Made by a program: the position numbers and the translations under genes
Notes under the pieces: generated by a model
Told to the model about the DNA's origin: nothing
Seen by the model: the letters and a program-made list of their open reading frames with translations, nothing else
The model's database searches: none
Shown here: piece by piece, positions 1 to 52,825 of the stretch
Layout: every line of letters begins with the position of its first letter
How positions within the stretch are numbered: the stretch's first letter is position 1
Source of the DNA: Bacillus sp. AFS055030
GTDB taxonomy: Bacteria > Bacillota > Bacilli > Bacillales > Bacillaceae_G
DNA length: 52,825 nt
Reading direction: 5' to 3'
Assembly (NCBI RefSeq): GCF_002574545.1
Contig: NZ_NUGT01000022.1
Coordinates: forward strand, 1 to 52,825

Positions 1-84
1 ATTTGGCTGATGCTTTTTTTTGTTTACAAATTAAAGTTAAATAATGTGAAACTTTACATTTCGATTTAACCAAAGCTAATTTAA

Positions 85-234
85 CCGCTTGTTCACTTAA
101 TCGTTTTGTTTAAGGGGATATTCTGTAAAGGTACGGGGTTACTCCATATAGCAGTAGGTGAGTACCAAGACTCAGGAAAAGTAACGAAGATAACGAACGT
201 TTGGCCGGTAATTAAAGACTACAAACTAAACTAA
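85..234 (+). pseudogene. C-terminal remnant of an unidentified protein
   Basis: An open frame of 49 codons ends in TAA at 232-234 and is followed at once by a terminator hairpin, as a real gene end would be. The last 35 residues look protein-like (KGTGLLHIAVGEY, then KITNVWPVIKDYKLN). In-frame stops at 67 and 82 and the absence of an ATG or ribosome-binding site mean it cannot be a complete gene. I do not recognise the family. It could be a decayed gene end or a piece left by a rearrangement. Confidence 0.4.
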
Positions 235-250
235 TTGTAGTCCTTTTTTA
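217..250 (+). terminator. Intrinsic terminator after the gene remnant
   Basis: Perfect 8-bp stem (217-224 with 235-242), 10-nt loop, followed by CTTTTTTA. It overlaps the stop codon of the decayed reading frame, so it probably ended that gene. Confidence 0.7.
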
Positions 251-375
251 GTAGTTAAAAGGAGCAATCATAAGATCAAGTCAGGAAAGTAATATCACAT
301 TAGAAAAAAATTTAAAAATATAGAGCACAAAATTAGAACTATTTTCATATATTACAAAAAAATAGGCCCTAAATT

Positions 376-404
376 GTATAAAAAGTTTTTAATATGCAAA
401 ACTA
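376..404 (+). promoter_or_regulatory. Candidate sigma-F promoter of csfB
   Basis: The -35 GTATA (376-380) and the -10 TGCAAAACTA (395-404) are 14 nt apart. The -10 matches the sigma-F consensus GGNRANANTR at every specified position except the first G. The position, about 68 nt before the csfB start, fits the sigma-F control known for csfB in B. subtilis. The spacer is one nucleotide shorter than the usual 15. Confidence 0.55.
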
Positions 405-471
405 AATAATAAACGAAATTGTTTAATCAATCTCAAATTACATTGGAAAAACACTTAGAGGAGGAATAAAG

Positions 472-660
472 GTGAATGGTTTATCAAAGTGTATAGTTTG
501 TGAAGAGAAAAAGGAAAATGGCATTCATATTATTAAAGCATTTGTATGTGAAGAGTGTGAAAAGAAAATCGTAAAAACCGAAACAGATTCACCTATATAT
601 AATTCCTTCGTAGAGAAGTTAAGATGTATTAGTACAGTGAAAGAGGAAATTGCAAATTAG
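472..660 (+). CDS. csfB: Anti-sigma-G factor Gin (CsfB)
   Basis: 62-residue protein with two CxxC pairs (CIVC near residue 7 and CEEC near residue 26), the zinc-binding arrangement of Gin; B. subtilis Gin is 64 residues. The family binds sigma-G in the forespore (and sigma-E in the mother cell) and keeps sigma-G inactive until engulfment is complete. The start is GTG at 472, 5 nt after a strong GAGGAGG. It stands alone between terminators, as in B. subtilis, where it also precedes yaaO/tmk. The identity rests on the cysteine pattern, size, the GIHI...FVCEECE core and synteny. Confidence 0.88.
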   Translation: MNGLSKCIVCEEKKENGIHIIKAFVCEECEKKIVKTETDSPIYNSFVEKLRCISTVKEEIAN

Positions 661-678
661 GGATAAGTATAAACGTGA

Positions 679-709
679 TAGACTAATAGTAGTAGTCTAA
701 TAAGTTTTT
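679..709 (+). terminator. Weak terminator-like hairpin after csfB
   Basis: 7-bp stem TAGACTA (679-685) with TAGTCTA (693-699), 7-nt loop, then AATAAGTTTTTG. The T-run is not directly adjacent, so termination may be inefficient. Confidence 0.45.
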
Positions 710-738
710 GTAAGTTAAAATAAGATATATAGTGTAGG

Positions 739-847
739 ACCGATTCTATATACAGGTACCTCTGCCATAATTTATTACTGTTTGGTCTCCTCTTTAGTGA
801 CTGAACCTTTAAGTAATGGAGAGAACTTGTAAATACAATCGGTTTTT
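739..847 (+). ncRNA. Long nested hairpin RNA upstream of yaaO (class unknown)
   Basis: Four helices nest inside each other: 739-745 with 837-843 (7 bp), 751-757 with 825-831 (7 bp, one G-U), 771-779 with 812-820 (9 bp, two G-U) and 780-787 with 799-806 (8 bp, two G-U). The outer stem runs directly into a T-run (843-847). It could be the true csfB terminator, a stand-alone small RNA, or an attenuator/riboswitch for yaaO, whose start lies 85 nt downstream. It does not match any riboswitch consensus I know (T-box, lysine, ykkC/guanidine, SAM, purine). Confidence 0.5.
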
Positions 848-931
848 ATATTGTCTAAATTAAAAATTCTATAAAAAATAGACTAGTAAGCGACATAGAT
901 AAATAACTTACATAAATTAAAGGAAGCGTTA

Positions 932-2353
932 ATGATGAATGAAATGCCATTACTAAATGCACTGAAACAGTTCGTTAATAAAAAAACAATATCTCTACAT
1001 GTTCCAGGTCATAAAAATGGAAAACACACTTTTATAAATGAATTAGGACTACCAAATATATTAAATTATGATGTGACAGAATTAAATGGCTTAGATGACT
1101 TACATTATCCTTCAGAGGTGATTAGTGAGGCTCAAGAAATGTTGGCTAGTGTATACAAAGCAGAAGAAAGTTTCTTTTTAGTAAATGGATCAACCGTGGG
1201 TAACCTCGCTGCAATTTTAGCGTTATGTGGCGAAAATGATGAAGTATTGGTACAACGCAATTGTCATAAGTCAATTTTTCATGGTCTTTTACTAGCTGGT
1301 GCTAAGCCGATATTCTTGCCATTAGATATCGACGAAGAGCTAGGACAGCCACTCGGGATAAACACTGAACAATCTTTGCATGTAATAAAAAATTATCCAA
1401 AGGCAAAAGCAATGATTTTAACGAATCCAAATTATTATGGAATGTCTCAGAATTTAAAAAGTATAATTGAGTTCGCACATAGTATGGAGATTCCAACGAT
1501 CGTGGATGAGGCTCATGGAACACATTTTATAGTTGGGGAGCCTTTTCCTAATGACGCACTCTCTATGGGCGCCGATATTGTCATACAATCGGCGCATAAA
1601 ACTTTACCCGCAATGACAATGGGGTCATATTTACATATAAAATCAAAACTTGTTTGTAAAGATAAAGTTAGAGAAATGCTGAGAATGTTACAAAGCAGCA
1701 GCCCATCTTATCCAATTATGGCTTCCTTAGATTACGCAAGAAGTTTTGTTAAAACATTTTCCTTAGATAAAGTAAAAATACTTCAAGAGAAAATTGCCTT
1801 ATTTAAAGAAGAAGTAAATAACTTATCTAGTATCCGAATTGTAACTTCAAGTCATATAAACTATAGACAAGATATGTTAAAAGTAATCGTAAAAAGTAAA
1901 AAAGGCCATACCGGTAAACAATTACAGGCAATATTTGAAACGGAGGGTATCTATTCAGAGCTATCAGATTGGGGACATGTTCTGTTTATCCTTCCACTAG
2001 ATGAAAGAATGAATTTTAATGATCTTATTCATCGTATAAAAAAAGCAACGGAATCGATGGTATATATTGAAAATAAACAACCTAAACTTAACGTACCTAA
2101 TTTTACGAGTACAGTTTTACACAGTTACGCTGATTTAAAGAAAAAAAGGAAGTCGGTAAAAGATTTGGCAGATTCAGTAGGAGAAATCTCGGCGGAAAAT
2201 ATAGTTCCTTATCCACCAGGCGTTCCAATTTTACTAAAAGGTGAACTAGTTACTACTAAGCACGTTGATTATATTCATGATGTATATAAATATGGAATGA
2301 CGATTCAAAATCTGATTGAAGATAAAAAATTACAAATAGAAGTATTGATTTAG
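932..2353 (+). CDS. yaaO: PLP-dependent Orn/Lys/Arg decarboxylase family protein
   Basis: 473 residues, the size of the short Bacillus Orn/Lys/Arg decarboxylases (SpeA/YaaO). Fold-type I PLP enzyme: HVPGHKNG near residue 24, DEAHGTHF near 190 (the Asp that contacts the pyridine nitrogen) and [13 protein letters not shown] near 220, where the Lys forms the Schiff base. It has a C-terminal decarboxylase domain ending around [10 protein letters not shown]. The substrate cannot be read from sequence; arginine or lysine decarboxylation is the family role. The start is ATG 932 after AAGGAAG. tmk follows 12 nt later, so the two are probably cotranscribed. Confidence 0.87.
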
Positions 2354-2364
2354 GAGGAACACAT

Positions 2365-2997
2365 TTGAAATCTTTATTCATTACATTTGAAGGACCAGAG
2401 GGTGCAGGGAAAACAACAATTATAAATATGATATCGGAGGAACTTCGTAAAAGAGGTGTAAATTTTATATCTACTCGTGAACCAGGTGGTATACGGATTG
2501 CTGAAAATATTAGAAATATTATATTAGACACAGAGAATACTGAAATGGACAAGCGTACGGAGGCATTACTTTATGCTGCAGCAAGAAGACAGCATTTGGC
2601 AGAGAAAGTCATCCCTGCATTGGCTGAAGGAAAAATCGTGTTATGTGATCGATTTGTAGACAGTTCGCTTGCCTATCAAGGTGTCGGTAGAGGAATCGGA
2701 ATAGATGAAATTTATAATATTAATCAATTTGCAATAGATGGTTTAATGCCTGATTTGACAATTTACTTTGATTTAGATCCTAAAGTTGGATTAAATAGAG
2801 TTCACCAAGCAGATAAGAGAGAAATTAACCGATTGGATTTAGAAGAATTAGACTTTCATTTAAAAGTCCAAAGTGGATATGCTGAAATTATGAAGAGAGA
2901 ACCATGGCGCTTTAAACGAATTGATGCGTCAAACCAGATCAATCAAGTGTTTAATGATACTTTAAAGGTTATTTTAGAAAAGATTGGAGAAATTTAA
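2365..2997 (+). CDS. tmk: Thymidylate kinase
   Basis: 210 residues; phosphorylates dTMP to dTDP for DNA synthesis. P-loop GPEGAGKTT near residues 10-18, the TREPGG substrate motif near 37, the [12 protein letters not shown] motif near 92 and a lid region near 140-150. The start is TTG at 2365, 8 nt after AGGAGGA, which gives [16 protein letters not shown] as expected. In B. subtilis it is followed by yaaQ and yaaR; here the next gene is holB, 170 nt away with its own promoter. Confidence 0.95.
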
Positions 2998-3019
2998 TTT
3001 TTTGCAAAAATTGATTACA

Positions 3020-3049
3020 TGAACAATAACATGACGGAACTGGTATAAT
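3020..3049 (+). promoter_or_regulatory. Sigma-A promoter (extended -10) for holB
   Basis: TGGTATAAT (3041-3049) is an extended -10 with a perfect hexamer. A weak -35, TGAACA (3020-3025), lies 18 nt upstream. It sits in the 169-nt gap between tmk and holB. Confidence 0.55.
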
Positions 3050-3166
3050 AGATGAAAGGATACTTTCGGAACTTAACTGAAAATTATTTGTATCAAATAT
3101 AATAAAATTAGGTCATAAGCCAGGTTAAAAAAATTGATTAATTTATAGATATGAGTAGGTGTAAAT

Positions 3167-4162
3167 ATGAAAACATCTTGGGAGAAACTAAGCGAGCGTC
3201 AGCCAGTTGCTACAAAAATGTTAAAAAATGCAGTAATTAAAAACAGGGTAGCTCATGCTTACTTATTTGAAGGCCCAAGAGGAACAGGTAAACGCGAACT
3301 TGCATTATACTACACAAAAGTATTACTATGTGAGAATGTAAGTGGCGCTACACCTTGTGGAGCTTGTCGGAATTGTAAGCGTGTTGATTCTGGTAATCAC
3401 CCAAATGTTTATCTAATTGAGCCCGAAGAAGCCTCTATTAAGAAACATCAAATTCAACAATTACAAGAAGAATTTTCTAAAACAGCTGTTGAATCGAATC
3501 GGAAAATTTATATAATCGACCATGCTGATCGAATGACGACAAATGCAGCTAATTCTTTATTGAAATTTTTAGAGGAGCCGGTCTCAATTACAACTGCATT
3601 TTTATTAACTGAACAAGTACAACAAATATTGCCAACAATACAATCACGCTGTCAATCAATCCATTTTAATCCATTACCAATAAAATACTTTGAAGAACAT
3701 TTAGTTAATATCGAGCTCCAATCAAACTTAGTACCGCTATTGGCAAGATTAACAAATAGTGAGGCAGTCGCACTCCAAATTGCTGAAGAAGAATGGTTTG
3801 CACAAGCTAGAGATTTAGTGATAGAATTATATGAAGCATTATTAACGACAAAAAAAGATAGTCTTCTAGTCATACAACAAAATGTTTCTCGTCATTTTGA
3901 TACGAAGGAACAGTTACAAATGATGCTTGATATGCTTGTATTAGCCTTTAAAGATATGTTATATATATATGCTGAGCAAGAGCAGAACGTTGTTTTTAAA
4001 AATGAAGAACCATTAATGAGACAAGCATTAAACCGTATTTCATTAGAGAAAATAACTACTTGTTTAGAAATTATTCTTTTTGCTAAAAAGCGGTTAACAT
4101 CCAACGCAAATATGTTAATGGTTCTAGAGCAAATGATTATAGAGCTACAGGAGGGATTGTAG
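3167..4162 (+). CDS. holB: DNA polymerase III delta' subunit
   Basis: 331 residues, the clamp-loader delta' subunit. AAA+ ATPase fold with a P-loop FEGPRGTGKRE near residue 34, a zinc module CGACRNC preceded by another Cys near residues 56-70, and SLLKFLEEP near 127. This matches the B. subtilis protein closely in length and in motifs such as NCKR...SGNHP. The start is ATG 3167 with only a weak TAGGTG before it. ricT begins 3 nt after its stop, so holB-ricT-yabA form an operon. Confidence 0.95.
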   Translation: MKTSWEKLSERQPVATKMLKNAVIKNRVAHAYLFEGPRGTGKRELALYYTKVLLCENVSGATPCGACRNCKRVDSGNHPNVYLIEPEEASIKKHQIQQLQEEFSKTAVESNRKIYIIDHADRMTTNAANSLLKFLEEPVSITTAFLLTEQVQQILPTIQSRCQSIHFNPLPIKYFEEHLVNIELQSNLVPLLARLTNSEAVALQIAEEEWFAQARDLVIELYEALLTTKKDSLLVIQQNVSRHFDTKEQLQMMLDMLVLAFKDMLYIYAEQEQNVVFKNEEPLMRQALNRISLEKITTCLEIILFAKKRLTSNANMLMVLEQMIIELQEGL

Positions 4163-4165
4163 ATT

Positions 4166-4993
4166 GTGTACGAAGTAGTCGGAGTACGTTTTAAAAAAGC
4201 TGGTAAAATCTATTATTTCGACCCAAATGGATTAGCAATCCCTAAAGATACTTTTGTCATCGTTGAGACGGTGAGAGGGATTGAATTTGGAAAAGTAGTG
4301 GTACCAAACAAAAAGGTCGGAGAAAATGACGTAGTCCTTCCATTAAAAAAAGTTATGCGATTAGCTGATGAGCATGATCGTATGATTGTTGAAGAGAATA
4401 AACAATCAGCTAAAGAGGCTTATGAAGTTTGTTCTAGTAAAGTTATGCAACATGAACTAGACATGAAATTAGTTGATGTCGAATATACGTTTGATCGAAA
4501 TAAAGTCATCTTTTATTTTACAGCAGATGGTAGAATAGACTTTAGGGAATTAGTAAAGGATTTAGCTGCGGTATTCCGTACTCGAATTGAACTAAGACAA
4601 ATAGGAGTACGTGATGAAGCTAAAATGCTTGGTGGGATTGGACCTTGTGGGAGAATGTTGTGTTGTTCAACGTTCTTAGGAGATTTTGAACCAGTGTCTA
4701 TTAAAATGGCTAAAGATCAAAATCTTTCTCTTAACCCGGCGAAAATATCAGGACTTTGTGGCCGATTAATGTGCTGCTTAAAATATGAAAATGATGAGTA
4801 TGAGGCCGCAAAAGAACAACTTCCAGACTTAGAGGATATTATTAAAACAGCTGAAGGTCCAGGAAGAGTAGTAGGATTGAACATCTTAGAACGAGTTATT
4901 CAGGTAGAATTGATTAAAAAAGAACGCGTTGTGGAGTATACCCTAGATGATTTAATTCACGAGGGAGTCGTGTCAATACAAACCACAGATTAA
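4166..4993 (+). CDS. ricT: RicT (YaaT), PSP1-domain iron-sulfur regulatory protein
   Basis: 275 residues, the same length as B. subtilis RicT. PSP1 domain; conserved Cys clusters GPCGRMLCC near 158-166 and CGRLMCC near 192-198. The family acts with RicA (YmcA) and RicF (YlbF) in a complex carrying 4Fe-4S clusters that promotes maturation of polycistronic mRNAs by RNase Y and affects sporulation, competence and biofilm. The start is GTG 4166, 3 nt after the holB stop, with GGAGGG inside the end of holB. yabA follows with 12 nt spacing. Confidence 0.93.
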   Translation: MYEVVGVRFKKAGKIYYFDPNGLAIPKDTFVIVETVRGIEFGKVVVPNKKVGENDVVLPLKKVMRLADEHDRMIVEENKQSAKEAYEVCSSKVMQHELDMKLVDVEYTFDRNKVIFYFTADGRIDFRELVKDLAAVFRTRIELRQIGVRDEAKMLGGIGPCGRMLCCSTFLGDFEPVSIKMAKDQNLSLNPAKISGLCGRLMCCLKYENDEYEAAKEQLPDLEDIIKTAEGPGRVVGLNILERVIQVELIKKERVVEYTLDDLIHEGVVSIQTTD

Positions 4994-5005
4994 GAGGTGG
5001 TAAGA

Positions 5006-5365
5006 TTGGACAAGAAGAATATATTCTTATCTCTTTCCAATATGGAAGAACAAATTCAAGATTTATCAACACAGCTTAGTGACTTAAAACAATATATTGC
5101 TGAGCTACTAGAAGAAAATCACTATACGAAAATTGAGAATGATCACTTGCGAGAAAGATTAGGTCTAAATAAACGTATAGAAGAGAAAGAGCAAATAAAA
5201 GACTCAAAGAAGAAAAAAGTACAAAAGGATAAGGATCTTGGGGAAGGCTATGATAATTTAGCAAGATTGTACCAAGAAGGTTTCCATATTTGTAATCTAC
5301 ATTATGGAAGCGTACGTCATGGCGAGGACTGTCTGTTTTGTTTATCCTTCTTTGATAAAAAGTAA
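5006..5365 (+). CDS. yabA: Replication initiation control protein YabA
   Basis: 119 residues if TTG 5006 is used, exactly the B. subtilis length. TTG 5006 has AGAGGTGG upstream at good spacing and gives [17 protein letters not shown]; the in-frame GTG at 4997 lies within that ribosome-binding site and is less likely. An N-terminal leucine-zipper coiled coil (about 1-55) is followed by a charged linker and a C-terminal zinc site (HIC near residue 95, HYG, DCLFCL). The family binds DnaA and DnaN and limits initiation at oriC. Confidence 0.92.
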
Positions 5366-5369
5366 TGGT

Positions 5370-5476
5370 AGGCTATTCCGGAAGAAGCGAGCGATTACCT
5401 TTTTAATACCCAGCTTTTAAATAAACTGGTAAAAAAGGTAAAGTACGCGCACTTCCAATTGGAATAGCTTCTTTTT
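5370..5476 (+). terminator. Large branched hairpin terminator after yabA
   Basis: Outer stem 5370-5379 with 5461-5470 (10 bp, one G-U), then GGAAG 5380-5384 with CTTCC 5452-5456, an inner 9-bp stem 5396-5404 with 5432-5440, and a small CCAG/CTGG cap, followed by CTTTTT. It ends the holB-ricT-yabA unit and is unusually long for a Bacillus terminator. Confidence 0.65.
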
Positions 5477-5553
5477 ATGCAATGTTAGTTAATTGTTATA
5501 CAATTAGGCAATGCTAAAAGATAATATTGGTGTGAATTTGAAAGGAACTAATT

Positions 5554-6291
5554 ATGCTTAAAGGTGACGAACGATTAGATTACTTATTAACTGATGATAT
5601 GAGGATTATTCAAAGCCCATCTGTTTTTTCATTTTCATTAGATGCAGTCCTTTTATCTAATTTTACATATGTCCCAATCCAAAAGGGTACGATTGTTGAC
5701 TTATGCTCTGGTAATGGAGTGATTCCATTGATGCTACACCGCAGATCTAATGCAAATATAATTGGTGTAGAAATACAAGAGCGATTAGTTGATATGGCTA
5801 AAAGAAGCATTGAATATAACAAGTTAGCTGAAAAAATATCAATGATTCATGATGATTTAAAAAATGCACCAAACGAAATAGGTAGAGAATTTGTAGATGT
5901 TGTTACGTGTAATCCACCATACTTTCAAGATATTCCGACTTCTGAACAGAACATGAATGAGCATTATGCAATTGCAAGACATGAGATTAAAACGAATTTA
6001 GAGGAAGTAATTAATGCAAGTAAACAACTCTTGAAGCATGGTGGGAAATTAGCGATGGTTCATCGTCCAGGACGTATGTTGGATATTGTTACGACAATGC
6101 GTAAACATGGTATCGAGCCGAAAAGAATTCAGTTTGTCTATCCTAAAATGGGTAAAGAAGCCAATACACTTTTAATTGAAGGTATTAAAGGTGGTAAGGC
6201 AGACCTTAAAATTTTGCCTCCAATCTACGTTTACGAGGAAAATAACGAGTATACATCAGAGTTAAAGGAAATTCTATATGGAAGATCATAA
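5554..6291 (+). CDS. yabB: tRNA1(Val) A37 N6-methyltransferase family protein (YabB)
   Basis: 245 residues, class I SAM-dependent methyltransferase. SAM loop [12 protein letters not shown] near residues 48-59 and catalytic NPPYF near 119-123, the N6-adenine signature. It belongs to the TrmN6/YfiC-like group, which methylates A37 of tRNA; the exact tRNA target in Bacillus is inferred. The start is ATG 5554 after AAAGGAAC. yazA overlaps its end by 14 nt and rsmI overlaps yazA, so the three form an operon of RNA-modification-type proteins. Confidence 0.88.
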
Positions 6292-6544
6292 ACACTATTT
6301 ATATGTGCTAGAATGTTCTGATGCAACTTTCTATGCAGGATATACAACAAATATTGAGCGTAGAGTAAAACAACACAACGATGGTAAGGGTGCAAAATAT
6401 ACTAGGGGGAGAACACCTGTAATTTGTATATTTTTTGAGAAATACCCGACAAAAAGAGAAGCGATGCAGGCTGAATATGCTTTTAAGCAATTATCAAGAG
6501 AGAACAAAGAAAAATATATGAGAGGAGGAACAAGCAATGATTAA
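6278..6544 (+). CDS. yazA: GIY-YIG domain protein YazA
   Basis: 88-residue single-domain protein. The GIY-YIG signature appears as YLYVLEC...FYAGYT (residues 7-22), with the conserved Arg in [10 protein letters not shown] and a Glu near residue 60 ([11 protein letters not shown]). This is the UPF0213/YhbQ-like group: nuclease-related, but its physiological role is not established. It overlaps the 3' end of yabB by 14 nt and rsmI by 8 nt, so translational coupling is likely. Confidence 0.9.
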
Positions 6545-7415
6545 AAGTCAAAAGAGTTTCTTAAATGAAGAATTAGGCTGTCTTTATTTAGTACCAACAC
6601 CTATTGGCAACTTAGAAGATATGACGTTTAGAGCAGTACGAATACTAAAGGAAGTAGATTATATAGCAGCAGAGGATACTCGTAATACGAAAAAGCTTTG
6701 TAATCATTTCGAAATACCAACACCATTAGTGAGTTATCATGAGCATAATAAAGAAAAAGCAGGATTAAAACTTGTAGAAGACTTAAAACAAGGATTAAAA
6801 ATTGGATTAGTAAGTGATGCAGGTATGCCGTGCATAAATGATCCAGGTTATGAGCTTGTAAAACTTTGTTTGGAAGAAGGTATTTCTGTCGTCCCATTAC
6901 CTGGAGCAAATGCTGCCTTAACATCTTTAATATCATCTGGACTACCTACCGATTCATTTTTATACATAGGTTTCTTGTCTCGTCAAAAGAAAGATAAGAA
7001 GAAGCAATTGGAACCGTTAAAGGGGCAACGTAGTACAGTCATTTTGTACGAGTCTCCACATCGTTTAAAAGAAACACTACACGTTATTCTCGAAGTATTA
7101 GGTGACCGAAAAGTTGTACTTTGTAGAGAATTAACAAAGAAATTTGAAGAGTTTTTACGAGGGACAGTAAGTGAAGCAATAGACTGGGCAACGAATGAAG
7201 AAGTACGTGGAGAGTTTGTAGTTGTTTTAGAAGGGGCATCAGAAGAAGATGTGAAAAACAATGAGGAATGTTGGTGGCAAGAACTATCCATTAACCAGCA
7301 TGTCGATTGGTACATAAATGAAAAAAATGAAAAAAGTAAAGATGCAATAAAACTTGTTGCGAAGGATCGTTCATTAAATAAAAGGGACGTCTACGCAGAA
7401 TATCACGAGATTTAA
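6537..7415 (+). CDS. rsmI: 16S rRNA (cytidine1402-2'-O)-methyltransferase RsmI
   Basis: 292 residues. Tetrapyrrole-methylase fold; LYLVPTPIGNLEDMT (16-30), AAEDTRNT (about 46-53), VSDAGMPCINDPG (about 94-106) and the PLPGANA loop are RsmI hallmarks. It methylates the 2'-OH of C1402 in the decoding centre. The start is ATG 6537 after AGAGGAGGA, inside the end of yazA. The gene is convergent with abrB, with a shared hairpin between them. Confidence 0.93.
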   Translation: MIKSQKSFLNEELGCLYLVPTPIGNLEDMTFRAVRILKEVDYIAAEDTRNTKKLCNHFEIPTPLVSYHEHNKEKAGLKLVEDLKQGLKIGLVSDAGMPCINDPGYELVKLCLEEGISVVPLPGANAALTSLISSGLPTDSFLYIGFLSRQKKDKKKQLEPLKGQRSTVILYESPHRLKETLHVILEVLGDRKVVLCRELTKKFEEFLRGTVSEAIDWATNEEVRGEFVVVLEGASEEDVKNNEECWWQELSINQHVDWYINEKNEKSKDAIKLVAKDRSLNKRDVYAEYHEI

Positions 7416-7435
7416 TCTAGTTTAAAAATGAAGTT

Positions 7436-7515
7436 AGGCTGTCTTACTTATTTGTAATTCTCTACTCATTTTTACTTGCTTTTAATTTAGAGAATGCAAT
7501 TAAAATAAGCAGCCT
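7436..7515. terminator. Long bidirectional hairpin between rsmI and abrB
   Basis: An arm starting AGGCTG at 7436 pairs with an arm ending CAGCCT at 7515 over about 27 positions with small bulges (CTTA/TAAG, AATT/AATT and TTCTCT/AGAGAA segments). T-rich and A-rich flanks lie on the two sides, so it can end transcripts from both directions. Confidence 0.65.
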
Positions 7516-7522
7516 CTTCGAT

Positions 7523-7807
7523 TTAATTATTATTAGCTATAAATTGTTCTATCTCGAATTTTAGAAGCTCAGCGCCTTTTTTACTTAAAACAATTTTACC
7601 ATCAGCAACCTCAAGATTATTTTGAGAAATTTCTCCCGTCATCATACAAGTCATATTTGGCTCATACTTTTTTAGGATAATTCGATCATCTTGAACAAAT
7701 ATTTCAAGTGTGTCTCTTTCAGTGATATTTAGTGTTCTTCTCAGTTCAATTGGAATTACTACACGGCCAAGCTCGTCTACCTTTCGGACAATTCCTGTAG
7801 ATTTCAT
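7523..7807 (-). CDS. abrB: Transition-state regulator AbrB
   Basis: 94 residues. The N-terminal swapped-hairpin DNA-binding domain reads MKSTGIVRKVDELGRVVIP; the C-terminal half is the oligomerisation domain. It represses many post-exponential genes and is itself repressed by Spo0A-P in B. subtilis. The start is ATG 7807-7805 on the minus strand with AGGAGGA just upstream. It is the only clear minus-strand gene here. Its paralogue spoVT lies at 26371. Confidence 0.96.
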   Translation of the reverse strand: MKSTGIVRKVDELGRVVIPIELRRTLNITERDTLEIFVQDDRIILKKYEPNMTCMMTGEISQNNLEVADGKIVLSKKGAELLKFEIEQFIANNN

Positions 7808-10087
<2,280 letters not shown>

Positions 10088-10096
10088 TGTTACTAG

Positions 10097-10145
10097 GAAA
10101 AGTATTTCGTGTAAAAACTAACATGAAATGCTTTTCTTTTTTTAT
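10097..10145 (+). terminator. metG terminator
   Basis: 15-nt arms GAAAAGTATTTCGTG (10097-10111) and CATGAAATGCTTTTC (10122-10136) with two mismatched or wobble positions, followed by a T-run. Confidence 0.85.
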
Positions 10146-10510
10146 TTGTTTTATTGGAATAATTGTTGTATTGTGCAGAAAATTGTAAAAATAACATAAG
10201 AATCACAAATATGATAATATTTTGTTGATTTATGGCAGGTGTTAACAAGTTATTGTTAGAAAATGTCATTATATGAAGAAAATATTACAGAATGATTACA
10301 ATAGTAAACTAAAAAAATTATCAGAATTTAGTTTAAAAAGGTAAAAAGTCTTGATATAACATGGAATTAATTTAAAACATTTTAAAAAAACTATTAGAAA
10401 CTGCTTAAATTTGACTGTTTCTTTTTGTAACGGAATTGTTAACTGTGCGTTAGGTAAGAAATTTTACGGTATGCTAGACTAAATCTCAGATGAGCAAAGG
10501 GGAAGTAAAA
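10146..10510 (+). other. metG-yabD gap with two inverted repeats
   Basis: No gene seen. A 9-bp perfect AT-rich inverted repeat (10305-10313 with 10327-10335) and a terminator-like hairpin (AGAAAC 10396-10401 with GTTTCT 10417-10422, then TTTTTG) lie here. A possible -10, TATGCT (10470-10475), precedes yabD but lacks a convincing -35. Confidence 0.4.
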
Positions 10511-11281
10511 ATGCTTTTTGATACACATGTACATTTAAATGCAGATCAATATAAAGAAGACCTTGAAGAAGTAATTAATAGAGCTTTAGAAGCAGGAGTT
10601 GTTCATCAAGTAGTTGTTGGTTTTGATCGACCGACAATTACGAAAGCAATGGAATTAATCGAGAAATACGATTTTCTTTATGCAGCGATTGGCTGGCATC
10701 CAGTTGATGCAATTGACGCAACTGAGGAAGATTTTGAATGGATTAAAGAATTATCAAAACATCCTAAAGTAGTAGCAATTGGTGAAACTGGATTAGATTA
10801 CTACTGGGATAAGTCTCCAAAAGAAATCCAAAAAGAAGTATTTCGTAAACAAATTCAATTAGCAAAAGAATGCGGACTACCGATTGTCATTCACAATCGA
10901 GACGCAACAGAAGACATTGTAACTATATTAAAAGAAGAAAATGCATCAGAAGTAGGTGGCATTATGCACTGCTTCAGCGGAAGTGTGGAAACGGCAAAAG
11001 AATGTATTAAAATGAACTTCTATATTTCACTAGGAGGACCAGTTACATTTAAGAATGCAAAAAAACCAAAAGAAGTAGCGACAGAAATTCCGTTAGAAAA
11101 TCTATTAATCGAAACGGATTGTCCATACTTAACACCACATCCGTATAGAGGAAAAAGAAATGAACCTAGCTATGTATCACTTGTTGCTGAAGAAATTGCA
11201 CGTTTAAAAGATCTATCAGTTGAAGAAGTTCAAAAACGAACTTTTGAAAATGCGTGTAATATTTTTCAGATTAACAAATGA
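10511..11281 (+). CDS. yabD: TatD-family metal-dependent DNase
   Basis: 256 residues. TIM-barrel amidohydrolase fold: HVHLN near residue 6, GETGLDYYW near 92, HNRD near 128, HCFSG near 153 and ETDCPYLTPHPYRGKRNEP near 203-221, which carry the metal ligands of TatD nucleases. The start was set to ATG 10511 after AAAGGGGA, matching the MLFDTH start of the family; an in-frame ATG at 10490 would add seven residues upstream of the ribosome-binding site. The physiological substrate is not certain. Confidence 0.93.
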   Translation: MLFDTHVHLNADQYKEDLEEVINRALEAGVVHQVVVGFDRPTITKAMELIEKYDFLYAAIGWHPVDAIDATEEDFEWIKELSKHPKVVAIGETGLDYYWDKSPKEIQKEVFRKQIQLAKECGLPIVIHNRDATEDIVTILKEENASEVGGIMHCFSGSVETAKECIKMNFYISLGGPVTFKNAKKPKEVATEIPLENLLIETDCPYLTPHPYRGKRNEPSYVSLVAEEIARLKDLSVEEVQKRTFENACNIFQINK

Positions 11282-11328
11282 TCTTATGAACTAGTACGAA
11301 TAGATCATATTTGTCACAGTTCACGTAT

Positions 11329-11363
11329 GAAGAGTTGAAGAATTTGTCGAAAGAAAACTCTTC
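11329..11363 (+). terminator. Possible terminator after yabD
   Basis: 8-bp stem GAAGAGTT (11329-11336) with AACTCTTC (11356-11363) but no strong T-run, so it may instead be a leader element of yabE. The loop contains TGTCGAA (11345-11351), an exact 7-mer of the Spo0A box, probably by chance. Confidence 0.35.
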
Positions 11364-11467
11364 TACTTCTAAATCTAGTAAACATACATTCAGTAGAGTA
11401 GAAGCACTAGTTAATAGGTTTGGAGCTAGTCAATCTTTTTTCTCAGGCAAAAAGGAGGAGTATAATC

Positions 11468-12691
11468 GTGATAGACGCGAATAGGTTACTTTCTAGACTT
11501 GGGAGTAGTAAAAAACTAGCAGTACAACTTGCAGGAGCTTTAGTTTTCACTGGATCAGTAGGTACAGGAGCATATGAGGGACTTAAAGAACAAGTAACTC
11601 TTGAGGTAGACGGGAAGGAACAGGTTATTCAAACACATGCAAATACTGTGGCTGAATTATTAAAAGAACAAAATATTAATATTACAAATGCAGATGAATT
11701 ATATCCGTCAGCTAAAACGAAAATATCAGATGATATGGATATTACAGTTCATTTAGCGAAACCTGTTAAACTTACGATCGATGGGCAAGAAAAAGTCATT
11801 ATGACAACTGCTCAAACGGTAAAGGAATTATTAAAAGAACAAAATATTAACATCAATCCTGATGATGTTATAATGCCTGCACTGTCGACACCATTAGAGG
11901 AAAACGGTAAAGTATCTTACGAAAAATCATTCCCAATGGTATTAAATGACGGAGGAGTTTCTAAAAAAGTATTTACAACTTCGACTACTGTCGCTGACTT
12001 TTTAGAAAAGCAGAACATTACTTTAAACGAATTTGACCGAGTTGAACCAGGTGCTGGCGAAATGATCAAACAAAATGATACAGTTCGAGTTATCCGTGTC
12101 GAAAAAGTCAACGATGTGGTGGAAGAGCCTGTAGATTTTAAAGTAAAAGAGCAAAAAGATTCTTCTATGCTTAAAAATGAATCTTCGGTCATTTCAGAAG
12201 GTGTAAAAGGACTTGTTAAACGTAACTTTGAACTGATCAAAGAAAATGGTAAAGTAGTTTCTAAAACACTAGTGGATGAAACTCTATTAAAAGAACCTGT
12301 TGATCGAGTAGTTGCAGTAGGAACTAAGTCTGTACCATCATCAAGTGCTTTAGTAAAATCTAGTACGTCTAAATCTAGTGCGCCTAAATCAAGTAGCAAA
12401 GTAAAAGAAATGTATGTTGAAGCAACTGCATATTCTCCTTATGATGCTGGAATGTCTGGTATAACAGCTATAGGTATTAATATCCGTAAAAATCCGAACA
12501 AGAAACTGATTGCAGTAGATCCAAAGGTTATTCCTTTAGGTTCTAAAGTTTGGGTTGAAGGGTATGGCGTTGCTATTGCTGGTGATACTGGTGGAGCAAT
12601 TAAAGGCAAAAGAATTGATATTTTAATGCCTACAAAAGACGATTGCTTTGATTTTGGTCGTCGTACGGTAAAAATTCGTATTATTAGTTAA
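11468..12691 (+). CDS. yabE: YabE: DUF348/G5/3D-domain cell-wall protein
   Basis: 407 residues. One N-terminal membrane segment (about 16-38), then DUF348 repeats (EVDGKEQ...HANTVAELLKEQNI, and twice more), a G5 domain (about 230-300), a Ser/Lys-rich linker and a C-terminal 3D domain (EATAYSPYD..., GDTGGAIKG, ID). The 3D domain resembles the MltA/resuscitation-factor catalytic fold, so peptidoglycan remodelling is likely. The start is GTG 11468, 8 nt after AAAGGAGGAG; an in-frame TTG at 11420 has no ribosome-binding site. Confidence 0.9.
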   Translation: MIDANRLLSRLGSSKKLAVQLAGALVFTGSVGTGAYEGLKEQVTLEVDGKEQVIQTHANTVAELLKEQNINITNADELYPSAKTKISDDMDITVHLAKPVKLTIDGQEKVIMTTAQTVKELLKEQNININPDDVIMPALSTPLEENGKVSYEKSFPMVLNDGGVSKKVFTTSTTVADFLEKQNITLNEFDRVEPGAGEMIKQNDTVRVIRVEKVNDVVEEPVDFKVKEQKDSSMLKNESSVISEGVKGLVKRNFELIKENGKVVSKTLVDETLLKEPVDRVVAVGTKSVPSSSALVKSSTSKSSAPKSSSKVKEMYVEATAYSPYDAGMSGITAIGINIRKNPNKKLIAVDPKVIPLGSKVWVEGYGVAIAGDTGGAIKGKRIDILMPTKDDCFDFGRRTVKIRIIS

Positions 12692-12720
12692 TATTTTTTA
12701 AATAGATCGTTGTTTGAAAG

Positions 12721-12752
12721 AAAGTGGAAGGATAAGTCCTTCTGCTTTTTTT
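12721..12752 (+). terminator. yabE terminator
   Basis: 12-bp stem 12721-12732 with 12737-12748 (two G-U pairs), TAAG loop and T-run to 12752. Confidence 0.85.
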
Positions 12753-12771
12753 ATACTACTTTTAAGAGAGT

Positions 12772-12800
12772 ATGAAGTTTTATTATCCTTATGGTATGAT
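12772..12800 (+). promoter_or_regulatory. Candidate sigma-A promoter of rnmV-rsmA
   Basis: TGGTATGAT (12792-12800) is an extended -10. The -35 position (ATGAAG, 17-nt spacer) is weak. It lies 31 nt before the rnmV start. Confidence 0.45.
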
Positions 12801-12830
12801 TACATATACTTGTATTGGTTGGAGGAACAA

Positions 12831-14260
<1,430 letters not shown>

Positions 14261-14262
14261 TG

Positions 14263-14312
14263 AAAAGATGATTATAAGCTAATTTAACAACTAGTTTGTA
14301 ATCATCTTTTTT
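14263..14312 (+). terminator. rsmA terminator
   Basis: 12-bp stem AAAAGATGATTA (14263-14274) with its complement 14299-14310, loop of 24 nt, T-run to 14312. Confidence 0.8.
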
Positions 14313-14450
14313 ATTTGATATTTTATTTTAGTTCTGATGCCCTACAAAAGTTCAATAAACCTTCTTTTCACCCTTTTTTTTGTCCATACATAATCTAAAA
14401 AAAGAGAGCGAACTCGTAGTGTACTTAAGCTTTTTTGGAGGGGAAGGCAT

Positions 14451-15329
14451 GTGAATATTAATGTAGGAGATATAGTAGAAAGAGCATCTTATAAATATGA
14501 CCTAGTTTTTCGAGTAGTGGAGGTAAAACAAATCGGGGATGAAGTCATTGCTGTCTTATATGGTGACGATTTTCGTTTAATTGCTGATGCGCCTTTATCC
14601 GACCTGCGAGTAATCATTGAATCAGAGTATCGAGAAAAAGGTAAAAGATCATCTGTTCAAATTGAGGAAAACTACAAACTATTTAAAAGAGAAGCTATGG
14701 AACAAAAAGAAAAAAGAAGATTTCAAGCAACAAATGGATTTAGAACAGATGTAAATCTTTTTCAAATACCAGGTCGGGTTCTACACATCGATGGGGATCC
14801 AATTTATTTAAAAAAATGTCTTGAAATGTATAATAAGATGGGTGTTCCCGTTGAAGGGATTTATTGTAAGGAAACAGAGTTACCAACGAAAATTGGTTAT
14901 TATTTAGATCATTATCGCCCTGATATATTAGTTATAACTGGTCACGATGCATACACAAAAGCAAAAGGTGTCGTTACTGATTTAGATGCTTACAGACATT
15001 CAAGATATTTTGTCGATGCTGTAAAAGAGGCACGAAAAAAGGTTCCGTCTTTAGACCATCTTGTAATATTTGCTGGAGCATGTCAATCTCACTTTGAGGC
15101 GATTATACGTGCAGGAGCAAACTTTGCAAGTTCACCAACTAGGGTAAACATACATGCGTTAGATCCTGTTTATGTAGTTGGAAAGATAAGTTTCACTTCA
15201 TTTATGGATCGTGTAAATGTATATGATGTGGTTCGTAATACAATTACAGGTGAAAAGGGACTAGGTGGAGTAGAAACAAAAGGAATTTTAAGAACAGGAC
15301 TGCCATTCCAATCGATGGAAGAGGAGTAA
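14451..15329 (+). CDS. yabG: Sporulation-specific protease YabG
   Basis: 292 residues, peptidase family U57. In B. subtilis YabG is made in the mother cell under sigma-K and cleaves spore-coat proteins such as SpoIVA during coat maturation. The whole length matches the family (VGDIVERASYKYD start, GHDAYTKAKG and FAGACQSHFEAIIRAGANFASSP blocks, which carry the conserved His and Cys). The start is GTG 14451 after TTGGAGGGG. A sigma-K-like CATACATAA at 14385 lies upstream, but no matching -35 was found. Confidence 0.92.
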   Translation: MNINVGDIVERASYKYDLVFRVVEVKQIGDEVIAVLYGDDFRLIADAPLSDLRVIIESEYREKGKRSSVQIEENYKLFKREAMEQKEKRRFQATNGFRTDVNLFQIPGRVLHIDGDPIYLKKCLEMYNKMGVPVEGIYCKETELPTKIGYYLDHYRPDILVITGHDAYTKAKGVVTDLDAYRHSRYFVDAVKEARKKVPSLDHLVIFAGACQSHFEAIIRAGANFASSPTRVNIHALDPVYVVGKISFTSFMDRVNVYDVVRNTITGEKGLGGVETKGILRTGLPFQSMEEE

Positions 15330-15331
15330 GG

Positions 15332-15384
15332 AAAAGATTTTCTACATTAACGAGAGAACTCGTATGTAGAAAATCTTTTTTTTC
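15332..15384 (+). terminator. yabG terminator
   Basis: Perfect 16-bp stem, 15332-15347 with 15364-15379, then a T-run. Confidence 0.9.
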
Positions 15385-15437
15385 ATACATAAATTTTCAG
15401 ATTTTCACAAATAATAAACAGGTGTTGCAAAAAAATA

Positions 15438-15467
15438 TTGACAGGTAGCCAGTAACGTTGGTATAAT
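15438..15467 (+). promoter_or_regulatory. Strong sigma-A promoter of veg
   Basis: Perfect TTGACA (15438-15443) and TATAAT (15462-15467) separated by 18 nt, with an A-tract just upstream that could act as an UP element. The B. subtilis veg promoter is likewise known as one of the strongest vegetative promoters. Confidence 0.9.
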
Positions 15468-15528
15468 TTTATCTTTTTTGACTTAGTTTACATAAGATGG
15501 TATACTTGTCTTAGTGAGGTGGTATGAA

Positions 15529-15798
15529 ATGGCAAAAAAATTATCTGAAATAAAGGATACTTTAGATAGTCATGTTGGACAACGACTTACATTAAAAGCA
15601 AATAGCGGACGTAGAAAGACTGTGGAACGTTCCGGTGTATTAGCAGAAACATATCCATCCATATTCGTAGTACAATTAGATCAAGAAGAGAACGCATTTG
15701 AACGCTTATCTTTTAGTTATGCTGATATCTTAACAGAAACAGTTGAATTGTTTTTCTGTGATGACCATACAAGTGGACTGATGGCGAATGGACAGTAG
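15529..15798 (+). CDS. veg: Veg protein
   Basis: 89 residues. It carries the Veg core [12 protein letters not shown]...[12 protein letters not shown] and a C-terminal [10 protein letters not shown]. In B. subtilis Veg stimulates biofilm gene expression by antagonising SinR. The start was set to ATG 15529 after GAGGTGG; GTG 15514 lies upstream of that ribosome-binding site. The stop codon lies in the left arm of its terminator. Confidence 0.94.
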
Positions 15799-15825
15799 AA
15801 TTTTCTACTGTCCCTTTTCTTTTTA
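15790..15825 (+). terminator. veg terminator
   Basis: 10-bp stem GGACAGTAGA (15790-15799) with TCTACTGTCC (15804-15813), then a T-rich tail. It includes the veg stop codon. Confidence 0.88.
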
Positions 15826-15829
15826 TAAT

Positions 15830-15859
15830 TCATGAAATGAAACTGATTTACACATACTA
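15830..15859 (+). promoter_or_regulatory. Sigma-G promoter of sspF
   Basis: -35 TCATG (15830-15834; 4 of 5 to GHATR), 18-nt spacer, -10 CATACTA (15853-15859; exact CATNNTA). It fits the forespore sigma-G control known for SASP genes. Confidence 0.7.
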
Positions 15860-15893
15860 ACAATGTCGAAGTGGAAAAAGGGGGTTGCTTTTT

Positions 15894-16076
15894 TTGGGTA
15901 GAAGAAAAAGAGGTATAATGTCACAGAGCTTTAAAGAGGAACTTGCAAAAGATCTTGGTTTCTATGACGTCGTTCAAAAAGAAGGCTGGGGAGGCATTCG
16001 AGTGAAGGATGCCGGCAACATGGTTAAAAGGGCAATCGAATTAGCTGAGTTACAATTATCTAATAAGCAACAATAA
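15894..16076 (+). CDS. sspF: Small acid-soluble spore protein SspF (alpha/beta type)
   Basis: 60 residues; B. subtilis SspF has 61. [15 protein letters not shown] and [20 protein letters not shown] are typical of the minor alpha/beta SASP SspF, which coats spore DNA. The start was set to TTG 15894 ([10 protein letters not shown]), 9 nt after AAAAAGGGGG, matching the MGRRRGVMS start of the B. subtilis protein. ATG 15918 would drop this basic N-terminus. Monocistronic, with sigma-G promoter and terminator. Confidence 0.92.
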
Positions 16077-16090
16077 ACAATCTTCACTTC

Positions 16091-16145
16091 GACAAACGAA
16101 TTTGTCTACACATCAAACCGAAGCATTTTGCTTCGGTTTTTGTGA
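16091..16145 (+). terminator. sspF terminator (two hairpins)
   Basis: A small hairpin GACAAA/TTTGTC (16091-16106) is followed by an 11-bp perfect stem 16115-16125 with 16129-16139 and a T-run. Confidence 0.88.
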
Positions 16146-16196
16146 ATCTTCCATAAATAAAATAGAATGATTGGAGCTCACATTCATTGGGGTACA

Positions 16197-16225
16197 TTTT
16201 TCTTATGAGTTAATTATGATACAAT
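16197..16225 (+). promoter_or_regulatory. Candidate extended -10 promoter of ispE
   Basis: TGATACAAT (16217-16225) is an extended -10 with 5 of 6 hexamer matches; the -35 is poor. It lies 36 nt before the ispE start. Confidence 0.4.
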
Positions 16226-16261
16226 AGCAAAAAAGTAAGTGTTCATAAGAAGGTGAGAATA

Positions 16262-17131
16262 GTGAAATTAATGGTGAAGGCTCCCGCGAAAATAAATCTT
16301 TCATTAGATGTAGTAGGGAAAAGAAGCGACGGATATCATGATGTAAAAATGATCATGACAACGATCGATTTAGCTGATCGAATTGAATTAGAGCTTATTC
16401 AAGAAGATAAGATTGTCGTTACATCACATAATCGTTACGTACCAGATGATCAACGCAATTTAGCTTATCAAGCTGCAATGCTACTCAAAGAAATGTTCGG
16501 AGTTAAATTAGGAGCGCATATTTTTATAACAAAAAATATTCCTGTAGCTGCTGGTTTAGCTGGAGGTAGCTCAGATGCAGCGGCCGTACTGAGAGGTCTA
16601 AATAAGCTTTGGAATTTAAATTGTTCGTTGGATGAATTGGCGGTAATTGGTTCAAAAATCGGGTCGGATGTATCGTTTTGTGTTTATGGCGGAACTGCTA
16701 TTGCTACAGGTCGTGGCGAAAAGATCAAACATATTGATACACCACCACCTTGTTGGGTTATTTTAGCGAAACCAACACAGGGCGTTTCAACAGCTACTGT
16801 TTATCAAAAGCTAAAATTAGATAATATTCAGCATCCTGATGTAGATCGTATGGTCGATGCCATATCGAATAAAAATTACGATGAAATTTGTCTATCTTTA
16901 GGAAACGTATTAGAAACTGTTACACTGCAACTACACCCTGAGGTTGCAATGATTAAAGATCAAATGAAACGCTTTGGTGCAGATGCCGTTTTAATGAGTG
17001 GAAGTGGTCCTACGGTGTTCGGATTAGTTCGCCATGATTCTAGGATGAATCGCGTTTATAACGGTCTAAAAGGTTTCTGCGATCAAGTATACGCCGTTCG
17101 GATGTTAGGTGAAAGGGAAAAACTTGATTAA
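16262..17131 (+). CDS. ispE: 4-diphosphocytidyl-2-C-methyl-D-erythritol kinase
   Basis: 289 residues, identical in length to the B. subtilis enzyme. GHMP kinase of the MEP isoprenoid pathway: [12 protein letters not shown] (residues 5-16), ATP loop [15 protein letters not shown] near 96-110 and [11 protein letters not shown] near 243. The start was set to GTG 16262, 6 nt after GAAGGTGAG; GTG 16253 lies within that ribosome-binding site. Its stop codon abuts the PurR-type operator of the next gene. Confidence 0.95.
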
Positions 17132-17173
17132 ATACGAATATTATTATAAAATTTTTATAAAATATTCGTGATT
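17130..17173. promoter_or_regulatory. Inverted pair of PurBox-like sites before purR
   Basis: ACGAATATT (17134-17142) and its exact inverted copy AATATTCGT (17161-17169) are 18 nt apart in an AT-rich stretch. With flanks, the first site fits AWWWCCGAACWWT at 11 of 13 positions. PurR of Bacillus binds two inverted PurBoxes and represses its own gene. No separate promoter was identified. Confidence 0.6.
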
Positions 17174-17184
17174 TGAGGTGCTGC

Positions 17185-18024
17185 ATGAAAATTAGAAGAA
17201 GCTCTCGTCTTGTAGGTATGACACACTATTTGTTGCATCATCCACAACAATTAGTATCATTAACTTTTTTTGCTGATTTATATGCGTCTGCTAAATCATC
17301 TGTCAGTGAGGATTTAGGTATTATTAAGCAAACGTTCGAACAGCAAGGTATTGGGACACTATTGACTGTCCCAGGAGCAGCTGGTGGTGTAAAGTATATT
17401 CCTAGTATTAGCAATCAAGAAGTAAATACAGTAATTGAAGAATTATGTGATCTACTTCAAAAACCAGACCGAGTGTTGCCTGGTGGATACTTGTACATGA
17501 CTGATATATTAAGCAATCCTAACTATGTTAATAGTGTAGGACGTATGTTTGCATCAATATTCAGTAATCAAAAAATAGATATCGTTATGACAATCGCAAC
17601 AAAAGGAATTCCTTTAGCGTACGCAGTTGCAAATTTTTTAAATGTACCAGTTGTAATTGTTCGTCAAGATAACAAGGTTACAGAAGGATCAACAGTAAGT
17701 ATTAACTACGTATCTGGATCAACAAAACGTATACAAACAATGTCATTGGCAAAAAGAAGCATCGAGGCAGGTTCAAATGTTTTAATTATCGATGATTTCA
17801 TGAAAGCTGGTGGAACGGTTACTGGGATGAAAAATTTACTGAAGGAATTTCAGGCAAATGTTGCAGGAATTGGTGTATTAGTTGAAGCAGTAAATATTGA
17901 AGAAAGATTAGTTGAAGATTATATATCACTTGTAAAGTTATCTGAGGTAAATGAAAGAGAACAGCTTATTCGTGTCGAAAGAGGCAATTTCCAAGAAGAG
18001 TCATTTATTAAAACTGAAAACTGA
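17185..18024 (+). CDS. purR: Purine operon repressor PurR
   Basis: 279 residues. An N-terminal winged helix-turn-helix (RRSSRLVGMTHYLLHHPQQL onward, about 1-75) and a C-terminal phosphoribosyltransferase-like domain with the PRPP motif VLIIDDFMKAGGT near 197-209. It represses purine genes when PRPP is low and lacks catalytic transferase activity. The start was set to ATG 17185 after TGAGGTG; an in-frame TTG at 17173 is inside or before the ribosome-binding site. ridA follows 54 nt later. Confidence 0.95.
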   Translation: MKIRRSSRLVGMTHYLLHHPQQLVSLTFFADLYASAKSSVSEDLGIIKQTFEQQGIGTLLTVPGAAGGVKYIPSISNQEVNTVIEELCDLLQKPDRVLPGGYLYMTDILSNPNYVNSVGRMFASIFSNQKIDIVMTIATKGIPLAYAVANFLNVPVVIVRQDNKVTEGSTVSINYVSGSTKRIQTMSLAKRSIEAGSNVLIIDDFMKAGGTVTGMKNLLKEFQANVAGIGVLVEAVNIEERLVEDYISLVKLSEVNEREQLIRVERGNFQEESFIKTEN

Positions 18025-18029
18025 TAGTT

Positions 18030-18048
18030 GCTTATTGAATAAGCTACC
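18030..18048 (+). repeat. Short hairpin between purR and ridA
   Basis: GCTTATT, one-base spacer, AATAAGC, with partial flanking pairing. No T-run; possibly an RNA stability or processing element. Confidence 0.3.
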
Positions 18049-18078
18049 TAAATATAGTGAAGAAGGGGAAGATACATA

Positions 18079-18450
18079 ATGCAATTAATTCATACTGATC
18101 ATGCACCAAAAGCAATTGGACCATATTCTCAAGCAATAATCGCTAATGGATTATTATACACTTCTGGTCAAATTCCATTAACTGCAGAGGGAAATCTTGT
18201 AGAAGGTGGAATTCAAGAACAAACAAAGCAAGTGTTTGCGAACCTTAAGGCTGTTCTAGAAGAAGCTGGTACAGACTTGTCAAAAGTTATTAAAACAACT
18301 GTATTTTTAAAAGACCTAACAATGTTCGTTGAATTTAATGGTATATACGAAGAATTTTTCAATGGACACAAGCCTGCAAGAAGCTGTGTGGAAGTTGCAA
18401 GACTACCTAAAGACGTGCTAGTTGAAATCGAGTGTATCGCAGTTGTATAA
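18079..18450 (+). CDS. ridA: RidA family 2-iminobutanoate/2-iminopropanoate deaminase
   Basis: 123 residues, YjgF/YER057c/UK114 family trimer. GPYSQAI near residue 14, SGQIPL near 30, the conserved Arg in [21 protein letters not shown] near 98 and the final Glu. It hydrolyses reactive enamines and imines from PLP enzymes. B. subtilis calls it YabJ and it lies next to purR there too. The start is ATG 18079 after GAAGGGGA. Confidence 0.95.
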
Positions 18451-18453
18451 GCC

Positions 18454-18482
18454 AAAAACCTGAAACTTTTTCAGGTTTTTTT
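18454..18482 (+). terminator. ridA terminator
   Basis: 11-bp AAAACCTGAAA-type stem with TTTCAGGTTTT and a following T-run. Confidence 0.88.
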
Positions 18483-18588
18483 ATATTCGTTAAAATCCAA
18501 TTAAAATATTCCGATAAATAAGTTGAGGACTTTAATTTAGTAAACATTTGTAAAAATTAAATAATTTAAATAAAAAATTTTCCAAAAA

Positions 18589-18615
18589 GAAGGAAATTAT
18601 TGATAATTGTTGAAA
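18589..18615 (+). promoter_or_regulatory. Sigma-H promoter of spoVG with upstream AT-rich box
   Basis: GAAGGAAAT (18589-18597) fits RNAGGAWWW exactly; 11 nt later GTTGAAA (18609-18615) fits RNNGAAT at 6 of 7. The 50 nt upstream are almost pure A/T, like the AbrB-bound AT-box of B. subtilis spoVG. Confidence 0.7.
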
Positions 18616-18656
18616 CTTACTAATTATGGTTTAAGTTGATAAAGGTGGTGAACAAG

Positions 18657-18947
18657 ATGGAAGTGACAGACGTAAGACTACGCCGCGTAAATACGGAGGG
18701 TCGAATGAGAGCTATTGCATCGATTACATTAGATCATGAATTTGTTGTTCATGATATTCGCGTAATCGATGGTAATAACGGTTTATTTGTAGCAATGCCA
18801 AGTAAACGTACTCCGGATGGAGAGTTCCGTGATATCGCTCATCCGATTAACTCTTCAACTCGTAGCAAAATACAGGATTCTGTATTAGCTGAATATCACC
18901 GAGTAGGTGAGTTGGAAGAAGACTTTGAAGAAGCAGGTGCTTCTTAA
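18657..18947 (+). CDS. spoVG: SpoVG, RNA/DNA-binding regulator
   Basis: 96 residues (97 in B. subtilis). [11 protein letters not shown] start, [22 protein letters not shown] core and [11 protein letters not shown]; acidic C-terminal tail. A broadly acting small nucleic-acid-binding protein affecting septation in sporulation. The start is ATG 18657 after AAAGGTGGTG; the longer frame from 18636 is upstream of this ribosome-binding site. Confidence 0.96.
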
Positions 18948-18959
18948 AAATATGACCAA

Positions 18960-18995
18960 AAAGAACCCATTAATGTATAATGGGTTCTTTTTTTA
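18960..18995 (+). terminator. spoVG terminator
   Basis: 13-bp stem AAAGAACCCATTA (18960-18972) with TAATGGGTTCTTT (18978-18990) and a T-run. Confidence 0.9.
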
Positions 18996-19004
18996 TGGTA
19001 TAAT
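18996..19004 (+). promoter_or_regulatory. Extended -10 promoter of glmU-prs
   Basis: TGGTATAAT with a perfect -10 hexamer begins right after the spoVG terminator T-run, so the -35 position would fall inside the terminator stem. The -35 sequence is poor. Confidence 0.5.
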
Positions 19005-19088
19005 AAAATGGATGTATTTTGTGGAAAAATATTAAAATTAGCATTTTGAGCTAACAGGTATAGGTATTTAGATTGATGGAGGATGACT

Positions 19089-20447
19089 ATGTCAAGTAAA
19101 TATGCGATTGTTCTAGCTGCAGGAAAAGGTACTAGAATGAAATCAAAATTATATAAAGTACTTCACCCTGTTTGTGGGAAACCTATGGTTCAACATGTTG
19201 TAGACCACGTAAAATCAGTAGGTGTACAAAATATTGTAACCGTTGTAGGTCACGGAGCGGAACTAGTTAAAACACAAATAGGTGATCATAGTGAATATGC
19301 TCTACAAGCTGAGCAATTAGGTACTGCACATGCTGTTATTCAAGCAGCGCCAATGTTAAAAGATAAAGAAGGCACTACTTTAGTAATTTGTGGTGACACA
19401 CCTTTAATTTCACCAGAGACAATTCAAGCGTTATTCGACGAGCACGAAAGATTAAAGGCAAAAGCTACAATATTAACAGCCCATCTTGAGGATTCAACTG
19501 GTTATGGTAGAATAATTAGGGGCGAAAATGGGTCTGTATTGAAAATTGTTGAGCATAAGGATGCAAGTCCTGAAGAGCTAACAGTTCAAGAAATAAATAC
19601 AGGTACATATTGCTTTGATAATAAAGCATTATTTGAAGCATTAAGCGAAGTAAATAATAATAACGCTCAAGGTGAGTATTACTTACCAGATGTTATAGAG
19701 ATACTAAAAGCAAAGGGCGAAATAGTAGCTGCATATAAAACGGCAAATTTCGATGAAACATTAGGTGTAAATGATCGATATGCATTATCTATTGCAGAAT
19801 CAATCATGCGCAAAAATATAAACAAAAAGCATATGTTGAACGGTGTAACGATTATTGATTCAGCTAGCACATATATCTCGGCAGATGCAAAAATTGGTTC
19901 TGATACAATTATTTACCCTGGCACAATGATCTATGGAAATAGTATAATTGGAACGGGTAGTACAATAGGCCCAAATACTGAAGTTATCGATAGTGAAATT
20001 GGTAATGATACAGTGGTTAAACAATCTGTTGTACATGAGAGTAAAATTGGTCATTCAACTACAGTGGGACCATTTGCTCACATTCGTCCGGCATCAACTT
20101 TAGGTGATGAAGTTCGAATTGGTAATTTTGTTGAAACTAAAAAAGTTACTTTTGGTAACGGAAGTAAAGCATCACATTTAAGCTATATTGGTGACGCGGA
20201 AATTGGTCAAGGTGTTAATCTTGGTTGTGGCTCAATCACTGTGAACTATGACGGTAAGAATAAGTTTAAAACAACGATAGAAGACAACGTCTTTGTTGGG
20301 TGTAATTCAAATTTAATTGCACCTGTAACGGTTAAAAAAGGTTCATATATTGCAGCAGGTTCAACGATTACTCATGAAGTTCCAGAAGATTCACTAGCAA
20401 TTGCAAGAGCAAGACAAGTGAATAAAGAAGGTTACTATAAAAATTAA
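19089..20447 (+). CDS. glmU: Bifunctional GlmU uridylyltransferase/acetyltransferase
   Basis: 452 residues. The N-terminal pyrophosphorylase domain has [19 protein letters not shown] (about 9-27) and the C-terminal left-handed beta-helix domain has hexapeptide repeats ([11 protein letters not shown]..., [22 protein letters not shown]). It makes UDP-GlcNAc from GlcN-1-P. The start was set to ATG 19089, 6 nt after TGGAGG; ATG 19083 touches that ribosome-binding site. prs follows 43 nt later. Confidence 0.95.
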
Positions 20448-20490
20448 TTATAGACAAAAGAAAAGAAAAAAAGCGGAGGGTACACGAAAC

Positions 20491-21444
20491 ATGCCTAATC
20501 ATTATCCAGACAAGCATTTAAAAGTATTTACTCTAAACTCGAATCCTAAATTAGCAGAAGAAATTGCAAAGCACATTGGTGTAGAGCTTGGTAAATGTTC
20601 GGTTTCTCGTTTTAGCGATGGCGAAGTGCAAATTAACATAGAGGAAAGTATCCGTGGTTGTGATGTGTTTATCATTCAATCAACAAGTTTCCCTGTAAAT
20701 GAAAGTATTATGGAATTATTAATTATGATTGATGCTTTAAAACGTGCATCAGCTAAAACAATTAACATCGTAATTCCTTATTATGGTTACGCTCGTCAAG
20801 ATCGTAAAGCTCGTTCACGTGAGCCGATTACATCAAAATTAGTTGCAAATCTTCTTGAAACTGCGGGTTCAACTCGAGTGATTACACTTGATTTACATGC
20901 TCCACAAATTCAAGGATTCTTTGATATTCCGATTGATCACTTATTAGGTGTACCTATCCTTTCAGATTACTTTAGAAAAAAACAGCTTGAAGATATCGTA
21001 ATTGTTTCTCCTGACCATGGTGGAGTAACAAGAGCTCGAAAAATGGCAGATCGCCTAAAAGCTCCGATTGCTATCATTGATAAACGTCGTCCAAAACCAA
21101 ATGTTGCTGAAGTTATGAACATCATCGGTAATATTGATGGTAAAACGGCTATCTTAATTGATGATATTATTGATACAGCGGGTACAATTACACTTGCTGC
21201 TAATGCATTAGTAGAGCATGGTGCAAAAGAAGTATATGCATGTTGTACACATCCTGTATTGTCTGGACCGGCAATTGATCGTATCGAAAACTCTTGTATT
21301 AAAGAATTAGTTGTAACAAATTCAATTTGTCTTACTGAAGATAAAAAGACTGATAAACTTGTTGAATTATCAGTTGCTGGCCTATTAGGTGAAGCGATTA
21401 TTCGTGTATATGAAGAGCAATCAGTAAGTACTTTATTTGATTAA
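20491..21444 (+). CDS. prs: Ribose-phosphate pyrophosphokinase
   Basis: 317 residues. Makes PRPP, the effector of PurR encoded nearby. [15 protein letters not shown] near 37, [10 protein letters not shown] near 96, the flexible [12 protein letters not shown] near 173 and the PRPP loop DDIIDTAGT near 223. The start is ATG 20491 after GCGGAGGG. In B. subtilis ctc follows; here pth follows directly after a terminator. Confidence 0.96.
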
Positions 21445-21481
21445 TATAAAAATTACATCTTTGCTTTAAAAATTATAAGAG

Positions 21482-21509
21482 GACGTAACCAGAAGTGGTT
21501 ACGTCTTTT
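21482..21509 (+). terminator. prs terminator
   Basis: 9-bp stem GACGTAACC (21482-21490) with GGTTACGTC (21497-21505), then TTTTC. Confidence 0.8.
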
Positions 21510-21548
21510 CGCAATATAACCAAGTGAGTTAGAATGGAGGATCATGAA

Positions 21549-22112
21549 ATGAAGTTGTTTGTAGGATTAGGCAACCCAGGTAGAGAATATGAAAGAACGC
21601 GACATAATATCGGGTTCATTGCAATCGATGAATTAGCTCACCGATGGGGTTTATCGTTAACCCAACAAAAATTTAATGGAATTTATACTTCAGGAATTGT
21701 GGACGGAGAAAAAGTTTTCTTATTAAAACCTTTAACATATATGAACTTGTCAGGTGAATGTGTAAGACCATTCATGGATTACTTCAATATTGAAATAGAA
21801 GATCTTGTTGTCTTATATGATGAAATGGATATTCCAACAGGGAAGTTACGTTTACGTACAAAAGGAAGTGCCGGGGGGCATAATGGTATAAAGTCATTAA
21901 TTCAGCACTTAGGAACTCAAGAATTCCAACGTATTCGAATTGGTGTTGATCGTCCGTCAAATGGAATGAGTGTCGTTAATCATGTATTATCAAACTTTTT
22001 TGAAGAAGAAATTGCAGAAGTAGTTGCTGGCGTAAAAAGAGCTGCAGATGCATGTGAATATTTTTTAAAGCATTCATTCGTGGATGTAATGAATCAATAT
22101 AATAAAAAATAA
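21549..22112 (+). CDS. pth: Peptidyl-tRNA hydrolase (SpoVC)
   Basis: 187 residues (188 in B. subtilis). [18 protein letters not shown] near residues 6-23 includes the catalytic His; [12 protein letters not shown] near 60, [13 protein letters not shown] near 90 and [12 protein letters not shown] near 106-117. Recycles peptidyl-tRNA; spoVC mutants fail late in coat formation. The start was set to ATG 21549, 8 nt after TGGAGG; ATG 21534 overlaps that ribosome-binding site. Confidence 0.96.
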
Positions 22113-22138
22113 AAAACAGGAATTTAAGCTTTCACATT

Positions 22139-22168
22139 GAATAAGTATAGTTAGTACAATCCATACTG
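22139..22168 (+). promoter_or_regulatory. Candidate sigma-G-type promoter of fin
   Basis: GAATA (22139-22143) fits GHATR; after 18 nt CATACTG (22162-22168) fits CATNNTA at 6 of 7. It lies 35 nt before the fin start. A sigma-F -10 with GG was not found. Confidence 0.55.
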
Positions 22169-22202
22169 TATATATGAATTTTTTTGTAGTATGGAGGAAG
22201 TA

Positions 22203-22436
22203 ATGGAAGTATTAGATTGTCAGTGTCGGTATTGTAAAAAACAAATGGGTAGTATTGAAAAACAACAATTGTTACAAGTTTCATCTTCGTATTGTCATTC
22301 TTTCGAGGAAGAATTAAGCGATTTTGTAAATTTTATTCAATCTCCTAATCAAGTAATTTATATTGTGTGCGAGGATTGCGAAATGACTCTATCTGAGTTT
22401 CCACATTATCATGAATATAAGAATTTCATAAATTAA
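22203..22436 (+). CDS. fin: Anti-sigma-F factor Fin
   Basis: 77 residues (76 in B. subtilis, formerly YabK). Two CxxC pairs, CRYC near 7-10 and CEDC near 56-59, and the conserved C-terminus PHYHEYKNFI identify Fin, which binds sigma-F and helps the forespore move from sigma-F to sigma-G. The start was set to ATG 22203 after GGAGGAA; ATG 22191 lies before that ribosome-binding site. Monocistronic with its own promoter and terminator. Confidence 0.93.
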   Translation: MEVLDCQCRYCKKQMGSIEKQQLLQVSSSYCHSFEEELSDFVNFIQSPNQVIYIVCEDCEMTLSEFPHYHEYKNFIN

Positions 22437-22438
22437 AT

Positions 22439-22477
22439 TGCCTTTGGTTTATAACTGAGGCGTTTTTCTGTTTTTTT
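22439..22477 (+). terminator. fin terminator
   Basis: Imperfect stem TGCCTTTG (22439-22446) with CTGAGGCG (22455-22462), then two T-runs. Confidence 0.65.
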
Positions 22478-22608
22478 CTAGACTCTGTTAAGATTTAGTA
22501 TGTTTAGCTATGAATGATACTTAAAATGATAAAGTTAAAAAAATTATAAATATAAACTTCAACTAAGATTAATGTTACTTAGATTGACTGTTAGGGGAGA
22601 TTGACTTC

Positions 22609-25600
22609 GTGATTGGTTTAATTGAACAATTTAACCAGTATAAAGATATTAAGAAAGTAATAAGTGGCCTAAAAAATGGGCTAAGAGAACAATTGGTTAC
22701 AAATTTAACGGGGTCTGCGAAAACGTTGCTTTCTGGAGCCGTTTTTAAAGAAACTGGGCAAACTCAGTTAATTGTGACAAATAATCTTCTTCAAGCTCAA
22801 AAAGTATCGGAAGACTTAAAATCGGTTGTTGGGGAAGATAAAGTTTTTTTATATCCTGCAAATGAATTGATTGCTTCAGAGATTGCAGTATCAAGTCCGG
22901 AGCTTAGATCACAAAGACTAATTGCGTTAAATAGTTTGATGTCAAAAAAACCGTCGATAGTCGTTACGCCTGTTTCTGGATTAATTGGCTATTTGCCATC
23001 TCCAGAGTTATGGTCTAACAACCAGATCAATTTTGAAATTGGTGAAGAAATCGACTTATCGAATTTGATTTCAAAGTTTGTTCAAATGGGCTATGAACGT
23101 GTTGGGATGGTTGAAAGTAAAGGGGAGTTTAGCGTACGCGGAGGAATTCTAGATATTTATCCGCTAACGTATGAAGACCCTATTCGAATTGAGCTCTTTG
23201 ACACAGAAATCGACTCAATCCGTTCGTTTTCTCCTGATTCTCAAAGATCTATTACAAAATATGAGAGTGTCCATATTGGTCCGGCGACTGAAAGGATTAT
23301 TTCAAAAACTGATTTGCAATTAGGCGTTCAACGAATCGAACAAGCATTCAAAACAACTCTATCAAAAATAAGTGATCAACAAGTAAAAGAGTTATTGGTT
23401 GAAAAGGTAACTTATGATCTTGAACAACTAAAACAAGGGCAATTGATTGATCAAATATACAAATATTTTGGTCTAATCTATGAAAACCAATTTAGTTTAC
23501 TAGATTATGTTCCTATGGAAACTGTCGTTGTTATTGATGAGATTTCGAGGGTTCATGAAATTGTAGAGCAGCTTAAAAAGGATGAAGCAGAGTGGTATAC
23601 ATCCTTACTAGCTGAAGGAAATGCATTACATGGAGTAAGTTTTTCACATGACTTTTTTGATTTACTGCAATCAAGAAAGCGCCAACAAATTCACACGAGT
23701 CTTTTTCCAAGAAGAGTACCTCATACGCATCCTGAACAGGTAGTCTCAATTCAATGTAAATCGATGCAAGAGTTTCATGGACAAATGAATCTGTTGAAAA
23801 ATGAATTAGATCGTTGGAAGAAAAATAAATATACCATTGTTATGCTCGGCGAAAGTGAAGAAAGAACAAGTAAAATTGAAAATATATTAGCAGATTATAA
23901 AATTGAGGGTAAAATTGTTTCTTCACTGGAACAAATAAAAAATGGTGAAGTATACATTATGAAAGGTGATCTCCGTTCTGGGTTCGAACTTCCTTTAGAA
24001 AAATTTGTTCTCATAACAGAGCGTGAGTTATTCACAAAAAAAGCTAAGAAGAAAAAAAGAGTCAATACAAAATTATCAAATGCAGAACGAATAAAAAATT
24101 ACTCAGAATTAAAAGTTGGAGATTATGTTGTTCATGTAAATCATGGTATTGGTAAATTTTTAGGAATTGAAACACTAGAGATTAATGGAATTCATAAAGA
24201 TTATTTACATATTCGATATCATGGTGATGATAAATTATTCGTACCGATTGAACAAATTGATCAAGTACAAAAGTATGTTGGATCTGAAGGTAAAGAGCCA
24301 AAGATTTATAAGCTTGGTGGGACTGATTGGAAAAAAGTTAAGAAGAAGGTTGAAGGTTCAGTTCAAGATATAGCTGATGACTTAATTAAGCTTTATGCAG
24401 AACGCGAAGCATCAAAAGGCTATGCATTTTCACCTGATGGACTCGAACAACAAGAATTTGAAGCTTCATTCCCTTATCAGGAAACTGACGATCAACTTAG
24501 ATCAATTCAAGAAATTAAAAAGGATATGGAAAGAGAACGTCCAATGGATCGACTGCTTTGCGGTGATGTAGGATACGGAAAAACAGAAGTAGCTATTCGA
24601 GCGGCTTTTAAAGCAATTGTTGAAGGTAAGCAAGTTGCTATACTAGTTCCTACTACAATTTTGGCACAGCAGCATTTCGAAACATTAAGAGAGAGGTTTC
24701 AAGATCATCCAATTAATATCGGTCTGTTAAATCGTTTCCGAACTCGCAAGCAGCAGCTTGAAACGATGAAAGGCTTAAAAGAAGGTTCTGTCGATATAGT
24801 AGTTGGAACACATCGTCTATTATCAAAAGATATTGTATATAAAGATTTAGGACTTTTAATTATTGATGAAGAGCAAAGATTCGGTGTATCCCATAAAGAA
24901 AAAATAAAACAACTAAAAGCAAATATAGACGTTTTAACGTTAACAGCAACTCCAATACCTCGTACATTGCATATGTCGATGCTAGGAGTAAGAGATTTAT
25001 CAGTTATTGAAACACCGCCAGAAAATCGTTTTCCAGTTCAGACATATGTAGTTGAATATAATGCTGCATTAGTGAGGGAAGCGATTGAAAGAGAGCTTGC
25101 TCGAGATGGACAAATTTATTTCTTATATAATCGAGTGGAAGATATTGAACGTATGGCTGAACAGATTTCAATGCTTGTACCAGATGCAAAAGTAGCTGTA
25201 GCTCATGGTCGAATGAATGAAGGGGAACTAGAATCAGTTATGTATGCCTTTTTAGATGGCCAATATGACGTATTAGTCAGCACGACGATTATCGAAACAG
25301 GTGTAGATATTCCTAATGTTAATACATTGATTGTATATGATGCAGATCGAATGGGGCTATCAACTCTTTATCAATTAAGAGGGCGCGTAGGACGTTCGAA
25401 TAGAGTGGCATATGCTTACTTCACATATAAACAAGATAAAGTGTTGACTGAGGTTGCCGAGAAGCGTCTGCAAGCAATTAAAGAATTTACAGAACTAGGT
25501 TCAGGTTTCAAAATCGCTATGCGTGACTTATCAATACGAGGTGCAGGGAATTTACTAGGTGCACAACAGCACGGATTTATTGATTCGGTTGGTTTTGATT

Positions 25601-26139
25601 TATATTCTCAAATGTTAAAAGATGCAATTGAGCAGCGTAGAGGCGTTAAGAAAGAAGATACCATTTCAATTGAAATTGACATTGAAGTAGATGCTTATTT
25701 ACCTGATACGTATATTCAAGATAGTAAGCAAAAAATTGAGATGTACAAGCAATTTAGACGTATTGAAACTTTTGAAGAATTAAATGATTTACAAGATGAA
25801 TTAATGGATCGTTTTGGTGATTTCCCGCTAGAAGTTGGCTATCTATGTCAAGTTGCTCATATTAAACTTTTAGCTATTGCAGAGAAGATTGAACTGATTA
25901 AACAAGTTAAATCAGAAGTAAGTGTCTATTTTTCTGAAAAGGCAAGTGCTAATATCGATGGCGGGAAGTTGTTCCAACTATGTAACTCATTCGGTCGAGG
26001 TATTGGCTTAGGAATGGATGGATCAAAATTAAAAGTAACACTAGACGTTAAAGGAAAAAATCCAGCTGACTGGCTTACTACACTAGAAGGTTTAATTAAT
26101 GGGTTAAAGAACGTTAAAAAAGAGAGCGTAAATGCTTAG
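22609..26139 (+). CDS. mfd: Transcription-repair coupling factor Mfd
   Basis: 1176 residues (1177 in B. subtilis). UvrB-homology region (1-340), CarD-like RNA-polymerase-interacting domain near 497-570 (VGDYVVHVNHGIG), Superfamily 2 translocase with Walker A GDVGYGKTE near 652 and DEEQRFG near 753, TATPIPRTL, a TRG region after 930, and a C-terminal regulatory domain. Removes stalled RNA polymerase and recruits UvrA. The start is GTG 22609 after AGGGGAG. Confidence 0.96.
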   Translation: MIGLIEQFNQYKDIKKVISGLKNGLREQLVTNLTGSAKTLLSGAVFKETGQTQLIVTNNLLQAQKVSEDLKSVVGEDKVFLYPANELIASEIAVSSPELRSQRLIALNSLMSKKPSIVVTPVSGLIGYLPSPELWSNNQINFEIGEEIDLSNLISKFVQMGYERVGMVESKGEFSVRGGILDIYPLTYEDPIRIELFDTEIDSIRSFSPDSQRSITKYESVHIGPATERIISKTDLQLGVQRIEQAFKTTLSKISDQQVKELLVEKVTYDLEQLKQGQLIDQIYKYFGLIYENQFSLLDYVPMETVVVIDEISRVHEIVEQLKKDEAEWYTSLLAEGNALHGVSFSHDFFDLLQSRKRQQIHTSLFPRRVPHTHPEQVVSIQCKSMQEFHGQMNLLKNELDRWKKNKYTIVMLGESEERTSKIENILADYKIEGKIVSSLEQIKNGEVYIMKGDLRSGFELPLEKFVLITERELFTKKAKKKKRVNTKLSNAERIKNYSELKVGDYVVHVNHGIGKFLGIETLEINGIHKDYLHIRYHGDDKLFVPIEQIDQVQKYVGSEGKEPKIYKLGGTDWKKVKKKVEGSVQDIADDLIKLYAEREASKGYAFSPDGLEQQEFEASFPYQETDDQLRSIQEIKKDMERERPMDRLLCGDVGYGKTEVAIRAAFKAIVEGKQVAILVPTTILAQQHFETLRERFQDHPINIGLLNRFRTRKQQLETMKGLKEGSVDIVVGTHRLLSKDIVYKDLGLLIIDEEQRFGVSHKEKIKQLKANIDVLTLTATPIPRTLHMSMLGVRDLSVIETPPENRFPVQTYVVEYNAALVREAIERELARDGQIYFLYNRVEDIERMAEQISMLVPDAKVAVAHGRMNEGELESVMYAFLDGQYDVLVSTTIIETGVDIPNVNTLIVYDADRMGLSTLYQLRGRVGRSNRVAYAYFTYKQDKVLTEVAEKRLQAIKEFTELGSGFKIAMRDLSIRGAGNLLGAQQHGFIDSVGFDLYSQMLKDAIEQRRGVKKEDTISIEIDIEVDAYLPDTYIQDSKQKIEMYKQFRRIETFEELNDLQDELMDRFGDFPLEVGYLCQVAHIKLLAIAEKIELIKQVKSEVSVYFSEKASANIDGGKLFQLCNSFGRGIGLGMDGSKLKVTLDVKGKNPADWLTTLEGLINGLKNVKKESVNA

Positions 26140-26251
26140 GAACATAATCTGAATGGCTGCTTTAATATTGCGATAAAGTATTTATAAGTTACCAAAAAGT
26201 GCTTATAGTACTATATTTTTAGTAAAGGTGTTAAAAAATCTCACTTATTTT

Positions 26252-26280
26252 GTATAGAACTTTCGTTGTGTAGGATACTA
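26252..26280 (+). promoter_or_regulatory. Candidate sigma-G promoter of spoVT
   Basis: GTATA (26252-26256), 17-nt spacer, GATACTA (26274-26280; 6 of 7 to CATNNTA). spoVT is a sigma-G gene in B. subtilis. Confidence 0.6.
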
Positions 26281-26370
26281 TCATTAATTAAGGGTGACCT
26301 TACCTCATTGTCACTCGGATATCTTTCATCAACGTAGACATGCAAGTAAGTGAGGAGGCGCTTTACAAGT

Positions 26371-26907
26371 ATGAAAGCAACAGGTATTGTTCGTCGAATT
26401 GACGATTTAGGTCGAGTAGTAATACCAAAAGAAATTAGGAGAACTTTACGGATTCGTGAAGGTGACCCATTAGAAATATTTGTGGACCGAGATGGAGAAG
26501 TCATTTTAAAGAAATATTCACCAATTAGTGAATTAAGCGATTTTGCGAAGGAATACGCTGATGCACTTTACGACACACTTGGACATACTGTCATAATAAG
26601 TGACCGAGATTCTGTTGTAGCAGTTGCAGGGGCTTCCAAAAAAGAATACTTAAACAAAAACATTGGTGATATTATCGAGAAAACGATGGCAGAGCGTAAC
26701 TCAAAAGTAGTTAGCGATCCTGGGGAAGCTTCATTTATCGAAAGTGTAATTGAAAAATATCAATCCTATGCAGTAGGAGCAGTCATCGCAAGTGGGGATC
26801 CAATTGGAGCTGTTGTTATCTTTTCAAAAGATAAAACTATTTCCGAAGTTGAAAAGAAAGCGATCGATACTGCTACTAATTTCTTAGCTAGACAAATGGA
26901 GCAATAA
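26371..26907 (+). CDS. spoVT: Stage V sporulation regulator SpoVT
   Basis: 178 residues, equal to B. subtilis. The N-terminal AbrB-type swapped hairpin (MKATGIVRRIDDLGRVVIPKEIRR) is followed by a GAF-like C-terminal domain (about 55-178). It tunes sigma-G-dependent genes in the forespore. The start was set to ATG 26371 after GAGGAGG with 12-nt spacing; the longer frame from 26350 is upstream of that site. Confidence 0.96.
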   Translation: MKATGIVRRIDDLGRVVIPKEIRRTLRIREGDPLEIFVDRDGEVILKKYSPISELSDFAKEYADALYDTLGHTVIISDRDSVVAVAGASKKEYLNKNIGDIIEKTMAERNSKVVSDPGEASFIESVIEKYQSYAVGAVIASGDPIGAVVIFSKDKTISEVEKKAIDTATNFLARQMEQ

Positions 26908-26927
26908 TCATATATGAAGTAAACATG

Positions 26928-26966
26928 GACCAGTGAGGAATAATACCTTAACTGGTCTTTGTTTTT
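26928..26966 (+). terminator. spoVT terminator
   Basis: Stem GACCAGT-AGG (26928-26938) with CCT-ACTGGTC (26946-26957), then TTTGTTTTTT. Confidence 0.85.
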
Positions 26967-27010
26967 TGAGGCTATTAACGACAGGATACACCTTTAAACA
27001 AAACCACTAC

Positions 27011-27049
27011 TTGCCAAATTTGGGAAAGGGAGGGTTTTTCTTTTGGCAA
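27011..27049. repeat. Hairpin in the yabM leader
   Basis: Perfect 8-bp arms TTGCCAAA (27011-27018) and TTTGGCAA (27042-27049) enclosing a G-rich then T-rich loop. It lies about 70 nt before the yabM start, so it may be a leader structure or operator. Confidence 0.4.
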
Positions 27050-27119
27050 CTCTTTACATAAGCCCTAATTATGTAATACATTAAAGGGTGAACCGTCTAA
27101 CAAAGGAGTTGTTATCCTT

Positions 27120-28709
27120 TTGCAAAAAGCCAAGCAAAAAGCAGCCCTACAAGGGGCATTGTTCATAACGATAGCATCATTATTATCGAAAGTATTAAGT
27201 GCGTTTTATAAAATTCCGTATCAAAATATTGCCGGCGATTTAGGTTATTATATTTACCAACAGGTATATCCAGTCTACGCGATTGCTCTAGCTTTTTCTA
27301 CATATGGCTTTCCATTAGTTTTATCGTCTTATGTTGCTGAAAGATTGGCGAAAAAAGATGACAAAGGGGCTAAAGAATTGGTTTATGCAACATTTATGAT
27401 GTTGTTAGTCATTGGGTTGTTGTGTTTCTTTACTTTATACATAGGAAGTAATAGTATAGCAAAGTTTATGCGTGATGATCACCTAGCGATGTTAATCCGT
27501 GTTGTTAGTGTTGGCTTTTTATTTGTTCCAATAACTTCAGCATTTCGAGGATATTATCAAGGTTTAGGTGATATGGGACCTACTTCAGTTAGTCAGGTGA
27601 TTGAGCAATTAATCCGAGTTATTACGATTTTAGTCTTATCTCTTTATTTAATGCAAACGACCGACAATCTTTATATTGTAGGTGCAGGGGCTGTTTCAGG
27701 TTCGATACTAGGTAGTATAGCAGCGATAATGTACTTCTTTTATTGGGTTTCTTTTCGTGGCTCTGGATTAACCATACCATCATTCGGTTTACTAAAAACC
27801 TATCGTTTAGAATTAAAAACAATTTTGTATCAAGGGATCTTACTAAGCTTAAGTAGCTTAGTACTTGTATTCATTCAGTTTATCGATTCACTCACTTTTT
27901 ATCCGTTACTAGTACAATATGGATATCATGTTGAAGGTGCTAAGCTAGTAAAGGGTATATATGACCGTGGATTTCCGCTAATTCAATTAGGCTCTGTCAT
28001 TGCTTCATCGTTTTCACTTGCTTTAATTCCGTACTTATCTAGTGAATTAGTTCGCAAAGAACATCTTTCTATTAATAATCGAATCTCAGGTGCCATTAGA
28101 GTAAGTATTGTAGTAGGTGCAGCAGCCACAATTGGTTTAATTTCAATTATTCATCCAACCAATATAATGCTTTATCGAAATGATTTAGGGACGGATGTCC
28201 TTGCTGTTTTATGTATATCGATTTTCTTTGCAGGTGTATCAATTACGACATCTTCAATCGCGCAAGGATTAGGTAAAAGTTTAATCCCGGCTTTAAATGT
28301 AATTGCTGGAGGATGTGTTAAATTTATTGGAAATGTTATTTTAATGGAGCAAATTGGATCAAAAGGAGCAGCTTATTCAACAGTATCTGCTTTAATTATT
28401 GTTACGATTTTGAACTTAGCTTATATATATAAATTGTCAAAAGTAACATTTTTTGACGTTCAGTTTATTGGAAAATTACTAGTATCTGTAGCCATTATGT
28501 ATGGTTGTGTATATGGTTATGAGTACATTTTTGAAAAATATGCAATGTTTATTAATCCGCTCCGTTTAAGAATGTTAGTCGAGGCACTATCTTCAGCGGT
28601 TGTAGGTGCAATCGTATTTGCGGTTGTGTTAATAAAAATTAAGTTATTTACAGTAGAAGAGCTATGCTCAATCGTTAAAAGCAAAAAACTGCAGAAATGG
28701 CTTTCTTAA
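27120..28709 (+). CDS. yabM: MOP-superfamily flippase-like protein YabM (SpoVB/MurJ-like)
   Basis: 529 residues, polytopic with roughly 13-14 hydrophobic segments. SpoVB/polysaccharide-flippase family; the start KAALQGALFITIASLLSKVLSAFYKIPYQN is typical. The substrate is unknown: lipid-linked cell-wall or polysaccharide precursors are the family norm. The start is TTG 27120, 11 nt after AAAGGAG; no better start is present. It heads the yabM-yabN-rqcP group. Confidence 0.88.
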   Translation: MQKAKQKAALQGALFITIASLLSKVLSAFYKIPYQNIAGDLGYYIYQQVYPVYAIALAFSTYGFPLVLSSYVAERLAKKDDKGAKELVYATFMMLLVIGLLCFFTLYIGSNSIAKFMRDDHLAMLIRVVSVGFLFVPITSAFRGYYQGLGDMGPTSVSQVIEQLIRVITILVLSLYLMQTTDNLYIVGAGAVSGSILGSIAAIMYFFYWVSFRGSGLTIPSFGLLKTYRLELKTILYQGILLSLSSLVLVFIQFIDSLTFYPLLVQYGYHVEGAKLVKGIYDRGFPLIQLGSVIASSFSLALIPYLSSELVRKEHLSINNRISGAIRVSIVVGAAATIGLISIIHPTNIMLYRNDLGTDVLAVLCISIFFAGVSITTSSIAQGLGKSLIPALNVIAGGCVKFIGNVILMEQIGSKGAAYSTVSALIIVTILNLAYIYKLSKVTFFDVQFIGKLLVSVAIMYGCVYGYEYIFEKYAMFINPLRLRMLVEALSSAVVGAIVFAVVLIKIKLFTVEELCSIVKSKKLQKWLS

Positions 28710-28727
28710 AAGAACAGGAGGATCAAA

Positions 28728-30182
28728 ATGAACAAGATTACAGTTTTAGGTTTAGGAGCAGGTGACCTTAATCAGCTTCCGTTTGGTATTTATAAATTGT
28801 TACAAAAAACTGACAATCTTTATTTACGTACAAAAGACCACCCTGTTATAAGTGAATTAGAAACAGAAGGATTAACATTCCTGTCATTCGATGAAATATA
28901 TGAAAAACATGATCGCTTTGAAGAGGTTTATCAAGAAATTGTTCAACTATTGGTGAAAGCCTCTGAAAATGCGGCAATTACATATGCTGTTCCAGGCCAC
29001 CCACTTGTAGCGGAAAAAACTGTTCAGCTTTTAATAGAGCTTGCAGAAAAAGGCAATATTCAGCTAGATATCAAAGGTGGACAAAGCTTTCTAGATGCAA
29101 TGTTTACTAGTTTGAAGATTGATCCAATCGAAGGCTTCCAGTTTGTTGATGCAACAGACTTAGAAGAGGAATCGATTACATTTAGACAGCATTTAATCAT
29201 TTGCCAAGTTTACGATCAAATGACTGCCTCACATGCGAAATTAAAGCTAATGGAGCAGCTTCCCGATGATTATGAAGTCGTAATTGTTACAGCAGCAGGT
29301 AGTTCGCATGAAATAATAAGAAGAGTACCATTGTTTGAGTTGGATCGTGATACATCCATCAATAATTTGACAAGTGTTTATGTACCGCCAGTTAAAAATG
29401 AAGAGGATCTATATCATCAATTTGAAACACTTCGCTCAGTCATTGCAACCCTAAGAGGCCCTAATGGATGTCCATGGGATCAAAAGCAAACCCATGAATC
29501 GCTGAAGAAGTATTTATTAGAAGAGGCTTATGAGCTACTTGAAGCAATCGATGAAGAAGATGACGATCATATTATTGAAGAGCTTGGAGATGTATTACTT
29601 CAAGTCATGTTACACGCCCAAATCGGAGAAGATGAAGGTTACTTCTCAATCCAAGACGTAATTCAAGGATTAGTGAGTAAGTTAATCTATCGTCACCCGC
29701 ATGTATTTTCAACAGTTCATGTGAATGATGAGGAAGACGTATTAAAAAATTGGCAAGAATTAAAACAAGCTGAAAAAGGACATGTAGTTGAGTCGGTTCT
29801 TTCAGGCATACCAAAGGATCTTTCAGGATTATTAAAAGCAGAGAAACTGCAAGGCAAAGCTGCGAAAGTAGGGTTTGACTGGAAGGAACTACCGCCAGTG
29901 GTAGATAAGGTTAAGGAAGAGTTAACCGAAGTTCTTGATGCCATCAAATTGAATGATCAATCTAAAATGGAAGCGGAACTTGGTGATTTGTTATTTAGTA
30001 TTGTTAATTTAGCACGTTTTATTGATGTAAACCCTGAAGAGGCGATTTTAAAAACTAATATGAAATTTACAAATCGTTTTCAATATATTGAATCAAGACT
30101 TCGTGAAATAAATAAGACATTTTCTGATGTATCTCTTGATGAAATGGATGAGATATGGAATGAAGCTAAAAAATATGAATAA
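28728..30182 (+). CDS. yabN: YabN: tetrapyrrole-methylase-like/MazG fusion
   Basis: 484 residues. The N-terminal SAM-dependent methylase-like domain (about 1-215; LGLGAGDLNQLP, YAVPGHPLVAE) is fused to a MazG pyrophosphohydrolase (EEAYELLEAI...EELGDVLLQV, about 265-295) and a second, shorter MazG-like half near 395-430. MazG domains hydrolyse nucleoside triphosphates. The role of the fused methylase domain is not established. The start is ATG 28728 after AGGAGGA. Confidence 0.92.
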   Translation: MNKITVLGLGAGDLNQLPFGIYKLLQKTDNLYLRTKDHPVISELETEGLTFLSFDEIYEKHDRFEEVYQEIVQLLVKASENAAITYAVPGHPLVAEKTVQLLIELAEKGNIQLDIKGGQSFLDAMFTSLKIDPIEGFQFVDATDLEEESITFRQHLIICQVYDQMTASHAKLKLMEQLPDDYEVVIVTAAGSSHEIIRRVPLFELDRDTSINNLTSVYVPPVKNEEDLYHQFETLRSVIATLRGPNGCPWDQKQTHESLKKYLLEEAYELLEAIDEEDDDHIIEELGDVLLQVMLHAQIGEDEGYFSIQDVIQGLVSKLIYRHPHVFSTVHVNDEEDVLKNWQELKQAEKGHVVESVLSGIPKDLSGLLKAEKLQGKAAKVGFDWKELPPVVDKVKEELTEVLDAIKLNDQSKMEAELGDLLFSIVNLARFIDVNPEEAILKTNMKFTNRFQYIESRLREINKTFSDVSLDEMDEIWNEAKKYE

Positions 30183-30216
30183 TGTCTAATTGAATGAGAA
30201 TTGAGGAGAATAAATT

Positions 30217-30486
30217 ATGAGACTTGATAAATTTTTAAAAGTATCGAGAATTATTAAGCGTCGTACTCTTGCTAAAGAAGTAGCTGACCAAGGAAGAATA
30301 ACGATTAACGGAACAGTTGCAAAAGCATCAACAGAAGTTAAAGTAAATGATGAATTAAAAATTCGTTTCGGACAGAAAATTGTTACAGCAAAAATTAATT
30401 TACTTAAAGAGACCGTTCGAAAAGAAGAAGCAGATTCAATGTATACGATCATAAGTGAGGAAAAACTGTCAGATAGCTTGTTCTAA
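30217..30486 (+). CDS. rqcP: RqcP (YabO), S4-domain ribosome quality-control factor
   Basis: 89 residues consisting of one S4 RNA-binding domain (MRLDKFLKVSRIIKRRTLAKEVADQG). With RqcH it supports poly-alanine tailing on stalled 50S subunits. The start is ATG 30217 after GAGGAG. It follows yabN by 34 nt and is probably cotranscribed with it. Confidence 0.93.
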   Translation: MRLDKFLKVSRIIKRRTLAKEVADQGRITINGTVAKASTEVKVNDELKIRFGQKIVTAKINLLKETVRKEEADSMYTIISEEKLSDSLF

Positions 30487-30576
30487 AAAAGTTGTCCCTT
30501 CATATACTTGTACAAATAACACTGTATTAGGAATCGATTTACTAGAGGTACAGTTTATGTAAATGGAGGGACTAGT

Positions 30577-30882
30577 ATGAATAATCCGTATGAGCTAAAT
30601 GCCAAAAATACAAGCCAAATAATCGAGCAAGATTTATCGTTAAAAAGTAGAAGATATCTTGAAATTACTGGAGTTAAACAGGTTGAGAGCTTTGATAGTG
30701 AAGAGTTTCTATTAGAAACAGCTTTAGGTTTTTTGCATATTAAAGGTCATAATTTACAAATGAAAAACCTCGATGTAGAAAAAGGTCATGTAGCAATAAA
30801 GGGAAAGATTAATGAACTTTGTTATATTGACGAATACAATTCAGGGAAAGCTAAAGGAATCTTTAGCAAGCTATTTAAATGA
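30577..30882 (+). CDS. yabP: Sporulation protein YabP
   Basis: 101 residues, YabP/YqfC family (beta-rich). LEITGVKQVESFDSEEF and LGFLHIKGHNL are the family core. It is required at an early mother-cell stage of sporulation in B. subtilis. The start is ATG 30577 after GGAGGG. A sigma-E-like -10 CATATACT lies at 30501 but I saw no matching -35. yabQ overlaps its stop by 4 nt. Confidence 0.93.
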   Translation: MNNPYELNAKNTSQIIEQDLSLKSRRYLEITGVKQVESFDSEEFLLETALGFLHIKGHNLQMKNLDVEKGHVAIKGKINELCYIDEYNSGKAKGIFSKLFK

Positions 30883-31490
30883 GCTTAAACGTTCAGTTCT
30901 ACTCAATGATAGCGATGGTTGGTATGGGTGCATATCTTGGTATGGCACTAGATACATACCATCGTTTTTTATATCGAGGTACTCGTAATCGATTGATTGT
31001 ATTTGCAACTGATATTTTATTTTGGGTTTTTCAGGCTCTATTAGTTTTTTATGTATTATACTTAGTTAATGAAGGTGCACTCAGGTTTTATTTACTATTA
31101 GCCTTATTATGTGGTTATGCGGCATATCAAAGTCTTTTTCGAACGATTTATAAAAAATTATTAGAACTTGTTATTAAGCTGGTTATTAGCCTTTACCGCA
31201 TTATTGTCAAGTTAATCGTAATATTTATTGTAAAACCTATAAAGTGGATTATTCAGGTAATAATCATTATTCTTTTGTTTATTTATGGACTCCTTATTCG
31301 ACTAATCCGTTTAGTTTACAACGTTGTACTATCAATTCTTTTGTTTTTCGGCAGAGTATGTTGGTTTTTTGTGCCAAAACGAGTCAAAAACTATTTAATG
31401 CAATTTAAAGGAGTTTTCGGAAAATTCAAGAATATCTTCCTTACTACTATTAAAAAAGTAAAGAACCTTTTAGATAGGAGGAAGAAATAG
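30879..31490 (+). CDS. yabQ: Sporulation membrane protein YabQ
   Basis: 203 residues. Several membrane segments (about 5-22, 40-60 and 66-83), then a very hydrophobic Ile/Val-rich stretch (about 95-160) and a basic tail. Required for spore cortex formation in B. subtilis. The start is ATG 30879, sharing ATGA with the yabP stop. divIC starts directly after its stop. Confidence 0.92.
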   Translation: MSLNVQFYSMIAMVGMGAYLGMALDTYHRFLYRGTRNRLIVFATDILFWVFQALLVFYVLYLVNEGALRFYLLLALLCGYAAYQSLFRTIYKKLLELVIKLVISLYRIIVKLIVIFIVKPIKWIIQVIIIILLFIYGLLIRLIRLVYNVVLSILLFFGRVCWFFVPKRVKNYLMQFKGVFGKFKNIFLTTIKKVKNLLDRRKK

Positions 31491-31868
31491 GTGGAACATG
31501 CGAGAAAGTTGGATTTAACTAGACAAGTTCAAGATAAACAAAATATTACTTTAGTTGAGGAGCGTAGTGTTAAGCCTAGGAGAAGGAGTTTTAAAAAGTT
31601 TTTAGTGCGTATTTCATTATTCTGCTTTTTAACTGTCCCCCTATTTTTTTTATTACAGTCTCATTTAGAAACACAACAACATGTATATTCAACTAAAGTA
31701 AAACAATTGAAACTAGCAAAGGCTGATCTAAAGAAAACAAAGAGTTCGGTAGAAGATTCGAAGCGTATGATTGAACAATTAAACGATGATCAATATATTA
31801 TTGAGTTAGCTAGAAAGAATTTATTTTTTTCTAAAAAGGGAGAAATAATTTTTCCAAATATCAAGTAA
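31491..31868 (+). CDS. divIC: Cell division protein DivIC
   Basis: 125 residues, same length as B. subtilis DivIC. A short basic cytoplasmic part, one membrane segment (about 39-59), an extracellular coiled coil (about 62-100) and DDQYIIELARKNLFF near the C-terminus (septum-formation-initiator family). Works with FtsL and DivIB in the divisome. The start is GTG 31491 after AGGAGGAAG. Confidence 0.95.
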   Translation: MEHARKLDLTRQVQDKQNITLVEERSVKPRRRSFKKFLVRISLFCFLTVPLFFLLQSHLETQQHVYSTKVKQLKLAKADLKKTKSSVEDSKRMIEQLNDDQYIIELARKNLFFSKKGEIIFPNIK

Positions 31869-31879
31869 TTATCGTTTCA

Positions 31880-31909
31880 TTGACACTTGTTTTTATAATT
31901 TTATATAAT
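31880..31909 (+). promoter_or_regulatory. Sigma-A promoter of yabR
   Basis: Perfect TTGACA (31880-31885) and TATAAT (31904-31909) with an 18-nt spacer, directly after divIC. Confidence 0.82.
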
Positions 31910-31953
31910 ATAGTAAATCCAGTTAAACATTTTTAAGGAGGAGCATTTTTTTT

Positions 31954-32424
31954 ATGTCAATTGAGGTAGGCAGCAAAGTTAGTGGGAAAGTTACAGGAAT
32001 TACAAATTTTGGTGCTTTTGTTGAGTTACCAGAAGGAGTAACTGGACTTGTTCACATTAGTGAAGTAGCTGACAACTATGTTAAAGATATTAATGAACAT
32101 TTAAAAGTTGGCGATGAAGTAGAAGTAAAAGTAATCAATGTTGAAAAAGACGGTAAAATCGGCCTTTCAATTAAAAAAGCGAAAGAACGTCCACCAGTAA
32201 AAGAGGGAGAGCGTGAGCAAAGACCTCGTCAAAGCAGACCTTCATATGGAGGCGGCGGTGGTGGAAACCGTGGAAAAAATCAAAACCGTTCAGATCAACG
32301 TCCGGTTAAAGAAACATTTGATCAAAAAATGAGTAAATTTTTAAAAGACAGTGAAGATCGTCTAGCTTCATTAAAACGTAACACAGAATCTAAACGTGGT
32401 GGTCGTGGAGCTCGTCGAGGCTAA
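31954..32424 (+). CDS. yabR: S1-domain RNA-binding protein YabR
   Basis: 156 residues. An S1 domain (VGSKVSGKVTGITNFGAFV to KIGLSIKKA, about 5-72) is followed by a Gly/Arg-rich low-complexity stretch and a Lys/Arg-rich end (GGRGARRG). B. subtilis YabR is about 128 residues, so the tail is longer here. It probably binds ribosomes or RNA; its exact role is unknown. The start is ATG 31954 after AAGGAGGAG. Confidence 0.9.
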   Translation: MSIEVGSKVSGKVTGITNFGAFVELPEGVTGLVHISEVADNYVKDINEHLKVGDEVEVKVINVEKDGKIGLSIKKAKERPPVKEGEREQRPRQSRPSYGGGGGGNRGKNQNRSDQRPVKETFDQKMSKFLKDSEDRLASLKRNTESKRGGRGARRG

Positions 32425-32462
32425 TTTCCTACCTTGTCAGGACATAAATAGGTATATAGAAC

Positions 32463-32490
32463 ACGCACTCTTTGATGGGGTGCGTTTTTG
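32463..32490 (+). terminator. yabR terminator
   Basis: Stem ACGCACTC (32463-32470) with GGGTGCGT (32478-32485) including one G-U, then TTTTTG. Confidence 0.85.
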
Positions 32491-32526
32491 TATGAAAAAA
32501 TAATAAAATAACATTTAAAAAAACTG

Positions 32527-32555
32527 TTGACGATAAATTAGTACCATGATATTAT
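32527..32555 (+). promoter_or_regulatory. tRNA operon promoter
   Basis: TTGACG (32527-32532), 17-nt spacer, TATTAT (32550-32555), 23 nt before tRNA-Met. Confidence 0.75.
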
Positions 32556-32578
32556 AAATCTTGTCGTTTAAAGATAAT

Positions 32579-32655
32579 GGCGGTGTAGCTCAGCTGGCTA
32601 GAGCGTACGGTTCATACCCGTGAGGTCGTGGGTTCGACTCCCTCCGCCGCTACCA
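32579..32655 (+). tRNA. tRNA-Met (CAT), CCA encoded
   Basis: 77 nt. Acceptor GGCGGTG with CGCCGCT, D stem GCTC/GAGC, anticodon stem TACGG/CCGTG with loop TTCATAC (anticodon CAT), T loop TTCGACT, 3' ACCA. The first acceptor pair can form, so this is the elongator type, as in the B. subtilis trnSL pair. T-stem positions 50 and 64 are both T, an unpaired position. Confidence 0.95.
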
Positions 32656-32666
32656 TTCCCTTTAAC

Positions 32667-32738
32667 GGCCCGTTGGTCAAGTGGTTAAGACACCGCCCTT
32701 TCACGGCGGTAACACGGGTTCGAATCCCGTACGGGTCA
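32667..32738 (+). tRNA. tRNA-Glu (TTC), CCA not encoded
   Basis: 72 nt. Acceptor GGCCCGT with ACGGGTC, anticodon stem CCGCC/GGCGG with loop CTTTCAC (anticodon TTC), T arm ACGGG/CCCGT. The discriminator A738 is followed by TACA, so CCA must be added by nucleotidyltransferase. Confidence 0.95.
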
Positions 32739-32745
32739 TACAAAA

Positions 32746-32785
32746 ACGTTTAGTCTCTTTAAGAGAGGCTAGGCGTTTTTTTTTT
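32746..32785 (+). terminator. tRNA operon terminator
   Basis: About 14-16-bp stem AACGTTTAGTCTCT with AGAGAGGCTAGGCGTT (G-U pairs included), followed by an 11-nt T-run. Confidence 0.9.
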
Positions 32786-32796
32786 TGCCCTGAGAG

Positions 32797-33345
32797 TTGG
32801 TATATAAGACGTTGTTATGGTTGTAAATGTGGTAAGCTCTTCTTTAGAAAGCAATTCGTTTGTCTCCAGCTATAAAAAAGGCTCAATCGATCATAGCGAT
32901 TTAAAGTAAAGTTTTAATGAAACGAGCGAGATTTTCGGGGTATCTCATATGACAGCAATTAGAAGGTTTGTCAGATTTCAAGGGAATAAATTGTCATCAT
33001 GGGCATGAGCCTTTCATTTGAAGCTGTTGTTCATGAAGCGTTAGTGGAAACCAGTAAAAGGGTAAAGAAAATGAATCGAAGGATATTCTTAAAACGAAAG
33101 AAGCAATCGAATCGTTCTACTAAGAAGTAAAAGAAATTGATATTCCAAAATTTAACCGAGTAATAAAAACGTTATAAAACTGGCAAAATGAAGTATTCAA
33201 TTGTTTTGCATATTACGAGTCAAATGGTTTCTTGAATAAATAACGAATCATACAAAAGTCATAAAAAGAAACGCTTTTGGATTTAAGTCCTTCAAGCGCT
33301 TTCGATCAAAGATAGTTCTAGCGCATCAGTATTAGATATTGGAAA
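32797..33345 (+). pseudogene. Degenerate ISL3-family transposase
   Basis: Three recognisable pieces in order: a zinc-finger-like CYGCKCGKLF (about 32812-32840), a helix-turn-helix ending GVSHMTAIRRF (about 32936-32968) and the C-terminal block IPKFNRVIKTL, NWQNEVFNCFAY, SNGFL, then KVIKRNAFGFKSFKRFRSKI (33142-33312). Stops interrupt it (for example 33121, 33175) and a one-base deletion near 33230 shifts frame between SNGFL and the KVIKR part. The catalytic middle is missing, so the remnant is under half of a full transposase. No clear terminal inverted repeats were found. Confidence 0.78.
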
Positions 33346-33607
33346 TTATATTGGATGAAGTGAATGGTCATCTCACCTAACATTTTACATAAACTTTTTT
33401 CTAGGAACATGTATCCATCCTCTTAATCCTATTCTTCATTCCAACTGTTCTCTCTTTATTCTGAATTTCGATTGACATAAAATTTAATAATTGCGTTTCT
33501 TTTACCCTATTAGAGAAATTATGCTGCAAGCTTTCCTCATATTTTGTAAAACAGTTGTACGTAGATGCTTTTTCCGTCGAAGAAAACTTTTTTTTGCCTT
33601 TGTCATT
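33346..33607 (+). other. spoIIE upstream region without a gene
   Basis: No coding frame or structured RNA recognised. A 6-of-7 match to the Spo0A box (CGTCGAA, 33575-33581) lies about 27 nt before the spoIIE -35. Confidence 0.4.
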
Positions 33608-33640
33608 TTGACATATTCCTTCAATTGGACAAGTTAAAAT
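33608..33640 (+). promoter_or_regulatory. spoIIE promoter, sigma-A with 21-nt spacer
   Basis: TTGACA (33608-33613) and TAAAAT (33635-33640) are 21 nt apart. B. subtilis spoIIE is known for this long spacer, which makes the promoter depend on Spo0A-P. TTTGACA (33607-33613) is also a 6-of-7 reverse Spo0A box overlapping the -35. Confidence 0.75.
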
Positions 33641-33674
33641 ATGTTCAATAAACCAAATCGGATGAGGTGGAAAT

Positions 33675-36149
33675 ATGACGAAACTACAAAGAGGATCTTC
33701 TAATTCTTCAGCAAGCTTGGTCCCTACGAATGGATTTCAATCAGTATTTCGGCAATCTTCTAAATCAATTAAATCCAAATTAGAGCGAGCATTCTTTGAC
33801 TTTGGGCTACTAATCTTTTTAACGGGATTTTTATTAGGACGAGCGTTGATACTATCTCATATACTCCCGTTTGTATTACCGTTTTTTGCCTCAGTTTATA
33901 TGATGAAGCGCGAGCGAACAGGAATAGCCTTTGTTGCTCTTATGATCGGTTCATTAACTGTGTCAGTTGAAACGGTTAGTTATGCATTCGCCACAATTAT
34001 CCTATTTTTTATCCTTAATATATTCTTCGCTAGAGTTAAGAGACATTATATAGGTCTTGTACCTTTTCAAGTTTTTTTATCCGTATTTATTAGTCACCTA
34101 TTAATTGCATATGCTTTTCAACAAGAAGTTCTGATGTATGATGTTTTGATGGCTTCAGTTGAAGCAGGGTTGAGTTTTATTTTAACGATGATCTTTTTCC
34201 AAAGTGTACCTTTACTTGCGGTTCCTAAAAGAAAACAGCTTTTAGGTGTTGAAGAAATCGTATGTTTAGTTATTCTTTTAGCTTCGGTTGTGACGGGGAC
34301 AACTGATTGGTATATTCAAGATTTATCTATTCAGCATATCGTTACTAGATATATTGTCTTGCTATTTGCCTTTGTAGCGGGTGGAACGGTCGGTTGTACA
34401 GTAGGAGTTGTAACGGGTCTTATACTAAGTCTAGCCAGTGTTTCAAGTCTATATCAAATGAGTCTATTAGCATTCTCTGGCCTACTTGGTGGCCTTCTTA
34501 AAGAAGGAAAAAGATTAGGTGCGGCAGCCGGACTATTAATAGGGACATGCCTAATCAGCTTTTATGCTGAGAAACAGTCAGATATCATTTTTTCAATCAT
34601 TGAATCTGTGATTGCGATTGTCTTATTCTTAATTACCCCATCATTCCTACTAAAACAATTGGCTAAACTAGTACCGGGAACAGAAGAACACTCTACAGAT
34701 CAACAACAATACTTGCGTAAAATCAGAGATTTGACAGCTAATCGAATTACTCAATTTTCAAACGTGTTTGAAGCTTTATCTGCAAGTTTTTCACAGCCTA
34801 GTCAGTATGCACAAATTGAAGACGAATTAACTGATGAAGAACTGTTCATTTGTAGTATTTCAAACAAGTGCTGTAATAGTTGTATGAAAAAGGACCATTG
34901 CTGGTCAAACAACGGAGACCGAACATATCAATACATGGAAAATATGATGCATTTAGTTGAAAAGGATCAGCTCATTAAAAATGGCCAATTTATGAGAGAG
35001 TGGGAAAAATATTGCCAACGTTCTTCAAAAATGGCAGATTTGATGAAGCAAGAGGTTTTCTACTTCCGTGCAAATCAAAGACTTAAAAAACAAGTGCAAG
35101 AAAGTAGAAGATTAGTGGCAGAGCAATTGCGCGGGGTTTCAAAAGTTATGGTCGATTTTGCAAAAGAAATTCAACGAGAAAAAGAAAACCATCAATTACA
35201 GGAAGATCAAATCTTACAGGCTTTATTAAACTTTGGAATTGACGTTAGCCAAGTAGAAATTTATAACTTAGAGCAAGGTAATATTGATATAGATATATTA
35301 ATACCGTTTGAAAACGAGTATGGTGAATGCCAAAAGTTAATCGCGCCGATTCTATCAGATATTTTAAAAGAGACAATTGTTGTATTAAAAGAAGAGGCAG
35401 CTACAATACCAAATGGAGGTAATTACTTAGTTACTTTTGGATCAGATAAAGCCTTTGTTATTGAAACCGGGGTTGCAACTGCAGCTAAAGGTGGAGGCTT
35501 TATTTCAGGAGATGCATTTAAAATAATGGATGTAGGAGCAGGAAAGCATGCTATTGCAATTAGTGATGGAATGGGAAATGGAGAGCGAGCACATATTGAA
35601 AGTAATGAGACACTAAAACTACTTCAAAAAATATTAAACTCAGGTATTGAAGAAACAGTCGCTATTAAATCGATTAACTCGATTCTATCTTTACGTACTA
35701 CTGAGGAAGTGTTTGCTACATTGGATTTAGCAATGGTTGATTTACACGATGCTTCAGCAAAGTTCTTAAAAATTGGTTCGTCGCCAAGTTTTGTGAAACG
35801 AGGCAAGCAAGTTATTAAGATTGAAGGGAGTAATTTGCCAATCGGGATTATTGATGAATTTGATGTAGAAGTAGTAAGTGAGCAATTAAAAGCTGGAGAC
35901 TTATTAATTATGATGAGTGATGGTATTTTTGAAGGACCAAAACATGTTGAAAATTACGAAATGTGGATGAAACGTAAAATAAGTGAATTTGAAACAGATG
36001 ATCCACAATCAGTAGCAGAGCTGTTACTGGAGGAAGTAATTCGTTCGAATACAGGTGATATTAATGATGATATGACGGTCGTGGTTGCGGTTGTTAAACG
36101 AAACTTGCCAGAATGGTCGTCTATCTCATCATATAGTGCGATGGCATAG
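33675..36149 (+). CDS. spoIIE: Stage II sporulation protein E (SpoIIE phosphatase)
   Basis: 824 residues (827 in B. subtilis). About ten membrane segments in residues 40-330, a central FtsZ-interaction/oligomerisation region (about 330-590) with a Cys-rich patch SNKCCNSCMKKDHC, and a C-terminal PP2C-type phosphatase (about 590-815) with AISDGMGNGERA, MMSDGIFEGP and DDMTVVVAV holding the metal aspartates. It dephosphorylates SpoIIAA-P to release sigma-F at the polar septum. The start is ATG 33675 after GATGAGGTGG. Confidence 0.97.
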   Translation: MTKLQRGSSNSSASLVPTNGFQSVFRQSSKSIKSKLERAFFDFGLLIFLTGFLLGRALILSHILPFVLPFFASVYMMKRERTGIAFVALMIGSLTVSVETVSYAFATIILFFILNIFFARVKRHYIGLVPFQVFLSVFISHLLIAYAFQQEVLMYDVLMASVEAGLSFILTMIFFQSVPLLAVPKRKQLLGVEEIVCLVILLASVVTGTTDWYIQDLSIQHIVTRYIVLLFAFVAGGTVGCTVGVVTGLILSLASVSSLYQMSLLAFSGLLGGLLKEGKRLGAAAGLLIGTCLISFYAEKQSDIIFSIIESVIAIVLFLITPSFLLKQLAKLVPGTEEHSTDQQQYLRKIRDLTANRITQFSNVFEALSASFSQPSQYAQIEDELTDEELFICSISNKCCNSCMKKDHCWSNNGDRTYQYMENMMHLVEKDQLIKNGQFMREWEKYCQRSSKMADLMKQEVFYFRANQRLKKQVQESRRLVAEQLRGVSKVMVDFAKEIQREKENHQLQEDQILQALLNFGIDVSQVEIYNLEQGNIDIDILIPFENEYGECQKLIAPILSDILKETIVVLKEEAATIPNGGNYLVTFGSDKAFVIETGVATAAKGGGFISGDAFKIMDVGAGKHAIAISDGMGNGERAHIESNETLKLLQKILNSGIEETVAIKSINSILSLRTTEEVFATLDLAMVDLHDASAKFLKIGSSPSFVKRGKQVIKIEGSNLPIGIIDEFDVEVVSEQLKAGDLLIMMSDGIFEGPKHVENYEMWMKRKISEFETDDPQSVAELLLEEVIRSNTGDINDDMTVVVAVVKRNLPEWSSISSYSAMA

Positions 36150-36168
36150 TAAAATAAAATAAATAAAG

Positions 36169-36198
36169 GTTTATCCCCTCCCGTAATTGGACAAAATG
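36169..36198 (+). promoter_or_regulatory. Sigma-F promoter of yabS
   Basis: -35 GTTTA (36169-36173), exactly 15 nt, -10 GGACAAAATG (36189-36198), which fits GGNRANANTR at all specified positions but one. The -10 lies in the loop of the hairpin at 36173-36223, so a transcript starting near 36205 would lack the left arm. Confidence 0.65.
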
Positions 36199-36223
36199 GT
36201 AACAACTTTTACGCGGAGGGGAT
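36173..36223 (+). terminator. spoIIE terminator hairpin that includes the yabS ribosome-binding site
   Basis: ATCCCCTCC (36173-36181) pairs with GGAGGGGAT (36215-36223), extended by CGTAA (36182-36186) with TTACG (36209-36213) across one bulged C; loop of 22 nt, followed by TTTCT. The right arm is the yabS ribosome-binding site. Confidence 0.75.
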
Positions 36224-36228
36224 TTTCT

Positions 36229-36963
36229 ATGTATAAAGGAAAGTTAAAACAAATTCTACTAATAACTGATGGATATTCTAACCATGGTGAAGATCCGTTA
36301 GCTGTTTCAAGCCTGGCACAAGAATATGGTATTACTGTAAATGTAATTGGAATATTAGATGAAAATGTACAAAGTGGCGACGGTTTAAAGGAAATCGAGG
36401 AGATTGCTAGAGCAGGTGGGGGAATTAGCCAAGTCGTTTATACAAAGCAACTTTCTCAAACAGTCCAAATGGTTACTAGAAAAGCGATGACACAAACAAT
36501 TCAAGGATTTGTTAATAAAGAATTAAAGCAAATTTTAGGCAATAGCAATTCGATTGAATCACTCCCTCCTTCAAAGCGAGAAGAGGTATATGAGGTTGTA
36601 GAGGACATCGGTGAAACTGTAGGGTTAGAAGTTATTATTTTAGTAGATACGAGTGCTAGTATGAAAGACAAGCTAGAAACTGTTAAGGAATCATTATTTG
36701 ATTTACAAATTAGTTTAAACTCAAGAACAGGAGAAAATGCCTACTCATTATTCATATTTCCTGGGAAACACGATGATGTAGACAAATTATTAGATTGGAC
36801 ACCTAAATTAGAAAAACTAAATACAATTTTTCCTAAGTTAACGATGGGTGGTATGACACCAACTGGTCCTGCTTTACGTGAGGCTTTAAACTATTTTAAT
36901 GAACAAAACTACAATAGAGGTATTAATGGTGATGATGAACAATCAATTGAATGGGCAGATTAA
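36229..36963 (+). CDS. yabS: YabS, von Willebrand factor A-domain protein
   Basis: 244 residues (245 in B. subtilis). Two halves: residues 1-95 (LKQILLITDGYSNHGEDPLA) and a vWA domain from about 140 with a MIDAS-type DTSAS motif near 146, plus GGMTPTGPALREAL. The function is not established; it is a sporulation-period partner of the kinase YabT. The start was set to ATG 36229 after GGAGGGG; the longer frame from 36187 begins inside the hairpin loop. yabT overlaps its end by 32 nt. Confidence 0.9.
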   Translation: MYKGKLKQILLITDGYSNHGEDPLAVSSLAQEYGITVNVIGILDENVQSGDGLKEIEEIARAGGGISQVVYTKQLSQTVQMVTRKAMTQTIQGFVNKELKQILGNSNSIESLPPSKREEVYEVVEDIGETVGLEVIILVDTSASMKDKLETVKESLFDLQISLNSRTGENAYSLFIFPGKHDDVDKLLDWTPKLEKLNTIFPKLTMGGMTPTGPALREALNYFNEQNYNRGINGDDEQSIEWAD

Positions 36964-38059
36964 TTTAGCGCCTGGGACTCACATTACTGGAAAGTGGAAT
37001 AAAAACAAATACGAAATTAAGAGTTTACTTGGAAATGGAGCAAATGGAACAGTTTATCTAGCTTCTGGAAAAACTGGAGATGTTGCTATTAAACTAAGTA
37101 AAGATTCTACTAATATCACGAATGAAGTAAATGTTTTAAAAAAAATCACACAGGTCCAGGATTCATTCCTTGGGCCTTCTTTTATCGATGTAGATGACTA
37201 TATAAATCCAGGTACAAATGAATGCTACTATTACTATGTTATGGAATACGTAAATGGTGTAAGTTTACCAAAATTTATTGAAAGAAACGGAATGGAATGG
37301 AGTAGTATTTTTATCATACAAGTTTTATCATTGTTAGATAAATTGCACCATAAGGGCTATATTTTTGGAGATTTAAAAACAGACAATTTACTAGTTACGA
37401 AAGAGCCGAATAAAATCCAGTGGATCGATTTTGGAGGGGTTACTCAAATTGGCCGTGCTGTTAAAGAGTTTACGGAGTTCTTTGATCGTGGCTACTGGGG
37501 CTTAGGTTCTAGAAAAGCAGAAGTTTCCTATGACTTATTTGCTGTTACGATGATTTTTATCCACTTGCATTGTAAAAAGCAATTTTTAAAAAATGGACTA
37601 GGTATAAAACAATTGGAACAAGTAATTAGTCAAACGCAAACCCTTATTCCATATAAAGAGTTTCTAATGAAAGGTTTAAAAGGTGAGTATGTTAGTGCAA
37701 ATGCCATGAAACAGGCTCTATTAATGTATGAGCAATTGATAAATGCTACAAAAAAGAAGAAGAGTAAAAAGGTTCAAACTACTACAGCACAAACAAATTC
37801 AATGAATCAAACAAGGCAATCAAAAAAGCAAAATCAGACAGCTAATCAAACATCACAATCAAACAAACATAGTCAGCCAGCAAATCAATCTAGAAATTCA
37901 ACTAGTCAGAATCAAAAATCTAATCAATCGACACAGACAAGATCAAGGAACAATGTCCAAGTAAAGCAAAAGAAGAAAAGGATTCATTGGTTCGAAACAT
38001 CGACCATTCTCATATTAATGGGCTTGGCTTATGCATTATATTTTTATTATCAAATGTAA
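36932..38059 (+). CDS. yabT: Forespore Ser/Thr protein kinase YabT
   Basis: 375 residues if ATG 36932 is used (AGAGG 11 nt upstream; GTG 36929 and ATG 36926 are alternatives). Hanks-type kinase: LGNGANGTVYLA (about 29-40), VAIK lysine, FGDLKTDN catalytic loop and DFGG. A long Gln/Asn/Ser/Lys-rich linker (about 275-345) precedes one C-terminal membrane segment (about 353-372). In B. subtilis YabT is septum-localised, activated by DNA and phosphorylates RecA. Overlaps yabS, so translation is probably coupled. Confidence 0.9.
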   Translation: MMNNQLNGQINLAPGTHITGKWNKNKYEIKSLLGNGANGTVYLASGKTGDVAIKLSKDSTNITNEVNVLKKITQVQDSFLGPSFIDVDDYINPGTNECYYYYVMEYVNGVSLPKFIERNGMEWSSIFIIQVLSLLDKLHHKGYIFGDLKTDNLLVTKEPNKIQWIDFGGVTQIGRAVKEFTEFFDRGYWGLGSRKAEVSYDLFAVTMIFIHLHCKKQFLKNGLGIKQLEQVISQTQTLIPYKEFLMKGLKGEYVSANAMKQALLMYEQLINATKKKKSKKVQTTTAQTNSMNQTRQSKKQNQTANQTSQSNKHSQPANQSRNSTSQNQKSNQSTQTRSRNNVQVKQKKKRIHWFETSTILILMGLAYALYFYYQM

Positions 38060-38131
38060 ATTATAGTACTCCAATAGTGTGAATGGTAACATATATATAT
38101 GAATTTTACTTTCATTTAGGAGTATAGATAA

Positions 38132-39514
38132 ATGGTAATTAATCAATTAAAGGAATTTCTAAAACAAAACAATATTATTAGAAATAGTGTAATTGTGATC
38201 GGTGTTTCTGGAGGTCCAGATTCAATGGCGTTAGCTCACTCTTTATTATCAATTAGAGAAGACTATGGGTTTTCGATTATAATCGCACATGTAGACCATA
38301 TGTTTAGAGGACAAGAATCTCTAGATGATTTGGAATATGTTAAGAACTGGTGCCTCCAAAATAACGTTAAATTTGAAGGTAGAAGTATAAACGTAAATCA
38401 ATATATCGATGAAACGGGATTAAGTGGTCAATTGGCGGCAAGGGAATGTCGATATCGTTTTTTTGATGAAACGATGAAGAAATACGAAGCGAACTATTTA
38501 GCGTTAGGTCATCATGGAGAAGACCAAGTTGAAACGATTTTGATGAGGTTAACAAGAGGTAGTTCGCAGATCGGTTACGCTGGGATTAGGGAAAAGAGAT
38601 CTTTTAGTACGGGCGAAATTATTCGTCCATTTTTAGATTTAAGAAAACAAGCATTAACTACATATTGTCTCGAACAAGGTATTATTCCTCGAAAAGATCC
38701 AAGTAATGATAAAGATGCATACACAAGAAATCGATTTAGACATCATATTCTACCTTTTATTTTTGAAGAAAATCCAACTGCACACAAAAGATTCCAGCAG
38801 TTTAGCAGACAGCAATTAGAAGATGAACTATATTTAATGGAATTAACTGAAGACGCAATGAATACAGTTATTAAAAATAAAGAAAAGCAAGCAGTCACTA
38901 TTGATGTTAAACAGTTTTTAAATATGCCTATATCTTTACAAAGGAGATGTATTCAACTAATATTAGAATATGTCTACCTATATATCCCTAAAGGCTTGAC
39001 ACAAGGGCATCTTAATTCAATTCTGACTTTATTACGAAATGAAAAATCCACGTGGGAGCAGCATTTACCTGAAGGACTTTTTGTCACACGCTCATATAAT
39101 GAATGCACGTTTACATTCGAACAATTGAATGTGAAGGATTATACTATTTCTATTAATGGGCCTGGTGTTTACGAACTACCAAATGGTTTTTCAATAAAAG
39201 TTGAATTAAAAAGTTATGAACCAAAAAAAGACACGTTTATTTGTTCTATCAAGGATGTTTCTTTTCCACTCATTGTACGGAATCGAAAGAATGGTGATCG
39301 AATGTCATTAAAGGGTATGAATGGGTCAAAAAAGTTAAAAGATATATTTATTGATGAAAAAATGAAACAATCATTACGTGATGAATGGCCAATAATTACG
39401 GATAGTCAAAATAATATATTATGGGTACCTTTCGTAAAGAAATCTGCATTTGAAAGAAATTTTTCGACAGATGAGTCACTCATTGCAATACAGGTGGTTT
39501 CTAAGAGTTTCTAG
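38132..39514 (+). CDS. tilS: tRNA(Ile)-lysidine synthase
   Basis: 460 residues. N-type ATP-pyrophosphatase with PP-loop VSGGPDSMAL near residues 25-34, HVDHMFRG near 54 and LGHHGEDQVET near 128-138; C-terminal TilS domains follow. Converts C34 of the CAU isoleucine tRNA to lysidine. The start is ATG 38132 after TAGGAG. hprT follows with 9-nt spacing; the tilS-hprT pair is conserved and in B. subtilis the products bind each other and regulate ftsH. Confidence 0.95.
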   Translation: MVINQLKEFLKQNNIIRNSVIVIGVSGGPDSMALAHSLLSIREDYGFSIIIAHVDHMFRGQESLDDLEYVKNWCLQNNVKFEGRSINVNQYIDETGLSGQLAARECRYRFFDETMKKYEANYLALGHHGEDQVETILMRLTRGSSQIGYAGIREKRSFSTGEIIRPFLDLRKQALTTYCLEQGIIPRKDPSNDKDAYTRNRFRHHILPFIFEENPTAHKRFQQFSRQQLEDELYLMELTEDAMNTVIKNKEKQAVTIDVKQFLNMPISLQRRCIQLILEYVYLYIPKGLTQGHLNSILTLLRNEKSTWEQHLPEGLFVTRSYNECTFTFEQLNVKDYTISINGPGVYELPNGFSIKVELKSYEPKKDTFICSIKDVSFPLIVRNRKNGDRMSLKGMNGSKKLKDIFIDEKMKQSLRDEWPIITDSQNNILWVPFVKKSAFERNFSTDESLIAIQVVSKSF

Positions 39515-39523
39515 GAGGAAAAA

Positions 39524-40063
39524 ATGAAACAAGACATTCAAGAAGTATTAGTAAGTGAAGAGGCAATACAACAAAAAGTAGTAGAATTAGGTGCAGTACT
39601 AACTGAAGAGTACAAAGACCGTTTTCCACTAGTAGTGGGTGTTTTAAAGGGAGCTCTTCCGTTCATGTCTGATCTTATCAAGCATATTGATACATATATC
39701 GAAATTGATTTTATGGATGTTTCTAGTTACGGACATAGCACAGTTTCTTCTGGTGAAGTAAAAATTGTAAAAGATTTAAATACTTCTGTAGAAGGAAGAG
39801 ATGTAATCATTCTAGAAGATATTATTGATAGTGGTCTAACTTTAAATTATTTAGTTGAACTATTTAAACATCGCAAAGCTAATTCGGTTAAAATCGTTAC
39901 TTTATTAGATAAGCCAAGCGGACGTAAAGCAAATATTGAGGCTGATTTAGTTGGTTTCGAAGTACCAGATGCTTTCGTAGTAGGATATGGTTTAGATTAT
40001 ATTGAGCGTTATCGAAATCTGCCGTATGTTGGCGTTTTAAAGCCTGAAGTTTACACGAAATAA
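39524..40063 (+). CDS. hprT: Hypoxanthine-guanine phosphoribosyltransferase
   Basis: 179 residues. PRPP motif [13 protein letters not shown] near residues 97-109, [13 protein letters not shown] near 42 and [11 protein letters not shown]. Purine salvage. The start is ATG 39524 after AGGAGGA. It is followed by a separate promoter for ftsH. Confidence 0.96.
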
Positions 40064-40082
40064 GTCAAGTTTTATTCGTTTG

Positions 40083-40111
40083 TTTACATGGTATAACTAT
40101 GCTACTATATA
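40083..40111 (+). promoter_or_regulatory. Sigma-A promoter of ftsH
   Basis: TTTACA (40083-40088), 17-nt spacer, TATATA (40106-40111), 33 nt before the ftsH start. Confidence 0.65.
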
Positions 40112-40144
40112 AAGTAATTAAATTGAAAGAGAGGAGGTTTGGAA

Positions 40145-42061
40145 TTGAATCGAATTTTCCGTAATACAGTCTTTTACATATTAATCTTCTTAGTTGTGAT
40201 TGGTGTTGTTACATATTTTAATGGGCCAGAATCTCAAGTTAAGAAAGTAAGTTACGATACATTTTATACTAAGTTACAAAAAGGAGATGTTAGCAGTTTA
40301 ACATCTATCCAACCTAAAAATGGAGTGTACATAGTAAGAGGTCACTTTACAGATGTAAAAAAAGGCGAATCTTTCCAAACTCAAGTACCAATTAGTGACG
40401 AAACGACAAAAATAGTTAACAAAGCAGTTGCTGACTATAAAATAAAGGCTAATTGGAATCCAGCTGAAACAACAAGTGCGTGGGTGCAAATCTTCACTTC
40501 ACTTATTCCATTTGTTATTATTTTCATTCTGTTCTTCTTCTTAATGAATCAGGCACAAGGTGGCGGAAGCCGTGTTATGAACTTTGGGAAGAGCAAAGCT
40601 AGACTTTATAATGACGAGAAAAAGAAAGTGCGATTTAAAGATGTTGCAGGTGCAGATGAAGAGAAGCAAGAACTTGTTGAAGTAGTAGAGTTCTTGAAGG
40701 ATCCTCGTAAATTTTCTGAATTAGGTGCAAGAATTCCTAAAGGGGTACTATTAGTAGGACCTCCTGGAACAGGTAAAACATTATTAGCAAGAGCTGTTGC
40801 AGGAGAAGCTGGAGTTCCATTCTTCTCAATCAGTGGTTCTGATTTCGTTGAGATGTTTGTAGGGGTCGGTGCTTCTCGTGTTCGTGATTTATTTGAAAAT
40901 GCGAAGAAAAACGCTCCTTGTATCATATTTATAGATGAAATTGATGCTGTAGGTCGTCAACGTGGTGCTGGATTAGGTGGAGGTCACGATGAGCGTGAAC
41001 AAACATTAAACCAGTTACTTGTTGAAATGGATGGCTTCGGTGCTAACGAAGGTATCATCATCATCGCTGCAACAAACCGTGCTGATGTTCTAGACCCAGC
41101 GTTATTACGACCAGGTCGATTTGACAGACAGATTACGGTAGATCGTCCTGATGTAGTAGGACGTGAAGCAGTATTAAAAGTTCATTCAAGAAATAAACCA
41201 TTATCACCAGAGGTAGACTTAAAAGCGATTGCTCAAAGAACTCCTGGTTTCTCTGGTGCTGATTTAGAGAATTTATTAAACGAAGCGGCATTAGTTGCGG
41301 CTCGACGTGATAAAAAGAAAATCGATATGCTTGATATTGACGAAGCAACTGACCGTGTAATTGCGGGTCCTGCTAAGAAGAATAAAGTTATATCTGAAAA
41401 AGAACGAAAAATTGTTGCGTTCCATGAAGCTGGACACACGGTTATTGGCCAAGTGTTAGATGAGGCTGAAATGGTTCATAAAGTAACAATTGTACCTCGT
41501 GGTCAAGCTGGTGGTTATGCAGTAATGCTTCCAAAAGAAGATCGTTACTTTATGACAAAACCGGAATTACTTGATAAAATTACAGGTCTACTTGGTGGAC
41601 GTGTTGCTGAAGAAGTGGTATTTGGTGAAGTAAGTACAGGAGCTCATAATGACTTCCAACGTGCAACAGGTATTGCTCGTCGTATGGTTACTGAGTTCGG
41701 TATGAGCGATAAACTAGGTCCATTACAGTTTGGTCAATCTCAAGGAGGAAATGTATTCCTTGGTAGAGACTTTAATAATGAACAAAATTATAGTGATAAA
41801 ATTGCTTATGAGATCGATGTAGAGATCCAAACAATCATTAAAGAGTGTTATGCAAAAGCAACTGATATTATTAAGACGCATCGCGATAAATTAGACTTGC
41901 TTGCTAACACATTATTAGAAGTTGAAACTTTAGATGCAAAAGGCATTAAGAGTCTTTGGGAACAAGGCACTCTTCCTACATCTCCAACTTCAAAAGATGA
42001 GGTTAAAGTCAACATATCTAAAAAGAATGATGAGCCAACTGAGCCTAAAATCACAGAATAA
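40145..42061 (+). CDS. ftsH: ATP-dependent zinc metalloprotease FtsH
   Basis: 638 residues. Two membrane segments (about 5-23 and 106-126), AAA domain with Walker A GPPGTGKT near 203 and [13 protein letters not shown], second region of homology, HEAGH zinc site near 427 and a C-terminal charged tail. Membrane protein quality control; supports sporulation. The start was set to TTG 40145, 8 nt after GAGGAGG, matching MNRIFRN of the family; TTG 40139 is too close to the ribosome-binding site. Confidence 0.96.
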
Positions 42062-42066
42062 AAATT

Positions 42067-42096
42067 AAGAGTGTCTTTCTAGACACTCTTTCTTTT
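42067..42096 (+). terminator. ftsH terminator
   Basis: Perfect 10-bp stem AAGAGTGTCT with AGACACTCTT, TTCT loop, then TCTTTTG. Confidence 0.88.
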
Positions 42097-42199
42097 GTTT
42101 ATTGGTGAAAAATAGGATCTTGTCTATTGAGGAAATCAGTTCATCGAAGTGTTTTAGTGCATCAATGTGTACCTATATGCACGGCAGAAAGCATCTATT

Positions 42200-42228
42200 T
42201 TTAAACTACTATCAACTTATGTTATCAT
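42200..42228 (+). promoter_or_regulatory. Candidate promoter of coaX-hslO
   Basis: TTTAAA (42200-42205), 17-nt spacer, extended -10 TGTTATCAT (42220-42228). Confidence 0.45.
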
Positions 42229-42314
42229 TACTTTTAAAGTGGTTAAAAAATGTAATTGAGACAAAAAATATAAAATAAATGTTTTATTTTTGAAATGGAG
42301 AGACGGTGGATTAT

Positions 42315-43079
42315 ATGTTATTTGTAATCGATGTAGGAAATACAAATACTGTTTTAGGTGTTTACCAAGAAGATGAGTTAATACATCATTGGAGAATTGA
42401 GACGAATCGTTATAAGACGGAAGATGAGTATGGTATGGTCATTGGTTCATTACTTGAATATGCGGGTATTGGATTTGATGAATTTCATGCGGTTATTATT
42501 TCTTCAGTCGTCCCACCGATTATGTTCTCATTGGAAAGAATGGCAACAAAATACTTTAAACAAAAGCCACTAATCGTAGGTCCTGGTATAAAAACAGGTT
42601 TAAACATAAAATATGATAATCCGAAAGAAGTGGGTGCGGACCGAATTGTTAATGCGGTTGCAGGAATTGCACAATACGGAAGCCCGCTGATTATTGTAGA
42701 TTTTGGAACGGCTACTACATATTGTTATATAGATGAAAATAAAAATTACATCGGTGGAGCAATTGCACCAGGTATCAACATTTCAACAGAGGCTCTATAT
42801 ACAAAGGCTTCAAAACTGCCTCGTATAGAGCTTTCAAGACCTTCAAATATTGTCGGCCGCACAACTGTAGAAGCAATGCAGGTTGGAATCCTATATGGTT
42901 ATGTAGGTCAAGTTGAAGGGATTGTAAAACGAATGAAAGCTCAAGCGAAAGTAGAACCTACTGTTATAGCAACAGGTGGACTTGCAGCATTAATATCTAA
43001 GGAATCAGATATTATTGATGTCATGGATCCATATTTAACCTTAAAAGGTCTACATTTAATTTATAAACGAAATTCATAA
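42315..43079 (+). CDS. coaX: Type III pantothenate kinase
   Basis: 254 residues. ASKHA fold: [12 protein letters not shown] near residue 6, [11 protein letters not shown] near 105 and [10 protein letters not shown] near 126. First step of CoA synthesis; type III enzymes are not inhibited by CoA. The start was set to ATG 42315 ([11 protein letters not shown]); GTG 42306 lies in the upstream purine-rich ribosome-binding region. hslO follows 13 nt later. Confidence 0.95.
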
Positions 43080-43092
43080 AAAGGGGTACAAT

Positions 43093-43968
43093 ATGAAAGA
43101 TTATTTAGTAAAAGCATTAGCTTTTAACGGTGAAGTCCGTGCATACAGCGTTAGATCAACAAATATTGTAAAAGAAGCACAAGAACGTCATGATACTTGG
43201 TCAAATGCTTCTGCTGCATTAGGCCGTACACTAACTGCTGCTACGATGATGGGTGCTATGTTAAAAGGCGATGAAAAATTAACTTTAAAAGTTGAAGGTA
43301 ATGGCCCAATTGGTCATATTTTAGTCGATAGTAATGCCAAAGGTGAAGTGCGAGGATATGTACAAAATCCGCATGTACAAACTGAACTTAATAAGCATGG
43401 AAAAATTGATGTAGCTAGAGCTGTTGGTACTGTAGGTACAATCTCAGTCGTTAAAGATATTGGTATGAGAGAACCTTTCACAGGTTCAGTACCTATTGTT
43501 TCAGGTGAACTTGGAGAAGACTTTACTTACTATTTTGCTGTATCTGAGCAAACTCCTTCATCTGTAGGTGTTGGTGTATTAGTAAACCCGGATCATTCAA
43601 TCTTAGCAAGTGGTGGATTTATTATTCAAATTTTACCTGGTGCAAGTGAAGAATGTATCACTCAAATTGAAAATCGTTTAAAAACGATTAAACCAGTTTC
43701 TAAACTGATTGAGGAAGGCCTAACTCCAGAAGAAATTTTATATGAAGTGTTAGGAAAAGAAGAAGTGAAAGTTTTAGAAACGATGGATGTAAAGTTCCAA
43801 TGTCAATGCTCAAGAGAGAGAATTGAGGGTGCTCTTTTAAGTATTGGTAAACAAGAATTACAATTAATATTAGAAGAGGATGGAGAAGCAGAAGTAACAT
43901 GTCATTTCTGTAATCAACCTTATCATTATTCAGAAGAACAATTAAAAGAACTAATTAACAAATTGTAG
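43093..43968 (+). CDS. hslO: Redox-regulated chaperone Hsp33
   Basis: 291 residues. An N-terminal Hsp33 substrate-binding domain and a C-terminal zinc switch with CQC near 237-239 and CHFC near 270-273, the four cysteines that release zinc and form disulfides on oxidation. The start is ATG 43093 after AAAAGGGG. In B. subtilis a PrsA-like foldase gene lies between hslO and cysK; it is absent here. Confidence 0.95.
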
Positions 43969-43970
43969 GT

Positions 43971-44002
43971 GAAAGTTGAAGGAATTTGTCGAGCTTTCTT
44001 TT
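43971..44002 (+). terminator. Weak hslO terminator
   Basis: 7-bp stem GAAAGTT (43971-43977) with AGCTTTC (one G-U), followed by TTTTC. Confidence 0.5.
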
Positions 44003-44049
44003 CATAATTTATTATGAATTTCATACAAGTTATGTATAAGAGAAAGTAA

Positions 44050-44078
44050 TTGACAGATTCTTTTGTTTTTTACATAAT
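44050..44078 (+). promoter_or_regulatory. Sigma-A promoter of cysK
   Basis: TTGACA (44050-44055), 17-nt spacer, CATAAT (44073-44078). The region downstream is where CymR controls cysK in B. subtilis; I could not confirm a CymR site. Confidence 0.75.
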
Positions 44079-44122
44079 GTATATTAAACAGGTCAATATA
44101 CTAGGGATTAGGAGTGGATGGA

Positions 44123-45043
44123 ATGAAAGTTGCAAATTCAGTTTATGAATTAATCGGAAGAACTCCAATTGTAAAACTTAACAGATTAGTAGATGAGGAC
44201 AGCGCGGAAGTATACTTAAAACTAGAATTTATGAATCCTGGTAGCAGTGTCAAAGATCGTATTGCTCTTGCGATGATTGAGGATTCAGAGAAAAAAGGTT
44301 TAATAAAACCAGGTGATACAATTATTGAACCAACTAGTGGAAATACTGGTATTGGATTAGCGATGGTAGCAGCGGCTAAAGGCTATAAATCGATTCTGGT
44401 AATGCCAGAAACAATGAGTATTGAGAGACGAAACTTATTACGTGCCTATGGCGCAGAATTAGTTCTAACTCCAGGCCCTGAAGGAATGGGAGGAGCAATT
44501 CGTAAAGCAGATGAATTAGCAAAGGAAAATGGTTATTTCGTTCCACAACAGTTTAATAATCTTGCAAATCCTGAAGTCCACCGTTTAACAACTGGTCCTG
44601 AAATTGTTGAACAAATGGGAGACCAACTTGATGCATTTATTTCAGGAGTTGGTACAGGAGGAACAATCTCTGGTGCGGGAGCTGTTTTAAAAGAAGCTTA
44701 CCCTGGAATTAGTATTGTTGCAGTTGAACCTGAAGACTCTCCTGTTTTATCAGGTGGTAAACCAGGTCCGCATAAAATTCAAGGTATTGGAGCAGGTTTT
44801 ATACCTGAAACATTAAACACGGATATTTATGATGAAATCGTTCAAATCAAAAATGATGATGCAATGGAAACAGCTAGAAAAGTAGCAAAAGAAGAAGGTA
44901 TACTTGTTGGTATTTCTTCTGGAGCTGCAATTAGTGCTGCATTACAAGTTGCAAAAAAACTTGGAAAAGGTAAAAAAGTACTTGCGATTATTCCAAGTAA
45001 TGGAGAACGTTATTTAAGTACAGCATTATACCAATTTGAGTAA
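44123..45043 (+). CDS. cysK: Cysteine synthase A
   Basis: 306 residues. O-acetylserine sulfhydrylase, PLP enzyme: [12 protein letters not shown] near residues 34-45 with the Schiff-base Lys, [12 protein letters not shown] near 69, GTGGTISG near 176 and ISSGAA near 266. In Bacillus it also partners CymR. The start was set to ATG 44123 after TAGGAGTGG; GTG 44114 is part of that ribosome-binding site. Confidence 0.96.
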
Positions 45044-45050
45044 TTTTAAA

Positions 45051-45080
45051 ATCCCTTTGCAATCTGCAAAGGGGTTTTTT
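45051..45080 (+). terminator. cysK terminator
   Basis: CCCTTTGC with GCAAAGGG (45053-45060, 45066-45073), then TTTTTT. Confidence 0.9.
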
Positions 45081-45164
45081 GTATTTCCATAAAATGCTTT
45101 GATGTATACTTCTTACTTTTTGTGTAAAATGAAAAAAGAAGTGCTATCAGAGGGGGATATTCAC

Positions 45165-46583
45165 GTGAATTATGAAATCTTTTCAAAAGTTATCAATTAT
45201 ACTACACCTTTTTTTAAATACTTTGTAGAAACGGCAAAAGAGAAAAAGAATGCTGTACTTCTTGAAAGTGGTCGTGACGGTAGGTATTCAATTATGGCAT
45301 CTAATCCTGTTGCGAAGTTATATGGGAAAGGTAATAAATTAACGGTCGAAGTTAGCTCGGGGAAAGTGGAGTATGAAGGAAATCCAATTGATTTAGCAAA
45401 AGAATATCTTTCTAAATACACTGCAAAAAAAAGAAATGACCTTCCACCATTTCAAGGTGGAGCAATTGGTTATTTCACATATGACTGTAACCATTATATT
45501 GAAGACTTACCATCAATGGCTGAGGATGTCTACAATATTCCAGATGTTTATTTATTAATTTTCCATGAAGTTGTTATTTATGACCATGAAGAAAATCAAT
45601 TATATTTTATCGTTGTCGATGAAGTGAATAATGCTGTTAAGGCACAAGAACAACTAAACTCTTTAGAAGAATTCTTCATTAGTGAAATAGAACAAATCGA
45701 TTTATCTAGAAGAACTTCTACCGAAGAGATTGAAAAAACGATTTACATGTCTGAACAAAAATTTACGGATGCTGTAGGAAATGTTAAAGAATATATTAGT
45801 GCAGGGGATGTATTCCAGGTGAATTTATCTGTACTACAATCTGAGACGCTGGTAACAGATCCACTGTATATATATGAACAGCTTAGAGAAATAAATCCTT
45901 CACCTTATATGTCCTATTTAGATTTTGACGAGTTTCAAATTGTTAGTTGCTCACCGGAGCTATTAGTAGCAAAACGTGATCAAGAAGTTTGGACAAGACC
46001 AATAGCTGGTACAAGATCTCGCGGTAAAACAGTTGAAGAAGAACAACAACTGATGGAAGAACTACGTTCAAATGAAAAAGAACAAGCTGAGCACATTATG
46101 TTAGTTGATTTAGAGCGCAATGATTTAGGAAGAGTATGCGAATATGGCACTGTTGAAGTAGACGAACTATTAGTAATCGAAAAGTATTCGCATGTAATGC
46201 ACCTTGTTTCTAATGTAAGAGGTGAGTTACAAAAGAATAAAGATTCATTTGATTTATTAAAGGCAGTATTTCCCGGGGGAACAATAACAGGAGCACCAAA
46301 AATCCGCACGATGGAAATTATTGAAGAACTAGAGCCAACCAAGCGTGGCATTTATACAGGTTCTGTAGGATGGATTAGCTTTACTGGAGATATGGAGTTA
46401 AACATAACGATTCGAACAATGATTACAAAAGACCAGCAAGCATTTGTACAAGCTGGTGCTGGTATTGTTATTGATTCTAATCCAAAACATGAGTATTTAG
46501 AAAGCCTGAAGAAAGCTCAAGCTTTATGGACAGCTAAGAAAGTAAGTGAAGAAAAAGCAAAGTTGGGTGGGAATGTAAAATGA
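45165..46583 (+). CDS. pabB: Aminodeoxychorismate synthase component I
   Basis: 472 residues (470 in B. subtilis). Chorismate-binding enzyme: [20 protein letters not shown] near 265-285, [14 protein letters not shown] near 310, [12 protein letters not shown] near 370 and [10 protein letters not shown] near 435. With PabA it makes 4-amino-4-deoxychorismate for folate. The start was set to GTG 45165, 8 nt after AGAGGGGG; the longer frame from 45099 is upstream of that site. pabA overlaps its stop by 4 nt. Confidence 0.94.
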
Positions 46584-47167
46584 TATTAATGATTGATAAC
46601 TATGATTCATTTACCTATAATCTAGTTCAATATTTAGGCGAATTAGGTGAAGAGTTAATTGTTAAACGAAATGATGAAATAACTTTAGAAGAAATCGAAG
46701 CATTAGCCCCATCTTATTTGATGATTTCACCAGGACCTTGTACACCAAATGAAGCTGGAATTAGTTTAAAAGCAATTGAACACTTTGCCGGGAAAATTCC
46801 AATTTTGGGTGTATGCTTAGGACACCAATCAATCGCTCAAGTATTTGGAGGTGACGTAGTTCGTGCAGAACGCTTAATGCACGGAAAAACATCGGCAATA
46901 ACGCATGAAGGATTAGGATTGTTTAATGACTTACCTTCGCCGATTGACGTGACACGTTATCACTCTTTAATCGTTAAAAAAGAAACATTCCCTGAGGAGC
47001 TTGAAATAACAGCTTGGACGAATGAAGGAGAAATTATGGCTTTAAAACATAAGACATTGCCGATTGAAGGAGTACAATTTCATCCGGAATCGATTATGTC
47101 TCAATTCGGTAAAGAAATGCTTAGAAACTTTTTACAAGCATACAAACCGGCTAGGAGTACAGTATGA
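46580..47167 (+). CDS. pabA: Aminodeoxychorismate/anthranilate synthase glutamine amidotransferase
   Basis: 195 residues. Class I glutaminase: [14 protein letters not shown] near residue 6, nucleophile in GVCLGHQ near 80 and the His/Glu of QFHPES near 170. In B. subtilis the same subunit serves both PabB and TrpE. The start is ATG 46580 (ATGA overlap with pabB). pabC overlaps its end by 4 nt, so translation is coupled along the folate operon. Confidence 0.95.
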
Positions 47168-48036
47168 AACTATATTTTAATGGAGAATTCTTGAATGATC
47201 ATGAAGTGAAAATTTCTCCGTTTGATCATGGCTTTTTATATGGTTTAGGAGTATTTGAAACTTTTCGGATTTACAATGGGCATCCATTTTTATTATTTGA
47301 TCATTTAAAGCGTTTAAGAAAATCGTTATTAAACCTAAATATCGAGTGGAATTTGCTAGATGAGGAAATACAAACGATTTTAAATCAGTTAATTGAATTA
47401 AATGACTTACAAGATGCGTATATCCGTTTGAATGTTTCAGCGGGTGACGGTGAAATAGGCTTATACACTGGTGTATATTCGAATCCAAATACAATCATTT
47501 TTATTAAACCTATGCATGAAAGTAATATTTTAGAGAAAGAAGGGGTAATACTAAATACCCCTCGAAACTCTCCTGAAGGAAAAGAGCGATTAAAGTCTCA
47601 TCATTATTTAAATAATATAATCGGGAAAAAAGAGATTGGTAACTCACCAAGAATAGAAGGAATCTTTTTAAACAAAGATGGGTTTCTTTCAGAAGGTATC
47701 GTTTCAAATCTCTTCTTTATTAAACAAGACCGATTATATACACCACATGTTGATACAGGAATCTTAAATGGGATCACCCGACAGTTTGTAATTCATTGGG
47801 CTAAATTAAAAGGAATTACGGTTGAAGAGGGCTTCTACACGGAGCAACAGCTGCTAAATGCAGATGAAATATTTATTTCAAACTCAATTCAAGAGATTAT
47901 TCCAATTACTACAATTGGTGAGCGCATCTTTAATGTTAGTGAAAATAGTGTAATAAAGGAATTGCAAAAGGATTATAGGCTTTACCGAAAAACCTTATTA
48001 AGCATGAATGAAATGGAAAGAAGTGAACAAGTGTGA
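47164..48036 (+). CDS. pabC: Aminodeoxychorismate lyase
   Basis: 290 residues, fold-type IV PLP enzyme. [13 protein letters not shown] near residues 21-33, [10 protein letters not shown] near 143-152 with the PLP Lys, and [11 protein letters not shown] near 178. Releases p-aminobenzoate and pyruvate. D-amino-acid or branched-chain aminotransferases share the fold, but the position between pabA and folP decides the call. The start is ATG 47164. Confidence 0.93.
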
Positions 48037-48875
48037 GAAGAGCAACGAAACCTTTGATTTGTGGAAATTACTCATTACCAATTCAAAATGAAACAATTGT
48101 GATGGGGATATTAAACGTAACTCCGGACTCATTTTCTGATGGTGGTCGATACAACGAAATTGAATTAGCAATTCAACATGCAAAGAAGTTAATTGCTGAT
48201 GGAGCAAAAATTATCGATGTTGGTGGGGAATCGACAAGACCAGGTGCTGCCACAGTTGATGTAGAAGAAGAGTTAAGAAGAGTAGTTCCAATTATTACAG
48301 CGCTAGCTAAAGAAATTGATGTCCCAATTTCAATTGATACATATAAATCTGAAGTAGCAAAGCAAGCAGTTGAAGCAGGAGCCACAATCATTAATGATGT
48401 GTGGGGAGCAAAGAAAGATCCCAAAATTGCTGAGGTGGCTGCAGCGTACAATGTACCTATTTGCTTAATGCACAATCGAACAGATGAAAACTATTATAGT
48501 TTAATGAGCGATCTCGTCTGTGATTTAGTAGAAAGTATTCAGATTGCAAAACGTGCAGGCGTTAAGGACGAAATGATTATATTAGATCCAGGTGTTGGTT
48601 TTGCGAAATCAGCTGAGCAGAATTTAGAAGTTTTAAACCAAATGGAGCAAATCAAAGCATTGGATTACCCAGTGTTACTTGGTACTTCTCGAAAAAGGTT
48701 CATTGGGGAGGTTCTTGGAACTGAAGTACATGAACGAATGGAAGGTACAGGGGCTACAGTCTGTTTAGGTATTACGAAAGGCTGTGAAATCGTGCGAGTA
48801 CACGATGTATTAGCGATTTCTCGTATGACTAAAATGATGGATGCGATGTTAAAGATAGGAGTAAAAAATGGATAA
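48033..48875 (+). CDS. folP: Dihydropteroate synthase
   Basis: 280 residues (sul in B. subtilis). TIM barrel: MGILNVTPDSFSDGG near 24-38, GGESTRPGA near 65, ISIDTYK near 100, NDVWGAKKDP near 120 and LLGTSRKRF near 219. Joins p-aminobenzoate to the pterin; the sulfonamide target. The start is GTG 48033 inside the pabC stop (GTGA). Confidence 0.96.
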   Translation: MRRATKPLICGNYSLPIQNETIVMGILNVTPDSFSDGGRYNEIELAIQHAKKLIADGAKIIDVGGESTRPGAATVDVEEELRRVVPIITALAKEIDVPISIDTYKSEVAKQAVEAGATIINDVWGAKKDPKIAEVAAAYNVPICLMHNRTDENYYSLMSDLVCDLVESIQIAKRAGVKDEMIILDPGVGFAKSAEQNLEVLNQMEQIKALDYPVLLGTSRKRFIGEVLGTEVHERMEGTGATVCLGITKGCEIVRVHDVLAISRMTKMMDAMLKIGVKNG

Positions 48876-49230
48876 AATTTATGTAACAGGTATGAGATTT
48901 TATGGATACCATGGTGTATTTAAAGAGGAGAAAACATTAGGGCAACGATTTAATGTTGATTTAATTGTCGAATTAGACACAAAAAAAGCAGGAGAAACGG
49001 ATGATTTGGCGTATTCAGTAAGTTACGCAGACTTATTTAAAACCTGCCAAGAAGTAGTTCAAGGTCAGTCTTATGATTTAGTTGAATCAGTAGCTGAAGA
49101 AATTGCCAAACAAATATTAACTACATACAATTTAATTCAACAATGTACTGTAAAAGTCGTAAAACCAGATCCACCAATACCAGGACATTATGATTTTGTA
49201 GCAGTTGAAATAACAAGAGGTCGCATATGA
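48868..49230 (+). CDS. folB: Dihydroneopterin aldolase
   Basis: 120 residues. GMRFYGYHGVFKEEK near residues 6-20 with the conserved Tyr/His, SYADLF near 49 and KPDPPIPGHYDFVAVEI at the end (conserved Lys). Overlaps folP by 8 nt and folK by 4 nt. Confidence 0.95.
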   Translation: MDKIYVTGMRFYGYHGVFKEEKTLGQRFNVDLIVELDTKKAGETDDLAYSVSYADLFKTCQEVVQGQSYDLVESVAEEIAKQILTTYNLIQQCTVKVVKPDPPIPGHYDFVAVEITRGRI

Positions 49231-49724
49231 AAAATGAAGCATTTCTAAGTTTAGGAACGAATATAGGCGATCGAGAAGGTTTTCTTACAAAGGCAATTAG
49301 GGAATTAGCGAATCATCCCGATATTCAAGTAGAACAAATATCTTCTATCTATGAAACAGACCCAGTAGGATACGTTGACCAAGATCCATTTCTAAATCTT
49401 GTTATTAAAATTTCTACCAATTTGACACCACACCAATTACTTGATGTTACACAAGGAATTGAACATTTTCTTGGTAGAAAAAGGGAGTTGCGTTGGGGTC
49501 CAAGAACAATAGACCTTGACATTTTACTCTATAATCACGAAGATATAGAAGTTGAGCACCTAAGAATACCACACCCAAGAATGTTTGAAAGAAGCTTTGT
49601 ATTAATCCCCTTAAAAGAAATTAACCAAACAATTAAGGTTGAAACTAAATTTTTAGAGGATAAAGGAGTTCGATTATGGAAGCTGAAAAGTGGGGTAGAC
49701 GGATTAGGGCTTTTAGAAAATTAA
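49227..49724 (+). CDS. folK: HPPK, pterin pyrophosphokinase
   Basis: 165 residues. SLGTNIGDRE near residues 7-16, ETDPVGYVDQDPFLN near 42 and RWGPRTIDLDILLY near 88-101 with the Mg-binding aspartates. Pyrophosphorylates 6-hydroxymethyl-7,8-dihydropterin. The start is ATG 49227. yazB begins inside its last 49 nt. Confidence 0.95.
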   Translation: MKNEAFLSLGTNIGDREGFLTKAIRELANHPDIQVEQISSIYETDPVGYVDQDPFLNLVIKISTNLTPHQLLDVTQGIEHFLGRKRELRWGPRTIDLDILLYNHEDIEVEHLRIPHPRMFERSFVLIPLKEINQTIKVETKFLEDKGVRLWKLKSGVDGLGLLEN

Positions 49725-49876
49725 AAGGTTATACCCAAGAAGGCTTTGCAAAAAACCTTGGAGTTTCTGTTTCAGTGTTAGGTGAAGTTGAGCGAGGAAA
49801 TCGTATGCCAACAGAACAGTTTTTGCATGAATGTGCAAAACAATTAAAGGTGAGTGTCGAGGAATTATCAATATAG
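49676..49876 (+). CDS. yazB: Xre-family helix-turn-helix protein YazB
   Basis: 66 residues, a single HTH_3 domain: IRAFRKLKGYTQEGFAKNLGVSVSVLGEVERG. A small DNA-binding protein with no known target, conserved between folK and dusB in Bacillus. The start is ATG 49676, 7 nt after AAAGGAG, within folK and in a different frame. Confidence 0.88.
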   Translation: MEAEKWGRRIRAFRKLKGYTQEGFAKNLGVSVSVLGEVERGNRMPTEQFLHECAKQLKVSVEELSI

Positions 49877-49906
49877 ATTTAAATTGTATTAGAAGGAGGA
49901 TGGGAT

Positions 49907-50905
49907 GTGCTGAAAATTGGTGACATCGAGATGAAGAATCCCGTCGTATTAGCACCGATGGCCGGAGTTTGTAACTCTGCTTTCCGCTTAATTGTAAAAG
50001 AATTTGGTGCAGGCTTAGTATGCGCAGAAATGATAAGTGATAAAGCTATTCTCCTCAATAATAAAAGGACATTAAATATGCTTTATATGGATGAACGTGA
50101 AAAGCCATTAAGCTTACAAATTTTTGGTGGTGAAAAATCAACATTAGTTGAAGCTGCTAAGTACGTTGACGAAAATACGAATGCAGATATTATTGATATT
50201 AATATGGGATGTCCTGTTCCTAAGATTACAAAAGTAGACGCAGGAGCTAAATGGCTTTTAGACCCTAATAAAATTCATGAAATGGTATATGCTGTAGCAC
50301 AGAATGTAAGTAAACCAGTTACCGTTAAAATGCGTCTTGGATGGGATGATGATCATATTTATGTAGTAGATAATGCAAAAGCAGTTGAAGCAGCAGGTGG
50401 AAAAGCAGTTGCAATCCACGGAAGAACGCGATATCAAATGTATGAAGGGAAATCTGATTGGAGTTGGATTAAAGAAGTTAAAAATCAGGTTTCGATTCCG
50501 GTAATCGGTAATGGCGATGTAGAGACTCCTCAAGATGCCAAGCGTATGTTAGACGAAACAGGCTGTGATGGCGTAATGATTGGCCGAGCTGCATTAGGGA
50601 ATCCATGGATGATTTATCGTACAGTTAAATATTTGGAATCTGGAGTGTTAATGCCAGAACCAGAACCGCGTGAAAAAATTGATGTATGTTTATTGCATTT
50701 AGATCGATTAATTAATTTGAAAAATGAACATGTAGCTGTAATGGAAATGAGAAAACATGCTGCATGGTATTTAAAAGGCTTGAAAGGTACTGCATTAGTC
50801 CGTAATCAAATTAATGAAGTTAGTACTCGTGCTCAAATGGTCGAAGTATTAACAACATACGTTAATGAAGTGGAAGTAAAAATGAAAGCTGCTCAAGCTT
50901 TGTAA
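49907..50905 (+). CDS. dusB: tRNA-dihydrouridine synthase B
   Basis: 332 residues. FMN-dependent TIM barrel: LAPMAGVCNSAFR near residues 14-26, DINMGCPVPKITK near 99-111 with the catalytic Cys, KMRLGWDD near 144, IHGRTR near 171 and GRAALGNPW near 226. Reduces specific uridines in tRNA. The start is GTG 49907, 7 nt after AGAAGGAGG; an ATG at 49905 is out of frame and stops at once. Confidence 0.94.
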   Translation: MLKIGDIEMKNPVVLAPMAGVCNSAFRLIVKEFGAGLVCAEMISDKAILLNNKRTLNMLYMDEREKPLSLQIFGGEKSTLVEAAKYVDENTNADIIDINMGCPVPKITKVDAGAKWLLDPNKIHEMVYAVAQNVSKPVTVKMRLGWDDDHIYVVDNAKAVEAAGGKAVAIHGRTRYQMYEGKSDWSWIKEVKNQVSIPVIGNGDVETPQDAKRMLDETGCDGVMIGRAALGNPWMIYRTVKYLESGVLMPEPEPREKIDVCLLHLDRLINLKNEHVAVMEMRKHAAWYLKGLKGTALVRNQINEVSTRAQMVEVLTTYVNEVEVKMKAAQAL

Positions 50906-50907
50906 GT

Positions 50908-50936
50908 TTGACAGGTTTAACTTGACAAAATATAAT
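50908..50936 (+). promoter_or_regulatory. Consensus sigma-A promoter after dusB
   Basis: Perfect TTGACA (50908-50913), exactly 17 nt, perfect TATAAT (50931-50936). Expected start near 50943, only about 9 nt before the terminator stem at 50952. Confidence 0.8.
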
Positions 50937-50951
50937 AAGTTATAGTAAACA

Positions 50952-50985
50952 AAACTGCCAGATCGAATTACTGGCAGTTTTTCTA
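50952..50985 (+). terminator. Terminator between dusB and lysS
   Basis: Perfect 10-bp stem AAACTGCCAG (50952-50961) with CTGGCAGTTT (50971-50980), then TTC. It lies immediately downstream of a consensus promoter. Confidence 0.88.
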
Positions 50986-51024
50986 TTAAAATCATATTGT
51001 ATTTAAATATTTATTGAATAATGA

Positions 51025-52521
<1,497 letters not shown>

Positions 52522-52533
52522 GATTTTATAATT

Positions 52534-52568
52534 AACTGGCTAAAGGAATACTTTTAGCCAGTTTTTTT
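52534..52568 (+). terminator. lysS terminator
   Basis: Perfect 11-bp stem AACTGGCTAAA (52534-52544) with TTTAGCCAGTT (52553-52563), then a T-run. Confidence 0.9.
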
Positions 52569-52663
52569 ATGATTTGATGTATCTTTTTAAAAGAATAAGG
52601 ACATCATTTATTTATTGGAATCTGCTATAAACTATCTGAATAAAAAGAATTTAAATTTAGGTA

Positions 52664-52692
52664 TTGTATTTTGTTTTTATAGGTGTTATATT
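52664..52692 (+). promoter_or_regulatory. rRNA operon upstream promoter (P1-like)
   Basis: TTGTAT (52664-52669), 17-nt spacer, TATATT (52687-52692). Tandem with the promoter at 52749, as is usual for Bacillus rrn operons. Confidence 0.6.
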
Positions 52693-52748
52693 ATTAAACG
52701 TTGTCACGTTAATTCGAAACAACAACGAAAAAAACTTTTAAAAAAACA

Positions 52749-52778
52749 TTGACAACATTCGAAAGAAAATGTTAAGAT
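52749..52778 (+). promoter_or_regulatory. rRNA operon downstream promoter (P2-like)
   Basis: TTGACA (52749-52754), 18-nt spacer, TAAGAT (52773-52778), with an A-rich tract upstream. Confidence 0.75.
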
Positions 52779-52784
52779 GTTTAA

Positions 52785-52825
52785 GTCGCCTAAAGAGCGA
52801 TAAAGTGATCTTTGAAAACTAAACA
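52785..52825 (+). other. Start of an rRNA operon leader
   Basis: The window ends with ATCTTTGAAAACTAAACA, the sequence typical of the leader just before 16S rRNA in Bacillus. The 16S gene itself should start beyond the window. Confidence 0.75.

Follow-up and report, generated by a model that had tools for sequence, protein, structure and literature searches.

Long early transcripts of bacteriophage T4 gene e (lysozyme), soc, 49 and I-TevI hide the start site of translation, and the late-promoter RNAs of gene e and I-TevI are made without the 5′ strand, with a 100-fold effect stated for gene e (available passages of PMC3014915 and PMC2988022). In Bacillus subtilis, a large hairpin has been proposed to block the translation of sigG (spoIIIG) from RNA reading through from spoIIGA-sigE, and this hairpin is missing from the transcripts of sigG's own promoter (available passages of PMC5942855).

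Here, we describe a locus, the spoIIE–yabS junction, that would work like the kind of system known from T4 gene e and sigG. Three of five defining features of this kind were found at yabS: a predicted helix over the Shine-Dalgarno (SD) sequence or start codon, an own transcript predicted to lack the upstream arm, and compensating change between the two arms. The remaining two are the existence of read-through RNA, which is stated in print for B. subtilis, and poor translation of the long RNA beside good translation of the short one. As at yabS, the long transcripts in T4 hide the start, and the own-promoter RNA (e, I-TevI) lacks the upstream strand; the T4 leaders differ in belonging to a phage and its late sigma gp55, and common descent was neither sought nor is it expected. 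In our reading of the sequences, sigG shares with yabS a left arm placed in the promoter spacer and −10 element and a right arm on the SD. It is nevertheless another gene behind another operon, its promoter spacer is mostly 14 nt instead of 15 nt and, unlike yabS, its own transcript carries a second, small SD hairpin (available passages of PMC5942855). The novelty lies in the gene itself, in covariation seen throughout the order, and in a promoter-spacer arm shared by both forespore cases, yabS and sigG; our search of titles, abstract openings and passages, which covered few subscription papers, found no description of a yabS or yabT hairpin.

Results

Architecture of the spoIIE–yabS junction

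The window analyzed is a stretch of 52,825 nucleotides from a Gottfriedia genome, whose YabS shares 99% identity with the G. luciferensis protein. On its forward strand, spoIIE, the putative source of read-through transcripts, occupies positions 33675–36149 (NCBIfam TIGR02865, 816.5 bits, cut-off 490.8) and is followed by yabS (36229–36963, ATG at 36229–36231), which encodes a VWA-domain protein of 244 aa (Pfam PF00092, E 1.7e-12), and by yabT (36926–38059), which encodes a Ser/Thr kinase called PrkT in NCBIfam (NF058632, 402 bits, cut-off 280, match given as 36932–38056). yabT begins inside the end of yabS (36926–36963), with its likely start among the in-frame ATGs at 36926, 36932 and 36935.

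The sigma-F promoter of yabS, recognized by sequence and by a promoter matrix, consists of the −35 element GTTTA (36169–36173), a 15-nt spacer (36174–36188) and the −10 element GGACAAAATG (36189–36198). The original prediction had named this promoter and placed its −10 in the loop of a hairpin, both of which hold, and its description of the hairpin is correct to the base: the left arm ATCCCCTCCCGTAA (36173–36186), which follows from folds and covariation, forms 14 pairs with the right arm TTACGCGGAGGGGAT (36209–36223), which follows from folds, leaving one bulged C (36214) and a 22-nt loop. The left arm is made of the final base of the −35 element and most of the promoter spacer, and the right arm contains the yabS SD GGAGGGG (36215–36221), as had been claimed. 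A sigma-F transcript predicted from the promoter position to start near 36205, about 7 nt past the −10 element, would have a leader of about 24 nt and would be without the left arm. With one arm inside the promoter and the other over the SD, the start site would be hidden in read-through RNA and exposed in sigma-F RNA, a predicted behavior for which the placement of the arms bears out the earlier proposal.

The segment 36160–36240 folds with −24.1 kcal/mol (z −3.0; equalled by 2 of 200 shuffles), and among the inverted repeats of 7 nt or longer, the 9-bp core of the hairpin is the sole one listed for 36100–36300. In the long RNA, the SD is predicted to pair with the upstream arm at P 0.9999. 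When the cost of opening the start region is computed with and without the upstream stretch, the difference for yabS amounts to 14.8 kcal/mol, a value reached by 0 of the 47 other open reading frames of the window taken as genes (next 10.4, median 0.24). Comparison of 35800–36500 with Rfam gave three matches up to E 10, all to snoRNA families and far under the gathering score; a known Rfam cis-regulator was thus rejected as the identity of this element, no family reaching its gathering score in that interval.

The junction across the order

Of the 397 genomes that sample the order, 366 yielded a YabS. From 317 loci at the start, three that are not yabS junctions (L193, L208, L209) and six whose sequence stretch gave no spoIIE match (L055, L101, L103, L293, L297, L316) were excluded. 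Statistics were drawn from 231 of the remaining 308 loci, namely the adjacent spoIIE–yabS junctions with family labels, which represent 45 families; the other 77 named loci, left uncounted, largely repeat the same groups. Of these 231 junctions, 217 are distinct in both arms. The sigma-F promoter matrix matches every one of the 231; the spacer measures 15 nt in 230, and all 231 scores lie above the 95th percentile of shuffles, the training set being in both cases also the test set. Several members of family f11, such as L030 and L118, have a spoIIE–yabS gap of 512–556 nt and keep both promoter and hairpin. Intergenic length and hairpin strength show no link (Spearman 0.09, p 0.19; at family level 0.18, p 0.23).

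Termination at the junction

The original prediction had also taken the hairpin for the spoIIE terminator, a claim that could not be confirmed. A role as intrinsic terminator of the spoIIE transcript, with the SD overlap as simple thrift, would fit the window, where a G+C-rich stem between two genes, as found in intrinsic terminators between operons, is followed by ATTTTCTA, that is, 5 T of 8. The yabS hairpin differs from such terminators in its arm on the start site, in its loop of 22 nt where a terminator has a short one, and in its tail, which varies within the genus. Across the order, only 10 of 191 junctions with clear arms, the window's included, have a U-tract after the right arm. A terminator pattern scan called none here, the 22-nt loop falling outside the loop lengths of 3–8 that it admits.

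It is worth noting how the arms behave where the pairing has moved. In f17 (L165), TTTTTTTATTCGT pairs with ACGAATGAAAAAA over the AUG; in f11, CGTTTCGTCC pairs with GGACGAAACG; and in f20 (L144), the left arm CGTCCATCC sits in the −10 element and pairs with GGATGGACG. These examples engage the stretch between SD and start codon or the start codon itself, no junction in the three families has 5 T of 8 behind the arm, and, judged from the sequences, the promoter arm tracks the start site when the start site shifts. A separate terminator was detected upstream of the promoter in 17 of 217 junctions (under looser criteria, 45 of 217 have a T-run in the interval from spoIIE to the −35 element). Where it is detected, the hairpin is weaker (−12.9 versus −17.0, p 0.0017) and the opening-cost difference gives p 0.056, for rows that are not independent, 6 of the 17 coming from one family. 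A hairpin that exists to terminate spoIIE is thus improbable, and termination as the main function was rejected because the U-tract is not conserved; termination may contribute in Gottfriedia. The property conserved across junctions is the hiding of the start site, not termination.

Predicted accessibility of the start site

Across the junctions, opening the stretch from SD to AUG is predicted to cost a median of 12.2 kcal/mol when the RNA reads through and 4.2 when it is begun by sigma-F. For 202 of 217 junctions, and for 43 of 45 family medians, these two costs lie more than 2 kcal/mol apart; the difference is 2 kcal/mol or less in 15 of 217 junctions, and the effect is absent in families f2 and f37. 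Because a longer RNA always folds more, foreign and shuffled arms were used as controls. The mean difference is 7.61 kcal/mol with cognate arms, 3.85 with foreign arms and 2.24 with shuffled arms; the cognate arm is above the foreign-arm mean in 39 of 45 families (best 5% in 15) and above the shuffled-arm mean in 40 of 45 (best 5% in 31). At P > 0.5, pairing of the promoter arm with either the SD or the AUG is predicted for 176 of 217 junctions. In f23 (L278, L281, L188), the promoter region apparently forms a fold of its own (GCGCC with GGCG) instead of pairing with the SD; 0 of these 3 are sequestered and their opening cost is still raised.

The position of the two arms also bears on a role in mRNA decay or processing, in which the hairpin would be an RNase III site or a protection of the spoIIE 3′ end and the hiding of the SD a side effect. 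Stems between operon genes often act in this way. Here, however, the right arm tracks the start site, with a peak at −13 to −8 and the AUG itself paired at P > 0.5 in 48 of 217 junctions. The left arm, for its part, lies mostly in the spacer and −10 element and stays upstream of the predicted sigma-F start, so that the gene's own promoter is placed for the production of RNA without the arm; decay would not require this. We therefore regard a decay or processing element as very improbable.

Covariation of promoter arm and start region

The original prediction had proposed covariation in relatives as its own check, and we looked for it across the order, with a positive outcome. Each promoter (−35 to −1) of the 217 distinct junctions was combined with each start region (−22 to +12), and the duplex energy of every combination was calculated. 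Own pairs have a mean of −16.64 kcal/mol versus −13.37 for between-family pairs. With one representative per family, 0 of 20,000 permutations reach the observed mean (z −8.2), which is the compensating change expected of read-through sequestration; 200 redraws of the family representatives gave z −5.9 to −11.4, and z is −8.3 with the window's own family left out. The family mean z is below 0 in 37 of 45 families, below −1 in 22, and 0 or above in 8. Per junction, the effect is moderate: at the median, the own arm is equalled or beaten by 15% of foreign left arms, and in 57 of 217 it ranks within the best 5%. That pyrimidine-rich promoter spacers match purine-rich SDs merely by chance, without function, is hardly credible, for although foreign arms pair fairly well too (mean −13.4 kcal/mol), cognate arms do better in a permutation test that keeps the pyrimidine/purine bias, and the spoVAA start region behind sigF yields only z −1.7 in the same analysis (1,073 of 20,000 permutations).

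When the left window is slid along the junction, the signal is strongest on the −35 element and spacer (z −6.3 to −8.0), falls to about −3 one step upstream, and elsewhere lies mostly between −2 and +2. In three draws of 45 representatives, left windows at −64 relative to the −35 element (z −1.5, −3.8, −3.4) and at −24 (−0.1, −2.2, −3.6) are exceptions that retain some signal. When the right window is moved instead, the signal is already there at −30 (z −5.3 to −5.9), is strongest at −22 to −2 of the start (−7.4 to −8.4) and is gone inside the gene. Perfect Watson–Crick helices of at least 8 pairs occur in 63 of 217 own combinations versus 7.2% of 3,849 foreign ones, and, when G–U pairs are allowed, in 149 of 217 versus 50%; the longest perfect helix is a less sharp measure than duplex energy.

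Individual junctions display the matched changes directly, for example CGTTCCCC/GGGGAACG in L115, CCTTTCATTCC/GGAATGAAAGG in L020 and CTTCCATTCC/GGAATGGAAG in L017. Within Gottfriedia (13 rows, 8 distinct), 92.9% of cells pair, and G–C, G–U and A–U all occur at the pair of columns 15–44; taken alone, this genus gives weak covariation (35 of 500 shuffles). The putative junction lock appears to be kept, with changing yet matching letters, in most sampled families of the order.

The junction in B. subtilis

The B. subtilis-group loci (L318–L347) stand outside the 231. Ten of their junctions were examined and two dropped for the wrong strand (L319, L325); in all 8 readable ones the SD is in the stem, and the opening cost is 7.5–13.3 versus 4.1–6.5. 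The presumed B. subtilis 168 (L318, G434) has GTATA-aatcaaatttcttct-GGCGAAGATG and an 11-bp stem onto the SD, so that the putative lock is directly testable there.

In this species, spoIIE and yabST are stated to be transcribed together (available passages of PMC5857382, citing Buescher 2012). According to the available passages of PMC3708118, yabT is SigF-dependent, its mRNA peaks at about 3 h, the YabT protein is undetected before T2, and mRNA and protein profiles agree; because of this agreement, there may be little read-through that needs silencing.

Other forespore genes

As a positive control, sigG (L348–L392; 45 genomes of 45 families) gave z −5.5 and an opening-cost difference above 2 kcal/mol in 42 of 45; the effect is small in the window's own genome (2.3). 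For spoVAA, 40 of the 45 genomes were used, the gene was located in 33, and one without a −10 match was set aside, leaving 32: 15 of these have an opening-cost difference above 2 (median of the set 1.8), and a T-run lies upstream in 32 of 32 under the loose rule. With its z of −1.7, spoVAA is unsupported as a third member. A genome-wide scan with the sigma-F promoter pattern returned 6 matches versus 7 in the reversed control, and the pattern is thus not selective.

One further locus (L437; G000 contig C28:67644-67673, minus strand, plus about 100 nt downstream) has a sigma-F-like promoter, GTATA-15-GGTCACAATG, whose spacer and −10 element pair with the region around the GTG start of a gene for a zinc-ribbon-like protein of 62 aa. 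The fold has −30.6 kcal/mol (z −4.3, 0 of 200 shuffles), and the protein has no NCBIfam or Pfam match.

Discussion

Based on these comparisons and predicted folds, we propose that the spacer of the yabS sigma-F promoter doubles as an anti-Shine-Dalgarno sequence. RNA reading through from spoIIE would carry the left arm, pair it with the ribosome-binding site of yabS (or, in some lineages, with the start codon), and leave yabS untranslated. Sigma-F RNA made in the forespore would start downstream of the left arm and allow yabS to be translated. YabS, and YabT by way of the overlapping reading frames, would thereby be confined to the forespore, although most sampled species have no clear terminator between spoIIE and yabS. 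In our judgment, it is highly probable that read-through RNA is under a translational lock which sigma-F transcripts bypass, and a role in insulation against read-through is well supported by the comparison of junctions.

A wider rule may tentatively be drawn, to which we give somewhat less than an even chance. spoIIE and spoIIG are stage II operons under Spo0A control. Forespore genes that lie behind such operons without a terminator (spoIIE followed by yabS, spoIIG followed by sigG) would write an anti-SD into the sigma-F spacer, making promoter and lock one element; no lock was detected where a terminator separates the genes (sigF followed by spoVA). The gene at L437 may be an unrelated third case in this genome that follows the same anti-SD-spacer rule.

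Compartment-specific expression during sporulation is thought of mainly as transcriptional. By family median, a translational lock that is part of the promoter is predicted in 43 of 45 families, and it is also predicted in the presumed B. subtilis 168, before yabS and the gene for YabT/PrkT, a DNA-activated kinase, and it could be tested with few base changes. If true, it would offer an explanation of how spoIIE can share a transcript with yabS-yabT and the wrong cell still make neither YabS nor YabT.
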